The translations under genes and the position numbers were made by a program. This document shows, in pieces, positions 1 through 47,973 of a DNA stretch of 47,973 bases. The notes below the pieces were generated by a model that ran no database searches, was not told the origin of the DNA, and was given only the letters and a program-made list of their open reading frames with translations. Positions within the stretch are counted from its first letter, which is position 1, and each line of letters begins with the position of its first letter. The DNA comes from a virus, in the IMG/VR virus record IMGVR_UViG_3300033979_000465, positions 1 through 47,973 of that record; one strand, written 5' to 3'.

Positions 1-254
1 ACCTGATATTATCAATTTATCGCCTGAAAGAAGAGGTAGAGAGGAGGGGTCAAACATAATTTATGATCCTGATCAAACATATAATTATCTGTCAGTCAGT
101 GAACGGGAAAACAGAAGTTTTCAATTGTTGCCAGCTTACATAAGAGAAGAGCCAGAATTAAAGCGCACTGTATACGGATTTTGTAGCGATAATTCACCCT
201 CTGGATTTTGGGAAGTAGTGGTATCAGAAGGGGAGTCAGCAACATTTATTAATT
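1..254. repeat. Terminal direct repeat, left copy (circular closure)
   Basis: These 254 bases recur at the right end of the window (47720-47973) with one difference, G at 127 against A at 47846. The reading frame continues without interruption through both copies. This shows that the molecule is circular, or circularly permuted and assembled as a circle, with a unique length near 47,719 bp. Confidence 0.97.
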
Positions 255-1168
255 TTGAGCCGCCGTTTTTAACAATCTTATGCCCTAGACCATTCACAGT
301 ATCAAGCCTAACAACGCTTAACAGTGATAGCACTGTATACAAATGGACGCAGATATCAGGGAGTAGAACCGCTTTAATAATTCCCGACAACGTAAAAGAC
401 CCCATTATTGATATTCAATCATCTTGCATAAGCGGTACAGGGTGCAACCAAAATACTCAAGAACCCATAAGGATACGGGTAGACACCGATAATCCTTTAA
501 TATTTGCTGACCTAATTATCCTTAACCGTGCAACTGATAATTTTGACGGGCTTGGCTATGCTGGCGATATTGCTTATACACAGATAGAATGTAGAAAAAT
601 TACTACAATTTACCGTATTCCTAATACTGGCATTGTATTTTTATGGCAGGGTACACCCATTACAATTACTTGGGCATTGCCAGCTTGTGACAGTGAATTT
701 ATTACAGGGTATAGAGTAGAGGCACTAATTCCACCTTATGCTGATATTGCGAATATTCCTGTAAATCCTAGAATTGCCGCTTTATCGGCAAATACTCAAT
801 ATAGATTAAAAGCCGATTTTTCTATTTTAGATTCTAGAATTGAAACATCAATTAGCGACCTATTAATATTTAGGTACGATGCACAAGACTTAGTTAAACA
901 GTTATTTGCCGATGATAATGCTACAGGGGTTTTAGGCTATGCAGCACAAGAGAGCAGCTATATAACTGATGTACCAGTCGCACAAGTTAGATTTTTATTG
1001 GAAGATGCGAGCGTGTTGGGTTATGCAAATATTGAAAGTGCCTATTTAACTGATGTTCCAGGGTCGCAAGTGCGATTATTAAGTGAAGATATAGCAGGAC
1101 TGCTAGGCTTTGTAAATACTGAAAGCAGTTATGTGATTACAGATTTGGGAGGAATTGTCGTAGGCTAG
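1..1168 (+). CDS. Virion surface or tail-fibre protein, 3' part of the seam-spanning gene
   Basis: This is the C-terminal part of a 435-aa protein that starts at 47580 and crosses the circle seam; codons here begin at base 2. A TTG at 125 is an internal Leu codon, not a start. The middle contains an Ig/PKD-like stretch (YKWTQISG) followed by beta-rich sequence. The last 85 or so residues hold three tandem units of about 26 residues with the pattern D-x-A-(x)-LGY/F-x-x-x-ES-x-Y-x-TD, for example LGYAAQESSYITDVP and LGYANIESAYLTDVP. Such repeats suit a virion surface protein. It lies just upstream of a second fibre-like gene. No exact family is recognised. Confidence 0.8.
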   Translation, partial: PDIINLSPERRGREEGSNIIYDPDQTYNYLSVSERENRSFQLLPAYIREEPELKRTVYGFCSDNSPSGFWEVVVSEGESATFINFEPPFLTILCPRPFTVSSLTTLNSDSTVYKWTQISGSRTALIIPDNVKDPIIDIQSSCISGTGCNQNTQEPIRIRVDTDNPLIFADLIILNRATDNFDGLGYAGDIAYTQIECRKITTIYRIPNTGIVFLWQGTPITITWALPACDSEFITGYRVEALIPPYADIANIPVNPRIAALSANTQYRLKADFSILDSRIETSISDLLIFRYDAQDLVKQLFADDNATGVLGYAAQESSYITDVPVAQVRFLLEDASVLGYANIESAYLTDVPGSQVRLLSEDIAGLLGFVNTESSYVITDLGGIVVG

Positions 1169-1172
1169 AGTA

Positions 1173-1200
1173 TTGACATCTTAAAAATTACTGTTATACT
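1173..1200 (+). promoter_or_regulatory. Promoter of the TTGACATCT family
   Basis: TTGACA (1173-1178), a 16-base spacer beginning TCT, then TATACT (1195-1200). It starts 5 bases after the stop of the seam-spanning gene and drives the 1237 gene. Confidence 0.8.
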
Positions 1201-1236
1201 GAGGATAGGAAATAACAGAGGTTTTTCGAGGTAATT

Positions 1237-1548
1237 ATGATTAATAATCAATTAATATCAGAAAATTTTTTATTGTCTCCAATGGGGAATCCAGAAACAT
1301 CTGGATATAAAGAATTTGATGATGAATACAAAGGCTGGAAAATTTGGCTAGATTGTCCAAATGGTGGAATATTAGCTGTTGATATTCTTCATCACGAAAG
1401 GGGATTGTGGTTAGGGTATCCCACTACAGAAGAGTTTGAATACAACGATAATGAAGGTATTGTCAATTATGCCAGAAAAGTAATTGATGAAATTGAAAGT
1501 TTTTTGCAATCTTTGTCAGGTCAATTGTCATTATTTGAAATGGCGTAA
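1237..1548 (+). CDS. Hypothetical protein, 103 aa
   Basis: A small acidic soluble protein with no recognised family. The sequence has aromatic clusters (GWKIWLDCPNGG, GLWLGYPTTEEFEY) followed by a C-terminal helix (VNYARKVIDEIESFL). It has its own promoter at 1173-1200 and a weak CGAGG ribosome site before the ATG. It is sandwiched between two fibre-like genes, yet transcribed from an early-type promoter, so it need not be a structural protein. Confidence 0.75.
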   Translation: MINNQLISENFLLSPMGNPETSGYKEFDDEYKGWKIWLDCPNGGILAVDILHHERGLWLGYPTTEEFEYNDNEGIVNYARKVIDEIESFLQSLSGQLSLFEMA

Positions 1549-1564
1549 AACTTAATAAAATCTG

Positions 1565-1597
1565 ATACCATTGTACATAGGTGCAATGGTATTTTTT
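1565..1597 (+). terminator. Hairpin plus T-tract abutting a start codon
   Basis: ATACCATTG (1565-1573) pairs with CAATGGTAT (1584-1592) around a 10-base loop and is followed by a six-T run that ends directly before the ATG at 1598. It looks like a rho-independent terminator for the 1237 gene but also forms the whole leader of the next gene. Confidence 0.75.
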
Positions 1598-4132
1598 ATG
1601 CGATTAAAAGGTATTGTAGAGATTAAAATTACTGATATTGACGGCAATATTAAAGATTCAAGATTGCAAGAAAACATGATTTTTGATGCCTCATGGCTAG
1701 GGGTGTTGGGCAATGATGCAGTTAGGGGATATTTTAACCGCAGTATTAGCATAGCAACTGATAATACCAACCCAGTAGCAACCAATAATACAGTAACGGG
1801 TGTAATCGGTACTTGTTCTGTACCTGCTGGCGTTACTTCACCTGTATTTATAGAAAATGTTGACCCGCCATTTGGAACGCTCACAGGGCAAATATCACCC
1901 ACTGGAGTACAGCGCACATTTACCAGCGTGGCACTGACAGCGTTGGGCGGCGCAAATACTCAAAATATAGCATCTACTACCGCTTTTGCAAGATTAAAAC
2001 TTGATATACCCTGCACTCAAGGGGTAAATGATTTTGTAAATATTACTTACAGTATTCAGTTTTTGGATAATGTAGGTGACACATTGCCTAATGCAACTAT
2101 CAATAGATACGACTTTGGTAGAGCGATGTTTAGCCTGGGGAATTACCGCATGGGGAATATTTATTATAACTTTGCAAAACCTAATTTAGCCATGATTGCA
2201 ATACCTCCGGCTGGTATTTTTGATGCTACTACTGGGGCAATAAATACACCTAATTATAAATGGAATTATACAAAATCAATTAATAAAAATACCCAATTAG
2301 GAGCAATTATTAATGCTATTCCTCAAGGATTGACTAATAATAACTTACAAGCCTATGCAATGGGATTTTATGAATACGATAAAGCACCAATTCAAACGGG
2401 GTTTAAGCATGGCGCTAACTCACTAATACCATTTTTTGACTCTATTAATATTGCAAGCTCACAAGGCTCTGTGCATCTTGCTGGCACATGGACTGGCGGC
2501 TTTCCTGAATTTTACAAAATCACCTTTACCGATGCTGGCGCTACAGGTACAGCAACTTATAAATTCTCAGTATTTAAGCACATTGGATTTAATGACAACG
2601 CCTACACATTTAGAGATGTTGATAGTTTGTATTTACGCCCTAATATTCAATGGCACGCTAAATTACACGGGTGGAAAGAGGAAGACTTTGATAAACACCG
2701 ACTAAGTAATACTGAGATAGTGCAATATGATATTAATGGAATTTCGATTGTTGATGTTATTCATGGCACTTGCGTCAATTACGACGCTACTACAGCACCT
2801 GCTTTACTTTGTACTAATATTAGACAAATTGCAGTAGATACAACTAACAGATTAATTTATGTTGCTTGCAGAAATACAGGGTTATGGATCATTAATATTG
2901 GTGCAAATACTATTAGCAATCCATTAACATCTCCCTGTTATGGTTGCGATGTTGGTAGAAACAATATTGCAGTAGCTATTGTACAAGGTGGTTTATATCG
3001 CTCAACTAATTGGGCTGTAGCTCAAACTTTCACTTACACAGATATCACAAATAATTGGGCGTGTGTCCACTTTTTAAAAGCCGACCCTGAACACTCTAAC
3101 GATAGAATAGCTATAGTTGCACAAAATCCCGCAAATACAGCTAATAGAATTGTATGGCATCAATTTAGCGATAATAGTACAACAACGGGATTTGAAAACG
3201 CCAACCTTCAGATATATCCATCCAGCTTGGATGTTTCAGATGTTGGTAGCAAATGGGTTTATTTTATTCCACAAACATTTTTTAAAATTAATTTCAATGC
3301 GACTACATCAGTATCTAGCTGGGTATCTTTTTCTAAACCGTTAAATCATTCAATTTATGGGAATAGAAGATTTAGCAAGGCCAGCTTTTTAGGAGATAGT
3401 ATTTTTGTTCGAGGAGGCAATTTTCTCTTTGAGGGATTTCTTGTTGATGGTGCTATTACACAATCTATAGGAGGATTGCCAAATACTCAATCAGGCTTTA
3501 GTGATGCAGTTTCTTTTTGTTTGTCGGTACTACACCTTGACTCAGGAATAGTTTTAATTAACGGAGCACCAGAACCTTTAGCAAATGTATCTTTTAGACA
3601 AATATTCCCCAATGGCAATGCTAACTTAACAACCAATTATGGCTGGGACGGAGCAAATTGGATTAAAGATAATCCTAATTCAAAACCTACCCACAGTGAC
3701 GCACAACCGCTAATTAATGGATTAACAATTCGTTTTCAAGACGGTACAAATCCCCCTCACTTTGTACTCAATGAATTTCAGACTCAAGGGGTAAACTGGG
3801 GATTATTAAAAGATAATGCCACTGATTTAGTATGGAAATCTGCATGGTATTCTAGAGCTACAAATAAAGCCACAATTACACCTGTGGTACTTGCATCTAC
3901 TACAGTGGTTTTAGCGGCTGCTAGTGACCCGTATTTTAGCCGTATAGATAATGATTCAACAGCAATACCCCATCGGTTTTATCTCAATGGGGTATTGGTA
4001 ACAAAGGTATGGACTAATGGTACAGCGCCAGCACCTACAGAAGTTGGCTTAAATGCTAATGGTACTTTAACCTTCAATGCTGCTGATGTTGGCAAAACTT
4101 TGTCAGGTACTTATATTTGGATTGAAGTTTAA
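1598..4132 (+). CDS. Large tail-fibre or virion surface protein, 844 aa
   Basis: A large, mainly beta protein, rich in Asn, Thr and Gly with almost no charged runs, as in phage tail fibres. An N-terminal domain (MRLKGIVEIKITDIDG, then beta strands) leads to a central motif, HRLSNTEIVQYDINGI, and a propeller-like segment with repeated 'LIYVACRNTGLW'-type strands (about residues 350-470) of the kind found in phage fibre and spike proteins. The frame is open from a TTG at 1571, but that start lies inside the hairpin preceding the gene; the ATG at 1598 is preferred. It is the last gene of the rightward block that begins at the primase end. The host ligand is unknown. Confidence 0.82.
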   Translation: MRLKGIVEIKITDIDGNIKDSRLQENMIFDASWLGVLGNDAVRGYFNRSISIATDNTNPVATNNTVTGVIGTCSVPAGVTSPVFIENVDPPFGTLTGQISPTGVQRTFTSVALTALGGANTQNIASTTAFARLKLDIPCTQGVNDFVNITYSIQFLDNVGDTLPNATINRYDFGRAMFSLGNYRMGNIYYNFAKPNLAMIAIPPAGIFDATTGAINTPNYKWNYTKSINKNTQLGAIINAIPQGLTNNNLQAYAMGFYEYDKAPIQTGFKHGANSLIPFFDSINIASSQGSVHLAGTWTGGFPEFYKITFTDAGATGTATYKFSVFKHIGFNDNAYTFRDVDSLYLRPNIQWHAKLHGWKEEDFDKHRLSNTEIVQYDINGISIVDVIHGTCVNYDATTAPALLCTNIRQIAVDTTNRLIYVACRNTGLWIINIGANTISNPLTSPCYGCDVGRNNIAVAIVQGGLYRSTNWAVAQTFTYTDITNNWACVHFLKADPEHSNDRIAIVAQNPANTANRIVWHQFSDNSTTTGFENANLQIYPSSLDVSDVGSKWVYFIPQTFFKINFNATTSVSSWVSFSKPLNHSIYGNRRFSKASFLGDSIFVRGGNFLFEGFLVDGAITQSIGGLPNTQSGFSDAVSFCLSVLHLDSGIVLINGAPEPLANVSFRQIFPNGNANLTTNYGWDGANWIKDNPNSKPTHSDAQPLINGLTIRFQDGTNPPHFVLNEFQTQGVNWGLLKDNATDLVWKSAWYSRATNKATITPVVLASTTVVLAAASDPYFSRIDNDSTAIPHRFYLNGVLVTKVWTNGTAPAPTEVGLNANGTLTFNAADVGKTLSGTYIWIEV

Positions 4133-4140
4133 CATTCCCA

Positions 4141-4162
4141 GCCTTGTTCAGATTCTAGAATC
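4141..4162 (-). promoter_or_regulatory. ATTCTAGAATC box (minus orientation)
   Basis: Read on the minus strand this is GATTCTAGAATCTGAACAAG, a copy of the genome-wide palindromic box. It sits exactly at the stop of the 4162-4596 minus-strand gene and within the convergent gap after the fibre gene. Confidence 0.6.
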
Positions 4163-4596
4163 TAATTAAACATTGGGTTAATTTGACTGCTAGGAGTAAA
4201 TTCCTTAGCGGCTATATCTTTAACTCCAAACATAGCATAATGATGTGAACCATCCATGTAGAAAACCTGTATTATCACTTTACGCTTACATTGTGCTATA
4301 TCATCGGCATAGGGTTTAGTAAACCTTAAACCGTGTTTTTCATGGCTGAATAAATTTAATATTTCCTCTGACCTATCAGGGCAAACATTACCTAAAACTA
4401 TTACAGCATCTTGCATACCTGATTCAAACATTGCATGGGCAATGTAGGCTATGTAGTTGTTTAAATTGCTGTGATAAAGTTTTGCAAATTCTTGACCCGT
4501 CATATCATGAAAGCCGTCACGGTGCAGCCTTTCATGAATTAACAAACATTGTTTAGCAGGTTCTAAAAGTTCCGGGTCTAATTTACGATAGTCCAT
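4162..4596 (-). CDS. Hypothetical protein, 144 aa
   Basis: A lone minus-strand gene between the fibre gene and the portal gene. The sequence is soluble and His-rich in its N-terminal third (IHERLHRDGFHDMTG) with a mixed alpha/beta C-terminal part (KVIIQVFYMDGSHHYAMFGVKD). The H-E-x-x-H spacing of a metalloprotease is not present (HERLH), so I do not call a peptidase. The ATG (4594-4596) and that of the portal gene at 4641 face away from each other across 44 bases, which must carry both start regions. Confidence 0.7.
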   Translation of the reverse strand: MDYRKLDPELLEPAKQCLLIHERLHRDGFHDMTGQEFAKLYHSNLNNYIAYIAHAMFESGMQDAVIVLGNVCPDRSEEILNLFSHEKHGLRFTKPYADDIAQCKRKVIIQVFYMDGSHHYAMFGVKDIAAKEFTPSSQINPMFN

Positions 4597-4640
4597 ATAT
4601 GCAATGATAGAATAGTGTTAAACTTTACATTAATACTATC

Positions 4641-6566
4641 ATGTTAGCAGGAATTAATCTTAGTCAAAGGGCAAAAAATCAGTTAGACAAATTAATAGAT
4701 AATGCACTAGGAATAGATGAGGCTGATGGTACTTGTAAAAGCACTGTAGTGTCATTGCACCTATCACAAATGAGTGAATGGGGTGTAAGGGGCGGTGCTA
4801 TTCAATGGAAAGCAGTACAAGATTTTAATGGCATCAGGAAAGAATTTATAGCAAAGTTAATCAGCGATAATAATTGGAAGAATAAAGCCGAGCCGTGTAT
4901 GGCTCGAATGGTTGCAAAAGGCGAGGTTTTACTCGTTGCATTGCCTTCCAAAAATGGCTACAAACTTGATTATTTTACAGGTGGCAAAAACAATATAAAT
5001 CCTGATTACCATATCTTTTATAAAGAGAATGAGTATGGTGAAAATGAAATTGACGCGGTAGTGATTAAGCAAGCAACAGAGTTAACAAGAGAGGATGGAT
5101 TTATTGGTAATGCTTACGATGTAACAGGTTCGTTGATGAAAAAATGGCGAATTATATTTTTAACTGCTGACAAAATTTATATTTTTAAATTCCTGCAAGA
5201 ACCTGTAGATTTACGTGGCACTTATTCACTTTTAGAAAGTTTTACAAGCGGTGGTTATGCCCCGTTCTCAATGCAGAAACCGATTATTATTGATAATCCA
5301 TTTGCGCCGGAATTGCCTTGTGTAGTTTGCAAAAACATTGATATTGGTGATGATAAACCTGGTTTGGATGATTTTTATAAAATCAGGGATATGATCGAAA
5401 CTCATAATTCATTGCTGATAGATGCGGTGGAAAATTTACAGGTTTTCTACACACCAACAATGATTACTTCTAGACCCGCTGATGCGGTGCTAGAAGATTT
5501 TGAAAACTACAATGATAGAAAACAGGCTAGTTGGGCATCTAATAACGGCTTTTTCAGCCCTATTGCAAGGCGTTCCAGCATCCCTTATCGTATGCCTAGA
5601 GTTATTGGCAATGCCAAGCCCGATGAAAGAATGGGGTATATCGAACAGCCGGATACTATTAGTGGCGACCATAACCTATTTATACGCAATGATAGAGAGT
5701 TGATACATTGGGTTTTGGGTGGCGTTGATCCGCTTGGTATCTCCGCAAGTGCCACTTTTGGGGAAATCAAATCATTATTTGGCAGAATTGAAAATACAGC
5801 AAGCAAGAAAGCAGAAACATTGTTCGGGCAAAATGGATTATGTAAGCTGCTATCTTTAATCATCCTTGCAGAAGAGAGAAAATGTAAATTAGCAATTGGT
5901 GAATTTATCATTAATCAATATTTACAGGGTTCACCAATTGCCAATGCACTTATACAGCAAGAATTAAGCGATGAACAGTTTAGAGCATTGTATTTGAATA
6001 TTACCGATGAGTTAAATGCACAGTTACCGGGATTACCGCCACTTGGTGCGCGTGATTGTAGTTGGCGGTATACCAAAGATGTTTTTCAAAGGACTACAAG
6101 AGAACAGCAAGAGGCGAGTATAGTTTTTCGTAATGAGAGAGAAGACGGTATTTCTCAGGAAATCGCACTTGGTAAATTATACCCGAATATGAGCGATGAA
6201 GAGATACGGCAATCAATGTCAGGGTTTAGCCCTCGCGTTGTGTCGAATGCGTTAAATGGCATATCAGGAGCATTGGCTTTATATATGCAATTAGCACAGT
6301 TACCATCGCCCAATAACCCTGAAATCTCTTGGGCTTCTGAGCTTGGACTTGCAGAGATTGTGAGGCAAGGCATCATAACCCTACAAAAAGAGATGAATTA
6401 CAATATACCTGATTTTAAAGAATCACCAGATTATGACGAAATAAATGCAACTATCAACAGCACATTACAGCAATTAAACAATGTACGCGACTCAGTACCA
6501 ACCTCAACAGTACCCCTACCCAGCGCCACAGCCGCAGCAAGGCGACGCGCTAGATCAAATAGGTAA
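4641..6566 (+). CDS. Portal protein (head-tail connector), 641 aa
   Basis: Probable portal, the dodecameric ring at one capsid vertex through which DNA enters and leaves. Evidence: size (641 aa); position as first gene of the head operon; an N-terminal alpha/beta region; a central long-helix region (RDMIETHNSLLIDAVENL, about residues 250-270) as in portal stems; and an acidic, Gln-rich helical C-terminus ending in a basic tail (ARRRARSNR). No terminase lies next to it; terminase is about 22 kb away on the other strand. Its 3' end overlaps the next gene by 86 bases in another frame. I place it by general portal features, not by a single diagnostic motif. Confidence 0.75.
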   Translation: MLAGINLSQRAKNQLDKLIDNALGIDEADGTCKSTVVSLHLSQMSEWGVRGGAIQWKAVQDFNGIRKEFIAKLISDNNWKNKAEPCMARMVAKGEVLLVALPSKNGYKLDYFTGGKNNINPDYHIFYKENEYGENEIDAVVIKQATELTREDGFIGNAYDVTGSLMKKWRIIFLTADKIYIFKFLQEPVDLRGTYSLLESFTSGGYAPFSMQKPIIIDNPFAPELPCVVCKNIDIGDDKPGLDDFYKIRDMIETHNSLLIDAVENLQVFYTPTMITSRPADAVLEDFENYNDRKQASWASNNGFFSPIARRSSIPYRMPRVIGNAKPDERMGYIEQPDTISGDHNLFIRNDRELIHWVLGGVDPLGISASATFGEIKSLFGRIENTASKKAETLFGQNGLCKLLSLIILAEERKCKLAIGEFIINQYLQGSPIANALIQQELSDEQFRALYLNITDELNAQLPGLPPLGARDCSWRYTKDVFQRTTREQQEASIVFRNEREDGISQEIALGKLYPNMSDEEIRQSMSGFSPRVVSNALNGISGALALYMQLAQLPSPNNPEISWASELGLAEIVRQGIITLQKEMNYNIPDFKESPDYDEINATINSTLQQLNNVRDSVPTSTVPLPSATAAARRRARSNR

Positions 6567-7362
6567 GGTCTTAGACATTGCTGATAAGTTAAGAGGGCGT
6601 GAAAGCGCGGGCAACTTTGCACCTGGTATGGCTAGAGATGCCAGTATGGGTGTAGGAGGTTTGCAAACACGACCTTTAGATCAATTAACTCAGCAACAAT
6701 TACTTTTAAGTAATCCTGCTTTGTTGCAGCAATATCAGCAACAGCAGACACAGATAAACGGATTAGCCTTAAACCAACAGCAGACAGAACAACTTAAACA
6801 ATCCGTAAATACCTTAGTACAAGGTTCACAGCAGTTGCACGGCTATTTACAGCAATCATGGCAATTATTACGTCAGGTGATGGACGCTTATAATGCTATG
6901 TGCAACTATGCAGCAGAATTAGAGAAAGTTGTACAGGTAGGATATCAGCAGAATAGCCTGGCTAATGCAATGCTGCCTTATGTGCAACTTGCGGGAGTGC
7001 AAAACCGACTCGCCAATGCTTTCTTGCAAGAGCGTGATGCTGTATATGTAATGGCTGATATTCAACAACAAATGTTAGCTGACCCTGTGTATTTGCTGCA
7101 TCATTCCTTTGATGTGTGGGATAGAAATCTGGGGATAGATAAAACTGCGATAGATTACATCTCGCAACTATACCTAGAATTAGCTAATAGATTTGATCAA
7201 AGATATATAGCTACCACAGGGCAAGATCCCTATCCACAACAGCAACCACAGCAAGGAATAAACCCCAATTACTTTAAGGCTTTTAGCCAAGCTCAAAGCC
7301 AGGGTAATCCTAAAGTCGGACAAGTGCTACAGCAGATGCACTTACAGAAATTTGGTGTTTAA
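6481..7362 (+). CDS. Gln-rich head-associated protein, 293 aa
   Basis: The N-terminus is Pro/Gln/Tyr-rich (MYATQYQPQQYPYPAPQPQQ) and the body is strongly helical and Gln-rich (QQQQTQINGLALNQQQ, repeated QQ pairs), ending in another PQQQPQQG linker. Low-complexity helical proteins between portal and capsid genes are often scaffolds, inner-core or ejection proteins; that role is inferred from position. The start is inside the portal gene (86-base overlap, +1 frame). It is chosen because the residues encoded within the overlap (GDALDQIGKVLDIADKLRG) look like normal protein. Confidence 0.78.
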   Translation: MYATQYQPQQYPYPAPQPQQGDALDQIGKVLDIADKLRGRESAGNFAPGMARDASMGVGGLQTRPLDQLTQQQLLLSNPALLQQYQQQQTQINGLALNQQQTEQLKQSVNTLVQGSQQLHGYLQQSWQLLRQVMDAYNAMCNYAAELEKVVQVGYQQNSLANAMLPYVQLAGVQNRLANAFLQERDAVYVMADIQQQMLADPVYLLHHSFDVWDRNLGIDKTAIDYISQLYLELANRFDQRYIATTGQDPYPQQQPQQGINPNYFKAFSQAQSQGNPKVGQVLQQMHLQKFGV

Positions 7363-7369
7363 TGTTCAC

Positions 7370-7388
7370 ATTCTAGAATTAAAACAAG
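7370..7388 (+). promoter_or_regulatory. ATTCTAGAATC box before a head gene
   Basis: ATTCTAGAATTAAAACAAG lies directly upstream of the ATG at 7399, with AAGGA overlapping its 3' end as ribosome site. It is one of the best copies of the recurrent box in the structural region. Confidence 0.65.
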
Positions 7389-7398
7389 GAAATTTATT

Positions 7399-7839
7399 AT
7401 GGCAGGATTAGCACAAGTAGCGCAAACAGTAGCACCTTTAGCCGTTGATGCAGCAACACAGGCTGTAATGGGTATGTTTACTGCTGGTGGTGGTGGATAT
7501 GGTAACCCCTCTTATAGCACCCAACAGGCTGATGATGCGATGCGTAATAATACGCAATATACGCAGGGTATGACAAATGAGCAGCTTAGACGGGAATTTG
7601 AATTAGAAAGACAAAAAGCCGCTTATGCCAATCAAATGGCACAAGGTAATCTATTGTTTACTGGTAATGTAGCCAATGCAGCGTCTAACGCAAATACAGC
7701 ACGCAACATGGCTGCAAATGCACAGGCAGCATTAAATAGTGTTTATATGAATGCAGGTGACAGAGTTAACCGTGCGGCTGCCGATACCATGAACGCAATC
7801 ACGGCAGCCGGACAAACTGCCGCTGGTATGTTCCGTTAA
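7399..7839 (+). CDS. Small Ala/Asn-rich virion protein, 146 aa
   Basis: Three segments are visible: an N-terminal apolar helix (LAQVAQTVAPLAVDAATQAVMGMF), a Gly-rich turn (TAGGGGYGN), then long amphipathic Ala/Asn helices with repeated AANA units (NVANAASNANTARNMAANAQ). It shares design with other small helical virion proteins at 12169 and 12584, which resemble internal or ejection proteins of short-tailed phages. It follows an ATTCTAGAAT box and a clear AAGGA site. The function is inferred from context only. Confidence 0.75.
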   Translation: MAGLAQVAQTVAPLAVDAATQAVMGMFTAGGGGYGNPSYSTQQADDAMRNNTQYTQGMTNEQLRREFELERQKAAYANQMAQGNLLFTGNVANAASNANTARNMAANAQAALNSVYMNAGDRVNRAAADTMNAITAAGQTAAGMFR

Positions 7840-7859
7840 TTAAGTCTAGACAAGAAAAA

Positions 7860-7896
7860 CTCACAGAACCAAGGGTTACACAAGGCGTTCTGTGAG
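7860..7896 (+). promoter_or_regulatory. 10-bp leader hairpin upstream of the capsid gene
   Basis: CTCACAGAAC (7860-7869) pairs perfectly with GTTCTGTGAG (7887-7896) around a 17-base loop and no T-tract follows. It lies in the 89-base leader of the capsid gene. An mRNA-stabilising or processing hairpin is the likely role. Confidence 0.5.
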
Positions 7897-7928
7897 CGCA
7901 ATTAATAAACCTAAGAAGAGTATATCAC

Positions 7929-9176
7929 ATGGCATCTAATACAGTTGACATTGCTGATTATCCAGCGATTTTGACCATGATGGCATACCGTCCAAGCCCT
8001 AATACTATTGCTAGATGGGTATGCCAGCCGGATTTTGTGCAGGATACTAACCTCAGACCTGGTGAAGTTTACCGGATGAATAAATGGGGGTACTTGCCAG
8101 ATTTAAACGACCAGAACATTGAAAACCGTACACGCTCTGATCAACAGCTTATCGGAACTGCTAACACTCGTGTTATTCCCAATGAGAAAGTTAATTTTAT
8201 TCTCAGAGAGATAACCGGTCCAGGAAGCGGCGACCCTAACAGTCCCTCACAGCCTGGTAACTTCCGCTTTAGTATTCCCGCGATGAGGAAAGCCCAAGAG
8301 AATTTGTGGCAACAAGGCGTGCAAAACCCTTGCTTATCTCCACAGTTTCACGATTCCATCGGTGCTAATACGCTGTTGATGGACTATCGTACAACAACTG
8401 ACAGATTTTATATCTATGCGTTGTTGAACAGTCCTAACAAGCTGAATCCTCAAGGTATTGCTGATGGTGGAACTTATGCAAGCGGTCCGCCAAAGCTAAC
8501 GGTAGAGGATGCCGACTTTATGCTTGAGTGGCTATACATTAATAAAGTACCCGTTTTCGAGGACGGGCTTTATCACTGGTTAATGCACCCTAAGCAATTT
8601 AATCACCTGAGACAAGATCCACGGTTTAGGGAACAATTGCAATCATCAGCCGCTTTTGCTGTAGGTATGCTGATGGCACTGCAAAATAATGTATTTGGCG
8701 CTGGCTATATGCCACCTGCACAAAACGAATTAGCAACTGCCACCTTGCAATCGCTAACTGGATTACGCGACCCCTTAAATCAGCCTAACATTGGATACTT
8801 CTATCCATACTTGGGGCAAGCATTACCAGGCGTTGATAATGCTTATATGCAAGGTGGATATGTATTTAACCAGTTCAGAATATTTATCACTAACAACATA
8901 CCTACTAAAAATGTGTTGTTAACTTATACAGCGTCTACTGACCCCAGTGAATTAACAGGCTCTCAACTGCGTACAGCGTTCCCAGGCGCTGCTTTTGGAC
9001 GACACGCCATTGGTGAGTTATTTGGCGGATCTCCTGATTTGGGTATTCCTGTGGAAATTCTTGCCAATCAAAATAACGATTATAAGCGGTTTCTAATCGT
9101 TATCTGGCAAGCGTTTATGGATGTTAAACGCATTCATGACGATTTTGTGATGGAAACCCGCACCTACGGACGTTAA
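7929..9176 (+). CDS. Probable major capsid protein, 415 aa
   Basis: The length, the position after portal and the small head proteins, and the mixed alpha/beta sequence with an ordered C-terminal domain (IPVEILANQNNDYKRF, then a helix FLIVIWQAFMDVKRIHDDFV) fit an HK97-fold coat protein. A central helix-rich part (FREQLQSSAAFAVGMLMALQ) and the YGR C-terminus are visible. No protease gene or N-terminal delta domain is seen, so scaffolding may depend on the Gln-rich upstream protein. It is followed after 12 bases, through a strong GGAGG ribosome site, by a decoration-like gene. Confidence 0.72.
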   Translation: MASNTVDIADYPAILTMMAYRPSPNTIARWVCQPDFVQDTNLRPGEVYRMNKWGYLPDLNDQNIENRTRSDQQLIGTANTRVIPNEKVNFILREITGPGSGDPNSPSQPGNFRFSIPAMRKAQENLWQQGVQNPCLSPQFHDSIGANTLLMDYRTTTDRFYIYALLNSPNKLNPQGIADGGTYASGPPKLTVEDADFMLEWLYINKVPVFEDGLYHWLMHPKQFNHLRQDPRFREQLQSSAAFAVGMLMALQNNVFGAGYMPPAQNELATATLQSLTGLRDPLNQPNIGYFYPYLGQALPGVDNAYMQGGYVFNQFRIFITNNIPTKNVLLTYTASTDPSELTGSQLRTAFPGAAFGRHAIGELFGGSPDLGIPVEILANQNNDYKRFLIVIWQAFMDVKRIHDDFVMETRTYGR

Positions 9177-9188
9177 GGAGGTAGCAAA

Positions 9189-9863
9189 ATGGTATTTTCT
9201 GGAAATGTCATAAGTAACGGCGACCATTACGACTATGAAGATCAATTTGTCCGCAATGTGGACGGCAGGGCTATTTTTAGGGCTGTCGGTGCTGCAATTT
9301 TGACTGATACATTGCAGACTTCAATTCCCGTAATAGTTTACCCTCCCCGCAACAAGGAATTAGCGTCTACGTTTCCTAATCGGAATATTGTAATTCCATC
9401 AGGAGCGCAAATTCTCAGCGCATCTTTAAGATTGCCTAGCACTCGTATTAGAGGTGACCAGATGCAATGGGGCGCACAAATCCCCATAGGTACTACCATT
9501 ATTGGGACTACCGGTGATGTACTAAAGGTGAATTTTGGCACACAAAACCAATTTGCAGCAGCAGCTACCGCAAGTATAGCAGCAGCTAACAACGCTTATC
9601 CGATTGTCGCTGGTGCTAGATTAACTCGTGCTCCGAATGCAGCCGATAACGCTAGTGGTATTCTGAACACACTAGGAGCGCAACAAACCGTTAGAGTGAT
9701 GGTAGACAATGCTGCTAATAACGCGGCTGGCACAGGCATTAGATTAAGCACAGCAGGACAAGAGGCTGTAATCGCTGTTGACATTATTTGGGCGGTAACT
9801 GACGATGCAGTACGCCACAACGAACTACCTAACCTAACAGAAAATTTCTACATTAGGAGCTAA
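9189..9863 (+). CDS. Capsid decoration-like or head completion protein, 224 aa
   Basis: A beta-rich, Ala/Asn/Thr-rich protein with little Cys or Lys. It contains 'SGAQILSASLRLPSTRIRG' and a long Ala/Asn-rich centre (AAAATASIAAANNAYP). It follows the capsid gene at 12 bases behind a GGAGG site and is itself followed at 4 bases by the next gene, so it is translated in the same operon. Head-decoration or cement proteins often occupy this position; the assignment rests on position and composition. Confidence 0.65.
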   Translation: MVFSGNVISNGDHYDYEDQFVRNVDGRAIFRAVGAAILTDTLQTSIPVIVYPPRNKELASTFPNRNIVIPSGAQILSASLRLPSTRIRGDQMQWGAQIPIGTTIIGTTGDVLKVNFGTQNQFAAAATASIAAANNAYPIVAGARLTRAPNAADNASGILNTLGAQQTVRVMVDNAANNAAGTGIRLSTAGQEAVIAVDIIWAVTDDAVRHNELPNLTENFYIRS

Positions 9864-9867
9864 GTAA

Positions 9868-10428
9868 ATGGGTGAGGTATTAAGCGGGAATTTTACCTCA
9901 TCCCATAATTCCAGATTTCCTTGGAATCCTTGGGGTGAGCATAAAGATACATTATTTTATTGCCATAGACTGGGGCTTGATGATTTAACATTAACCCCTG
10001 ATGTTTTGGGTGGTGATAGTAGTGATGCTGTAATGTACCACTGTATTAGCAGAAGTGACGCTACAAAACGGGTGTATCCTATTAGGGCGTGGGAGATTGT
10101 ACCCGCAGAAGCCAAAGAAGCTAAGATAGCTCAGGAAAACTCGGAGGGATTATTTGAGATTAATCTGGCTAATATAATCCAAATTAAAGATTTTTTAATC
10201 ACCAAATTTATCCCTTCTTATAACTGGGAATCTGACGAGCAAAAAGCATCAATGTTAGCAGCAGCAAAACGAGCCAGAGACGGCTTGCACCGGGACATTG
10301 AGAAAGTTAGATTGCAAGGTTCATTCCTTAATAAAGAGGATTTTACTGTTAGATTAAAAGCAGAAAATGAGGCTTTTCCGTGGGATAAATTAGCTGATTT
10401 TTTAGGATATCAATTGCCATCAACTTAG
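9868..10428 (+). CDS. Hypothetical virion or assembly protein, 186 aa
   Basis: The N-terminus is rich in aromatics (FPWNPWGEHKDTLFYCHRLG) and the C-terminal half is helical and charged (EAKEAKIAQE, AAAKRARDGLHRDIEKVRLQ). It starts 4 bases after the preceding gene and ends 4 bases before the next, so it belongs firmly to the head operon. A head-tail connector or assembly factor is possible. No family is recognised. Confidence 0.72.
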   Translation: MGEVLSGNFTSSHNSRFPWNPWGEHKDTLFYCHRLGLDDLTLTPDVLGGDSSDAVMYHCISRSDATKRVYPIRAWEIVPAEAKEAKIAQENSEGLFEINLANIIQIKDFLITKFIPSYNWESDEQKASMLAAAKRARDGLHRDIEKVRLQGSFLNKEDFTVRLKAENEAFPWDKLADFLGYQLPST

Positions 10429-10432
10429 TCTA

Positions 10433-10915
10433 ATGCCAGAACTCGACCCCGAATTAAAAGCAAGGGTAAAGCAACATCTGGGATATTCCCGCCCAAGGGG
10501 AATATCCCCTGCTTTATTGCAAATCTTTAATCAGAATTGCAAACAGTTTCCAAGCAATGCAGACATTTATGGCACTACAGGTCAATCAGTACAGATATTA
10601 GTAGAAAGATGTGATTTTGCTTTTAGATGTACTAACGCACAGGACAATGCAGCTTTTAGCCAATTCCAACAGATTTTAGGAGACGTAAACCGTCAAACTA
10701 GAACACTGTCTATAAAAGAGATAGTTGGCATGGCTAGAGAGTATTACATGAATGAGTGCGATAACTTAGCCGCATTTCTAAGCGTACCCAACCTTATGCG
10801 TCCTGAAGTAGCGCAAAAATACTATCAAGCTACTGATAGCTATGTGATGATTAGCCCTGAAGTGCCAGATACTTGCGTTAGTGATAGATTGTATCTATCC
10901 ATGAATTATGTTTAG
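10433..10915 (+). CDS. Hypothetical virion protein (possible connector), 160 aa
   Basis: An all-alpha soluble protein with five Cys spread through it (NCKQF, RCDFAFRCTN, ECDNL, DTCVSD). It follows the previous gene at 4 bases in the head operon. Its length and helical content would suit a head-tail adaptor but no motif proves this. An AT-rich box (ATTCTAAAATACAAAC) follows the stop codon. Confidence 0.7.
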   Translation: MPELDPELKARVKQHLGYSRPRGISPALLQIFNQNCKQFPSNADIYGTTGQSVQILVERCDFAFRCTNAQDNAAFSQFQQILGDVNRQTRTLSIKEIVGMAREYYMNECDNLAAFLSVPNLMRPEVAQKYYQATDSYVMISPEVPDTCVSDRLYLSMNYV

Positions 10916-10931
10916 ATTCTAAAATACAAAC

Positions 10932-11432
10932 ATGGTAGAAGTCCCGAATAGATTACCAACATTTATCAAGCAAGGTGGCATACTTGGCAATCCTGCAAGC
11001 TTAACCAACCAAGTTTGCACACGCGATAACCCCGGCGTTATTCCTGTAACGGTATATGACAATACTGCTGACTATGCAAGTGGCAACGGTGCAATAGTCG
11101 AAAATGTAATTATAGCCGCCACTGGTACAGTTACAAAGTCTACTTTATTCTTTTTTATCCGCTTAGATGATGATTCTACTTGGAAATATTGGGGAGAGGT
11201 GGACTTACCCGCCATAGCTAGTGCTAGTGCATCTGCAAAAGATAGCAATTATCCGTTGCGTGCTGATTTAGGCAGACGATTGTACTCACCCGTTGCACAG
11301 GTAGGAAGCGACCAGGGATTGATAGGATTTAGGATTAATGGCAATTCTAGATCCGTCGAAATAGGGTGTGCATTAGGTACGGCGATTGGTTCATTGCCGA
11401 TTTTAGTGTGGCTACAAGGTGGTGAACTGTGA
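10932..11432 (+). CDS. Small beta-rich virion protein, 166 aa
   Basis: A beta-rich protein typical of phage head or tail surface components. It contains CTRDNPGVIPVTVYDNTADY, then a Ser/Ala run (IASASASAKDSNYPLRADLG). The ATG at 10932 sits inside the end of a degenerate ATTCTAGAAT-type box, with no Shine-Dalgarno sequence. Its last codons overlap the GTG of a tiny membrane gene. Decoration or tail-tip functions are both possible. Confidence 0.72.
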   Translation: MVEVPNRLPTFIKQGGILGNPASLTNQVCTRDNPGVIPVTVYDNTADYASGNGAIVENVIIAATGTVTKSTLFFFIRLDDDSTWKYWGEVDLPAIASASASAKDSNYPLRADLGRRLYSPVAQVGSDQGLIGFRINGNSRSVEIGCALGTAIGSLPILVWLQGGEL

Positions 11433-11530
11433 TAAATATTAAAGATATAATTAATATTGCTGCAATTGTTTTGCTTCAACTTTTTGAGGTACTTTACATT
11501 GCAGCAATAGTTCAAGATAGTATGAGGTGA
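11429..11530 (+). CDS. Tiny membrane protein, 33 aa
   Basis: GTG start overlapping the stop of the upstream gene (GTGA). The product has one continuous apolar segment (IAAIVLLQLFEVLYIAAIV) and a short polar tail (QDSMR). Translational coupling and the intact transmembrane segment support it. A small holin-like or injection-associated peptide is conceivable, but the gene is too short to classify. Confidence 0.45.
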   Translation: MINIKDIINIAAIVLLQLFEVLYIAAIVQDSMR

Positions 11531-11545
11531 AACTATAAGTAGTGC

Positions 11546-11896
11546 ATGACATATAACCGACCCGTTTGTAATTGTCCTGATGCTGCTAATGAAGCCAAAA
11601 AAAATCTTTCTTCATCCTACAATTCCAGCACTTTTGATAGGAATTGGAGGACTAAAACTAATAGCAGCACTGGTGTTACTTCCGAGTTTGGAGGTATTAG
11701 ACAAAGGGGGTTTTACTGCAAACATGAAATGGCAGTTATCAGGGTCAGAGAAGAAAATGATGCTGCTTTCCCTAATGGCATCCCCTATGAACCACCAATT
11801 GAGAAATTAGGGGAAATTGGTACACAATACAATCAATCTTTTGACTCTGATTTCACATTTATAAAAACAATTGATGAGGTAATTGATAATGTTTAG
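11546..11896 (+). CDS. Cys-motif virion protein, 116 aa
   Basis: Two conserved-looking Cys clusters are visible: CNCPDAA near residues 8-14 and YCKHEMAV near 57-65. They form a C-x-C-P-D ... C-K-H pattern like the metal-binding motif of SWIM-type and small phage structural proteins. The rest is polar with many Ser/Asn. The ATG at 11546 has no strong ribosome site. It overlaps the next gene by 8 bases. A metal-stabilised virion component is my inference. Confidence 0.65.
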   Translation: MTYNRPVCNCPDAANEAKKNLSSSYNSSTFDRNWRTKTNSSTGVTSEFGGIRQRGFYCKHEMAVIRVREENDAAFPNGIPYEPPIEKLGEIGTQYNQSFDSDFTFIKTIDEVIDNV

Positions 11897-12158
11897 CAAT
11901 GGAAACTATCAAGTAAATGGCTACAACGAAAATGATGTGCATAGGCTTTCTAGCACTGTAGAAGGTGAAGACCCGATAGCTCAGGCGATGGGATTACAGC
12001 CACAGCAGCCTCAACAAACTCGCCAAATAGAGTATAGAAATGACGTTGTTTACAATACACAAAGACAACCCCAGCCAATACAGCAAATTAACGCCAATGG
12101 CAAAACAATTAGCATATCAATTTCACCTGATGGGACTATTACAATTACTTTAAATTAA
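11889..12158 (+). CDS. Small Gln-rich protein with a beta C-terminus, 89 aa
   Basis: The centre is a Gln/Pro-rich linker (LQPQQPQQTRQ, QRQPQPIQQI), followed by a beta repeat (ANGKTISISISPDGTITITLN) resembling a small self-assembling hairpin. The start ATG at 11889 overlaps the end of the preceding gene; a TTG at 11883 is possible but less likely. It is in the head operon and followed by GGAG and the 12169 gene. Confidence 0.68.
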   Translation: MFSNGNYQVNGYNENDVHRLSSTVEGEDPIAQAMGLQPQQPQQTRQIEYRNDVVYNTQRQPQPIQQINANGKTISISISPDGTITITLN

Positions 12159-12168
12159 GGAGCGATTA

Positions 12169-12579
12169 ATGTTTTCAAGTATTAACAACGACGCTAATTT
12201 TTTAGCTTATCAAGACTTAGTGAATGACTTAACAAGTGAAGCGAGAAGAAAAGCGCAACAGAGAATAAATAGACATACAAACAACGCCCCATTAAATGAT
12301 ACGCCACAATATAGCGCCATTGCGATGCCCGAATTAGATGCTCCGGCATACCTGCAAAATCAAATAAATTTTGCCAATCAATTATCACAGGCGGGCAGCG
12401 ACAGAATGATTGCAGGAGCTAGAGAACTAGGTAAAATAGCCGGACAGAATTATGGTCTAAAAGTATTTTTAGATAATCAAGCCAGGGGAGTAGAAAGAGA
12501 CAAAGCGGTTGCTGGAATCGCCCAAAGTATTTTTTCCTCTCCTTGGGCTGTTGGCAGTAGCGGCAGATATTGGGGTTAG
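12169..12579 (+). CDS. Helical internal virion protein candidate, 136 aa
   Basis: A helical, Ala/Gln/Asn-rich soluble protein (LTSEARRKAQQRINRH; LQNQINFANQLSQAGSDRM) ending in a Gly-rich tail. A GGAG ribosome site lies 7 bases before the ATG. The composition matches the 7399 and 12584 products, and together they may form an internal core or ejection complex, as in short-tailed phages. That role is inferred. Confidence 0.68.
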   Translation: MFSSINNDANFLAYQDLVNDLTSEARRKAQQRINRHTNNAPLNDTPQYSAIAMPELDAPAYLQNQINFANQLSQAGSDRMIAGARELGKIAGQNYGLKVFLDNQARGVERDKAVAGIAQSIFSSPWAVGSSGRYWG

Positions 12580-12583
12580 CGCA

Positions 12584-12997
12584 ATGATTGGATTCTGGAA
12601 TGCTATTGGCGCTATTGGGGGATTAATTGGGGGAATTGGATCATTATTTGGTCGGCGCTCAGATCCAACCAAACAAGCTAAAGAGTTAGCGGCGCAAAGA
12701 TTAACACTAGATAAAGATTTTGCTGCATTTAATCAGGCGCTTGAGTTTGAAAAGATGCAACGAGCATTAGAGTTACGTGAACAAGAGTCTCAGGCAAATT
12801 TTGGAAGGCAATTTAGACTAAATGATCAAACAGCAAACTGGCAACGCTTAATTAATCAAGATACAGAAGGTGCTAGAACGCAACGGAACACTGATCAATT
12901 AAACACCCAGCAACGTTTACAATCCAACCAAATTAATCAAGAAAACTTTGCTGCTAGGCGTGCTATAGGATTAGCGTCAAGGCGATTAGGAGGTTAA
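12584..12997 (+). CDS. Helical internal virion protein with a Gly-zipper N-terminus, 137 aa
   Basis: The N-terminus is an apolar Gly-rich segment (FWNAIGAIGGLIGGIGSLFG) that could insert into a membrane, followed by RRSDPTKQ and a long charged coiled coil (AALELREQESQ-type heptads, Gln/Asn-rich). A membrane-active segment plus coiled coil is common in ejection proteins. The ATG at 12584 is preferred over an upstream TTG because it begins 4 bases after the preceding stop. It is the last gene of the head operon. Confidence 0.7.
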   Translation: MIGFWNAIGAIGGLIGGIGSLFGRRSDPTKQAKELAAQRLTLDKDFAAFNQALEFEKMQRALELREQESQANFGRQFRLNDQTANWQRLINQDTEGARTQRNTDQLNTQQRLQSNQINQENFAARRAIGLASRRLGG

Positions 12998-13016
12998 AAA
13001 ATCAGTAACAAATATT

Positions 13017-13038
13017 AAACCCTCTAATTAGAGGGTTT
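13017..13038. terminator. Bidirectional terminator closing the head operon
   Basis: A 22-base perfect palindrome, AAACCCTCTAA joined to its complement, lies 19 bases after the last head gene. T-rich or A-rich flanks on both sides allow it to act for both the head operon and the 13071 minus-strand gene. Confidence 0.85.
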
Positions 13039-13070
13039 AATTTTGTGGGTATAGTAGCACTTATGCTGCA

Positions 13071-13328
13071 TTATTTATCCTTTTTGTACTTTGTTAACAA
13101 TTGAATGAGAAAATTAATATTAAATCTAGGATTATTAGCAGCGCCCACGCCCAGTAATCCGCTGATTAAAACAATGTACGCAAGTGCTACAGACTCGTTA
13201 ACTTCCGTTACTCGAAAATCGATATTAATGCCTTCTTTGACTGAATATTTAAGCTCAAATCTTACTGATTGCAAGGATAACAAAACAGTAAGAACAGTTG
13301 CAAAACCATAGCCTATTATTTTATTCAT
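13071..13328 (-). CDS. Two-helix membrane protein, holin-like, 85 aa
   Basis: The N-terminal segment (IIGYGFATVLTVLLSLQS) reads as a signal anchor and a second apolar segment (ALAYIVLISGLLGVGAA) follows a polar loop of about 25 residues. A Lys-rich C-terminus (KYKKDK) would sit in the cytoplasm. Two transmembrane segments in 85 residues fit small holins, but no endolysin gene is nearby, so the call stays descriptive. It is separated from the initiator-like gene by 42 bases. Confidence 0.6.
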   Translation of the reverse strand: MNKIIGYGFATVLTVLLSLQSVRFELKYSVKEGINIDFRVTEVNESVALAYIVLISGLLGVGAANNPRFNINFLIQLLTKYKKDK

Positions 13329-13370
13329 TGTAAAACAATTTGCATACGTACGTAAATTATAGCACTTAAT

Positions 13371-15287
13371 CTAAAATACATCATCTGGTAATTCCTCCAA
13401 TTTGGCAACTTTACGCGCTTCTTCACGTTGCTGTTTCTGGTATTCCTCAACACTCAAACCAGCCTCTTTAGCTTCAAAAGCTACCTTTTCGGCTTGCAAC
13501 ATAATGTCATTAAATGACAGTTTTTCACACCATTCAATATCATCACGCTTTGCAACGTCTAATAATTCTTCTTTAGTAAAGTGGCTGTATTGTTCACCTT
13601 GGAACTTTGAAGGAATCCAAGGCTCAATCAAACTTTTAACTTTGCCAGAATAATATCTGTCATCTTCCCATCCCATACTAGCTGCGGTCATGATGAGGGA
13701 CATTTCGATGAATTTATCAAAGGTGGTAGGGTTTGCTTGATTCTTCATTAATTCAGCAAACAATGGGAAGAATCTATCCATTACTTCCTCTTTAAAAATC
13801 ACCTCATAATGTCTTCTGTCATTATTGTAAAAAACATTAGATTGCTCTAAGAACTCAACAATGCGTTGAGGGTTAGCAATATCAATACCAATTGTAGGTA
13901 CTTCGTTTTTGCACATTTCCTCATACTCAGGAGTACCAGGAGCAGGTGGTAATGAAGGTGCTACGGGTTCAGGTTCAGGAATAAATGGGGGTCGGTTAGA
14001 ATCATTCTCATCAGCAATGGGAGCATCAGCCCAAAGGTCAATTACTACAGGCTCAGAACACTCTGTACATTGTGATTGTATTTGCTGTTCATGCTGTTCA
14101 GCGCGTCTAGCAGCTTCTTTTTCCTTACGTTCTTTTGCCCATTCCTCCTTTTTCTTATTCATGAAATCTAAAAGCAAGTATGGGTAATCAAAATATTTAG
14201 CCGCCTCTAAACCATAGACTTGCAGCACTAAAATTTTATTTTCCTGGCTTAATGGCGATGTACGTCCATCAGGTTCTTTGGTTTCTGATTCAGGTTTTAA
14301 TGTTTCAGCTTCCTTTGCTACATTGTTAATTTCAGTTTCTGCCTCTAATTTCTCAACTAAGGTCAGTTGATCCTCAACATCGGGTGTAAGGTCAAAAACT
14401 GACTTGCCAGGTCTTATAGACTTGTTTAACGCGGGCTGTGTGAATGATTCATCAGGTGTTGCATTGTAGGTTGGTTGTGATTGTGGTTCTACTGCTGATG
14501 CTGGTGTAGCTGTTTCTTCAATTACATTGTCAAAATCATCATCCCAAGTTCCAGTAGTTGCACCTTCTATCACTGTTCCGGGAGGATTTAACACTGGCTC
14601 AGGAGTTTCAAAGCTACCACCAAAATTTGAGCTTGTTTCAAAACCTAAATCATATTCTGCCCAATCTATGCTGTTTGAGGCAAAACTAGAAGGTGGTGGT
14701 GGTGGAAAGCCTACAGGCGCAAAACCGTCGCCGATAGGCGTTTTTACAGTTTCTGTAGCCAATAAATAATTTTCTTGCTGAGTACCAAAATTTGAGTTTT
14801 CTTGGTTTTCATAATTAAATTCTTTGAGAGAATTTGGGTTCAAATTTTGCGTTTCGTTCAGAGCATCATAAACCGCTTCTACAGTGTTTGTGTTAATCTT
14901 AGATTTTCTTTTGCTTGTTTTAATTCCTTCAATGTTTTTAAAAGCATTTCTAAAGTCACTGGTAATAGATGTCCAGTCATTGTGGTTATTATTCATTACA
15001 TATTGCTTTGTCCCGTATTTGCTACGGATAGGCAGTTCTATAATATGTTTAGCAGCTTTTAATATTTTTATATATTTACGGGTTGTGTTCTCACTCAAGC
15101 CAAGGTCTTTAGAAATAGTTTCTACACTAGCAAAGCATTGTCTTCCAGGAATACCATTGCCAGCACGATAAGCGATATAAGCCCGTACATATTGCTCCTC
15201 AAGGGTTATATCAGAATTCATCCTCTCTTGCAAGAGGTCATAGTTAAAAAATAAAAGGTTTGCCATGGGTTGACTTTTGGTAGTCAT
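13371..15287 (-). CDS. Winged-helix replication-initiator-like protein, 638 aa
   Basis: Residues about 1-120 form a plasmid-Rep or DnaD-like winged helix (ASVETISKDLGLSENTTRKYIKILK region), as in initiators and phage replication proteins. The middle 250 residues are a long acidic, Pro/Ser/Thr-rich linker, and the C-terminal 180 residues are a separate helical domain (ANPQRIVEFLEQSNVFYNND onward). An ATG at 15287 (MTTKSQPMANLL) is preferred over the longer TTG frame because the TTG lies inside the promoter; ATG 15266 is also possible. The gene contains a copy of the operator repeat found near 32 kb (14836-14856), which ties it to that region. Initiation is inferred, not proven; a transcription regulator is the alternative. 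Confidence 0.6.
   Translation of the reverse strand: MTTKSQPMANLLFFNYDLLQERMNSDITLEEQYVRAYIAYRAGNGIPGRQCFASVETISKDLGLSENTTRKYIKILKAAKHIIELPIRSKYGTKQYVMNNNHNDWTSITSDFRNAFKNIEGIKTSKRKSKINTNTVEAVYDALNETQNLNPNSLKEFNYENQENSNFGTQQENYLLATETVKTPIGDGFAPVGFPPPPPSSFASNSIDWAEYDLGFETSSNFGGSFETPEPVLNPPGTVIEGATTGTWDDDFDNVIEETATPASAVEPQSQPTYNATPDESFTQPALNKSIRPGKSVFDLTPDVEDQLTLVEKLEAETEINNVAKEAETLKPESETKEPDGRTSPLSQENKILVLQVYGLEAAKYFDYPYLLLDFMNKKKEEWAKERKEKEAARRAEQHEQQIQSQCTECSEPVVIDLWADAPIADENDSNRPPFIPEPEPVAPSLPPAPGTPEYEEMCKNEVPTIGIDIANPQRIVEFLEQSNVFYNNDRRHYEVIFKEEVMDRFFPLFAELMKNQANPTTFDKFIEMSLIMTAASMGWEDDRYYSGKVKSLIEPWIPSKFQGEQYSHFTKEELLDVAKRDDIEWCEKLSFNDIMLQAEKVAFEAKEAGLSVEEYQKQQREEARKVAKLEELPDDVF
14836..14856 (+). 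repeat. Operator-type repeat inside the initiator-like gene
   Basis: GGGTTCAAATTTTGCGTTTC on the plus strand matches, with one central change, the intergenic repeats read on the minus strand at 32.1-32.7 kb (GGGTTCAAAATTTGCGTTT). It lies within the coding sequence of the initiator-like protein. Confidence 0.7.
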
Positions 15288-15330
15288 TGCTGTTAAAATT
15301 GTTATTGTTATAGACAAATAGATATTAATA

Positions 15331-15367
15331 GTATAGCACAAGTCCGGCGAGTGGTCAAGTGCTATAC
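15331..15367 (-). promoter_or_regulatory. Promoter and inverted-repeat operator of the initiator-like gene
   Basis: On the minus strand TTGACC is followed after 17 bases by TATACT. The whole element is framed by a perfect inverted repeat, GTATAGCAC (15331-15339) and GTGCTATAC (15359-15367), which overlaps the -10. This is the layout of an autorepressed initiator promoter. Confidence 0.72.
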
Positions 15368-15479
15368 TTTTTTCTTTTTAGTTGTCTTTATTTTAAGATT
15401 TGAACAAGATTGCCAAATGTTTACATTATGGTAGAATAATTTAAAACCTAGCCACGTGGTGAGCACAAGAATTATTGTA

Positions 15480-16148
15480 ATGCTAAAACCATTAAGATTG
15501 CTTCCTGATTTAACTATTTCAGATTTTAGCCCTGTAGCTAAGATTTATGCGGACTGGATAAGGCAGCCACGACAAAGCAATTTAAACGAGAATGATTTAC
15601 GTCAAGCAATTCAATGTTTATATGATGCGGATTTTTTACTTTACTTAAAAAGCAAAAATCAACAAATTTTTTATTTGGTACAACTTTTTATAGCTCATGG
15701 TTTTTTAGGTAATTTCCCGGAAATCAAGGAAGACTATGTACTAGATAATCACTATATGTTTTCTGAGTTCTTTACTGATTTTGAAGTTAAACAATGGTTT
15801 GAAAATAATTGTATTTCTTTGGACTCTTGTAAATATTTCCCGGAAACAAGCGGTGTTTACTGCGTAATAGCTTGTAAAGGTTCAGAATGTCATCACTTGT
15901 ATATAGGTAAAAGTGTCAATTTATTGTCTAGATGGGAGCAACATCACAAGCAAAAAGAAATAAACGCAATACAAAAACTAGGATTTAGAATAACATACAA
16001 GTATATTGCTAACTCACTACTTGCTTTTGATATTAGTGAGGTTGAAGAAATGTTAATATTGGCGTTTAAACCAATTTTAAATTCTACGCAACCATCACCC
16101 GAAAAATATACAGCAAAATTACCAAATCTTCTTGGCTGTTTAATCTAA
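15480..16148 (+). CDS. GIY-YIG endonuclease, free-standing, 222 aa
   Basis: The C-terminal half holds a GIY-YIG nuclease domain: SGVYCV (G125, V126, Y127 replacing GIY), then HLYIGKSVNLLSRWEQH with the YIG motif and the catalytic-type Arg in the following helix, and a Glu in the helix EVEEMLI. The N-terminal 110 residues are helical and unassigned. GIY-YIG enzymes nick or cut DNA and include homing endonucleases and UvrC-like repair enzymes; in phages many are free-standing mobile genes. Start: ATG 15480, with GTG 15456 as an alternative. A TTGCCA-16-TAGAAT promoter-like pair lies about 50 bases upstream. The gene ends 50 bases before the mini-CRISPR unit. Confidence 0.83.
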   Translation: MLKPLRLLPDLTISDFSPVAKIYADWIRQPRQSNLNENDLRQAIQCLYDADFLLYLKSKNQQIFYLVQLFIAHGFLGNFPEIKEDYVLDNHYMFSEFFTDFEVKQWFENNCISLDSCKYFPETSGVYCVIACKGSECHHLYIGKSVNLLSRWEQHHKQKEINAIQKLGFRITYKYIANSLLAFDISEVEEMLILAFKPILNSTQPSPEKYTAKLPNLLGCLI

Positions 16149-16198
16149 TCCTAATAAACAGCCAACTGTTGCGATTCTAAAACTTAACCAAATAAACT

Positions 16199-16293
16199 GT
16201 GACAATTACTAATTAAGGTAATTGAGGATTGAAACTTGATAGCGCAACAAATAGTAGCGAATAAGACTCAGTGACAATTACTAATTAAGGTAA
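16199..16293 (+). CRISPR. Mini-CRISPR: one repeat, one 35-nt spacer, one truncated repeat
   Basis: A 37-base repeat (16199-16235) is followed by a 35-base unique spacer (16236-16270) and the first 23 bases of the same repeat (16271-16293). The repeat has a perfect 7-bp stem CAATTAC/GTAATTG with loop TAATTAAG and ends in ATTGAAAC, the 5' handle typical of cyanobacterial type I and III arrays. The degenerate last repeat is normal for array ends. No cas genes are present. I found no match to the spacer elsewhere in this window by reading. Orientation is plus, downstream of the GIY-YIG gene, with a 50-base AT-rich leader-like stretch. Confidence 0.85.
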
Positions 16294-16321
16294 CCAGCCG
16301 CACCTATTTAAACCGCATATT

Positions 16322-16504
16322 TTACCCCATACATTGCTTAATCAATAAATTTTCTTTATTGGCTAATTTTTGCGCTTTTTCTAAAGAAAATTTTAAGGCA
16401 TCTTGAATATCATAGGTAAAAGAAATACCAAAAATAGAACAGTGATCGTACACATATTTTTCCTCATCGTTTTCTACTTTATATAGGATATATTGTTCAC
16501 TCAT
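16322..16504 (-). CDS. Small hypothetical protein, 60 aa
   Basis: A small mixed alpha/beta protein (EQYILYKVENDEEKYVYDH, then a helix ALKFSLEKAQKLANKENLL). Its start overlaps the end of the SLOG-like gene by 8 bases, so it is translationally coupled and the third gene of that minus-strand operon. No family is recognised. The gene ends 29 bases from the mini-CRISPR truncated repeat. Confidence 0.65.
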   Translation of the reverse strand: MSEQYILYKVENDEEKYVYDHCSIFGISFTYDIQDALKFSLEKAQKLANKENLLIKQCMG

Positions 16505-17018
16505 TGTTATTTGCTCCGTTGTATTTTATCCAACTACCCCATACATTAGCTATGGGTATATTTTTGCTTTTAGCGTACTCAACGCATTTATAAGTTCCTC
16601 CTGATTCTTGCCCGTTGTACAGTGCTATCACATTTGTGCAGTGGTCAATCATGTATTTATTGCGCTTGTGCATCTTAGTGACGTGATATGCTCCAATTTC
16701 ACAATTTTTAGTTGTGTAATTATCAACCGTGTCAACGTAAACAATCTTATCAGCAAGAAATATTAATTTTTCCCACAATGCCCTATCCGTATCTTGCCAT
16801 TTGCAATCTTGATGGGCGAATGGTACAGCCGCTATATAGGGAATTGACAAATTCGCTGCTGCTTGAGCAATGGCAATATCCCACCCCAACGCCATACCCG
16901 TTATGATTTTAGGGACTTCGTGAAACATTAAAGCGGCTGTAGCAAGTTGCAGTAGTCTAGTAAAGCTGTAATTAGGGATTGACTGGGGACGATGCCCGGT
17001 CACTGCATAAATTTTCAT
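16497..17018 (-). CDS. SLOG-family (YpsA/DUF1273-like) nucleotide-binding protein, 173 aa
   Basis: A Rossmann-type SLOG protein: VTGHRP at the N-terminus, GMALGWDIAIAQAA (Gly-rich nucleotide loop) near residue 42, VPFAHQDCKW, and near the C-terminus ALYNGQESGGTYKCVEYAKS, the GGT-containing motif of the YpsA/DprA-related superfamily. Such proteins are predicted to bind nucleotides or nucleotide-derived signals, and phage versions are common with unknown targets. It overlaps the 17015 gene by 4 bases (ATGA) and the 16322 gene by 8, forming a tight three-gene operon with a ribbon-helix-helix-like protein. Confidence 0.8.
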   Translation of the reverse strand: MKIYAVTGHRPQSIPNYSFTRLLQLATAALMFHEVPKIITGMALGWDIAIAQAAANLSIPYIAAVPFAHQDCKWQDTDRALWEKLIFLADKIVYVDTVDNYTTKNCEIGAYHVTKMHKRNKYMIDHCTNVIALYNGQESGGTYKCVEYAKSKNIPIANVWGSWIKYNGANNNE

Positions 17019-17263
17019 TCTTCCTCATCCTCTACAATTTCACCATTTAAAATTTGTTTAATTAATTCCTCAGTGCTGCACCCTCTTTTGTCTGCAAGGT
17101 ATTTGAGCCGTTCTTTAATGCGCGGTTCACGTTCTTGTAGCTTTGCACATAGCAAAGAACCCGCTTGATTTGATAATGCCCGTGCATTAATCCAAGAATC
17201 CAGGATTAACAAATCTTGATAATATTCTCCAAGCTGCACATAAGTTCGTTTTGGCTTATTCAT
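17015..17263 (-). CDS. Ribbon-helix-helix-like DNA-binding protein, 82 aa
   Basis: Residues about 50-75 (RIKERLKYLADKRGCSTEELIKQIL) read like the helix-turn-helix part of a CopG-type ribbon-helix-helix, with an N-terminal basic strand (KPKRTYVQLG). It is first gene of the SLOG operon and faces the divergent 17448 gene across a control region with tandem and palindromic motifs, so it is a plausible local regulator. An antitoxin role is possible but the partner is not a recognised toxin. Confidence 0.6.
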   Translation of the reverse strand: MNKPKRTYVQLGEYYQDLLILDSWINARALSNQAGSLLCAKLQEREPRIKERLKYLADKRGCSTEELIKQILNGEIVEDEEE

Positions 17264-17289
17264 AGTTGCTGATCAGTGACCTCCGGTGA

Positions 17290-17447
17290 TGTTTACATTG
17301 TAGACGCAGTAAGGCTTTTGAGATAATTATATCTTATTTGCATCTTATTTGCATTTTGGGGGTTGCATTTCTGCAACTTATCTGATAATTTAAAAATATG
17401 CAGGATGCAAAAACGCAATACTGCATAAATACCTAAGAGTTAAAGCC
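17290..17447. promoter_or_regulatory. Divergent control region with TGCA-centred motifs
   Basis: Between the SLOG operon and the 17448 operon are two tandem 11-bp copies of ATCTTATTTGC (17331-17352), the inverted repeat GTTGCATTTCTGCAAC near 17362-17377, TATGCAGGAT (about 17398) and ATACTGCATA (about 17418). The last motif recurs near 33.8-33.9 kb. This looks like a multi-site operator for one or two regulators. Confidence 0.6.
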
Positions 17448-17885
17448 ATGGAGGAAAGCCGAGTAATTTATGAAACACTAATTGAGAGTCGGTGCAGTGA
17501 CTCTCACTGGTCAAAGGTCAAAAAGCTGATGTCTGTGTGTCAACTACCAATGGACAAAGACGGGTTAAAGATAATAATTAATCTTCGTAAAGTTTGTCCC
17601 AGGTATTTCAGGAAATATACAGACATTAAAGAACAGCTAACAGCGATGGGACGAGAATTAAAACCTGCTCTTGACGATGGTGTAAGTGGTACTGAGTTTT
17701 TAAATATCATTAACCAATACAACATCAATCCCGACCAGTCAACTGTTAGCAGATGGTTTAAACCCGTTGGTGGATTTAAACGAGACAAAGAATACGATAA
17801 GCAAACAATACTACCTATAGTAGCTTGTGCGCTTATCTATAAATCAAGGAAACATTCAGAGGTGCTTAGAAATGCAAACAGTTAA
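17448..17885 (+). CDS. Putative regulatory protein, 145 aa
   Basis: A basic, helical protein (KVCPRYFRKYTDIKEQLT) with a helix-turn-helix-like stretch near residues 80-105 (GTEFLNIINQYNINPDQSTVSRW). First gene of a rightward operon ending with the membrane ATPase. No ribosome site better than GGAGG within the coding start (ATGGAGG) is seen. It overlaps the next gene by 14 bases. The regulator role is inferred from the HTH-like segment and position next to the operator region. Confidence 0.55.
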   Translation: MEESRVIYETLIESRCSDSHWSKVKKLMSVCQLPMDKDGLKIIINLRKVCPRYFRKYTDIKEQLTAMGRELKPALDDGVSGTEFLNIINQYNINPDQSTVSRWFKPVGGFKRDKEYDKQTILPIVACALIYKSRKHSEVLRNANS

Positions 17886-18042
17886 AGATATTTGCAGACA
17901 AAACAGACAAGTGCTAGGTGGATTTGATAAAGCTGAAGAGGTAGCAGAAGCAATTATAAATGGCGAACCACTACCTAAAGAGGCTTACCAAATTATTAAC
18001 CAGTTGGCGTTTGTGTCAATTAGAAACATGAGGAACTACTAA
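17872..18042 (+). CDS. Small hypothetical protein, 56 aa
   Basis: ATG at 17872 inside the end of the preceding gene; an upstream frame start at 17827 exists but adds only residues that overlap that gene. The protein (MQTVKDICRQNRQVLGGFDK, then a helix AEEVAEAIINGEPLPKEAY) is helical and ends in RNMRNY. Its stop overlaps the next ATG (TAATG), so it is coupled to the 18042 gene. Confidence 0.62.
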   Translation: MQTVKDICRQNRQVLGGFDKAEEVAEAIINGEPLPKEAYQIINQLAFVSIRNMRNY

Positions 18043-18683
18043 TGATTATTGAAAACAACAAAGCACAATTAACCACCGTAGCAAAACGCATCCAAACTCG
18101 GTTATCTAAACAAGGTATCAAAGCATCATTGGGCGACATCAAGCCTATGTGTGAGTCAATGATTGCTGATATCAATAACCCATTGCCAGACGAGATGGAC
18201 TTAGTAATTCAGCATTTTGTAGACACTAACACCGCTATAACTAATGTTTCCTCTAGTCAGATTCTAGAATCTGACCAAGAAACAGAAGAAACACAACCCG
18301 CGCCATTAGCAACTGCTACTCAGTCCCAGCTAATCACCACTACTGCTGATACGATGGGTATTGTTTTAAACAGTTCTGAAATTGCGGAAATTGCTACTAA
18401 TATCAATGATTCAACTGATAGCTTTGAATCTGAAATTGATGCTATTAGAAATGCAATTTTAGCCTACGTGCAACACAAATCGCTGTTAGCGCAAAACAAA
18501 ATTAACCAGATGGTTAATGATGTCCGGGAAATTGTTAGCGATGAAAATCGCGCCAATTCAATGCTGTTAAGCAATGGGTTGGTTAACATAAACAACGACA
18601 TCGTAGAGGCGCAAAAAGACTTTAAAAGCCAAGTCTCAAAGGCGCTTACAGCCTTTGCTATCCCAGCTGTCAAAGCGGGATAA
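18042..18683 (+). CDS. Helical hypothetical protein, 213 aa
   Basis: An acidic, helical protein with a Thr/Gln/Pro-rich linker (EETQPAPLATATQSQ) at residues about 85-110 and a long C-terminal helical region with Asn-rich segments (INQMVNDVREIVSDENRAN). It is coupled to the upstream gene by TAATG overlap. An ATTCTAGAAT palindrome (about 18262) lies inside its coding sequence. No family is recognised. It belongs to the operon that ends in the membrane ATPase, so a structural or scaffolding part of that complex is possible. Confidence 0.7.
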   Translation: MIIENNKAQLTTVAKRIQTRLSKQGIKASLGDIKPMCESMIADINNPLPDEMDLVIQHFVDTNTAITNVSSSQILESDQETEETQPAPLATATQSQLITTTADTMGIVLNSSEIAEIATNINDSTDSFESEIDAIRNAILAYVQHKSLLAQNKINQMVNDVREIVSDENRANSMLLSNGLVNINNDIVEAQKDFKSQVSKALTAFAIPAVKAG

Positions 18684-18729
18684 AGAGTTGCTATGTCAAG
18701 CATCCTTAATAATCAGACCGTCATCCTGG

Positions 18730-18879
18730 ATGCTGTACGCTTCACTTTCTCAAATAGTTTTAATCGGAGGATTATTAATTTATGCAATCTCACAACCTCC
18801 AGAGTTTAAAGGAGGTGCAACAAACCAGCAATATCCCATTACTGAACCAAGCAGAGTTTACCGTGAAGCCGACTGGTGA
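18730..18879 (+). CDS. Small single-pass membrane protein, 49 aa
   Basis: ATG 18730 gives a protein starting with a transmembrane segment (LYASLSQIVLIGGLLIYAIS) and a short polar tail. Its 3' two thirds overlap the 18782 gene in another frame. The membrane segment lies mostly before the overlap, so it can be an independent gene. Alternatively the two frames are parts of a single frameshifted product. Confidence 0.42.
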   Translation: MLYASLSQIVLIGGLLIYAISQPPEFKGGATNQQYPITEPSRVYREADW

Positions 18880-19147
18880 AGTACAGGTTAAAGGTAATCC
18901 AGATCCAGAATTAATTAGACAATTAATAGTATCTGCTGACTACCAAAAAGACCAGGACAGGCGCTATAAATCAGAAATCGAACGCCAGCAAAAGCAAGTA
19001 GATTTTATGGTCGTAGGTTTTCTAGGGTGTACATTTCTACTTTCTATTTTTTGTTTATTTCTAACAGTAAATCAACGCAATCAAACACAAGGAGCATCAA
19101 GCAATGGAGAATCTTTTCGGGGGATTAATACCTGCCAAATCCGGTAA
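18782..19147 (+). CDS. Membrane-anchored coiled-coil protein, 121 aa
   Basis: A polar N-terminal region (EFTVKPTGEVQVKGNPDP), a charged coiled coil (LIVSADYQKDQDRRYKSEIERQQKQ, broken here for length) and a transmembrane segment (FMVVGFLGCTFLLSIFCLFL, about residues 76-95) followed by a polar tail. GGAGG lies about 10 bases before the ATG. It overlaps a small membrane protein gene at its start and the 19104 gene at its end. A membrane partner of the downstream ATPase is a reasonable inference. Confidence 0.65.
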   Translation: MQSHNLQSLKEVQQTSNIPLLNQAEFTVKPTGEVQVKGNPDPELIRQLIVSADYQKDQDRRYKSEIERQQKQVDFMVVGFLGCTFLLSIFCLFLTVNQRNQTQGASSNGESFRGINTCQIR

Positions 19148-19535
19148 ATTAGCTGGGACTGGAGAAAATCCAACAGCTATTGGCAACATGGGCGGTTCAA
19201 TGGCACGGGTAAAAGCCAAGATGAAATTACCCACGGAAATATCAGCCCAACAGGTTGTTAACTTAGAGAAAGAACTAGGTCAAGTAGATGGAGAATTGGA
19301 ATTAGGCAAAATGATTGTACAGCGTCAAGAACAATTACTAAGCAAAGCTGTTGACCTTCACGACGTAAACACTCAATGGGCTAACGTAACAATGAAAGCT
19401 GATCAGCGAATGAGAACCATTGAGGGTAAGCATAAACAACAAGTATCCCAATATATGTTAGGCGCTGCAACTACGCAAGCATACACCGATGGATACACAG
19501 AAGCATACCAAATGAGTGCGGAGATTTTTGGATAA
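19104..19535 (+). CDS. Helical hypothetical protein, 143 aa
   Basis: A Gly-rich N-terminus (FGGLIPAKSGKLAGTGENP) followed by a long coiled-coil-like helix (VVNLEKELGQVDGELELGK, MIVQRQEQLLSKAVDL) and a Gln/Tyr-rich C-terminus. A good GGAG site precedes the ATG. It overlaps the preceding gene by 44 bases and shares its stop region with the next ATG (TAATG). No membrane segment is seen; probably the soluble component of the same operon. Confidence 0.68.
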   Translation: MENLFGGLIPAKSGKLAGTGENPTAIGNMGGSMARVKAKMKLPTEISAQQVVNLEKELGQVDGELELGKMIVQRQEQLLSKAVDLHDVNTQWANVTMKADQRMRTIEGKHKQQVSQYMLGAATTQAYTDGYTEAYQMSAEIFG

Positions 19536-19681
19536 TGAGTAAGCAGAAAGAAAAAGATCAAATTAAGAAAACCGATGCTGCCGTTGCTGCTGTCTTAGCG
19601 GCTTCTGTCTCAATTTTATCGACGACAATTGTGATAAATGCAACTGAAGTTGTTCAGCAACAAACTGAAATGCGGAAATGA
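19535..19681 (+). CDS. Tiny membrane protein, 48 aa
   Basis: Starts at the TAATG overlap with the preceding stop and ends overlapping the next ATG (ATGA). The sequence is a basic N-terminus (MSKQKEKDQIKK), one transmembrane helix (AAVAAVLAASVSILSTTIVI) and a Gln-rich tail. Coupling at both ends makes it convincing despite its size. Confidence 0.65.
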   Translation: MSKQKEKDQIKKTDAAVAAVLAASVSILSTTIVINATEVVQQQTEMRK

Positions 19682-19965
19682 AAAATTTATTTTATGCCGG
19701 ATGTTGCCTGTCCGGCTATTCCTTCTTTCAACTACTAGGCATGGTTATTAAAGGTTTTCCTGGTTCTCGGACAGGTGCAATTGCCCTAGCAATATTAGGA
19801 TTATTAATCATCCTTGGGTTTGGATTTTCTAACTGGTGTGGACTGTGGTATCAGACAGCAGGAAACCTAAGCAAGAATCAAAGCATTGTGGGGTTTGCCC
19901 CAGTTTATGTTTTCGGTACAGCGGCAATAGTAGCTTTAATTATTGGATTTATGGCAGGAGGCTAA
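19678..19965 (+). CDS. Multi-pass membrane protein, 95 aa
   Basis: Three apolar segments are visible: near residues 5-25 (YAGCCLSGYSFFQLLGMVI), 33-50 (GAIALAILGLLIILGFGF) and 74-93 (VYVFGTAAIVALIIGFMAG). Small multi-pass proteins directly before a membrane-anchored DNA-pump ATPase suggest a membrane complex. The gene overlaps the preceding tiny gene by 4 bases and ends 1 base before the GTG of the ATPase gene. Confidence 0.7.
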   Translation: MKNLFYAGCCLSGYSFFQLLGMVIKGFPGSRTGAIALAILGLLIILGFGFSNWCGLWYQTAGNLSKNQSIVGFAPVYVFGTAAIVALIIGFMAGG

Positions 19966-19966
19966 A

Positions 19967-21481
19967 GTGCAACTAACCAATCCATTTGCAACGCTCAGAG
20001 ATAGCTTTGAACCATTAATTAAATCTGAACGTCTGCTTTTGGGGTTGTTTGCGGCTACAGCAATAGCAGGGACAACCGCCCCTGTGTTGTGGTCACAACA
20101 GCCCAAAGAAGTTAAATTAATTGAAAATATTTGGGGATTATTCAGCAGTGCGTGTTTTACTGCTGAATGCCACCGACGACGCACAAAAGAAAAAACTTAT
20201 CAAAGCTATGAAGATGCGTCATTAGCTATTGTGAAAGAACACCTAAAGGGTGTTTTCACTGTTGAAAAAGCATCCAAAGAAATTCAGGCTAAACGGGAAT
20301 TAGCAGCCTATGTAAACTCATTGCCAATTGAAGAGAGGGGACGATGGGTACAGCAATATGGATTGCAGGGTTTAGTTGAATTACCGCAGATTCAACGAGC
20401 GGTAATTGAACAGCCAAGGCGGTTATCAGGTTCAACAATCCCTAACCCTGACATTGCAGATGTTAATGAAGATGCTGTACAAGCAATTATCAATCCTAGT
20501 GTTATGGGAATCTTGCAGGAATTATCTATGCAATATTCAGACTATATCCGATTAGATGATGCTTGGGTAGATGAATTATGTGATAGTTCATCACGGCAAA
20601 GTATGGGAGACAGAGCAAATCATCACTTTAGTTTTTGGGGTGAAACACAATCTGGTAAATCAACTTTAGCAGGTGTTTTTATCAATAAAATTGCGGCTAA
20701 ATCTCAAGGGGCGGCCATGGTTTTTGGTAGTGACCCTAAGAATTATGTAACCCGTTGGTTATGTAAATTTAGCCGTAAATTTGATGGGTTTAAAGGCAGT
20801 TTAGATCAGTGGGTTACTTTTGCCACAAAGATAATTGACGCAAGACAAGATCAGTTTAAAAATAACCGCAAGGGTAAAGGATTATCAGAATTATTCTTGA
20901 TTCAAGACGAAGTAAATGTAGTCTATGGGGGAGGTAAAGGTTTAGCGGGTCAAGTCACCAAAGAAACTGCTTTAAATCTTTGTGCAATGTGGAATTACAT
21001 AATTAATTTCACAGCAGCAATGAAGATTCACGGCATTTTTATGGGACAAAACCCACTAAGCGAGCATACAGGATTTAGTCGTCCTGCGCTTAAAAATATC
21101 TGTTTTATTGCGTTGGGTAAAGTATCTGGATATATTTTAAGTAATCCAAAAGATTTTCTTAACTTAAAATCAGAAATTATTGAATTACTTAAAAATATTT
21201 GTGAATTGCTTGATAAAGAAGAGGTTAGATATGCCCTAGTAATTCCCACTAAAGGTAATCCATACATTGCATTAATTCCAGTTTTTGATATTGATGCAAT
21301 GGAGCAAACAGAAAACGATGCAGAACCATCCATAGACCCCTATGAACTGCTAACAGATTGGATTCAAAAGCTAGGCAGAAACCCTAACGATGATGAGTTA
21401 AAACAAGCATGGCAACAAATAAAAGGAGAACAATTAACAGCCGATGCACTCACATTGTTAAAATCAAAACTAGGAATTTAA
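19967..21481 (+). CDS. Membrane-anchored FtsK/HerA-like ATPase, 504 aa
   Basis: An N-terminal transmembrane anchor (residues about 22-40, LLLGLFAATAIAGTTAPVLW), a helical region, then a P-loop ATPase domain: Walker A GETQSGKST at about 225-233 and Walker B LFLIQDEVN at about 309-317, with a sensor-like FMGQNPL near residue 357. This is the layout of FtsK/HerA/TraD-type DNA-translocating or coupling ATPases at the inner membrane. The GTG start at 19967 is chosen because AGGAGG precedes it by 6 bases. It ends an operon of small membrane and coiled-coil proteins. Possible roles: DNA transfer, segregation, or a packaging/ejection aid distinct from the true terminase. Which one cannot be told from sequence. 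Confidence 0.75.
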   Translation: MQLTNPFATLRDSFEPLIKSERLLLGLFAATAIAGTTAPVLWSQQPKEVKLIENIWGLFSSACFTAECHRRRTKEKTYQSYEDASLAIVKEHLKGVFTVEKASKEIQAKRELAAYVNSLPIEERGRWVQQYGLQGLVELPQIQRAVIEQPRRLSGSTIPNPDIADVNEDAVQAIINPSVMGILQELSMQYSDYIRLDDAWVDELCDSSSRQSMGDRANHHFSFWGETQSGKSTLAGVFINKIAAKSQGAAMVFGSDPKNYVTRWLCKFSRKFDGFKGSLDQWVTFATKIIDARQDQFKNNRKGKGLSELFLIQDEVNVVYGGGKGLAGQVTKETALNLCAMWNYIINFTAAMKIHGIFMGQNPLSEHTGFSRPALKNICFIALGKVSGYILSNPKDFLNLKSEIIELLKNICELLDKEEVRYALVIPTKGNPYIALIPVFDIDAMEQTENDAEPSIDPYELLTDWIQKLGRNPNDDELKQAWQQIKGEQLTADALTLLKSKLGI

Positions 21482-21486
21482 TTAAC

Positions 21487-21517
21487 AAACCCCTGTTAGG
21501 GCAATTAACAGGGGTTT
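21487..21517 (+). terminator. Terminator after the membrane ATPase operon
   Basis: AAACCCCTGTTA pairs with TAACAGGGGTTT around a short loop, followed by TATTATTT. It closes the 17448-21481 operon 5 bases after the ATPase stop. Confidence 0.85.
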
Positions 21518-21584
21518 ATTATTTCTCGCTGGATCAGGTCAGGTCACTATAATATAATATCATAATTGTAGAACAGAAAGATAG

Positions 21585-21613
21585 TTGACAAATAAAAAAT
21601 ATACAGCTATACT
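21585..21613 (+). promoter_or_regulatory. Strong sigma-70-type promoter of a short transcript
   Basis: TTGACA (21585-21590), a 17-base A-rich spacer and TATACT (21608-21613). The only terminator before the next gene is at 21683, so the promoter first drives a transcript of about 85 bases. Confidence 0.78.
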
Positions 21614-21619
21614 AGTAAA

Positions 21620-21705
21620 ATATATTAATTCTTATGCGTAAGCTGCACCACGACGGTAAGACCTCTGTTTTCTTTCCAAATCACCCCTTAACTGGGGTTT
21701 TTTAT
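21620..21705 (+). ncRNA. Candidate small RNA of about 85 nt
   Basis: Bounded by the strong promoter at 21585 and a rho-independent terminator (CCCC-TTAACT-GGGG plus TTTTTT). It includes a 30-codon open frame (from ATG 21635, MRKLHHDGKTSVFFP) that runs past the terminator, so a leader peptide is the alternative. Either way the region is a separate transcription unit. Confidence 0.55.
21683..21703 (+). terminator. Terminator of the small-RNA unit
   Basis: ACCCC (21683-21687), loop TTAACT, GGGGT (21694-21698) followed by a six-T tract. It ends about 45 bases before the next gene. Confidence 0.82.
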
Positions 21706-21748
21706 TGCGTATTCATGGTAAAATAGCTACTAGTTTACTGAGGTGATT

Positions 21749-21946
21749 ATGGAGTTTACAGAAGTTCAGAGAAAAGTTATTGATTGTATATTGCAGGGCA
21801 AAAACTCATGGAGCGCGTTGTGTGCAACCATAGATACTTATCCTGCTGTAATCACGCTTGCTTGTATTAAATTAGAGCAGGATTTAGTTATTAAAAATCA
21901 TCATTGCAATTACAGCTTATTTTTATATTCAGGTGAGATGATATGA
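21749..21946 (+). CDS. Small winged-helix-like protein, 65 aa
   Basis: The helical N-terminus (EVQRKVIDCILQGKNSWSAL) and helix-turn-helix-like centre (CATIDTYPAVITLACIKLEQD) suggest a minimal wHTH, with a small beta wing (IKNHHCNYSLFLYSG). ATG 21749 is preferred over the GTG at 21743; GAGGTG serves as ribosome site. Its 3' end lies 7 bases from the 21954 gene. Confidence 0.55.
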   Translation: MEFTEVQRKVIDCILQGKNSWSALCATIDTYPAVITLACIKLEQDLVIKNHHCNYSLFLYSGEMI

Positions 21947-21953
21947 GGGCATT

Positions 21954-22394
21954 ATGAAAGGATTTAACAACATTGCAAACATTCCTATGAGGCGGTTTTC
22001 TGTTGAACTAAAATACCGTCCGCCAGAGGATAAAACAGGGGAAAATGAAGAATTAATAGATACTTTTGACCTATACATTCCCCGGCTTAAAAATGCCAGG
22101 TTAGAATCACAATGGGCATTTACTGAGATGTGGAAAAGATTAGAATCAGATTATAAGAATAAAGGCATAAATCAAATATTTCTTTTTACCGCAGAGTTTA
22201 AAGAACTTATTGCAAGGATGGAGGTAAATTCATTTGAGGATGAAACAGCACACAAAATAGACTCACCAACAGAAGAGCAGTATCAACGATGGATAGATAA
22301 ACTTGAAAAGCGGTTTAAATCACTGTACGGTATAAGTATTGACAACTATACACAGCTATGTGAAGATAAAAAAGTAGTTAATAAAGCTGCTTAA
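21954..22394 (+). CDS. Hypothetical protein, 146 aa
   Basis: A soluble, charged alpha/beta protein. Distinct parts are PMRRFSVELKYRPPEDKTG, a Gly-poor core and a helical C-terminus (EEQYQRWIDKLEKRFKSLYG). It is paired with the preceding gene (7-base gap) and ends 2 bases before the next frame. No family recognised. Confidence 0.7.
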   Translation: MKGFNNIANIPMRRFSVELKYRPPEDKTGENEELIDTFDLYIPRLKNARLESQWAFTEMWKRLESDYKNKGINQIFLFTAEFKELIARMEVNSFEDETAHKIDSPTEEQYQRWIDKLEKRFKSLYGISIDNYTQLCEDKKVVNKAA

Positions 22395-22396
22395 CA

Positions 22397-22825
22397 ATGC
22401 AATTCCCCGTAGTTAGCCACACAGTAATCAATCATAAACTCCAAGTTATTTGGAGTCTAATAAATCAGCAAGTTACCCCTATTAATCACAGGGGTTTTGT
22501 TTTGCTTCTAGAATACAAACAAAATTTACCAGATAAAATAAAAGGACAAATTAACAGCAACTATTATTCAATTCAAGTTGACCATGATAAAAATGAAATT
22601 ACTATTAAATACACAGACTTTGCAGATGTGATTTTAGTGTTTGGGGATAAATCAACAGAAACCAGTCACGCCAATCAGCGTGGTAGAGTTAAAGTAACAG
22701 AATGGTGTACACGTCCAACACACAGAACTAAACGCCAAATACCAAGAGAAATACTAAAAAAATGCGACGAGGTTTTAGGGTTAATAATTAATAATTTAAA
22801 AAATTTGCTCAGTATTGCTGCATAA
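22397..22825 (+). CDS. Hypothetical protein, up to 142 aa, start uncertain
   Basis: The frame is open from ATG 22397. However, bases 22469-22500 form a terminator-like hairpin (CCCC/GGGG plus TTTTGTTTTG), and a TTG at about 22501 directly after it would match the hairpin-T-tract-start pattern of four other genes here. The shorter form begins LLEYKQNLPDKIKGQ. The rest is basic (WCTRPTHRTKRQIPREILKKC), consistent with nucleic-acid binding. An ATTCTAGAAT-like box follows at 22507. Confidence 0.55.
   Translation: MQFPVVSHTVINHKLQVIWSLINQQVTPINHRGFVLLLEYKQNLPDKIKGQINSNYYSIQVDHDKNEITIKYTDFADVILVFGDKSTETSHANQRGRVKVTEWCTRPTHRTKRQIPREILKKCDEVLGLIINNLKNLLSIAA
22469..22500 (+). terminator. Terminator-like hairpin inside the 22397 frame
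   Basis: CCCCTATTAATCACAGGGG pairs CCCC with GGGG and is followed by TTTTGTTTTG. It either terminates transcription of the upstream gene or shows that the 22397 start is wrong. Confidence 0.55.
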
Positions 22826-22853
22826 GATAAAATTAATTTGTGTTCTTTCAATA

Positions 22854-22875
22854 CCCCAGCAATGGGGTTTTATTT
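22854..22875 (+). terminator. Hairpin plus T-tract abutting a start codon
   Basis: CCCC (22854-22857), AGCAAT, GGGG (22864-22867), then TTTTATTT ending at the ATG 22876. One of four cases where a terminator-like hairpin forms the gene leader. Confidence 0.78.
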
Positions 22876-23166
22876 ATGCAATTATCTAAATTACAAGAAT
22901 TAAGAAAACAGCCTATTAATGACTTAAATACCATTGAATCAGTAGAGATTATTGATTGGGTAAATGGCAGGTTAACCGCTATTAATCATGCACTAAATAA
23001 AGCTACACTGTTAAGTAATGGCGATGAATTAGACCAGCAAGGGATAACAGACCTAAATCAATTTTGCAGTGATAGAATAGTCCTGTTTGCTAGTTCTTCA
23101 AATGAATTAGATAGAGGATTGCTTGAGGGATATTTAGCTGTTAAAAATTATATACTTAATGTTTAA
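22876..23166 (+). CDS. Small helical protein, 96 aa
   Basis: A helical acidic protein (SKLQELRKQPINDLNTIES; LLEGYLAVKNYILNV). The ATG at 22876 follows a hairpin and T-tract with no Shine-Dalgarno sequence; a longer frame from 22840 includes the hairpin and is rejected. It precedes the fibre module by 39 bases. No function recognised. Confidence 0.66.
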   Translation: MQLSKLQELRKQPINDLNTIESVEIIDWVNGRLTAINHALNKATLLSNGDELDQQGITDLNQFCSDRIVLFASSSNELDRGLLEGYLAVKNYILNV

Positions 23167-23205
23167 ATATGTTAGAATAAAAGTATTAATTAAAACATTG
23201 CAACT

Positions 23206-23841
23206 ATGGTTAATAGTGATTATCCACTGCTTAACATTCCGGCTAAGTACAGGAATTTAGCAAATTATCAATCTGGAGCTTACAGTGCAGATTTCCTTAA
23301 ATTAGCCATTGCATTATCTGATGTATGGACTCTTGACGGCTTAAGCAGTGGTGGTACTCCAGCAGGATTAGCTTTTTTATCTACTGCAACCATTACCAGA
23401 GCAGCTAATACAACAGCTTACACTGCCAATGATGTTTATGGTGGGGTATTCCAATTACAAAATATTGGCAGTAGCGGTGGTTTTGTATTTATAAGTAGTA
23501 TAGATATTATCTTCAATATTACAGCACTCCCATCGGGTATGGGTGCTTTTGCAGTGTATTTATACTCAAGCACACCACCAAGCGCAATTACCGATAATTT
23601 ACCCTATTCACTAAGTAGTGGAGATAGGGCAAGTATTATGACACTTAATGGGTTTAATCTATCAGCTTCTTTAGCTAGAGGCGGGGGATCTGTAGTTGCT
23701 GAGACATTGAATATAAATCAATTATTCAGACTTGCTCCGAGTAGTACCTCCTTGTGGGGATACCTGGTAACACTAGGGGCATTTACTCCTGCTGCTAATT
23801 CAGAAACTGCAACCATTCGCGTTAGGAGTTTTGCTCCATGA
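23206..23841 (+). CDS. Phage surface (fibre-associated) beta protein, 211 aa
   Basis: A beta-rich Gly/Ser/Thr protein with the TAYTANDVYGGVFQLQNIGSS motif, of a type widespread in phage virion surface proteins, and a C-terminal region ending in TIRVRSFAP. The gene overlaps the next by 4 bases (ATGA) and the pair is separated from the main structural operon by about 10 kb. A fibre-tip or receptor-binding accessory protein is the likely role. Confidence 0.75.
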   Translation: MVNSDYPLLNIPAKYRNLANYQSGAYSADFLKLAIALSDVWTLDGLSSGGTPAGLAFLSTATITRAANTTAYTANDVYGGVFQLQNIGSSGGFVFISSIDIIFNITALPSGMGAFAVYLYSSTPPSAITDNLPYSLSSGDRASIMTLNGFNLSASLARGGGSVVAETLNINQLFRLAPSSTSLWGYLVTLGAFTPAANSETATIRVRSFAP

Positions 23842-24701
23842 GACCCTCAACTAGAATGGTGGTATTGGGTGGTAGAAAACTATTGACTCCTGCTGCACTG
23901 GGTTCATCATTGGCTCTGTGGCTTGATGCTGATGATGCCAGTACGATTACGTTAAACGGCTTGACAGTTTCACAATGGCGGGACAAGTCTGGGAATGGTC
24001 GTCATGCCGTGCAAGCAACGGCGGCGAATCAACCAATATACAATGCCACGGGGTTAAACACAAAACCCGTTCTGGGGTTTGATGGCACAAATTCTTTCAT
24101 GCAAGCTGGCGATAATACCACATGGCGATTTCTTCATGACGGTAGCAAATATATAATTAGTGGTGTTTGGAAGCCGGGTGCGATAGATACTCCTGGCTCT
24201 CGTGCGATGATTGCCATGACCACCAGTAATACCACCGGGTCAGGTGGTGTTGGACAATATTTTGCATTTGGTGATAGTTTCGGGTTTCGTTACAACGTAA
24301 CGAGCGGGGGGAGCGGACTTTCTTTTGTTTCCGTTTCTAGAGCATATACTGGAGTATTGGGAAGTTTTGGTAATTTCTCAATTATTGATTTTCAATTAGA
24401 TCCTGCGAACATAATCGCAGGTAATCGTTGCTTTGCTTCTATAGATGGAGGCGCGCCTATTGGTGGTAATACCCCGACTGGGGGTGTCACTTCAGCTAAT
24501 AGTGCAGGTTCTTTAATTCTTGGTGGTCTTTCAAATACCACGTCAAATAGATTTCTAGGTGATATCGCCGAACTTTTAATTATCCGAACAGAGCAAAGCG
24601 TAAATATTCAATTGATACAAGGCTATCTTGCCCACAAGTGGGGATTAACCGCTAATTTACCCAGCGACCATCCCTTTAAATTTACACCACCTTTGGCTTA
24701 A
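23838..24701 (+). CDS. LamG/concanavalin-like fibre protein, 287 aa
   Basis: A lectin-like beta sandwich: the ALWLDADDASTITLNG motif with WRDKSGNGRHA near residue 50 is typical of LamG-type sugar-binding phage fibre domains. The C-terminal IQLIQGYLAHKWGLTANLPSDHPF is the standard end of this family. These domains often bind host polysaccharide. The start overlaps the preceding gene's stop (ATGA), so both proteins are made together. Its 3' end overlaps a minus-strand small gene by 20 bases. Confidence 0.85.
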   Translation: MRPSTRMVVLGGRKLLTPAALGSSLALWLDADDASTITLNGLTVSQWRDKSGNGRHAVQATAANQPIYNATGLNTKPVLGFDGTNSFMQAGDNTTWRFLHDGSKYIISGVWKPGAIDTPGSRAMIAMTTSNTTGSGGVGQYFAFGDSFGFRYNVTSGGSGLSFVSVSRAYTGVLGSFGNFSIIDFQLDPANIIAGNRCFASIDGGAPIGGNTPTGGVTSANSAGSLILGGLSNTTSNRFLGDIAELLIIRTEQSVNIQLIQGYLAHKWGLTANLPSDHPFKFTPPLA

Positions 24702-24852
24702 AAAAATTGTATTCTTCTATAAAGTGAGCATAAGGGAACTCATTCCTCGTCTTTTCAATAGCATTTTCAATTGAAGATGCTTCAACACTAAGAAGGATAT
24801 AATCATTGTCTAAAACTCCAGGTAATTGAAATATTATTACTCTGTAATCCAT
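24682..24852 (-). CDS. Small hypothetical protein, 56 aa
   Basis: Read on the minus strand the frame encodes MDYRVIIFQLPGVLDNDY, then SVEASSIENAIEKTRNEFP and IEEYNFF. The alternating beta-alpha pattern looks like a small ferredoxin-like or DUF-type fold. It overlaps the 3' end of the LamG gene by 20 bases; its ATG faces the plus-strand gene at 24887 across 34 bases. Confidence 0.55.
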   Translation of the reverse strand: MDYRVIIFQLPGVLDNDYILLSVEASSIENAIEKTRNEFPYAHFIEEYNFFKPKVV

Positions 24853-24886
24853 GACCATTTTTCCAAATTATAAACAATAGCATAAC

Positions 24887-25333
24887 ATGAACAGACAACA
24901 ATGGCTACAAACCCAAATTACTAAATTCCCTGAATTATCCGCAAGGGAATTAGTAGCATTATTAAATCAAAAAGAGTGGATTGATAATCCTAATTCACAA
25001 CAGCAAGTTCCCAAAATTCCTACATTAAAGGAGTTAAGGGAATCAGTTTTGTTTTCTGAATCTCTCGAATTTCTAAAATTACCGGAATTTATGCACAGAT
25101 TAGAAAGTGCAGTTAGTCAGGGAAATTTAGAAGATATAGCTTACTACTATCAATTAGCAAAGGAGTCTAATTTGCTTTCTGAACAGACTAAAGCAAAGTT
25201 GGATTTACTAATGAATCAAACAATTCCTGATCCAAATTGGCAAGCTCAACTATATATTTCACCTGCTGAATTAGTGGGATTTGAGGTAATTTTAGTTAAT
25301 GAAGTTGAAGAGATAATAGCCAGGGTAGTATAG
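24887..25333 (+). CDS. Hypothetical protein, 148 aa
   Basis: A helical N-terminal half (NRQQWLQTQITKFPELSARELVALLNQKEW), a Leu/Glu-rich centre and a C-terminal alpha/beta segment (LYISPAELVGFEVILVNEVEEIIARVV). Gln-rich but without a family signature. It stands alone between the fibre module and the minus-strand block and is followed by a long AT-rich hairpin. Confidence 0.65.
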   Translation: MNRQQWLQTQITKFPELSARELVALLNQKEWIDNPNSQQQVPKIPTLKELRESVLFSESLEFLKLPEFMHRLESAVSQGNLEDIAYYYQLAKESNLLSEQTKAKLDLLMNQTIPDPNWQAQLYISPAELVGFEVILVNEVEEIIARVV

Positions 25334-25436
25334 CTCAAAATTACCCGCGTTAGTCCAAAAACTATCATTTTTACCCAGCTTTTTGTCAACCCCTACAAAG
25401 ATTCATTTTCCTTATAGGTTTTCTATATGTGCATAA

Positions 25437-25477
25437 CAGATGTAAATATATAATTAATCTGACTGTATTTACATCTG
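25437..25477. terminator. Long AT-rich inverted repeat between convergent genes
   Basis: CAGATGTAAATA (25437-25448) and TATTTACATCTG (25466-25477) form a perfect 12-bp stem with a 17-base loop. It sits between convergent genes and probably acts as a bidirectional transcription barrier, although the stem is AT-rich and no T-tract follows. Confidence 0.55.
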
Positions 25478-25490
25478 CAATTAGCAATAC

Positions 25491-25853
25491 TTATGCAATT
25501 TGTTTCATGATATTTGCATAAGAATTTTTGCCACTTCGTGCAACTATGGTATCTGCTATAATTTGCAGATTTGGCAAGTTAATCATTTCTGGGTAAAGAG
25601 GAAATAGCAGATATCCTAACTGTGCAATTACAAAGAATTTTTCGCAATCTTTTTTGATGCCAGTGATGCTACCGTGGGCGCGTTTGTTATATATTCCCCC
25701 CTGTATTTCGATAATCACCTTAGCTTCTATACTTGCAAAATCAGCACGGTACTTTCTACCTAAAGATTTTGCAAATACGAACTCCCTGTATAAATCAATG
25801 TGAGAAAATTTCATTTCCCACAATTCAATAAACTTATCTTCCAGCAATGACAT
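25491..25853 (-). CDS. PD-(D/E)xK-like endonuclease (DUF559-like), 120 aa
   Basis: The sequence RKYRADFASIEAKVIIEIQGG has the D ... E-x-Q signature of restriction-endonuclease-fold nucleases of the DUF559/VSR-like kind; an adjacent KRAHGSITGIKKDCEKFFVIAQLGYLLFPL completes the core. Such small enzymes act as resolvases or nicking enzymes in phages. An ATTCTAGAAT box followed by CAACAGAGG and ATG forms its leader. It is the first or last gene of the terminase block. Catalytic status is inferred. Confidence 0.65.
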   Translation of the reverse strand: MSLLEDKFIELWEMKFSHIDLYREFVFAKSLGRKYRADFASIEAKVIIEIQGGIYNKRAHGSITGIKKDCEKFFVIAQLGYLLFPLYPEMINLPNLQIIADTIVARSGKNSYANIMKQIA

Positions 25854-25860
25854 AATTAAC

Positions 25861-25880
25861 CTCTGTTGACATTCTAGAAT
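25861..25880 (-). promoter_or_regulatory. ATTCTAGAAT box before the nuclease gene
   Basis: ATTCTAGAATGTCAACAGAG on the minus strand, directly before the ATG at 25853. It shares the placement of the box upstream of the 7399 gene and of the 38844 gene. Confidence 0.6.
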
Positions 25881-25909
25881 CTAAATAACATCAAGACATT
25901 TTTGTAACG

Positions 25910-26170
25910 CTACACCACCTTAGAATAATTCTGGATAAACTCCCATTTGCTGTTAAATCCTGCTTCCCTCAACTTATCATCAAGATTCTCAGGATAATCA
26001 CACATTAGCACCAGAAACGGTCTAGAATCGCCTATTAATTCCTTCGCTTTACTTTCTATTTCCTTCGATGTTGGAGGGGTCTTAGACCGCCAATTAAGGC
26101 GTTTATATTTAACATCTTTGTTAGGATGCACCCCATCAACGTAAGTAATATATGGCTGTTCAATCGACAT
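25910..26170 (-). CDS. Small hypothetical protein, 86 aa
   Basis: A basic soluble protein (NKDVKYKRLNWRSKTPPTSKE; then LVLMCDYPENLDDKLREAGFN). It overlaps the upstream 26160 gene by 11 bases. It lies in the operon around terminase and may be a terminase or packaging accessory; no family recognised. Confidence 0.62.
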   Translation of the reverse strand: MSIEQPYITYVDGVHPNKDVKYKRLNWRSKTPPTSKEIESKAKELIGDSRPFLVLMCDYPENLDDKLREAGFNSKWEFIQNYSKVV

Positions 26171-26474
26171 AGAAATCTTTATCCTTTTTTTTCCTTTGAT
26201 GGGTTAACACGGCTTTGCAATACCTGATAGCTGAATACGGATCATACTCCCATATACTCAAGCATTGCTGATATTGCCCTGGTGTTAAATTATGCTTGTA
26301 CTTATCTAGCTTAAGCATAAGCTTACCCATTATTTTAGGAGGCAAAATAACAGGTTTAAAATTGTCTTTTTCTTCCTCGTCCTCTTCCTCCTTCAATTTA
26401 GAAGATGATTTTAATTCGTTTTCAAGATTTTTTAAAATCTTTTTCTGCTCGTCAATCCATTCTTTGAGCTTCAT
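26160..26474 (-). CDS. Hypothetical charged protein, 104 aa
   Basis: The N-terminal half is a coiled coil of strongly charged residues (EQKKILKNLENELKSSSKL, EEEDEEEKD); the C-terminal half is helical and basic (LTHQRKKKDKDFYVD). It follows terminase at 77 bases, a gap that contains an ATTCTAGAAT box. The acidic-basic layout and position suggest an assembly factor. Confidence 0.65.
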   Translation of the reverse strand: MKLKEWIDEQKKILKNLENELKSSSKLKEEEDEEEKDNFKPVILPPKIMGKLMLKLDKYKHNLTPGQYQQCLSIWEYDPYSAIRYCKAVLTHQRKKKDKDFYVD

Positions 26475-26551
26475 ACAACACCAACAAATACTGCAACTAT
26501 TATACTTAGTTGCGGGGTAGGTGTAAATTTTGTTTCAATTCTAGAATCTAA

Positions 26552-28108
26552 TTATCTATAACTCAAATCACCTGATATATATTGCCGTGCTGTAAATATC
26601 CCAGCCTCTAAAGCATCCATCAAATCATTATGCGCCAAAGCATTGTAGTCGGTTATTTCACTTACAATCTTTTTAAGCGTATTGGTATTATCAACTTCAC
26701 TAACACTTGATGCAACGGTGTTAAATATTATTCTGGACTTCTCAAATAAATAGCTGTGTGATTCTATACGGTCTATCTTTTCACCTCTACCAGTTGATTT
26801 GATTTTTTCGATAGTCATAGATGCAAAGTCATTATCTAAGCTGTCATCTTCCCTGATATCGTCCATATAAGCGTTAACATCACCCTCTAAACCTTGAGAA
26901 TAGCGGTGATAATCTACTGCAAGGATAGCAGGATATTTGCAATCATTTTTTCTTTTTGCCCAATAATCATAAATTAAATCAATCTTTTTAAGGTTGCCTT
27001 GTACTCTACCCTCAAAGGCATCAAGTACATATAAGCAATCATTAGCAATGCCTACAACTACAATAGCTGTGGCGTTGCTGTTTTCTTCTTTAGAGTCTGC
27101 TGTATCAAGTCCTATAACTATGCGCTCAAACTCTGCTGGCATCCATCCCCACTTAATCAGGTGAGGTCTAATACCCTGTGAGGTAATCTCTGGTATCTCG
27201 TTTTGCCGTTGCAGCAAAAATGATTCCTCATCTAATCTCCGTTCCTCTAGCAATGTTTCTAGTGCCACCCGGTCATCACAGTAGGAATACTCGCCACTAC
27301 CATCACTGAGCAATGCAGATTGTTTAATTACCTTCCATCCATTGACAGGAATGAATGTGGTAGCATACAAATCAAATTTAGCCATGCGAGTTCCCAAGTT
27401 GATGGCACGCGCCCCATCATGCTTAGTAAACCGCACAATGCTATTATAATTCTCCATCATCCTATCTTGTATTTTTTTATTCTTAGCTTCTGATGGAGAC
27501 TTGAGTAAATCGTCAAATAGTAATATATGCGAACGCTTTGAATTTATAGCCCCTTGCAGCCCTGAGCAAGCCAATGTATAAGGCTCTTCAATAGTTGATA
27601 GACCCGCAAAAGCGAAGTCAATTGCCCATTCAGATTCACCCCATTTACTCTTAGATGGGCGTACAACGGGGAATACTTCCTGATATCTTTCACTTTCAAT
27701 AATTGCTTTAATCTGCCTTGATTTAGATGAGGCAACATCAATTACATAGCTAATATATAAAATCTTTAATGATATTCCATGATTTGCATGAACACCAATT
27801 ACCCAAGCTATCCACTGTAAGCAAAATGTGGATTTTGCAGAGCCGCGCGGACTAAGGATGCAAGTGTCGTCACCTGCAATGCCTTTAAGGAATTTACTAT
27901 CCTTACCCGTGTTAAGTTCCTTTAGCCATGTATACATATACGGATAAGTATCCATCCCGCATACGTACTTACGAAACAGAACGAAGTCAAAAGCACTATT
28001 TATAGCCTCCTGACTTCGTTTTTTAAATGCTGTAATTAATGTGCGTTGCGATTCTTCAAACCATTTAGCATCTCTACGGCTAAATGGTAGCAGTGGCGGT
28101 GCATACAT
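26552..28108 (-). CDS. terL: Terminase large subunit (packaging ATPase-nuclease), 518 aa
   Basis: The motor that packages genome DNA into the capsid. ATPase domain: Walker A SPRGSAKST at residues 86-94, Walker B ILLFDD at 195-200, with an LSDGSG and coupling region after it. Nuclease domain (RNase H-like): GLDTAD at about 333-338 and AHNDLMDALEAG at about 492-503 carry the acidic metal-binding residues. Length 518 aa is normal for large terminases. It starts at an overlap with the stop of the small-terminase-like gene (TAATG). Unusually it lies about 20 kb from portal and capsid and on the opposite strand. Confidence 0.93.
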   Translation of the reverse strand: MYAPPLLPFSRRDAKWFEESQRTLITAFKKRSQEAINSAFDFVLFRKYVCGMDTYPYMYTWLKELNTGKDSKFLKGIAGDDTCILSPRGSAKSTFCLQWIAWVIGVHANHGISLKILYISYVIDVASSKSRQIKAIIESERYQEVFPVVRPSKSKWGESEWAIDFAFAGLSTIEEPYTLACSGLQGAINSKRSHILLFDDLLKSPSEAKNKKIQDRMMENYNSIVRFTKHDGARAINLGTRMAKFDLYATTFIPVNGWKVIKQSALLSDGSGEYSYCDDRVALETLLEERRLDEESFLLQRQNEIPEITSQGIRPHLIKWGWMPAEFERIVIGLDTADSKEENSNATAIVVVGIANDCLYVLDAFEGRVQGNLKKIDLIYDYWAKRKNDCKYPAILAVDYHRYSQGLEGDVNAYMDDIREDDSLDNDFASMTIEKIKSTGRGEKIDRIESHSYLFEKSRIIFNTVASSVSEVDNTNTLKKIVSEITDYNALAHNDLMDALEAGIFTARQYISGDLSYR

Positions 28109-28920
28109 TATTTATTGATTTGTTGTAGTTGATCATCGTGTACAACATGGTATCCTAAACTACGTAACCTTGCAAGTGAACTTTGCACGTCCACATACTT
28201 ATCAACGCCTGTTAACTGTTTCCATTCCCCTAGCAATTTAGCCAATGACTGAGCAGCATAAGACAACGGGCGCATCTTATTAGCAGCCTCTTCAAAACTG
28301 GCTGTAGGATGCCATGCAAGATATTTTTGATATGTATCTTCCATTATGTTCTCCCAGTTCTTAATCTGCCGTTCTAGACCCTGAATGCGCTGATACAGGG
28401 AACTATTCAATCCTCTGGATATCATTGCGTATCCGGCATTGATAATGTCCAATTGCTCACGCTCACTTAACTGTACATCCATTTCATAATTATCATCAGG
28501 AGCGCCGGACACAGCCCTATCATACTCATCAAGTAACTTCTGTGCATCCTTGCGGGTCATGCCAAATTCAGATAGCTGATTAGCATATTTATCTTTAACT
28601 ACATCCTTTGTAGTACGCGCTTTAGCATCATTTACTTTTTTAAGCACATCCTTGATAAATTGCTTTTCACTGGCATTGTTTTCTGTGTCTAGCAACAAGT
28701 TAATAATATGTAAATCTTGCTGTTCAGCAAGACTCAAACCATTGTAGCGGGTTTTTATCCTGTCCCACTTTTCAATAGTTGCGGTGTCAGCAAGTACCAT
28801 AAAATCAATTTGCGCTTGCTGTGCTAACTTCTGCAAACTCAGTGGTGTTAGTACATACAAGCATTTTATCTGAAACCAATTAAATTTAGGGCTACGCATA
28901 GTTTTAATTTTAGAAGACAA
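28108..28920 (-). CDS. Probable terminase small subunit, 270 aa
   Basis: Positioned directly upstream of the large terminase with a TAATG overlap, as most small terminases. The N-terminus (KFNWFQIKCLYVLTPLSLQK, LAQQAQIDFMVLADTATIEKW) is a possible HTH, followed by helical oligomerisation-type regions and a charged C-terminus. At 270 aa it is longer than many small terminases, so other packaging roles remain possible. A TAGACA-17-TACAAT promoter lies upstream. Confidence 0.62.
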   Translation of the reverse strand: MSSKIKTMRSPKFNWFQIKCLYVLTPLSLQKLAQQAQIDFMVLADTATIEKWDRIKTRYNGLSLAEQQDLHIINLLLDTENNASEKQFIKDVLKKVNDAKARTTKDVVKDKYANQLSEFGMTRKDAQKLLDEYDRAVSGAPDDNYEMDVQLSEREQLDIINAGYAMISRGLNSSLYQRIQGLERQIKNWENIMEDTYQKYLAWHPTASFEEAANKMRPLSYAAQSLAKLLGEWKQLTGVDKYVDVQSSLARLRSLGYHVVHDDQLQQINK

Positions 28921-28925
28921 ACATT

Positions 28926-28954
28926 ATTGTACACATTGTTTATCCCAATGTCTA
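28926..28954 (-). promoter_or_regulatory. Promoter of the terminase operon
   Basis: On the minus strand TAGACA (28954-28949), a 17-base spacer and TACAAT (28931-28926), upstream of the small-terminase-like gene. A weakly conserved ATTTTAGAAG box follows. Confidence 0.6.
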
Positions 28955-29044
28955 CAGTTATGCAAAATTTGTATTAACTAGCCGTGTATCTGTCATAAGG
29001 GGGATATTTACATTTATATTATGGAGTAATGTGAAATTGACAAG

Positions 29045-29072
29045 AAAAAACTCAGCAATTTAAATTACTGAG
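29045..29072 (-). terminator. Rho-independent terminator, minus strand
   Basis: On the minus strand a near-perfect palindrome CTCAGTAATTT/AAATTGCTGAG is followed by TTTTTT. It ends the regulator transcript before the terminase promoter. Confidence 0.85.
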
Positions 29073-29092
29073 CCTAGACCCAAAACTTTTTA

Positions 29093-29148
29093 AAAACTGG
29101 GATTAATTTATGATTGCTTTGTTATTAAAATCAATTAATCCCAGTTTT
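29093..29148 (-). terminator. 16-bp inverted repeat overlapping a gene end
   Basis: AAAACTGGGATTAATT (29093-29108) pairs with AATTAATCCCAGTTTT (29133-29148). One arm encodes the C-terminus of the Crp-like regulator and the other lies past its stop, with a T-tract on the minus strand. It is a terminator partly made of coding sequence. Confidence 0.75.
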
Positions 29149-29594
29149 CTCATTTCTGTAAGATGTCTCTGTATAGTTGGATGCGTCACACCACAAAACC
29201 CTGCTATTAATGATTGTGTAAGCAGGTGCATTATATTTTTCTTTTCAGCCCATTGTAAAAACAAATATACTTTTTGCCGTGTGCATCCTTCTGGGAAAGT
29301 TTGAATATAATTTAATTCTTCTATTTCATTATACTGCTGAACCAATTGGGAGCTACTTACCTCCTTAACTCTAGCTATTATACAAGGCTCTAAACAAAAT
29401 AGCCTAATATAATCTTGATTATCCTTATTGGAGTTATAATAATCGCCATCGCTAAATACCGCTATATTATTGTAATTGCCGTTAGGCTGCAATGTTTCGT
29501 CAATCACGGATCTTTGCTTAATAAATATACCCTCCTGTACCTGGTACATTCCTTGAGATAAAGTGAACATTTGCCGCCTATCAAACTTATACAT
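29103..29594 (-). CDS. Crp/Fnr-type regulator with C-terminal HTH, 163 aa
   Basis: The C-terminal part (LLTQSLIAGFCGVTHPTIQR, then HLTEMRKLGLIDF) matches the winged helix of the Crp/Fnr family. The N-terminal 90 residues are a reduced sensor-like beta region (NGNYNNIAVFSDGDYYNS, LFCLEPCIIARVKE) without clear cyclic-nucleotide residues. It probably represses or activates phage genes, possibly as the lysogeny-type switch. A 14-bp inverted repeat (29593-29635) over its start codon is a likely autoregulatory site. Two tandem terminators follow the gene. Confidence 0.72.
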   Translation of the reverse strand: MYKFDRRQMFTLSQGMYQVQEGIFIKQRSVIDETLQPNGNYNNIAVFSDGDYYNSNKDNQDYIRLFCLEPCIIARVKEVSSSQLVQQYNEIEELNYIQTFPEGCTRQKVYLFLQWAEKKNIMHLLTQSLIAGFCGVTHPTIQRHLTEMRKLGLIDFNNKAIIN

Positions 29595-29635
29595 AATCGT
29601 GTATCAAATAGTTTTATACAATGATACACGATTAT
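29593..29635. promoter_or_regulatory. Operator inverted repeat at the Crp-like gene start
   Basis: ATAATCGTGTATCA (29593-29606) and TGATACACGATTAT (29622-29635) are perfect 14-bp arms with a 15-base gap, overlapping the start codon (29592-29594) of the Crp-like gene. It has the length and symmetry expected for a dimer-binding autoregulatory site. Confidence 0.72.
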
Positions 29636-29750
29636 GATTAATATTCACCTTGGCAACCTTGGAAGCTCTGGATAATCTTCGCCGCCAATTCGACCGCTTC
29701 CTCTTCCTCTGTACATTCTCATAATCAATTACCTAACTACTTAGAATATA

Positions 29751-29848
29751 TTGACATATTCTCCCACAAACCACAATCTTACTCAGGTTCTAGAATCTAA
29801 ACAAGATATAGGCATTAAACAACCTGCTGTAAGTAGCAGGTTTTTTTT
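29751..29848 (+). ncRNA. Candidate short transcript: promoter, box and terminator without a gene
   Basis: TTGACA (29751) with a weak CAATCT 17 bases later, then the box GTTCTAGAATCTAAACAAG (29787-29805), then a rho-independent terminator AACCTGCTGT/AGTAGCAGG plus eight Ts (29821-29848). No open frame of meaningful length lies between. It may give a short RNA of about 60 bases, or be a decayed intergenic cassette. Confidence 0.45.
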
Positions 29849-29849
29849 G

Positions 29850-30260
29850 TTAAACTGGAAACATTAACTTTTTAACCGTTTCAGACTTTAAATAAACCAT
29901 ACCTTGTGGTGGCAATATTCCACAATTACGCATTGCTGTTAGCGGTATGGGGTTAATTAATATTGGCTGTTTCAACAATAAGCCATAGCCTATTTTATTG
30001 CCTAGATAAGTCTTGATTTCATCAGGAGACAAGCATAAATCATTGGCATAATCAATCATGAAATCTGCATTGCCATAAATTACGCCAATAACATCGCACC
30101 ATCCCACTATTTTGGCAGTGGGCATTGTCTCGTAAATTAGCACTTTATTGAATGCTAATTGCTTGCCATTCATACGCGGTTTAACTTTGCGGAGTTCAAT
30201 CGCCTTTTTACCGCTAAACACATTTTTGGAGTGTCTTGGATGCAATGAAATTAACAACAT
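29850..30260 (-). CDS. ASCH/PUA-like domain protein, 136 aa
   Basis: The N-terminus (LLISLHPRHSKNVFSGKKAIELRKVKP) and VLIYETMPTAKIVGWCDVIGVIYG fit the ASCH-domain pattern (PUA-like fold) with the conserved GxKxxExR-type region; ASCH proteins bind RNA or modified nucleotides. The protein is the whole domain, with a short C-terminal extension. It sits next to an unknown 68-aa gene and the HNH gene; a role in nucleic-acid recognition is inferred. Confidence 0.72.
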   Translation of the reverse strand: MLLISLHPRHSKNVFSGKKAIELRKVKPRMNGKQLAFNKVLIYETMPTAKIVGWCDVIGVIYGNADFMIDYANDLCLSPDEIKTYLGNKIGYGLLLKQPILINPIPLTAMRNCGILPPQGMVYLKSETVKKLMFPV

Positions 30261-30261
30261 T

Positions 30262-30468
30262 TTACCCTTCCTGATTTACTAACACGGTTTTATTGGCTAC
30301 GGCTTCTTTCAAAGCCCGCAATACATCATCATACTCGCCACCAAAGGTAAAGAAGTCACTGCTTATCATTGCATAGCCATCACCCGTAATCTGTAACAAC
30401 AAATCTTGATGGTGGATATTAAACGCAGTGCAATGTATAAGCACATATTGATTAAATAATTCAAGCAT
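30262..30468 (-). CDS. Small hypothetical protein, 68 aa
   Basis: A small alpha/beta protein (LFNQYVLIHCTAFNIHHQDL, LLQITGDGYAMISSDFF, and a helix DVLRALKEAVANK). It overlaps the HNH gene by 8 bases and the ASCH gene follows at 1 base, so all three form an operon. No family recognised. Confidence 0.62.
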   Translation of the reverse strand: MLELFNQYVLIHCTAFNIHHQDLLLQITGDGYAMISSDFFTFGGEYDDVLRALKEAVANKTVLVNQEG

Positions 30469-30871
30469 TTCTACACCCTCTCAGCACCCATAAAATAAAG
30501 AAATTAAACCGCAAGTGGTAGGCTTTCCACCAAACCTGATGGTTATTTAAACCGCCTTTTTGCACCCATAAGCGGGTATTGTGTAGGGATGACGGATTCA
30601 TTGACCTACCATAATAGTTCTCATGGCATACCTCACACACTGGTACAATGTCCCATCCTGGTATCTCGTACCCTGCCACCGACACATCAAAGGGGTTATG
30701 TAGCAAGAATATTCCCAACAACCTACGCAGCAAGGAACGCTTATAATGTAGGTGATGTACTATGGTGGCATGGGTGTGGAATGGGTTATTGCTGCACCAA
30801 GGTTGTATATATCTAGTTTTTTTGGCTTTGCTGCACCAATTAGGATGATACTTAAATTGTCGCTGAATCAC
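30461..30871 (-). CDS. HNH endonuclease, 136 aa
   Basis: HNH-type residues are visible: VHHLHYKR (HH pair) and VPVCEVCHENYYGRSM with the C-x-x-C and the final H of the ββα-metal fold. HNH nucleases near terminase genes commonly assist genome packaging. Start is GTG at 30871 (30869-30871), just downstream of a minus-strand TTGACA-17-CAATAT promoter at 30898-30926. The C-terminus (FNFFILWVLRGCRNA) is unusually apolar. Confidence 0.78.
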   Translation of the reverse strand: MIQRQFKYHPNWCSKAKKTRYIQPWCSNNPFHTHATIVHHLHYKRSLLRRLLGIFLLHNPFDVSVAGYEIPGWDIVPVCEVCHENYYGRSMNPSSLHNTRLWVQKGGLNNHQVWWKAYHLRFNFFILWVLRGCRNA

Positions 30872-30897
30872 GTGTTGTTGTTAAACTCAATACTTAC

Positions 30898-30926
30898 ATA
30901 TTGACATCCATTAACCAAAGTGTCAA
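30898..30926 (-). promoter_or_regulatory. Minus-strand promoter within a symmetric element
   Basis: TTGACA (30926-30921 minus), 17 bases, CAATAT. The plus strand holds the converse TTGACATCC at 30901, so two opposed -35 hexamers share one 26-bp element. A box (ATTTTAGAATTAGGACAAA) follows on the plus strand near 30938. Confidence 0.65.
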
Positions 30927-30960
30927 TAATGTTTTTATTTTAGAATTAGGACAAACTAAA

Positions 30961-30980
30961 AACCCCTCGCAATGGAGGGG
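30961..30980 (-). terminator. Terminator on the minus strand
   Basis: CCCCTCCATTGCGAGGGG followed by TTTTT on the minus strand ends the transcript from the 31.2 kb genes, 8 bases after the 30988 stop. Confidence 0.8.
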
Positions 30981-30987
30981 CTAAATA

Positions 30988-31191
30988 CTACTTATTAGAT
31001 TTTAATAGCTTGTCCGGTACTTCCACTTCGTTTTGACTTGTGGGATAAACCCCGTTTTCCACCAGATAATGTGAATCACAATGTTGCCCGTCTGGCAGCT
31101 TCCAGATGTCCTGACCTGGGTAGATGGGGAATCCATCAGGGTTAGTCAGGTTTTCATTAAAAGCGATGTTGATGAATTTTGCTTTAGCCAT
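30988..31191 (-). CDS. Small hypothetical protein, 67 aa
   Basis: A soluble basic protein (KAKFINIAFNENLTNPDGFPIYPGQDIW) with a Pro/Gly-rich middle and a Lys-rich C-terminus. It is followed by a terminator on the same strand. The gap to the 31216 gene is 24 bases, so they share one transcript driven by the promoter at 31447-31475. Confidence 0.6.
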   Translation of the reverse strand: MAKAKFINIAFNENLTNPDGFPIYPGQDIWKLPDGQHCDSHYLVENGVYPTSQNEVEVPDKLLKSNK

Positions 31192-31215
31192 TTTATACCT
31201 CCGTTGGCGTTAGGA

Positions 31216-31407
31216 TTAAATCTTAAATCCTTCACCGCTAATTGGGCGGTCGGTTTCAACGTCGCCTAAATCTTTTGAATGATGACATAAAATACCTCTG
31301 CGCTGACCTTCCGTCTTGATGTTTACATGGATTTTATTTTCCTTGCAAACACTTGTAACAGTTTTACCGTCTAATTTATCGCCTACGGCAACTTGATAAG
31401 CTTTCAT
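31216..31407 (-). CDS. Small hypothetical protein, 63 aa
   Basis: MKAYQVAVGDKLDGKTVTSV leads to a beta-rich body (KIHVNIKTEGQRRG) and a Gly-rich tail. The start at 31407 is preferred to 31440 because the latter would be at or above the transcription start and would make a leaderless mRNA; AGAAG precedes 31407. A strong TTGACATCT-family promoter lies upstream. Confidence 0.62.
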   Translation of the reverse strand: MKAYQVAVGDKLDGKTVTSVCKENKIHVNIKTEGQRRGILCHHSKDLGDVETDRPISGEGFKI

Positions 31408-31446
31408 AATTCTTCTGTTGGTTGGTTGTTTTCCGTTCATGAATCT

Positions 31447-31475
31447 AATATAAATCAAACTTTTATAGATGTCAA
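31447..31475 (-). promoter_or_regulatory. Promoter of the TTGACATCT family, minus strand
   Basis: TTGACATCT (31475-31467 minus), 17-base spacer, TATATT (31452-31447). It matches the plus-strand family exactly in the -35 extension, showing that the motif is not strand-specific. Confidence 0.78.
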
Positions 31476-31529
31476 TACCCTAAATAAATTATTTTCTTAT
31501 CATCTTAAAACCCAAACAAACAATTAATC

Positions 31530-31558
31530 CTAATACCATACACTAGGCTATCTGTCAA
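31530..31558 (-). promoter_or_regulatory. Minus-strand promoter with TATTAGG
   Basis: TTGACA (31558-31553), 17 bases, TATTAG (31535-31530), overlapping the stop of the 31548 gene. The -10 form matches the promoters at 32.15 and 32.41 kb. Confidence 0.62.
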
Positions 31559-32099
31559 CAGTAAAATAATTATCTAGTATCTTTAATAATTCTAAAATTG
31601 CATCACCAGGTAATTGCTTTTGCCTTGATGCATTGATTAGTACAGTACCTAATGATTCTTGATTCAATGTGCTTAAATCAATAATTACAGGATACTTAGT
31701 TTTTAATATTAAGGATTTATTGATCACATCAAGTTTCCACCACAACGAAACGCTTAATAAAATATTATCTTTTTTGAATTTGAGTACATCGCGGTTAAGT
31801 ATAGATTGAGTCAAACCGTGGCACATAGAAAAGTCAGGCTCAATGTCTGCATAAGCAAATTTCTCTAATGTTGCAAACAGATTTGAACGAGTTACCTTAA
31901 CCCTGTGTTTTTGACCTATAAGCCCGTAAATTTCCCTTGCAATGTCACCAATGTAGTTAGAGTCATAATTTAAGTTTTCCCCTATTTCCTGGTAGCTTAA
32001 ACCCTGTTCTATACGGTCTAAAATTTTAACCTCCAAATCATTTAAATTCCGGCAGCGTATTTCGTTAGACACTATATCTAAATATTCTCTATACTGCAT
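31548..32099 (-). CDS. HTH protein of the vWA/MoxR-associated type, 183 aa
   Basis: The N-terminal HTH (LNDLEVKILDRIEQGLSYQEIGENL, with NYIGDIAREIYGLIG and TRSNLFATLEKF following) closely resembles the domain that begins many cyanobacterial NB-ARC, WD40 and vWA-MoxR-associated regulators (the vMAP-type HTH). The C-terminal part is unassigned. A viral carrier of this host-type domain may interfere with host regulatory or defence circuits; that is inference. ATG 32099 is preferred over GTG 32120. It is downstream of a minus-strand promoter and operator (32132-32182). Confidence 0.7.
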   Translation of the reverse strand: MQYREYLDIVSNEIRCRNLNDLEVKILDRIEQGLSYQEIGENLNYDSNYIGDIAREIYGLIGQKHRVKVTRSNLFATLEKFAYADIEPDFSMCHGLTQSILNRDVLKFKKDNILLSVSLWWKLDVINKSLILKTKYPVIIDLSTLNQESLGTVLINASRQKQLPGDAILELLKILDNYFTVDR

Positions 32100-32131
32100 A
32101 ATTAGTATTAATCTTATCACGTCAAGTATAT

Positions 32132-32182
32132 CACAAAACGCAAATTTTGAACCCTAATACCACAGATTGGGTACGATGTCAA
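32132..32182 (-). promoter_or_regulatory. Promoter plus TCAAAATTTGCG operator, first copy
   Basis: On the minus strand TTGACATC (32182), a 17-base spacer, TATTAG (32159-32154) and then GGTTCAAAATTTGCGTTTTG. It drives the 31548 gene. The operator recurs three more times without gaps of sequence resemblance within 550 bases. Confidence 0.72.
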
Positions 32183-32202
32183 GAGTAATTTAAGGCATGA
32201 AA

Positions 32203-32223
32203 AAACCCGGTGTTATCCGGGTT
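32203..32223 (-). terminator. Terminator downstream of the tRNA-like RNA
   Basis: On the minus strand AACCCGG, loop ATAACA, CCGGGTT plus TTTTTT. It lies about 30 bases past the tRNA-like sequence, so the RNA has its own transcript end. Confidence 0.78.
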
Positions 32224-32250
32224 GGTTGTGCGGTCAAAGCAAACAATGAA

Positions 32251-32319
32251 TGGCAACGGTAGGAATCAAACCTACTATGTGGAAAATCCATGCCTTAACC
32301 AATTAGGCGACTATTGCCA
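32251..32319 (-). tRNA. tRNA-like RNA with a collapsed anticodon arm (possible degenerate tRNA)
   Basis: 69 bases on the minus strand fold as: acceptor TGGCAAT with GTTGCCA (7 bp with one T-G); D-arm GCC-TAATTGGTTAA-GGC including the conserved GG; and a T-arm GTAGG-TTTGATT-CCTAC. Only about 15 bases remain between D- and T-arms, too few for a 5-bp stem and 7-base loop; what remains is TGGA-TTT-TCCA. U8 is not in place. So it is a tRNA mimic, a relic, or an attachment site. A terminator follows, and promoters with operator are upstream at 32.4 kb. Confidence 0.45.
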
Positions 32320-32349
32320 AGCGGGGTAGGCATGAAGCCTCACCCCACA

Positions 32350-32374
32350 AACATCAGGGTTCTGATGTTTTTTA
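32350..32374 (+). terminator. Hairpin with T-tract, plus strand
   Basis: AACATCAG, loop GGTT, CTGATGTT, then TTTTTT. It lies between the tRNA-like RNA and the second operator copy, with an adjoining GGGGT/ACCCC inverted repeat at 32323-32346. Confidence 0.65.
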
Positions 32375-32389
32375 ATTATAGCACAAAAT

Positions 32390-32440
32390 CACAAAACGCA
32401 AATTTTGAACCCTAATAGCTTATCTTGTACACATTGTCAA
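32390..32440 (-). promoter_or_regulatory. Promoter plus TCAAAATTTGCG operator, second copy
   Basis: On the minus strand TTGACA (32440-32435), 17 bases, TATTAG (32417-32412), then the same operator. It probably drives the tRNA-like RNA. The downstream 24 bases are identical to the first copy. Confidence 0.68.
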
Positions 32441-32536
32441 GCAATTAACGAGAAATAGCTAAAAGCTATGTAAGGTAAATGTTTCAGGTAATTAGCTCAA
32501 ATTTTGCACACCATACCCGCTTAAAACCGCCAAGCG

Positions 32537-32704
32537 AAACGCAAATTTTGAACCCTAATAATATCTAAGATTATTGATTAAAGTAAAACCCTGCAAAATG
32601 CCTAAAAACCTTGCAGGGTAAAGTATTCAACCCATAAAACTAACTCATTATTATATTAACACGTTTAAAACCGTTGAGCGAAACGCAAATTTTGAACCCT
32701 AATA
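32537..32704 (-). repeat. Third and fourth operator repeats, candidate origin
   Basis: The 24-base repeat AAACGCAAATTTTGAACCCTAATA is split here as two copies at 32537-32560 and 32681-32704 (144 bases apart), each preceded by TTAAAACCG and AGCG. They have the -10-like TATTAG but only weak -35 matches, so they look like iterons rather than active promoters. A 9-bp inverted repeat ACCCTGCAA/TTGCAGGGT lies between them (32588-32619). Confidence 0.6.
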
Positions 32705-32986
32705 TCTTAGAAGATATGAATTAGAAAAGTAGCAGAAAAATTATTAGTTGGCGTTTAAATTAATTTTAAGGGCTATCGCCTCGTGTAACACCTAAATATA
32801 GTCAAAGAAGATTCAACAGGCATTGCCAGACAAAATAACAAGCACTCAGAGAATAGCTGGCAATGTGGATGAATAAGTTTATAATTTAGTATAAATTCTA
32901 CAACGGCTTTTATTTTGAGTTTTAAGGCTTGCGAGTAGCCTAAATGATGATTTGTATGGATGAGGTGGTTTAAGCGGCTATGTGAG

Positions 32987-33589
32987 TTAATTTAACCACT
33001 TCACAGAGTTGTATTCCTGTGAGACATAGCTGTAACTACAATCAAGCTTCATTTCCTCAAAGTCCTCACGGGTAATCCTTCCCTCAGTAATGTAAACCTG
33101 TACAAAATCGTCTAAATCTTCCCAATGCCAAGTGATGCTGACGTAGGAGCTACTCTTAATAGTGCTTAAACAATACTGTATCTGTTCCCATGTTGTCACA
33201 AGGTCAAAATTTACCATTCCTATTTGCCGTGGACGCAGATAATTTTTATCTTTTGCCAATTTTGGGCGCTCAACTGAACCGCGTTTAGCGGTCTTTTCTT
33301 TATTTTTAATTTCTTTTTCTTGTGAAAAAGGTTGTGAGGAAAATTGAAACGACGCTGTATCAATGCTTTCAGCTTCTGTGAGCGTCAAATTTTGATCGTC
33401 TAGCGTCAAATTTTGATCATCATCGTCAAATTTTGACGCTGTGACTGTCTCATTCTCATCTACAATGTCATCTACATCGGTATTAATACGCCAATATGAA
33501 TGGTTACTAGAGCCATGTAAATTTTTAACCCTATAGCCAATTACGCCCGTTTTACCGGATGGGAAGAAAATTTTAAAGATGAACAGCAA
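32987..33589 (-). CDS. Acidic DNA-associated hypothetical protein, start uncertain, up to 200 aa
   Basis: The frame begins with a TTG at 33589 and has no upstream ATG; a stop lies two codons further up, so the true N-terminus is unclear or lost. Visible parts: a basic beta-like N-terminus (GYRVKNLHGSSNHSYWRIN), an acidic middle with QNLTL repeats, a Lys-rich linker (KEIKNKEKTAKRGSVERPKL), and a C-terminal domain (MVNFDLVTTWEQIQYCLST; DCSYSYVSQEYNS). Three copies of the TCAAAATTTGACG palindrome lie within the acidic part. Its 5' end overlaps the broken plus-strand gene at 33521-33730. Confidence 0.5.
   Translation of the reverse strand: MLFIFKIFFPSGKTGVIGYRVKNLHGSSNHSYWRINTDVDDIVDENETVTASKFDDDDQNLTLDDQNLTLTEAESIDTASFQFSSQPFSQEKEIKNKEKTAKRGSVERPKLAKDKNYLRPRQIGMVNFDLVTTWEQIQYCLSTIKSSSYVSITWHWEDLDDFVQVYITEGRITREDFEEMKLDCSYSYVSQEYNSVKWLN
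33381..33438. repeat. Three CGTCAAAATTTGACG-type sites within a gene
   Basis: Cores at 33383, 33404 and 33424, spaced 21 and 20 bases, read in two different frames of the minus-strand gene (SKFD in one, QNLT in the other two). Conservation across frames shows selection on DNA, not on protein. The third site is a perfect palindrome, CGTCAAA-A-TTTGACG. Confidence 0.75.
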
Positions 33590-33730
33590 GCACTAAAACG
33601 CGCTGCTGAGATTATCAGAAACGATGAGGAGCAATTGCGTTCCTTACACAACTACCAAAATCCTGAGCAATTAGTTGAAGAGGCTTGGGACAGCATTGAG
33701 GAAATGTATCAGTTCATGCCCTTGCTATGA
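33521..33730 (+). pseudogene. 5'-truncated gene remnant, about 69 codons
   Basis: The plus frame reads ARFTGWEENFKDEQQALK, then RAAEIIRNDEEQLRSLHNYQ and EEAWDSIEEMYQFM to a TGA at 33730. This has normal coding character (long amphipathic helix) and is followed by a proper terminator, but no start codon exists: a stop lies just upstream, and only ATT/ATA precede it. The remnant overlaps the start region of the minus-strand 32987 gene, which also lacks a proper start. I infer a recombination breakpoint near 33.5-33.6 kb. Confidence 0.55.
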
Positions 33731-33740
33731 GAATCTACCG

Positions 33741-33759
33741 CCCCGCAAGGGGTTTTTTT
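33741..33759 (+). terminator. Terminator after the gene remnant
   Basis: CCCC-GCAA-GGGG with a GNRA-type loop, followed by seven Ts. The same hairpin with the same flanks (ACCGCCCCGCAAGGGG) occurs at 36133. Confidence 0.82.
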
Positions 33760-34058
33760 ATTGGCTATATAAATTATGCAAAAATCAATTTCTGCATAAA
33801 TGCTGTATTGAGTAGCCGCATACTGCATAAAATGTAGGATCGAATTTCCAGATGCTGCATATTTGGCTGCAAGGTGTTTGCAGCCAGAAAAATATGCAGT
33901 ATCGAGTTTCCAGGAACTACCCTTGCAGCGACCGCAGTTGTAGATATGGCAAGGCTTTGAGGTCATGCAACAACCTTGCATATTTATTTTTTGGCATTAA
34001 AAAGCCAAGGTTTTTGTAGGGTCTTAGCTAAAAACTGCCATAAATTTAATCTTGCATC
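33760..34058. promoter_or_regulatory. Control region with TGCA motifs and a long hairpin
   Basis: No convincing gene. TTCTGCATAA (about 33790), ATACTGCATA (33820) and TATGCAGTAT (33893) repeat the motif of the 17.3 kb control region. A long hairpin spans 33854-33899: CTGCATATTT pairs with AAATATGCAG and GGCTGCAA with TTTGCAGCC around a short loop. The minus-strand frame of 90 codons here reads through the terminator and is not believed. Confidence 0.55.
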
Positions 34059-34087
34059 TTGACAGATGTACCGACGTATGCTATAGG
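34059..34087 (+). promoter_or_regulatory. Sigma-70-type promoter, upstream copy
   Basis: TTGACA (34059-34064), 17 bases, TATAGG (34082-34087). It is about 85 bases upstream of the TTGACATCT promoter of the same gene, so the 34208 operon has two promoters. Confidence 0.6.
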
Positions 34088-34142
34088 GGTATACGCCATA
34101 ATCTCATCTTAAAACAAAAACAAAAATATTTTAATTAGGGTA

Positions 34143-34171
34143 TTGACATCTATAGAATAGTGTGAGATATT
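34143..34171 (+). promoter_or_regulatory. Promoter of the TTGACATCT family
   Basis: TTGACATCT (34143), 17-base spacer, GATATT; TATTAGGG follows in the shape used by the minus-strand promoters. It drives the rightward replication-block genes. Confidence 0.75.
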
Positions 34172-34207
34172 AGGGTTATTGAAACAGAAACACAAAAGTT
34201 ACAGATT

Positions 34208-35038
34208 ATGGCACGGTTAATATTTGACTCAGTACAAGCTTACGCTACAGAATGCGGTTATACGGTAGAGAAAAAATCAAAAGGGTATCTATTGAATGGT
34301 CACGTCGTACCTACCCTTGTAAGAGTAATTGAAGTAGTTAACAATGGCGACTTACTAGATGGCGAATTTTCCCCATTGCCTAATATTGAGATTGAAGAAT
34401 CTGAAATTACGGAGTTCTGCCAAAAGTACCACACCCATTACAACTATCCAGATATGGAAGAACCAAAGCCCCACTATTGTGGGTTAGCATTTGACGCTAA
34501 TTTCTACACATACGAATTAGGCGAGATATATCTGAAGCACGAAGGTAACAGCAAAACCGCGATACCTGAGATGGCTGAATATTGTAAGCATCGGTTAGTT
34601 TTTAGAATAAAGTCAACGATTAATCACAAAGCAGAAGTAACAGAAATCGTAAACCGCATTAACGATGTGTGGGATAGGTTCAGTCCCAAAGATGATGAAA
34701 TTGACATAATCATCAAAATCAGCAGAGCGTTACACACGCTAAATGGCGACTCTAGGGATAATGATTGGCATAACCGCCCGCTTCCTCTGCCTTCACACCC
34801 TGGTTTTTGGGAGTATGCTTACCAGTGCATAAATAAATATCGCGTAATTGAAGAGTGTAAGTTATTGCTTAAATCTCATGGCATCCAGTACCACACCCGT
34901 TACGGCTCTAGTAAATGGGTAGGTGATGTAATAGCGCGTAAACATGGGCAACAAAAGCGGTTTTGGTGGCAAGACAACCACGCAAATATGACCGATATCC
35001 AATATTGGAACACCGTTAAAGAATTATTATCCGCTTAA
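34208..35038 (+). CDS. Hypothetical protein, 276 aa
   Basis: A soluble alpha/beta protein without recognised family. It contains Cys/His-bearing segments (EFCQKYHTHYNYPDMEEPKPHYC; YCKHRLVFR) and a Trp-rich C-terminus (DNDWHNRPLPLPSHPGFWEY; KRFWWQDNHANMTD). It is the first gene of the rightward replication block, expressed from two promoters. The CxH/CxxH-like residues could bind metal. A 56-base gap separates it from the kinase gene. Confidence 0.7.
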   Translation: MARLIFDSVQAYATECGYTVEKKSKGYLLNGHVVPTLVRVIEVVNNGDLLDGEFSPLPNIEIEESEITEFCQKYHTHYNYPDMEEPKPHYCGLAFDANFYTYELGEIYLKHEGNSKTAIPEMAEYCKHRLVFRIKSTINHKAEVTEIVNRINDVWDRFSPKDDEIDIIIKISRALHTLNGDSRDNDWHNRPLPLPSHPGFWEYAYQCINKYRVIEECKLLLKSHGIQYHTRYGSSKWVGDVIARKHGQQKRFWWQDNHANMTDIQYWNTVKELLSA

Positions 35039-35094
35039 TTCTATGACCTAAGCACGTCGTTAAACTGCTGTAAATTTACCAACCAAAAGAAATC

Positions 35095-36093
35095 ATGAAA
35101 ACTTTGTACATAGTCAGGGGATGCCCTGGCAACGGGAAAACCACATTGGCTAATAATATTCAGGATGCTATCAAGTCCATTGCGGCTGATGATATGCCAG
35201 GGCTATATGTTGATGGTGTTTATCAACAGCACTTACAAAAAGATAGCCATAATTGGTGTTTAAGAATGTGCGAAGAATTTATGAAACGCAGTGAGGGTAT
35301 TGCCGTACACAACACCTTTACCCGTATTTTCTACATCAAGCCATACATCGAACTAGCAAACCGCTATGGTTACTCAGTGCATATTATCCACAGTGAAGCG
35401 GTGTTGACCGCAAGTGGACGCACTACAGACACCCATAACGTACCAGCCGATGTGTTAGTATCTATGCGTAACGGTTGGGAGAATTGGGACGCATTACCCA
35501 AGATGGGCATGACTCCTAAAGATATTGCAGAACAGATAGAGAAAGCCAAAGCGTATCCTGATGCCATTATCTTTGATATGGATGGGACGATTAAGCGTAC
35601 AAAGTCGGGTGAGACATTTCCCCGGTCACCAGATGACTGGCAGTTAACAAAAGAATTTGAAGCTTTCAATGCTTGCGAATTTATGTACAGTGGAAATAAT
35701 TTTTATTTAATATCCAATCAACGAGGATTAACAGGAGGACAAAAAACAGAAGATTTCCTAGACAATGAACAAGCCAGTTTAAAAATTTATCTTGAGGAAA
35801 ATTGTGATATTTATTTTCAAGATTCTTATTTCCTGACGCATAAATATGCGTTAAAAGCCGCTAATGGATGGGAACGCATAAATGGTAATTTTGCCAAACC
35901 ATCACCCGCAATATTTGATTTAATCCACAACAGCAGCCGCAAAAACTATTGGATTATAGGCGATGCCCACACCGATGACCGTTCGGAGGATTGGCAATTT
36001 GCCCAAAACTGCCAGAAAGCCTACCCACACCTAAGCATAACCTACATTCCGATTGAGTTAGCAGCTTATGTTTACAAATTGCACCATACGTGA
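35095..36093 (+). CDS. Polynucleotide kinase 3'-phosphatase, 332 aa
   Basis: Two-domain end-healing enzyme. N-terminal kinase: P-loop GCPGNGKTT at residues 9-17 followed by helical lid region (HNTFTRIFYIKPY). C-terminal HAD-type phosphatase: FDMDGT at residues 160-165 (D161 nucleophile, D163), with KSGETFPRSPDDWQL, SNQRG and a terminal GDAHTDD motif. The order kinase then phosphatase is that of T4 Pnk, and the phosphatase resembles PNKP-type enzymes. It repairs 5'-OH/3'-phosphate ends in RNA or DNA, for example after host anticodon-nuclease or CRISPR damage. A ligase partner is not visible in the window. Confidence 0.85.
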   Translation: MKTLYIVRGCPGNGKTTLANNIQDAIKSIAADDMPGLYVDGVYQQHLQKDSHNWCLRMCEEFMKRSEGIAVHNTFTRIFYIKPYIELANRYGYSVHIIHSEAVLTASGRTTDTHNVPADVLVSMRNGWENWDALPKMGMTPKDIAEQIEKAKAYPDAIIFDMDGTIKRTKSGETFPRSPDDWQLTKEFEAFNACEFMYSGNNFYLISNQRGLTGGQKTEDFLDNEQASLKIYLEENCDIYFQDSYFLTHKYALKAANGWERINGNFAKPSPAIFDLIHNSSRKNYWIIGDAHTDDRSEDWQFAQNCQKAYPHLSITYIPIELAAYVYKLHHT

Positions 36094-36131
36094 TATGGTA
36101 TAATAATAACGCTAATGGATTCCTAAACTCA

Positions 36132-36157
36132 ACCGCCCCGCAAGGGGTTTTTTATTT
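36132..36157 (+). terminator. Hairpin plus T-tract abutting a start codon
   Basis: CCCC-GCAA-GGGG (36136-36147) and TTTTTT, four bases before the ATG at 36158. Identical to the 33741 terminator. Confidence 0.8.
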
Positions 36158-36406
36158 ATGATTACGCTTAAACTTACTGATTCGGAGGCTAAAAGCCTTG
36201 ACTTATTGCTAGAGCGTACACCACACAAGGATACACAGCAATGTGTTGTACATAATAAGCTAGTGCAGTCATTAGGAAGCGACGCTCACTTTATGGCACG
36301 ATTAGAACCAAATATTAATCTATCCAGTGCTGATGTAGAGTTAATATTATCACTGATTAAATTTGTAGAGCAGTGTGATTATATTATAATGCACCTGCAC
36401 AATTAG
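36158..36406 (+). CDS. Small hypothetical protein, 82 aa
   Basis: A helical protein (MITLKLTDSEAKSLDLLLER; PNINLSSADVELILSLIKFV) with no recognised family. It begins directly after a terminator hairpin and T-tract with no Shine-Dalgarno sequence. After its stop a degenerate box (ATTCTAAAATTAATT, about 36452) and then the next promoter follow. Confidence 0.65.
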   Translation: MITLKLTDSEAKSLDLLLERTPHKDTQQCVVHNKLVQSLGSDAHFMARLEPNINLSSADVELILSLIKFVEQCDYIIMHLHN

Positions 36407-36478
36407 CACCGCTTAAACAAAAATTGGAAGTGTTAAAAGGCGGGTAGTTCATATTCTAAAATTAATTTATTTTAGGTA

Positions 36479-36507
36479 TTGACATCTAGGGATAAGTATG
36501 GCAGTAT
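36479..36507 (+). promoter_or_regulatory. Promoter of the TTGACATCT family, weak -10
   Basis: TTGACATCT (36479) with CAGTAT after 17 bases (or TATAAA at 20). It drives the 36537 gene. Confidence 0.6.
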
Positions 36508-36536
36508 AAAGAAGTAAAGAAAAAGAGGCAATTCAA

Positions 36537-36923
36537 ATGCAAATTTACAATGGCACTCAGCACGAAGTTAATATTTATTCCATTGATGATTGTGAATCCG
36601 TGCAAAACGGTCGTAAACTGATCTTAAAAGCAGGTGCTACACCTGTGGCGATTATTCCCGCAGGAACTAACTTAAACGCTGTAAAAGGTAATTTACCAGC
36701 ACCTGAACTAGAAACCGATATCCCCTTAAAAGGTGCGGTTGTTTTCACCGACTACGAAACAGCACCAGAAGGGTTTGATATTTATATCGTCTCTAATCTC
36801 TACCGCAGTGCAGTCAAAGAACTTGGTGGAAAAACTTCAAAGCTGGCGACTGTTGACGGTGTTGTGTACGCATCAGAATCAGAGATGAAGCCTTGCGGAT
36901 GCACCGCTTTAGCTGTTGGCTGA
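36537..36923 (+). CDS. Hypothetical early protein, 128 aa
   Basis: A beta-rich soluble protein (MQIYNGTQHEVNIYSIDDCE; LILKAGATPVAIIPAGTNLN; GFDIYIVSNLYRSAVKELGG) with a Cys pair near the end (KPCGCTALAVG). It has its own promoter and terminator (36949), so it is a single-gene unit as are many early genes here. No family recognised. Confidence 0.7.
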   Translation: MQIYNGTQHEVNIYSIDDCESVQNGRKLILKAGATPVAIIPAGTNLNAVKGNLPAPELETDIPLKGAVVFTDYETAPEGFDIYIVSNLYRSAVKELGGKTSKLATVDGVVYASESEMKPCGCTALAVG

Positions 36924-36948
36924 TAGCTTAAAATTAATCTCTCAATCT

Positions 36949-36970
36949 ACCGCCCAAGTGGCGGTTTTTT
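36949..36970 (+). terminator. Rho-independent terminator
   Basis: ACCGCC, short loop, GGCGGT, then a T-tract (36965-36970). It ends the 36537 unit; a box (ATTTTAGAATTAAAACAA) and the next promoter follow. Confidence 0.85.
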
Positions 36971-36987
36971 ATTGCCTCATTGTTTCG

Positions 36988-37005
36988 ATTTTAGAATTAA
37001 AACAA
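36988..37005 (+). promoter_or_regulatory. ATTTTAGAATT box
   Basis: ATTTTAGAATTAAAACAA sits between the terminator of one unit and the promoter of the next, part of the recurring intergenic cassette. Confidence 0.55.
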
Positions 37006-37019
37006 TTTTTATTTACCTA

Positions 37020-37048
37020 TTGACATCTACCAGTAAGCAAGTTATATT
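37020..37048 (+). promoter_or_regulatory. Promoter of the TTGACATCT family
   Basis: TTGACATCT (37020), 17 bases, TATATT (37043-37048). Transcript begins about 30 bases before the ATG at 37083, with GAGGG as ribosome site. Confidence 0.8.
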
Positions 37049-37082
37049 ATTTATATTGAAACCGAAACAGAGGGTTACACAG

Positions 37083-37763
37083 ATGAAATTCACCACCAAC
37101 TTTTTAATCCGTTGCCTCAAAAATCAAATCGCAGCCTGTCTCCGTGAAATTAAAAAAGGCGTTAAGTCCTATGCTGTAAGAATAAACGACCTCTACGACG
37201 AGCTAGAAGCAGCAGAAAATAAAATTCGTAAAGAAGTAATCGGCAAGGTAAACGCGCTGGCTACCATGACTCAAGTGCAGTGTTTCCGCTTCATTTACGC
37301 TTTTAAAACACTGGCTAAAATCACATCCAAGATTAAATTAATAGATGTTACACAAGTTCATTACAGCACTGGTGACGCTGAATATATCGTTACTTACAGC
37401 GAAAACGACACGCTGTATACTGCAACAGTAGACGCTGGTGAGTTGGCGCTATTGGTGAATGAAACAGGAGGATTCAATAAACATTTCTGCACACAAACAA
37501 TCATTAACGACGTAGTTTTACCCGCGCTACAACGTCAAGGATTTAATAAAGCTAAGGCAGTGCAGTTTGGATGGTATCCAGATTGCATTAACCTAAATCC
37601 TGCCAACTACTATGCAGGACTAGATTGTTGTTACATAGGCGTAACCGACAATAAATATTGGATGGGATTCGCAAAACGAGTGCAAGATATTGCGGACAAG
37701 CAATATTTCAGCAAGCTATCTGACCTTATCAACGCTATTAAATTCCAAATGAGTGCAATCTAA
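37083..37763 (+). CDS. Hypothetical protein, 226 aa
   Basis: A basic N-terminal helical region (KNQIAACLREIKKGVKSYAVR) and a Cys-containing beta core (DCINLNPANYYAGLDCCYIG; TVDAGELALLVNETGGF). ATG 37083, not the longer upstream frame which runs through the promoter. It overlaps the next gene by 1 base (TAATG). No family recognised. Confidence 0.7.
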   Translation: MKFTTNFLIRCLKNQIAACLREIKKGVKSYAVRINDLYDELEAAENKIRKEVIGKVNALATMTQVQCFRFIYAFKTLAKITSKIKLIDVTQVHYSTGDAEYIVTYSENDTLYTATVDAGELALLVNETGGFNKHFCTQTIINDVVLPALQRQGFNKAKAVQFGWYPDCINLNPANYYAGLDCCYIGVTDNKYWMGFAKRVQDIADKQYFSKLSDLINAIKFQMSAI

Positions 37764-38101
37764 TGGCTAAATCTAAAAATACTAAAAATAGCCCAAAATC
37801 AGAGCAAGGGGAGGCTCTAACTCCCCAACAGCAAGGGCAAATAGCAGACCAGAGACGGGCTGCTGAAACAGAAAAATTAAGAAACTTAGCGAGTAAGTTT
37901 CTTGTAGGCACGCGAGTAAGTCGCAGTGTGTGGGTAAAAGATGCGGCTAACCCGCTACTGTTGGTAAAAGGGTATAAATCAGGTACTATTGCTTTTAACA
38001 TGGTGTCCCACTCAGGATATCCAACATTGTTGGTTCTCTGGGATGGGGATAAAACACCAGTACCAGAACACCCGCCATTACTCACTATTGAGGATTGGTG
38101 A
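37763..38101 (+). CDS. Hypothetical protein, 112 aa
   Basis: A basic and Pro-rich protein (KSKNTKNSPKSEQGEALTPQ) with a small beta C-terminal region (GTIAFNMVSHSGYPTLLVLWDG) that reads like an SH3-type fold. It starts at the TAATG junction of the previous gene. Possibly a small nucleic-acid binder; inferred from composition. Confidence 0.6.
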   Translation: MAKSKNTKNSPKSEQGEALTPQQQGQIADQRRAAETEKLRNLASKFLVGTRVSRSVWVKDAANPLLLVKGYKSGTIAFNMVSHSGYPTLLVLWDGDKTPVPEHPPLLTIEDW

Positions 38102-38123
38102 AGCCTAGACCCAAGGCGATAAT

Positions 38124-38342
38124 ATGAAACTCATAGATTCTGAATCCTCTACCCTTGCGGTAGGGGATAAATTTAAAGTCGTCTCCGCAAATTCTAAAGA
38201 CGGCATACCCGACTATAGAGTAGGCGACTTGGCTCAAATCTCTGCAATAGCAGTTGATGGGGTCAAGATTTCCTATTTCTGTGAACCTTTATCAGAGTAC
38301 ACTTTACCCATACGTGCTACAAAGCACATCAAAAAAGTGTAG
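38124..38342 (+). CDS. Small hypothetical protein, 72 aa
   Basis: A mostly beta protein (VGDKFKVVSANSKDGIPDYR, VGDLAQISAIAVDGVKISYF) resembling a KOW-like or small beta barrel, but without the key motif. It is the third gene of the 37083 operon (22-base gap). No function assigned. Confidence 0.6.
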   Translation: MKLIDSESSTLAVGDKFKVVSANSKDGIPDYRVGDLAQISAIAVDGVKISYFCEPLSEYTLPIRATKHIKKV

Positions 38343-38397
38343 GTTTACATCATGTTTGCAATGTGATATCATGGTTATAATCTAATTCATAAACGGA

Positions 38398-38685
38398 ATG
38401 ACTATGACTTCATTTGCAAATTTAACAATGGTGTCCAGGATTTCATCTCCCAACGCACCTACAAAGCCACGCACTTATAATTTTGGCATACGTACCGAAA
38501 AAACACTAGAAAGATTCTGTAATTATCACAACCTCACTGATGAGGAAAAACAGCTTTTAAGGCTGACTGAAATTGACTGTTACCCGCTTAACCAGATAGC
38601 AGAAATACTGGGAGTAACCAGGCAATGCGTATTTCAGAAACGACGCAATCTGTACAGGCGAACGATTGAAAAACAAGCTAGTTAA
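38398..38685 (+). CDS. Sigma-region-4-like HTH protein, 95 aa
   Basis: The C-terminal half (LTDEEKQLLRLTEIDCYPLN, then QIAEILGVTRQCVFQKRRN) has the shape of sigma factor region 4, with the turn GVT and basic recognition helix. The N-terminus is a short variable region. It could act as a -35-binding sigma accessory or anti-sigma-like factor, a natural candidate for recognising the phage promoter families. A TATAAT at 38376 lies upstream but with no good -35. Terminator at 38692 follows. Confidence 0.68.
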   Translation: MTMTSFANLTMVSRISSPNAPTKPRTYNFGIRTEKTLERFCNYHNLTDEEKQLLRLTEIDCYPLNQIAEILGVTRQCVFQKRRNLYRRTIEKQAS

Positions 38686-38691
38686 CCAACA

Positions 38692-38715
38692 ACCCGCTTA
38701 AATGGCGGGTTTTTT
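38692..38715 (+). terminator. Rho-independent terminator
   Basis: ACCCGC, loop TTAAATG, GCGGGT and a T-tract. It ends the 37083-38685 operon and lies directly after the sigma-like gene. Confidence 0.82.
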
Positions 38716-38782
38716 AATGCCTGAAGCTGTTTGCATTCTAAAAATAGTCTCAAACCGTCAGAAATGGCGGGTTTTTATTATA

Positions 38783-38811
38783 TTGACATCTTACCTCTAA
38801 TTCCTTATAAT
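38783..38811 (+). promoter_or_regulatory. Promoter of the TTGACATCT family, best match
   Basis: TTGACA (38783-38788), 17 bases starting TCT, TATAAT (38806-38811). A perfect ATTCTAGAATC box starts 2 bases after the -10, covering the expected transcription start. Confidence 0.88.
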
Positions 38812-38812
38812 G

Positions 38813-38831
38813 ATTCTAGAATCAAAACAAG
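38813..38831 (+). promoter_or_regulatory. ATTCTAGAATC box at a transcription start
   Basis: ATTCTAGAATCAAAACAAG lies over the predicted start site, with AAGGA next to it as ribosome site for the ATG 38844. Confidence 0.72.
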
Positions 38832-38843
38832 GAATTAAATAAG

Positions 38844-40013
38844 ATGGTAGCTGAAATTAAAAAATTAGATAATGCAGTGGCAGTCCTCAAAAGTATGCCA
38901 GATGTACATTTTTACGAGCGTATAGGGTCACTGGTATACCATGCGTTAAATCAGTTTTACATCCCTACAGAAGAGGCAAAAGCAATATTTCAGGGGACTA
39001 TCTTGGAGGAGTTTATAGAAGCTCCTGAGTGGAATCAGGTAATCACTGCTTTCATGAGTGAGTGTAAGCGCATCCTTAACCCTGTTTATGAAGGGAAGTT
39101 AAAGTCATTCCCGCAAGAAATAAGCAAGGGAAGCGGGATGTTTTATATCGTCTTTTTTACTGGCAACGTGAAGGAAAAAGGTGATGAAACACGCTTTCAT
39201 GAGTGCGCTAAATTTATGACAGATGGTGAAGGCAATATTGTCTTGCTCAATTGTGATGAGCAATGGCAGATTAAGACCAGTGAGGAAATCAGCACTATTT
39301 GGCAACGATGCCAAATGTGGTCTAAAACCCAATTATCGAAGGCGTTAAACAGCGCATTAAAGAAGCACGGCTATAAATTTGGCAGTGGTGAAGGTAGTGG
39401 TACGAAACAAATTACTTTTTTGCCGATTGGCTTAACTGATGAGTTTTACAAGCTCAGAAGCATTGTTAAATCTCTAAATAATTCTAATATTTTCATTGCC
39501 CCTGTAATAGCAGGTAGCAGGGAAGACGCAGAGGAATATAAAAAGATTGTCACAGAGTCCTTTGAGGCTGAATTTATGGAGGGTAAGAAAGCATTGTTTG
39601 AATTATGTCTACATTTATATTCACAACAGAAAGAATGGGAAAATTATGTAAGGCTGGTTAGAAAACGGGATATAGAAACATTAAAGTTAACTCACATTGC
39701 CACAAGTACCCGCTATGGTCAGCAGCTAACAAGTAAACTACAAATCATCAATAACAATGCCTGTGACGCTGAATGGGAAGAAATTTGCAATGAGTGGGTA
39801 TACAGCGTGAAACCATGCCAGCGCGTGTACCCACAACGGGTATATAACATACAAAGTACCCTTAAAAATGCGCTAGATAAAATCAACAGCGCCGTACAAA
39901 CTCGGTACTTTGCTACGATTAAGGATGATATTAGTAAGGATATCCTAGTCACTGCCAAGATACTGGCTAAAGTCTCGGAACAAACGATTGACGATGTACT
40001 TAGGATTATTTAA
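38844..40013 (+). CDS. Hypothetical protein, 389 aa
   Basis: A soluble, mainly helical protein without known motif. Notable parts: an N-terminal helical region (AVAVLKSMPDVHFYERIGS), a beta middle (GMFYIVFFTGNVKEKGDETR), a Gly-rich spot (KFGSGEGSGTKQITFLPIGL), and a helical C-terminus with several Cys. Its neighbours are the RecT-like annealing protein and the MoxR/VWA pair, so a recombination or replication role is likely. It has a model early promoter and a box directly upstream. Confidence 0.72.
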   Translation: MVAEIKKLDNAVAVLKSMPDVHFYERIGSLVYHALNQFYIPTEEAKAIFQGTILEEFIEAPEWNQVITAFMSECKRILNPVYEGKLKSFPQEISKGSGMFYIVFFTGNVKEKGDETRFHECAKFMTDGEGNIVLLNCDEQWQIKTSEEISTIWQRCQMWSKTQLSKALNSALKKHGYKFGSGEGSGTKQITFLPIGLTDEFYKLRSIVKSLNNSNIFIAPVIAGSREDAEEYKKIVTESFEAEFMEGKKALFELCLHLYSQQKEWENYVRLVRKRDIETLKLTHIATSTRYGQQLTSKLQIINNNACDAEWEEICNEWVYSVKPCQRVYPQRVYNIQSTLKNALDKINSAVQTRYFATIKDDISKDILVTAKILAKVSEQTIDDVLRII

Positions 40014-40025
40014 TTTTTAAGTCAA

Positions 40026-40044
40026 ATTCTAGAATCAGAACAAG
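40026..40044 (+). promoter_or_regulatory. ATTCTAGAATC box after a gene
   Basis: ATTCTAGAATCAGAACAAG lies between the stop of the 38844 gene and a terminator; same order (box, terminator, promoter) occurs elsewhere. Confidence 0.6.
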
Positions 40045-40070
40045 CCCCGTTAAGGGGTTTTTATTTTTTT
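40045..40070 (+). terminator. Rho-independent terminator
   Basis: CCCC, loop GTTAA, GGGG then TTTTT and a further T-run. It precedes the RecT-like gene's promoter. Confidence 0.85.
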
Positions 40071-40081
40071 TATTTTGGGTA

Positions 40082-40110
40082 TTGACATCTAGTAAGTTAA
40101 GTGTCATTAT
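40082..40110 (+). promoter_or_regulatory. Promoter of the TTGACATCT family
   Basis: TTGACATCT (40082), 17 bases, CATTAT (40105-40110), with ACAAGG as a weak relic of the box before the RecT-like start. Confidence 0.75.
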
Positions 40111-40136
40111 ATAGAAAGTTACACAAGGAATTAATT

Positions 40137-41111
40137 ATGCAAGCTCAATCAAATAACTCTCAGTTAGCAGTCGTTAAACCCGCACAGTCAACAGCAGTTG
40201 TGACAAAAACTCCATCTTTGATAAACAATCTTGATGATATTGCAAGAGTATCTGAATTGCTTGCAAAGTCTGGTTTTTTTGAAGATGCTAAAACTGCTGC
40301 ACAATGCGGAGTTAAGGTGTTAGCGGGTTTGGAAATGGGATTTAAGGCTTTCCAGTCAATGACTGGTATTCATATTATTAAAGGCAAGCCTACTGTTGGT
40401 GCTGGTCTAATGGCTGCTAAAATTCGCGGTAGTGGCAAATATGATTATGAAGTTTTAGAGCAATCAGACTCTATTTGTAGAATAGCTATCTTTGAGGCAA
40501 TTTTTAAGCAGGATGTTGTAGACCTCAAACGGCAACTAATCAGAGGCGTTGTAGACAAAGCTAGATATGATGCGGCTATTGAAGTAATCGCACTTGGCGT
40601 GAGTGTTTTCACTAAAGAAGATGCCCAAAAAGCAGGTACTCAAAACATGGGTAAGTTCCCAAAAAATATGCTATTTGCCCGTTGTGTCAGCAACGCTGTT
40701 AAATTTCATTGCCCCGACGTATTTGATTGTAGTGTATATGTTCCCGAAGAAATGGGCGTTGAAGTTGACGACGACGGCAATATTTTAAGCTATGAGCCGT
40801 ATAGCCCAAAAGAAAAAGAATTTCAAAAACTGATTGAACAGCAGCCAACACAGCCCAAACCACAGCCGCAGCAACCATCGGAAATTGACCAGCTAAGAAT
40901 GCAACTAAAATCAACAGTAGAAAGTAAAGGATGGGTTCTGAACGACGTTGCACCCTGGATTAAAGAACAGTGTCAGACACGCTATAACAAGCCAAATACA
41001 TCGGCTTGTACACCAGAGGAATTACGGGATTTAATCCAGTTTATCGCATCCTACGAACCACCACAGCAAGAACCTGTAGACGTTGACATAGATTTTGACA
41101 ACACGCTATAA
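40137..41111 (+). CDS. RecT-like single-strand annealing protein, 324 aa
   Basis: Residues about 40-140 have the pattern of distant RecT-type annealing proteins carried by phages and plasmids: AAQCGVKVLAGLEMGFKAFQ, MTGIHIIKGKPTVGAGLMAA, and a C-R-I-type strand. The C-terminal third is a Pro/Gln-rich linker (PTQPKPQPQQPSEIDQ) and a separate acidic helix tail. Annealing proteins pair single-stranded DNA for recombination or end repair. A partner exonuclease is not seen. Start ATG 40137 has AAGGAA as ribosome site. The promoter is of the TTGACATCT family. Confidence 0.72.
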   Translation: MQAQSNNSQLAVVKPAQSTAVVTKTPSLINNLDDIARVSELLAKSGFFEDAKTAAQCGVKVLAGLEMGFKAFQSMTGIHIIKGKPTVGAGLMAAKIRGSGKYDYEVLEQSDSICRIAIFEAIFKQDVVDLKRQLIRGVVDKARYDAAIEVIALGVSVFTKEDAQKAGTQNMGKFPKNMLFARCVSNAVKFHCPDVFDCSVYVPEEMGVEVDDDGNILSYEPYSPKEKEFQKLIEQQPTQPKPQPQQPSEIDQLRMQLKSTVESKGWVLNDVAPWIKEQCQTRYNKPNTSACTPEELRDLIQFIASYEPPQQEPVDVDIDFDNTL

Positions 41112-41131
41112 CTTAAAAGCATAGATTTTTA

Positions 41132-41154
41132 AGACCCGTCACAGGGTCTTTTTT
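41132..41154 (+). terminator. Rho-independent terminator
   Basis: AGACCC, loop GTCACA, GGGTCT, T-tract. It separates the RecT-like and MoxR units. Confidence 0.85.
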
Positions 41155-41169
41155 ATTGCCAACACACTA

Positions 41170-41218
41170 TTGACATCTGGCAAGATAAAAGTTATTGTGA
41201 TTTTAGAACGTAAACAAC
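41170..41218 (+). promoter_or_regulatory. Promoter of the TTGACATCT family with downstream box
   Basis: TTGACATCT (41170), 17 bases, TATTGT (41193-41198), then ATTTTAGAACGTAAACAAC (41200-41218). The box starts 2 bases after the -10, as at 38813. Confidence 0.8.
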
Positions 41219-41231
41219 AGAGGTCAATGTG

Positions 41232-42410
41232 ATGGGCTGTAAAATCATTGATTCAATGAAATATGTTAAAAGCCGTGTGTATAAATCTGATGTATTGGTA
41301 GATTTAAGCTATGCGTGTATGATTGCTAGATTGCCTGTGCTGATGATTGGTAATCCAGGAACAGGTAAATCGCATACCAGTAAAATCATTGCGGGTATGT
41401 TTGGTAAACGCGATGAGGACTGGTTTTATCAATCAATCACCGCTAAAACTTCACCTGAAAAGTTGTTTGGTGGTTTAATCGCTGAAAAGATGTTGCAAGG
41501 GATTGAGGAATATAATCTTGCCGTAGGCGCAGCTTCTAAAGTAGGTAACATTTTTGATGAGTTGTATAAAAGTCAGCACCCCGCTATGATGAATGCTCTA
41601 CTTAATTACTTTGACGAGCAGCCCACTATTTTTAGCGGTGGACGCAACGTAACACCCGATTGGCACTGGTGTTTTAACACAACCAACTTTGAAGATTTAC
41701 CCGAAGATTTACGTTTTTGCCCTTTATGGGACAGACAAGGTGCTAAGTTTCAAGTAAAGGATCTAAATGACGTTGAATCCAAAAAAGCTTTGATTATGTG
41801 CATGAAACAGGATAAAACACCTGCAACAGCACCTACCTTATCCATTGCCGACCTTGAATTGGCACGGAAAACAGCAATGGCAATTGAGGTAACAGGGGAA
41901 ATAATTGATTTATTCTATGAAAAGGTGCTACCAATCCTCAAAAAACATTGCTACATCAGCCAACGGAAAATTAACTCCCTATTCATAGGCAAACCCGGAC
42001 ACCCTAGTATTTTACAAAGCATTGCTTATATAAGCGGTGGCGTAATGAGTGATGAGGTATTGCGCTATGTACCTTATTTTTGCTGGCAAGATGTCAGCAG
42101 CTACGATAAAGTAATTGATGAGGTTGCCAAAACTATTGTATCTCCAGTGATTAGCACTTATAGGGAAATTATCAGCAATGTAGAGGATATGATAGAAAAT
42201 GTAGTAGCCAAAAAGTATAGCCACATAGAAGCTATACAACAGCAAAAATTTCTTACAGACAGCATCACGGCGAGATTATCCGCTTATGATGACAACCAAA
42301 AGAAAAAAGCCCAACCGCTAAGGCTGCAATTAGGAAAGCTAGTAAAAACACTTAACGCAGAGATTGATAACCTAGCGCCCAAAACAACCCTAGATAATAT
42401 GGAATTTTAA
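41232..42410 (+). CDS. RavA-like MoxR-family AAA+ ATPase, 392 aa
   Basis: AAA+ ATPase of the MoxR group: Walker A GNPGTGKS at residues 40-47, Walker B-like NIFDE at 106-110, SPEKLFGG before it, a sensor-type FNTTN, then a winged C-terminal region. The whole resembles E. coli RavA (MoxR class with VWA partner) in order, except for a short N-terminus. The next gene encodes a VWA-domain protein, as RavA and ViaA are paired. In cells such pairs remodel protein complexes; the phage target is not known. ATG 41232 follows a box and AGAGG. Confidence 0.83.
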   Translation: MGCKIIDSMKYVKSRVYKSDVLVDLSYACMIARLPVLMIGNPGTGKSHTSKIIAGMFGKRDEDWFYQSITAKTSPEKLFGGLIAEKMLQGIEEYNLAVGAASKVGNIFDELYKSQHPAMMNALLNYFDEQPTIFSGGRNVTPDWHWCFNTTNFEDLPEDLRFCPLWDRQGAKFQVKDLNDVESKKALIMCMKQDKTPATAPTLSIADLELARKTAMAIEVTGEIIDLFYEKVLPILKKHCYISQRKINSLFIGKPGHPSILQSIAYISGGVMSDEVLRYVPYFCWQDVSSYDKVIDEVAKTIVSPVISTYREIISNVEDMIENVVAKKYSHIEAIQQQKFLTDSITARLSAYDDNQKKKAQPLRLQLGKLVKTLNAEIDNLAPKTTLDNMEF

Positions 42411-42415
42411 TACTA

Positions 42416-42456
42416 TTGACATCTAGCTGATTAGGGGATATCTTGGCAGGTATCCC
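42416..42456 (+). promoter_or_regulatory. Promoter of the TTGACATCT family with an inverted repeat
   Basis: TTGACATCT (42416), 17 bases, TATCTT (42439-42444). GGGATA/TATCCC (42435-42456) spans the -10 and could be an operator. A TCCTAGAATC half-box precedes the ATG 42481. Confidence 0.7.
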
Positions 42457-42480
42457 TTATTTTGTTTTAATCCTAGAATC

Positions 42481-43779
42481 ATGTTAAGTAAAGAATATGT
42501 CAAGGCGGTTTCTGATTATTTGTTTTCCTGTGAGGTAGACAAAGCTGTTTATAGCTCTGTCTACTTTGGTGAAGTTGATTCTGAGCTAACAGGTAATGTT
42601 GCAGCATTGGTAAAATCTGCTGTTGATATCCTTCCCAGCTATTGCCGATATGACCTTAATTTTTCCTACACTTACACACTACAGTTACAGCGTGCGGTAA
42701 ACGATGCTGTGATTGCCGATGAAATAGCCAAGGAACAGGGAGAAAAACCCAAAACGGGTAAACCTACTAAAACAGCAAAAACACCCCAGGAAGAGGCAGA
42801 AAAAGCGTTAAAAGACGCGATGGGACAACATGGGATGGAACAGCACCCTGATGGACTCAAACATCAAGAGGAAATTAATAAAGAAGCTGAAGAATTAATG
42901 ATTGGTGGCTTAAATGCCAATGGTGATGAAACGCCTGTAGAGGTTGCCTACAAGATTAAAAATATTAATACGTCGTTAAAGCGGATTCAGAAAACATTAC
43001 GCAATGTATCAGCCGTCAGTGAATCATTGATTAGAGGTTTACAGCAGGTCAAAAGCGAGTGGAGTGAAACAGGCTATGATTACGGCAGGGATTTAGCACT
43101 GATGGATGCCAGTGAGTTCTCGTTATTAGGTAGTGAGCAAACTAAACAGCTATGGCTGCTTAAATATGCCAAGGGTGAGTTGTTGCAAGAATCTAGTCAA
43201 GATAAAAAGGGCTTAGGTGATTTAATAATTGCAGTGGATACAAGCGGGTCTACTTGTGGCAGAGCATATCACGGTAATTCAGTGATTGATATCGAGATGG
43301 GCATTGCATTGGCAATGAGTAAGTTAGCAATTAAGAATAAATGCAAGGTTAAATTTTGCTTTCACACAGTAAAAACATGGGGGCATAGTGAAGGCTTTAT
43401 GAGAAGCAATGCACAATTAAATAAATATTTTGCAGAAAAGTTAATGGGTGGCAGACTATCAACTGGTGACAACAACTTTGAACAGGTGTTAATCGAATTA
43501 TTTGAACCATTGCAAGGTATCCACGCCGGAAAGCGTAAACCGGGCGTAATATTTATTACCGATGGGTATGATCACGAATTTAACGGTGCTAATAGCACAC
43601 ACCAGTTAATTGCAGATATTAAAAAACAGACGGGAATCAAATTATATTCCTATTTCATCAGCAATGAAGACCCCAGAAGATACAGCGATGGAATTTTGAA
43701 AGTTTCCGACCATAATTACTGGATTGATACAAGCAAGCCTATTGATGGGCAAATCGAGAATTTTACAGAGCTTTTTTAA
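42481..43779 (+). CDS. VWA-domain protein (ViaA-like), 432 aa
   Basis: A C-terminal von Willebrand factor A domain with an intact metal site: D253-T-S-G-S257 (DTSGS), the Thr of TGDNNFEQV and D361 of FITDGYD. The N-terminal 240 residues are helical, with a charged Lys/Glu-rich linker (KTGKPTKTAKTPQEEAEKAL). Paired with the MoxR ATPase next to it, as ViaA with RavA. VWA domains bind protein partners through a metal. The target is unknown. Separate promoter, and one unit per gene in spite of the pairing. Confidence 0.82.
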   Translation: MLSKEYVKAVSDYLFSCEVDKAVYSSVYFGEVDSELTGNVAALVKSAVDILPSYCRYDLNFSYTYTLQLQRAVNDAVIADEIAKEQGEKPKTGKPTKTAKTPQEEAEKALKDAMGQHGMEQHPDGLKHQEEINKEAEELMIGGLNANGDETPVEVAYKIKNINTSLKRIQKTLRNVSAVSESLIRGLQQVKSEWSETGYDYGRDLALMDASEFSLLGSEQTKQLWLLKYAKGELLQESSQDKKGLGDLIIAVDTSGSTCGRAYHGNSVIDIEMGIALAMSKLAIKNKCKVKFCFHTVKTWGHSEGFMRSNAQLNKYFAEKLMGGRLSTGDNNFEQVLIELFEPLQGIHAGKRKPGVIFITDGYDHEFNGANSTHQLIADIKKQTGIKLYSYFISNEDPRRYSDGILKVSDHNYWIDTSKPIDGQIENFTELF

Positions 43780-43786
43780 CAGCAAT

Positions 43787-43815
43787 AAGGATAAATGCGC
43801 TTGACATTTATCCTT
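43787..43815 (+). promoter_or_regulatory. 11-bp inverted repeat before the ParB-like gene
   Basis: AAGGATAAATG (43787-43797) and CATTTATCCTT (43805-43815) form a perfect inverted repeat. TTGACA (43801) within it starts a promoter-like unit (CACAAT after 17). It may be an operator or a terminator for the VWA gene. Confidence 0.55.
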
Positions 43816-43857
43816 CATTCAATCACAATCAATAAAGAACTAAAAGGAAGAAAAATA

Positions 43858-45234
43858 ATGACAGTAGCAACAAAACCCCGTTATGGAGTAGGTGAAACCG
43901 TCGGTATTCATGTTGACGATTTGAACTTTGGCTTAAACGCTCGCTATGGGTGGGGCAATGGCAATATTTTAGAAGCCTACAAAGCCAAAAACGAAGCGTT
44001 AAAACAGAAGATTGAGGAATGGGGATTTAGGAAAGCTCACGCTGTAGAGGCTTATTATGATGAAGGCAAGTTGACAGTAAAACACGGAAACCGCAGGACA
44101 TTTGCCGCTAAATGGATTCATGATGAAGACCCCGACGCAGTAATTGCTTGGGATTTGCCAGCGGGTGAAATCTGGGTGACAATTGTTGAAAAACCCAGTA
44201 GTGTAATTGAGCTATTAAACGAGCAGGTGGCTGACAATGAACAGTTAGCTGCTACTAAGCTTGACACTTTAATGGTTTATCAAGCGCGTGTAGATGAACT
44301 CATTAAAAGCGGCGAAGTTAAAACCGCCAACAATGCTGTTAAGTTAATCGCTAAACAAGATTTTAAGGGTAAGGCTGCAAGCATTGTAGAACTGGGTAAA
44401 GCTGCAAGCATTGATGAGGCTTATAAGCACCTTAAAAAAGAGTTGTCAGCCTATGAAGCTAACCTCAAGAAAGATTTGAGGGTAATGACTCTTTCCCCAC
44501 AAGTTTTAAGTTGGCTACAAGAATCTTACCTTGATGCCTGTGATATTAAACTTAGCTTTGGCAAAATCAATGAATTATTGAACACCTACGGAGAAAAAGC
44601 CGACTTGCTGCTTAAAGAGGCGCTGCAAGAAGTCACTCTAGAGCCACGTGAGGAATACAGCCAGAATCAATATTTGTCCTCTAAATGGCTTGAGAATTTA
44701 GCTAAAAAATTAGGGTTAGATGAGGAAGAAAAACCAGTTAAAAACCCCCAAAAACCCGCACCTGTAACTACATCCAGCGATGATACTGACGAGGAAAAAG
44801 AAGAATTAACACTAGAATCCCAAGTAGAGGAACAGGAAGAGGTAGGCGCAGAAGAAAAATCCAAAAATGCAAAAACTGGCAATATTCAAACACGCGCTAA
44901 AAAAGCCCGTGATTATTATTTCTTACAAGCTCAAAAGCTATTAGATAGCAATGTAGGATTGATGCTAGTTGATGCAACGTTGAAGCCCTTAGAAGATGGC
45001 TTGACGGAGTTCAGTGTTATTATCCCGACAACAGAAACAGCTAAAGAGTTTCAATCTTTTATTGATAACATTGCGGCAGCATTAGGCAACGCTGAAGCAA
45101 TTGCCAAGCTAGAAGCAATCAATCCAAAACCTGTAGCACCTGAACCAGCAGCAGAAGAAACCGAGCCAAAGCAGCAGGAAGCAACCACGGCTAATCCATT
45201 AGATGATGTAGATTTGGGAGATATTGAATACTAG
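43858..45234 (+). CDS. ParB-like nuclease/partition-domain protein, 458 aa
   Basis: The N-terminal 200 residues follow the ParB/Srx pattern: LTVKHGNRRTFAAKWIHDED (a G-x-RR-x-x-A motif), then VADNEQLAATKLDTLMVYQA and NNAVKLIAKQDFKGKAASIVELGKAAS (helix-turn-helix type). Central coiled coil; acidic, Lys/Glu-rich linker (EEEKPVKNPQKPAPVTTSS) and a C-terminal alpha/beta region. No ParA gene is visible. It may control replication or segregation, or bind the phage operator repeats. AAGGAAG before ATG 43858 decides the start. Confidence 0.62.
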   Translation: MTVATKPRYGVGETVGIHVDDLNFGLNARYGWGNGNILEAYKAKNEALKQKIEEWGFRKAHAVEAYYDEGKLTVKHGNRRTFAAKWIHDEDPDAVIAWDLPAGEIWVTIVEKPSSVIELLNEQVADNEQLAATKLDTLMVYQARVDELIKSGEVKTANNAVKLIAKQDFKGKAASIVELGKAASIDEAYKHLKKELSAYEANLKKDLRVMTLSPQVLSWLQESYLDACDIKLSFGKINELLNTYGEKADLLLKEALQEVTLEPREEYSQNQYLSSKWLENLAKKLGLDEEEKPVKNPQKPAPVTTSSDDTDEEKEELTLESQVEEQEEVGAEEKSKNAKTGNIQTRAKKARDYYFLQAQKLLDSNVGLMLVDATLKPLEDGLTEFSVIIPTTETAKEFQSFIDNIAAALGNAEAIAKLEAINPKPVAPEPAAEETEPKQQEATTANPLDDVDLGDIEY

Positions 45235-45242
45235 ATGTTTTA

Positions 45243-45261
45243 ATTCTAGAACCAAAACAAG
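45243..45261 (+). promoter_or_regulatory. ATTCTAGAACC box
   Basis: ATTCTAGAACCAAAACAAG follows the ParB-like gene's stop at 8 bases and precedes the next promoter. Confidence 0.6.
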
Positions 45262-45275
45262 TCAAATATTGGCTA

Positions 45276-45318
45276 TTGACATCTAACCCTTGTAAGTGCT
45301 ACAGTGTGGCTGTATACT
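45276..45318 (+). promoter_or_regulatory. Double promoter before the primase-helicase gene
   Basis: TTGACATCT (45276) with CTACAG after 17 bases; TTGTAA (45290), 17 bases, TATACT (45313-45318) overlaps it. Either may be used for the gene at 45355. Confidence 0.65.
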
Positions 45319-45354
45319 AGCAATTACAAGGGTTTCGCTGTGTGAGTAAATCTT

Positions 45355-47529
45355 ATGAATGAAATTCCAGTATTTGACATCCGCAATTTTACAGAGCAAT
45401 TAGTACCAAATCCAAAGGAAAAAAATAAATACATTTGCCCCAATTGTAGTGGGCATAATTTAGCAATTGACAAGAAAACAGGGGCTTATCAGTGCTTTAA
45501 CGGATGTTCTAATAAAGAGGTCCGGGAAGCTGTCAAGCCCTGGGCAGAGGTCAAGGAAGAGTTAAGGGAAAACGGTTTCAAAAGTGCAGCTAGACCAAAG
45601 ATTATGACGACATTAGCAGTTAATAAACCTAAAGAGATTCAACAAGAGGACTATCAAATATTAACGCAAGTATACGGCGTTGATTTCCCTAAAATTACGA
45701 ACTTAGGGATGGAAAGATATATTGATTTTGTATATTCTCCTACGCAAATAGTGCGTAGGATGGAAGAAAAAACAGCGGCTGGATGGAAGAAAAAGCCAGG
45801 GGACAAAAAAGGTATAAGACCCTGGCATTGTGATGATAAGGGTGTATGGCATGAGGCAAAAGGCGATAATATATGGCAACCTTACCAATGGCAAGATGTA
45901 GTAAATGCTGGTAAGGGTAAATGGGTGCTATTTGTTGAGGGGGAAAAATGTGTCGAGTACGCAAGGGTGAAATTTAATCTTGTGGCTACAACCTTTATGG
46001 GTAGTGCATGGGATGAAACGATGTCTGATTGGTTTAATAAAATGCGTGAAATTGGTGTGGCTGGCGTGATAATGTGGCCAGATCATGATAAACCAGGCTA
46101 TGAAAAAGCTAAGAAGGTTAAGGAAATTTGCAATAAATTAAATATTTCATATATTCAACTAGACCCGCTTAGAATATGGTCGGCAATGCCAGATAAAGGG
46201 GACATTGCGGATTATTGGTTGGCTCACCAAAAACAGGATAAAAAAGTAATTTGGGATATTTTAGTTAGCTCAATTCACTCTTATAATGAAGAAAAACTAG
46301 ACCCAATTAGAACAGCCATTATAGAGGCTATGGACAAGAAGATGCCAGAAGCAAAGCAATTTCTGACATTGTATCAGGAAAATAATGATCCATTGTATCA
46401 GCAGATGTTGAAGCAAATCCTCATCGGACAAGGATACAATCAAAATATTCTTGATAGCATTTTATCAGGGGTAAACATGAACCCTAAAAGACCGCCAACG
46501 GTAATGACTGGTCAAGAATTTATTGATTATGTGTTCCCTACAAGTGGCTGGAAATATCCAGAATTAGTAATTGATTGTGGGGTGCAAATCGTAAGTGGTT
46601 TACCAGGGGCAATGAAGACCACTTTTAGCTATGACATGGGGTTTCATTATGTTAATAATTTGCCGTTTTTGGGGGAAGAATTAAGCATTGATGCAAGGCT
46701 AGAAAACAAGAAATTATTAATAATTAACAGTGACCAGCAATCACAGGAATGTCAAAGTTTAATCAAACAATCGCCACTAGCCTTAAAGGCAATTCGTGAT
46801 GGTAAATTGCATATCATTGGTGGTAATCCAGAAGAGGAAAAATGGAATTTAAAATATCTTCCTTGGCTTGAGGAACAGTGCAAAAAGTTCCGTTACACCA
46901 TGATGATTATTGACTCATACAATAGTATTCACAATCATCTACCAGACTGGAATGAGAACTTATCAACAGCGGCACAGGGTATCAATGCTTTAAGGGCATT
47001 GGCTGAAAAATATAATATTGCAATCATCGTCATCCATCACGACGGGAAAAGAGAAGATGGAAGTGCAACTATTAAAACCAGAGGGAATACAGCTATTCCC
47101 GGCGCGGCTTCTGCTGTAATGAGTTTGACTGAAACCAAAGAAGATAAAAATGGAAACCGCGACCCGTTAATTAGATTTTTAGAAATATCGAAATTAAGAG
47201 GCGGTGCGTGTGGAAAGATGGTATTAAAATTTTCACCTGAGAAGCGTTCATTTGACGTTTTGCCGGATGGAAACCCACAAAACAGAGAAACGCTCAATAA
47301 CATTGCTAATAGCTTATTTACCAGCAAATTTACAGGCTATGACGAGCATTCATTTGAGGATTTAAGACGTGGCTTTGTCGCTGGCGTTGGTGGCGATAGA
47401 AGTCTGTTTTTAGCCCGTGTCCTGACTAAATTAGAGCAAAGGGGACAAATACAAAGGGTAATGCGGGGTGATAATGTTTATTACAGGAATCGCTCTGTAC
47501 CCAACGTTAAAGTAGAGGATTTAATTTAA
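45355..47529 (+). CDS. Primase-helicase (zinc finger, TOPRIM, RecA-like), 724 aa
   Basis: A bifunctional replication protein. Zinc finger: C28-P-N-C31 and C47-F-N-G-C51. TOPRIM: E195 in VEGEKC and D243, D245 in WPDHDKPG. RecA/RepA-like helicase: Walker A GLPGAMKTT at 415-423, Walker B MMIIDSYN with D520, HHDGK, and a C-terminal winged helix. It makes primers and unwinds DNA at the fork, with the polymerase supplied by the host. The order matches plasmid and phage primase-helicases of the RepA-hexamer kind. A short gap separates it from the hairpin before the seam-spanning gene. Confidence 0.88.
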   Translation: MNEIPVFDIRNFTEQLVPNPKEKNKYICPNCSGHNLAIDKKTGAYQCFNGCSNKEVREAVKPWAEVKEELRENGFKSAARPKIMTTLAVNKPKEIQQEDYQILTQVYGVDFPKITNLGMERYIDFVYSPTQIVRRMEEKTAAGWKKKPGDKKGIRPWHCDDKGVWHEAKGDNIWQPYQWQDVVNAGKGKWVLFVEGEKCVEYARVKFNLVATTFMGSAWDETMSDWFNKMREIGVAGVIMWPDHDKPGYEKAKKVKEICNKLNISYIQLDPLRIWSAMPDKGDIADYWLAHQKQDKKVIWDILVSSIHSYNEEKLDPIRTAIIEAMDKKMPEAKQFLTLYQENNDPLYQQMLKQILIGQGYNQNILDSILSGVNMNPKRPPTVMTGQEFIDYVFPTSGWKYPELVIDCGVQIVSGLPGAMKTTFSYDMGFHYVNNLPFLGEELSIDARLENKKLLIINSDQQSQECQSLIKQSPLALKAIRDGKLHIIGGNPEEEKWNLKYLPWLEEQCKKFRYTMMIIDSYNSIHNHLPDWNENLSTAAQGINALRALAEKYNIAIIVIHHDGKREDGSATIKTRGNTAIPGAASAVMSLTETKEDKNGNRDPLIRFLEISKLRGGACGKMVLKFSPEKRSFDVLPDGNPQNRETLNNIANSLFTSKFTGYDEHSFEDLRRGFVAGVGGDRSLFLARVLTKLEQRGQIQRVMRGDNVYYRNRSVPNVKVEDLI

Positions 47530-47550
47530 AATTGGCATATTTAATAAGTG

Positions 47551-47579
47551 CTACCATTGTGATAAATGGTAGTTTTTTT
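47551..47579 (+). terminator. Hairpin plus T-tract abutting a start codon
   Basis: CTACCATT (47551-47558) pairs with AATGGTAG (47565-47572), followed by seven Ts that end directly at ATG 47580. It ends the primase-helicase transcript and serves as leader for the seam-spanning gene. Confidence 0.8.
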
Positions 47580-47973
47580 ATGCCTAAAAAACCCCGTGAT
47601 TTTAATCAAATTCCTGGTACTTTCAAAAGTTTAAAACCAGGTGACAAAGTATCATTTAGAATCCCTGGAGAAGAGTTAATAGAAATCCCTGGAGAGCTTT
47701 GTACCAAGGACTTAGAGATACCTGATATTATCAATTTATCGCCTGAAAGAAGAGGTAGAGAGGAGGGGTCAAACATAATTTATGATCCTGATCAAACATA
47801 TAATTATCTGTCAGTCAGTGAACGGGAAAACAGAAGTTTTCAATTATTGCCAGCTTACATAAGAGAAGAGCCAGAATTAAAGCGCACTGTATACGGATTT
47901 TGTAGCGATAATTCACCCTCTGGATTTTGGGAAGTAGTGGTATCAGAAGGGGAGTCAGCAACATTTATTAATT
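47580..47973 (+). CDS. Virion surface or tail-fibre protein, 5' part of the seam-spanning gene
   Basis: The ATG at 47580 opens a frame (MPKKPRDFNQIPGTF) that stays open to the window end and continues at base 2 of the window to a stop at 1166-1168, giving 435 residues in all. The N-terminal 50 residues are rich in Pro, Gly and Lys, with a PGD/PGE/PGEL pattern. There is no Shine-Dalgarno sequence. Instead the start codon follows a CTACCATT/AATGGTAG hairpin and seven Ts, an arrangement shared with three other genes here. It follows the primase-helicase gene by 50 bases. A structural role is inferred from the C-terminal repeats and the neighbouring fibre gene. Confidence 0.8.
   Translation, partial: MPKKPRDFNQIPGTFKSLKPGDKVSFRIPGEELIEIPGELCTKDLEIPDIINLSPERRGREEGSNIIYDPDQTYNYLSVSERENRSFQLLPAYIREEPELKRTVYGFCSDNSPSGFWEVVVSEGESATFIN
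47720..47973. repeat. Terminal direct repeat, right copy (circular closure)
   Basis: Second copy of the first 254 bases. The only mismatch (A at 47846, G at 127) is a synonymous Leu change, TTA against TTG. There are 126 identical bases before it and 127 after it, which fits a circular contig broken at a polymorphic site by a k=127 assembler (inference). Confidence 0.97.

Follow-up and report, generated by a model that had tools for sequence, protein, structure and literature searches.

Start codons directly behind terminator hairpins in an orphan phage genome: probable ordinary terminators, butted genes, and read-through

Results

Four ATG start codons in the window (the whole 47,973-nucleotide stretch of viral DNA analyzed here) lie hard behind a hairpin and T tract. 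We consider it probable that the hairpins are ordinary terminators of the preceding units, that the next start came to be butted on the T tract through insertion and compaction, and that the downstream genes are reached by read-through and translated independently of a Shine-Dalgarno (SD) sequence.

With its last 254 bases (47720-47973) an exact repeat of positions 1-254, the 47,973-base record represents a complete, circular viral genome, and the gene starting at 47580 continues past the junction to 1168. Only distant protein matches were obtained, all to other phages: the head protein at 4641 matched Synechococcus phage S-EIV1 (30%), the primase matched Synechococcus phage S-CBS4 (23%), and the protein encoded at 1598-4132 matched Microcystis phage Mic1 (25%). 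On the basis of these matches, the virus is most likely a phage of cyanobacteria, an orphan without a close known relative. Searches for relatives of the four downstream genes, the terminase, the head protein, and the primase yielded one distant IMG/VR contig (L004) and none in the genome collections. The replication region also encodes a MoxR-type AAA ATPase (bpMoxR; 41229-42410) and a polynucleotide-kinase-like protein (35095-36093), and a gene-free stretch at 32130-32730 carries iteron-like repeats (AAACGCAAATTTTGAACCCTAATA) and is a candidate replication origin. In addition, a palindromic site, ATTCTAGAAT, often longer as TTGTTT..ATTCTAGAAT..AAACAA, occurs 19 times with at most one mismatch, against 3.2 occurrences expected. 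These sites, which include those at 4152, 7370, 10916, 22505, 25871, 26538, 29787, 36988, 38813, 40026, 42470, and 45243, are mostly intergenic and have the appearance of phage operators.

All four junctions singled out by the initial annotation were confirmed by a strict terminator finder. At each, a G+C-containing stem-loop is followed by a T-rich tract on the sense strand, as in an intrinsic terminator, and all are on the plus strand. The terminator at 1565-1597, which has a 12-bp stem (ATACCATTGTAC..GTGCAATGGTAT; 1565-1592, -15.5 kcal/mol) followed by six T's, lies 16 nt past the upstream stop codon, and the ATG of an 844-amino-acid (aa) ORF at 1598 is 5 nt from the stem. That at 22853-22875 (ACCCCAGCAATGGGGT TTTATTT; stem 22853-22868, -9.8 kcal/mol) lies 27 nt past the upstream stop and adjoins the ATG of a 96-aa ORF at 22876, 7 nt from the stem. 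The terminator at 36135-36157 (GCCCCGCAAGGGGT TTTTTATTT; stem 36135-36148, -9.2 kcal/mol) is 41 nt past the upstream stop, with the ATG of an 82-aa ORF at 36158, 9 nt from the stem. Finally, the terminator at 47551-47579 (CTACCATTGTGATAAATGGTAG and seven T's; stem 47551-47572, -11.6 kcal/mol) follows the stop codon of 45355-47529 by 21 nt, and the ATG of a 435-aa ORF at 47580 is 7 nt from the stem. Since the intervals between hairpin and ATG are too short for any promoter at all four sites, the downstream genes would have to rely on read-through transcripts (or on unmapped promoters). A suggested fifth case, the TTG at 22501 behind a hairpin and T-rich tail (22475-22501, plus strand), was not supported: this codon lies within the ORF 22397-22825, which has an in-frame upstream ATG at 22397, and a search for a homologue to choose between the two starts found none.

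The reported lack of a canonical SD sequence was likewise borne out. The best pairing of the region from -22 to -3 with the anti-SD sequence is only -4.7 to -7.4 kcal/mol, and at all four sites it must use bases from the 3' side of the hairpin. At 22876 and 36158 the 3' arm has no more than SD-like G runs, and none is well placed at 1598 or 47580. Initiation without an SD sequence is normal for this phage and applies to about half of its genes; by one crude criterion, with hand-picked starts, an SD core was found for 22 of 48 ATG genes, against 25 of 37 in lambda. The 5' arms of the hairpins at 1565-1597 and 47551-47579 both contain TACCATTG, and TTTTTTATGC recurs at the two start codons. The idea that these hairpins are copies of one element proved weak (the 8-mer TACCATTG occurs 5 times versus 2.5 times expected), and the string TTTTTTATG was not enriched in the window (2 found versus 2.4 expected).

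Abutments were counted, with the same finder for all samples, as cases in which an ATG no more than 9 nt from a terminator stem begins an ORF of 60 aa or more. Four of the 23 terminators in the window abut a start in this sense, compared with 6 of 444 in 240 IMG/VR stretches (~2 Mb; Fisher's P = 8e-4) that were chosen for holding terminator-like patterns, with the seed sites excluded, and are not a random sample. The corresponding counts were 5 of 87 in eight cyanophage stretches (P = 0.02 versus the IMG/VR sample) and 0 of 19 in lambda. When each terminator of the window was given a uniformly distributed position within its gap, the expected number of abutments was 1.2, and the probability of obtaining four or more was 0.02 in this test, which was devised post hoc. 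Short gaps therefore account for part of the enrichment; given the latter probability and the rarity of abutments elsewhere, compaction alone may not explain it fully. The adjacency is, in sum, correctly observed and mildly enriched.

Upstream of the first junction lies a small gene of 103 aa (1237-1548, plus strand) situated between two tail genes. A gene that is inserted between the genes of an operon and carries a promoter and a terminator of its own is called a phage moron. The gene at 1237-1548 has both, a promoter at 1173 (TTGACA-16-TATACT) and the terminator at 1565, and is inserted between genes that are adjacent in phage Mic1. Since Mic1_26 and Mic1_25 overlap, with no gene between them, the 1237-1548 unit and its hairpin separate here what are two neighboring genes of the tail cluster, the homologues that we call gA and gB. 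No family or homologue was found for the moron-like gene itself.

The promoter of this gene (1171-1200, plus strand) is of a phage type, TATTGACATCT-N-TATACT, and matches the sigma-70 promoter at 11 of 12 positions. TATTGACATCT, which forms the -35 region of promoter-like sites, has 9 exact copies on the plus strand of the window and 10 on both strands (1171, 31467 on the minus strand, 34141, 36477, 37018, 38781, 40080, 41168, 42414, and 45274); together with a -10 box, there are 10 exact copies and 15 with one mismatch, versus 1.4 expected. The sites are probably one regulated class of phage promoters. Several of them are followed by at least one gene and, behind it, a terminator, and the one at 45274-45305 (plus strand) serves the primase/helicase unit, which ends at the 47551 hairpin. 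Where the next unit owns a TATTGACATCT promoter, a gap of 40 to 132 nt follows the terminator (36949, 38691, 38755, 40042, and 41131); the exception is 42432, where the promoter precedes the stem and 21 nt follow it. Ahead of the 36135 hairpin, TGGTATAAT (36096-36104, plus strand) might be a promoter of the extended -10 type; this candidate is weak, such sites numbering 4 in the window versus 5.1 expected by chance. An inverted repeat, ACCATA..TATGGT (36078-36104), overlaps it; this could be a regulated promoter of the 82-aa gene, with a -10 motif that occurs at chance frequency.

Homology bears on two of the four starts. The gB gene (1598-4132, plus strand) is homologous to Mic1_25 of the Mic1 tail-gene cluster (blastp E = 3e-48), and when gB is aligned with Mic1_25 and a phage ORF of contig L004, the N termini of all three line up at the initial Met. 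By this alignment the true start of gB is 1598, and a later true start codon, which the initial annotation had named as a finding that would overturn its proposal, does not apply to this gene. The gA gene, which starts at 47580 (47580-47973, plus strand) and crosses the circular junction to 1168, is likely the homologue of Mic1_26 (blastp E = 1.7e-4, 20% over the last 280 aa). Both proteins have 435 aa, which fits a gA start at 47580 but is no proof of it, and the local match misses the N terminus. The other two ORFs that start at terminator tails, at 22876-23166 (96 aa) and 36158-36406 (82 aa), both on the plus strand, are orphans for which no homologue was found. None of the four downstream genes matched an endonuclease family, and the notion that the small genes of the window are endonucleases was dropped for want of family support. 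A search of 386 cyanobacterial genomes for gB and the 1237-1548 gene returned nothing useful.

One of the two explanations originally offered was that the T-rich tail replaces the ribosome site, which would make the hairpin an attenuator of translation and termination together. We found no positive support for this explanation. Among 105 distinct CCCC-loop-GGGG-TTTTTT-ATG sites in IMG/VR, 14 have an ATG that begins an ORF of 60 aa or more, compared with 8 of 77 TTTTTTAGT (AGT) controls and with 8 and 12 of 105 in the other two frames. Since the ORF rate at the T6-ATG sites is no higher than that in the controls, these counts lend no support to the T tract as a special start signal. The pattern hairpin-G4-T6-ATG gave no hits in 98 cyanobacterial genomes, although it is narrow, too narrow to exclude the layout in the hosts. 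The minimum-energy structures of the leaders contained no obvious competing anti-terminator fold, and no Rfam match was found.

Annotated genes of other cyanophages also abut terminators: the portal gene of Mic1 (2909), gp004 (3148) and gp029 (18689) of S-CBS4, and gp042, gp047, and gp063 of S-CBS2. In S-CBS2 (L271; 32976, 34705, and 49013), these genes encode EndoVII, HNH, and EndoVII proteins, respectively, with the ATG 5 to 7 nt past the stem. All three terminator-abutting genes of this phage are annotated endonucleases, on a background of 5 genes among the 65 in the stretch that are HNH or EndoVII genes by annotation or nucleases of this kind by our own count (hypergeometric P = 2e-4, for a pattern noticed post hoc). 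In S-CBS4, the EndoVII profile match of gp003 (L008; 2591-3091) runs from an ATG at 2591 directly behind a hairpin and not from the annotated GTG at 2654. The gene probably starts at 2591, with the CxxC-containing N terminus belonging to the EndoVII family profile. Two environmental IMG/VR genes, one EndoVII-like (L143, 8503) and one of the SegE-type GIY-YIG family (L083, 8498, minus strand), also start at hairpin-TTTTTT-ATG. A general rule placing the start of every phage EndoVII gene at a terminator was rejected, as seven further EndoVII relatives have either ordinary leaders or a terminator that lies tens of bases off; the placement of endonuclease genes behind terminators, noticed post hoc throughout, is a tendency in some phages.

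Discussion

Under the reading that we favor, the 1565 hairpin would close the inserted moron-like gene, and the 47551 hairpin would close the primase/helicase unit and shield the following tail gene from the 45274 promoter. The downstream genes, for which no promoter stands between hairpin and ATG, would be translated from transcripts that pass the terminator. Passage could occur by leaky termination, by ribosome-assisted read-through (the upstream stop being 16 to 27 nt away), or by late antitermination, to which an unmapped late promoter would be the alternative. Initiation at the butted ATGs would then be SD independent, as for about half of the genes of this phage. In E. coli, a trailing ribosome represses terminators near the upstream stop codon, and terminators reach full efficiency beyond about 27 to 30 nt (PMC4824070); if coupling in the host is similar, ribosome-assisted read-through could help at two or three of the sites (16, 21, and 27 nt). 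Translation on read-through transcripts was the other of the two explanations offered by the initial annotation, and it is the better supported of the pair, given the lack of room for a promoter, the true start of gB, and the large share of genes in this phage that do without an SD sequence. Termination at the hairpins in vivo, the route of read-through, and the division into early and late expression classes are what we infer from the sequence.

Several points weigh against this reading. Ribosome-assisted read-through was measured in E. coli and not in cyanobacteria, and it would not apply to the 41-nt site, which is outside the range. A hairpin of -9 to -15 kcal/mol located 5 to 9 nt before the AUG, inside the ribosome footprint, should hinder initiation on RNA that has read through. 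Moreover, homology lends no support to the starts of the two orphans among the four downstream genes, and the N terminus of gA is unmatched.

It seems to us unlikely that the stem acts in both processes, stopping transcription and also, in RNA that has read through, obstructing or sequestering the ribosome site, so that opening it would raise both transcription and translation of the next gene. The 3' arm does fall within the SD window at 36158 (AAGGGG) and 22876 (TGGGG), the region from -22 to -3 pairs with the anti-SD sequence at the energies given above, the adjacency exceeds the gap-placement expectation, and T4 provides precedents in I-TevI, segB, and mobE, whose ribosome binding sites (RBSs) are sequestered (PMC2988022). 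Nevertheless, the arms at 1598 and 47580 are not SD-like at the right place, the minimum-energy leader structures lack an obvious competing fold, homologues usable for covariation were not found, and the hairpin is absent before the gB homologue in Mic1. We are just as doubtful of the broader idea that in some cyanophages a terminator flush with the start codon thins the transcript and throttles SD-free initiation, as a dosage control of endonucleases, morons, and low-copy structural genes. It is very unlikely that the U-rich tail itself acts as an SD-independent ribosome entry element. The four T-rich tails stop 0 to 4 nt short of the ATG in a phage with SD-less genes in abundance (about half), and S-CBS2 and S-CBS4 share the layout, but viral hairpin-TTTTTT-ATG sites open ORFs no more often than controls, the admittedly narrow G4-T6-ATG pattern is missing from the cyanobacterial genomes searched, and the literature doubts S1-driven initiation in cyanobacteria (PMC5397173).

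Two further readings concern the transcripts and the starts themselves. If transcription started, or RNA were cleaved, in or at the hairpin, the mRNAs would be leaderless or have very short leaders, and the hairpin would never stand before a translated start. Leaderless starts are reported for cyanobacteria (PMC5397173), and sequences similar to extended -10 elements precede 1598 (TGGTATTTT) and 47580 (TGGTAGTTT); however, 22876 and 36158 have no such element, good -35 boxes are lacking, and no -10 box is consistent across all four sites, which leaves this reading highly improbable. The hairpin-adjoining ATGs might instead not be the starts, or some of the ORFs might not be genes, as the absence of homologues for the 22876 and 36158 ORFs and the doubtful TTG at 22501 would allow. 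This is quite unlikely in view of gB, whose alignment with two homologues begins at the first Met, and of the S-CBS4 EndoVII gene, which fits its family profile (from profile position 13 on) only from the hairpin ATG.

The hairpins are thus likely to be ordinary terminators of the preceding units and not a novel type of ribosome signal. If the layout has been read correctly, terminators inside phage gene clusters mark sites of gene insertion, and insertions can abut the start of a neighbor that has no SD sequence, an arrangement tolerated where SD-independent initiation is common. That endonuclease genes recur directly behind terminators, in S-CBS2 and S-CBS4 as well as in two environmental contigs, suggests a rule for where such genes settle or survive. 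There is also a warning for gene callers: the S-CBS4 endonuclease gene probably begins 63 nt upstream of its annotated start, which was likely misplaced because a terminator stands where an SD sequence would be expected before the true ATG.

Known systems share parts of this layout. In T4, mobE and segF have terminators at their 5' ends, of which that of mobE halts about 30% of transcripts; for I-TevI, segB, and Aeh1 mobE, the RBS is sequestered by a hairpin (PMC2988022). The S-CBS2 endonuclease genes that abut terminators are reminiscent of T4 mobE and segF. The T4-type genes share with the window a terminator or hairpin at the very start of the downstream gene, a need for read-through, and a likely low level of expression, but they encode homing endonucleases and retain an SD sequence within the hairpin or next to it (PMC2988022), whereas the four genes of the window are not recognizable as endonucleases. 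With the ribosome-repressed terminators of tR2 and pyrBI (PMC4824070), the window has in common the short spacing between stop codon and hairpin (16, 21, and 27 nt); its 41-nt site is outside the range, and the repression was measured in E. coli. The T7-like phage A-4L likewise has a terminator in the structural region with the next gene close to the stem, its tail tubular A gene following the capsid gene terminator and starting about 10 nt past the stem. In T7, unlike in the window, the gene after the capsid terminator keeps a normal leader and RBS. Finally, the 1237-1548 gene is like phage morons in having its own promoter, the 1565 terminator, and a site between tail genes that are contiguous in Mic1; it differs from them in that its promoter belongs to the phage's own repeated type and in that the downstream gene begins at the T tract without a separate RBS.

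Follow-up and report, generated by a model that had tools for sequence, protein, structure and literature searches.

Mini-CRISPR arrays have been described in phages, and recombination with host arrays is regarded as their likely origin (PMC6858448, PMC11656645). Those of the Sulfolobales viruses SPV1 and SPV2, together with leaderless phage mini-arrays, have one spacer and a host-identical repeat, lie between viral genes, and are without cas genes. Solitary repeats are represented by the Racr elements; RacrIC1 inhibits type I-C from the 3' position of an operon that it shares with AcrIC5, and a non-targeting crRNA is also inhibitory, relieving interference (PMC10651486). CreR/CreA elements comprise a repeat, a spacer, and an incomplete second repeat, giving a crRNA-like RNA (PMC12737573).

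Judged by its sequence anatomy, the element described here is a leaderless virus-borne mini-CRISPR array. It lies in IMG/VR record IMGVR_UViG_3300033979_000465, analyzed over its whole 47,973 bases (the window), which codes for a terminase, a major head protein, and further virion proteins. The nearest named relative of this phage is cyanophage S-EIV1, at about 30 to 33% protein identity, and no close relatives were found in IMG/VR via the replication-like protein and terminase. The element and the region upstream of it are organized as follows:

15410..15437, + strand: best upstream promoter-like site (TTGCCA-16-TAGAAT, extended -10), with a scan score not above chance
15456..16148, + strand: co-directional upstream gene, 230 aa, with a weak GIY-YIG nuclease domain, ending 50 nt before the repeat
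16199..16235, + strand: full 37-nt CRISPR repeat R1, GTGACAATTACTAATTAAGGTAATTGAGGATTGAAAC, with the exact sequence of the type I-C repeat found in Dolichospermum sp. ST_sed8 and Sphaerospermopsis kisseleviana
16203..16224, + strand: hairpin of R1, eight pairs joining 16203-16210 to 16217-16224, of which the innermost is a U-G wobble, with a 6-nt loop
16225..16235, + strand: predicted 11-nt crRNA 5' handle, AGGATTGAAAC, placed by alignment, with the handle length taken from PMC5965380 and the cut position predicted
16236..16270, + strand: 35-nt spacer, without a match in the target search
16271..16293, + strand: truncated 23-nt second repeat R2, 100% identical to the first 23 of the 37 nt of the repeat

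The two repeats, whose starts are 72 nt apart, are the only copies found by a window-wide search. The R1 stem (CAATTAC/GTAATTG) has seven perfect pairs plus a closing T-G pair and the RNA folds at -6.8 kcal/mol (z -3.0); the hairpin ends at 16224, leaving the 11-nt 3' tail that accompanies the hairpin in type I-C, and the predicted Cas5c cut is at its 3' base. R2 lacks the last three stem bases, the predicted cleavage site, and the handle, and its remaining stem folds as four pairs plus a wobble. The coordinates agree throughout with the original prediction of a 37-base repeat with a perfect 7-bp stem, a 35-base spacer, and a 23-base truncated repeat forming a 72-base unit. The crRNA start that it proposed (8 nt, ATTGAAAC) is probably wrong, however, because the cognate system is, as argued below, type I-C, for which an 11-nt handle made by Cas5d/Cas5c is expected (PMC5965380). 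A search of Rfam with the element gave no match.

The exact 37-mer, sought in cyanobacterial CRISPR arrays as had been proposed, is present in arrays of Dolichospermum sp. ST_sed8 (8 copies), Sphaerospermopsis kisseleviana NIES-73 (9 copies), and Cuspidothrix issatschenkoi, where it occurs once, in an array whose remaining copies carry one or two base changes; in a further genome (G200) the exact 37-mer also stands in an array, and the repeat family is present in 15 of the 218 genomes of these species' family. Arrays with this repeat adjoin genes for Cas5c (TIGR01876), Cas8c/Csd1, Cas7c/Csd2, and Cas3, the Csd1 matches lying just below the curated cut-off, and on this gene neighborhood the cognate CRISPR system of the viral repeat is type I-C. 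The commonest host spacer length, 35 nt (41 of the 157 spacers in nine arrays), is that of the viral spacer. Because the exact 37-mer is arrayed in at least three cyanobacterial species and one more genome, the 72-nt unit is as long as the host unit, and the spacer has the modal host length, we take the element to be far beyond chance. In eleven repeat variants the eight stem pairs are all preserved, two of them by changes on either side, and the handle AGGATTGAAAC is invariant across all variants compared; this covariation supports an RNA hairpin of the repeat family in general, not of the viral copy in particular.

In S. kisseleviana (L011, L009) the I-C locus reads cas3-cas5c-cas8c-cas7c-array, and cas4-cas1-cas2 are absent from the flanks read; the adaptation genes are absent or elsewhere. 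In C. issatschenkoi CHARLIE-1 (L008:5725-6108, L046), which may have a dying I-C system, both cas7c and cas3 seem to be cut short, and the array directly adjoins what is left of cas7c, with no leader of the kind present in relatives. Host genomes also contain leaderless single repeats resembling locus remnants, one of which (L057) shares the host trailer.

Alignment showed no host-type leader beside the viral array, whereas the host leaders used as a positive control align with one another over 100 to 200 nt; canonical spacer acquisition is thus unlikely. The proposed lack of cas genes also held: host Cas3, Cas5c, Cas8c, and Cas7c have no tblastn match in the window, and no cas families were found among its scanned open reading frames, in a contig that may be incomplete. 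Nor were anti-CRISPR protein families recognized among the neighboring genes. No promoter or terminator belonging to the array stands out in the scan, so transcription would be by read-through, comparable to that of RacrIC1 from its operon (PMC10651486), with the GIY-YIG gene as the likely source. Vibrio phage ICP1 has an anti-defense locus occupied alternately by a GIY-YIG nuclease (Odn) and by CRISPR-Cas (PMC11656645), and the parallel with the GIY-YIG gene directly before this array may be coincidence. On the other side, a gene for a SLOG/YpsA-DprA-like protein (16497-17018) adjoins the array on the opposite strand.

The element has one spacer between host-identical repeats, as mini-arrays do, with the reservation that R2 is only 23 of 37 nt. 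The SPV arrays have a leader and this one does not, although a leader is not strictly defining since leaderless phage cases are reported; further differences from known mini-arrays are the truncated R2, the lack of a protospacer in our searches, and the setting in a cyanophage and a bacterial type I-C context. With Racr elements it shares a full host-like I-C repeat, similar in sequence and fold to the repeat of the system that would be inhibited, a position behind a co-directional gene, and the lack of cas genes, and related phages carry true solitary units. A solitary unit is defined by having neither a complete nor a partial repeat within 100 bp, whereas R2 here starts 72 nt after R1, following a unit-length spacer, an arrangement that SRUFinder would call a mini-array (PMC10651486). 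The element thus falls outside the solitary repeat units as defined, yet may work like Racr. Unlike CreR/CreA, it lies in a phage and not at a cas locus, its first repeat is not degenerate, and the spacer shows no convincing partial complementarity to the promoter of a cas or toxin gene.

Members of this repeat family are also present on other mobile elements. In IMG/VR, a search with a degenerate pattern brought up four virus contigs in addition to the window, and plasmids and genomes supplied further copies:

L012:6658-6694, - strand: solitary repeat, one copy, without spacer or second repeat
L013:6935-6971, + strand: solitary repeat, one copy, without spacer or second repeat
L014:8175-8211, - strand: solitary repeat, one copy, without spacer or second repeat
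L006:14136-14172: single exact repeat copy in a 197-kb virus
L003:4001-4037, L004:4001-4037, L010:7762-7798, and L054:4001-4037: conserved solitary I-C-type repeats of Dolichospermum/Anabaena sp. 90 plasmids and two genomes
L005:5927-6037: two repeats 74 nt apart on a Calothrix plasmid, then a strong 16-pair terminator-like hairpin

The repeats of L012, L013, and L014, a variant identical to the array repeat of genome G052, lie 19 nt past the stop codon of a gene, and a strong terminator-like hairpin with a T run follows about 30 nt further on. These three contigs have in common with the window the tail genes at 23206-23841 (up to 72% identity), 24887-25333, and 29850-30260, and it is a homologue of the last that directly precedes the solitary repeat. 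They are textbook Racr candidates, better suited than the window element for a bench test. The repeats of L003, L004, L010, and L054 share a gene context, 15 to 16 nt past a small gene and followed by a hairpin, and their sequence variants retain the stem through G-U pairs. Elsewhere, the L006 repeat runs directly into an ATG, with its GAGG placed as the Shine-Dalgarno sequence of a 64-aa open reading frame, and in the two-repeat mini-array of L005 the stem of the first repeat is broken and that of the second is perfect. We also note that window positions 20438-21316 have 64% DNA identity with C229:11804-12682, a homologous gene of the Nostocales genome G121 that may belong to a prophage, and that this genome carries the I-C repeat too.

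There is evidence that the phage lineage is targeted by the cognate system, as a Cuspidothrix type I-C spacer (spacer 19, L046_19) matches a site in the tail region of the window:

23408..23441, - strand: site in tail-region gene 23206-23841, matching spacer 19 at 27 of 34 bases

The same spacer matches L013 at 28 of 34 bases, and the match is perfect over the first 11 bases in the window and the first 18 in L013. Of 600 shuffled versions of the spacer, the best reached 25 matches in the window and 23 in L013 (9 and 11 mismatches); phages with this tail gene therefore face the cognate I-C system, and the differences from the spacer fit a diverged homologue of its original target. In other I-C systems the 5' flank is TTC. 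At the window site it is CCA, and we therefore do not claim that this particular phage is cut via spacer 19.

The viral spacer itself found no counterpart. No protospacer was detected by blastn against 50,697 phage records and 72,556 plasmids, among the 218 family genomes with up to 3 mismatches, or in IMG/VR with exact patterns and wobble-tolerant patterns for two of the three reading frames, and the spacer matched none of the 157 spacers of the host arrays. A search of the host genomes for further spacers or prophage remnants gave short matches, and the four that were read lie outside arrays. The viral spacer has no match beyond 11 nt elsewhere in the window, in keeping with the earlier reading by eye that it matched nothing else there. 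Of the original prediction as a whole, a virus-borne, one-spacer array with a host-identical repeat and no cas genes stands, while its proposal that competing viruses are targeted is so far not supported by any protospacer in phages, plasmids, family genomes, or IMG/VR. An unmatched spacer is neither support for a guide role nor fatal to it.

The explanation we favor, with about even confidence, is that this is a leaderless one-spacer phage mini-CRISPR array built from a Nostocales host I-C repeat, without cas genes of its own, that acts mainly as an RNA decoy. It starts from the observed repeat identity, the coupling to host I-C cas genes, the unit length, the missing leader, the tail-gene spacer match, and the spacer-less copies; all that it contains beyond sequence identity we infer. 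The array would be transcribed as the 3' tail of the GIY-YIG gene and host Cas5c would cut at the base of the R1 hairpin, but a normal crRNA 3' end would not form, because R2 has no cleavage site and a stem of only four pairs plus a wobble. The resulting RNA, AGGATTGAAAC followed by the spacer and a crippled second hairpin, would load onto host Cas5c/Cas7c. Its main benefit would lie in sequestering the host I-C proteins in unproductive complexes while infection proceeds, in the manner of Racr or a non-targeting crRNA, and guidance to a rival element may occur in addition. The decoy role is ranked first since an RNA of this kind could still keep Cas5c and Cas7c occupied, and non-targeting crRNA relieves interference (PMC10651486). 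Against it, the array has neither a clear promoter nor a clear terminator of its own, a repeat alone suffices for a decoy, so a unit-length spacer and an undecayed 23-nt R2 are not predicted, and its choice over a guide rests partly on missing protospacers when viral collections are far from complete.

A crRNA that directs host type I-C Cascade and Cas3 at a competing phage or plasmid, giving superinfection exclusion, would account for the complete unit anatomy, the correct repeat and handle, and the modal spacer length, and it has precedents in archaeal virus mini-arrays (PMC6858448) and leaderless phage mini-arrays (PMC11656645); the window also offers no self-target beyond 11 nt. We nonetheless consider it doubtful, and a decoy probably the better explanation, since Cas5c would not make the crRNA 3' end from an R2 lacking the stem base and cleavage site, and without a leader there would be no canonical acquisition; the missing protospacer counts for little, since unmatched spacers are common. 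The spacer-less repeats on related phages and plasmids would favor a decoy at least as strongly as a guide. Somewhat less probable still is that the element is dead, a piece of host array (or a repeat with one spacer taken up) recently recombined into the phage and undecayed so far. The broken R2, the missing leader, the lack of a clear promoter or terminator, and the locus remnants in host genomes would suit such a fragment, but R1 is an intact, exact 37-mer, co-directional behind a gene like the solitary repeats of L012 to L014, L003/L004, and L006, and recurrence on unrelated mobile elements argues for use.

The incomplete second repeat also recalls CreR/CreA anatomy, in which a short seed would direct Cascade to shut down expression of host cas genes or of a phage gene, and an 8-nt seed flanked 5' by TTC is present once, at window position 46451. 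That site is inside a gene and not at a promoter, a single site is not far from chance in 96 kb of AT-rich strands (an expectation estimated by hand), and no 9-nt seed match with TTC is present in the host cas loci read, making such a regulator very improbable. To an assembly artefact, with host array reads joined to a phage contig, we give hardly any credence: the record is a single metagenomic contig and no second copy of the phage was found in the collections, but both flanks are phage, the joins would need an overlap of only 23 nt on one side and none on the other, and related phages carry the repeat independently.

A more specific version of the decoy reading is a hybrid RNA anti-CRISPR, in which the cut R2 lets Cas5c make the 5' handle and not the 3' end, so that a guide-bearing RNA traps I-C proteins as one of a family of repeat mimics in cyanophages and plasmids of bloom-forming Nostocales. 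We regard this as speculative and rather unlikely; if true, the solitary decoys and the one-spacer arrays would represent different stages of a single evolving element. A literature search for solitary repeats and cyanobacteria returned only the Racr paper (PMC10651486), and such elements in cyanophages thus seem little described. For this phage, whose nearest named relative is distant, the repeat supplies a link to a host. Viral CRISPR mimicry is known in two forms, the solitary repeat and the mini-array, and both are found here in one set of mobile elements that appear to share hosts, namely bloom-forming cyanobacteria with type I-C CRISPR, and the step from decoy to guide, or the reverse, becomes testable.
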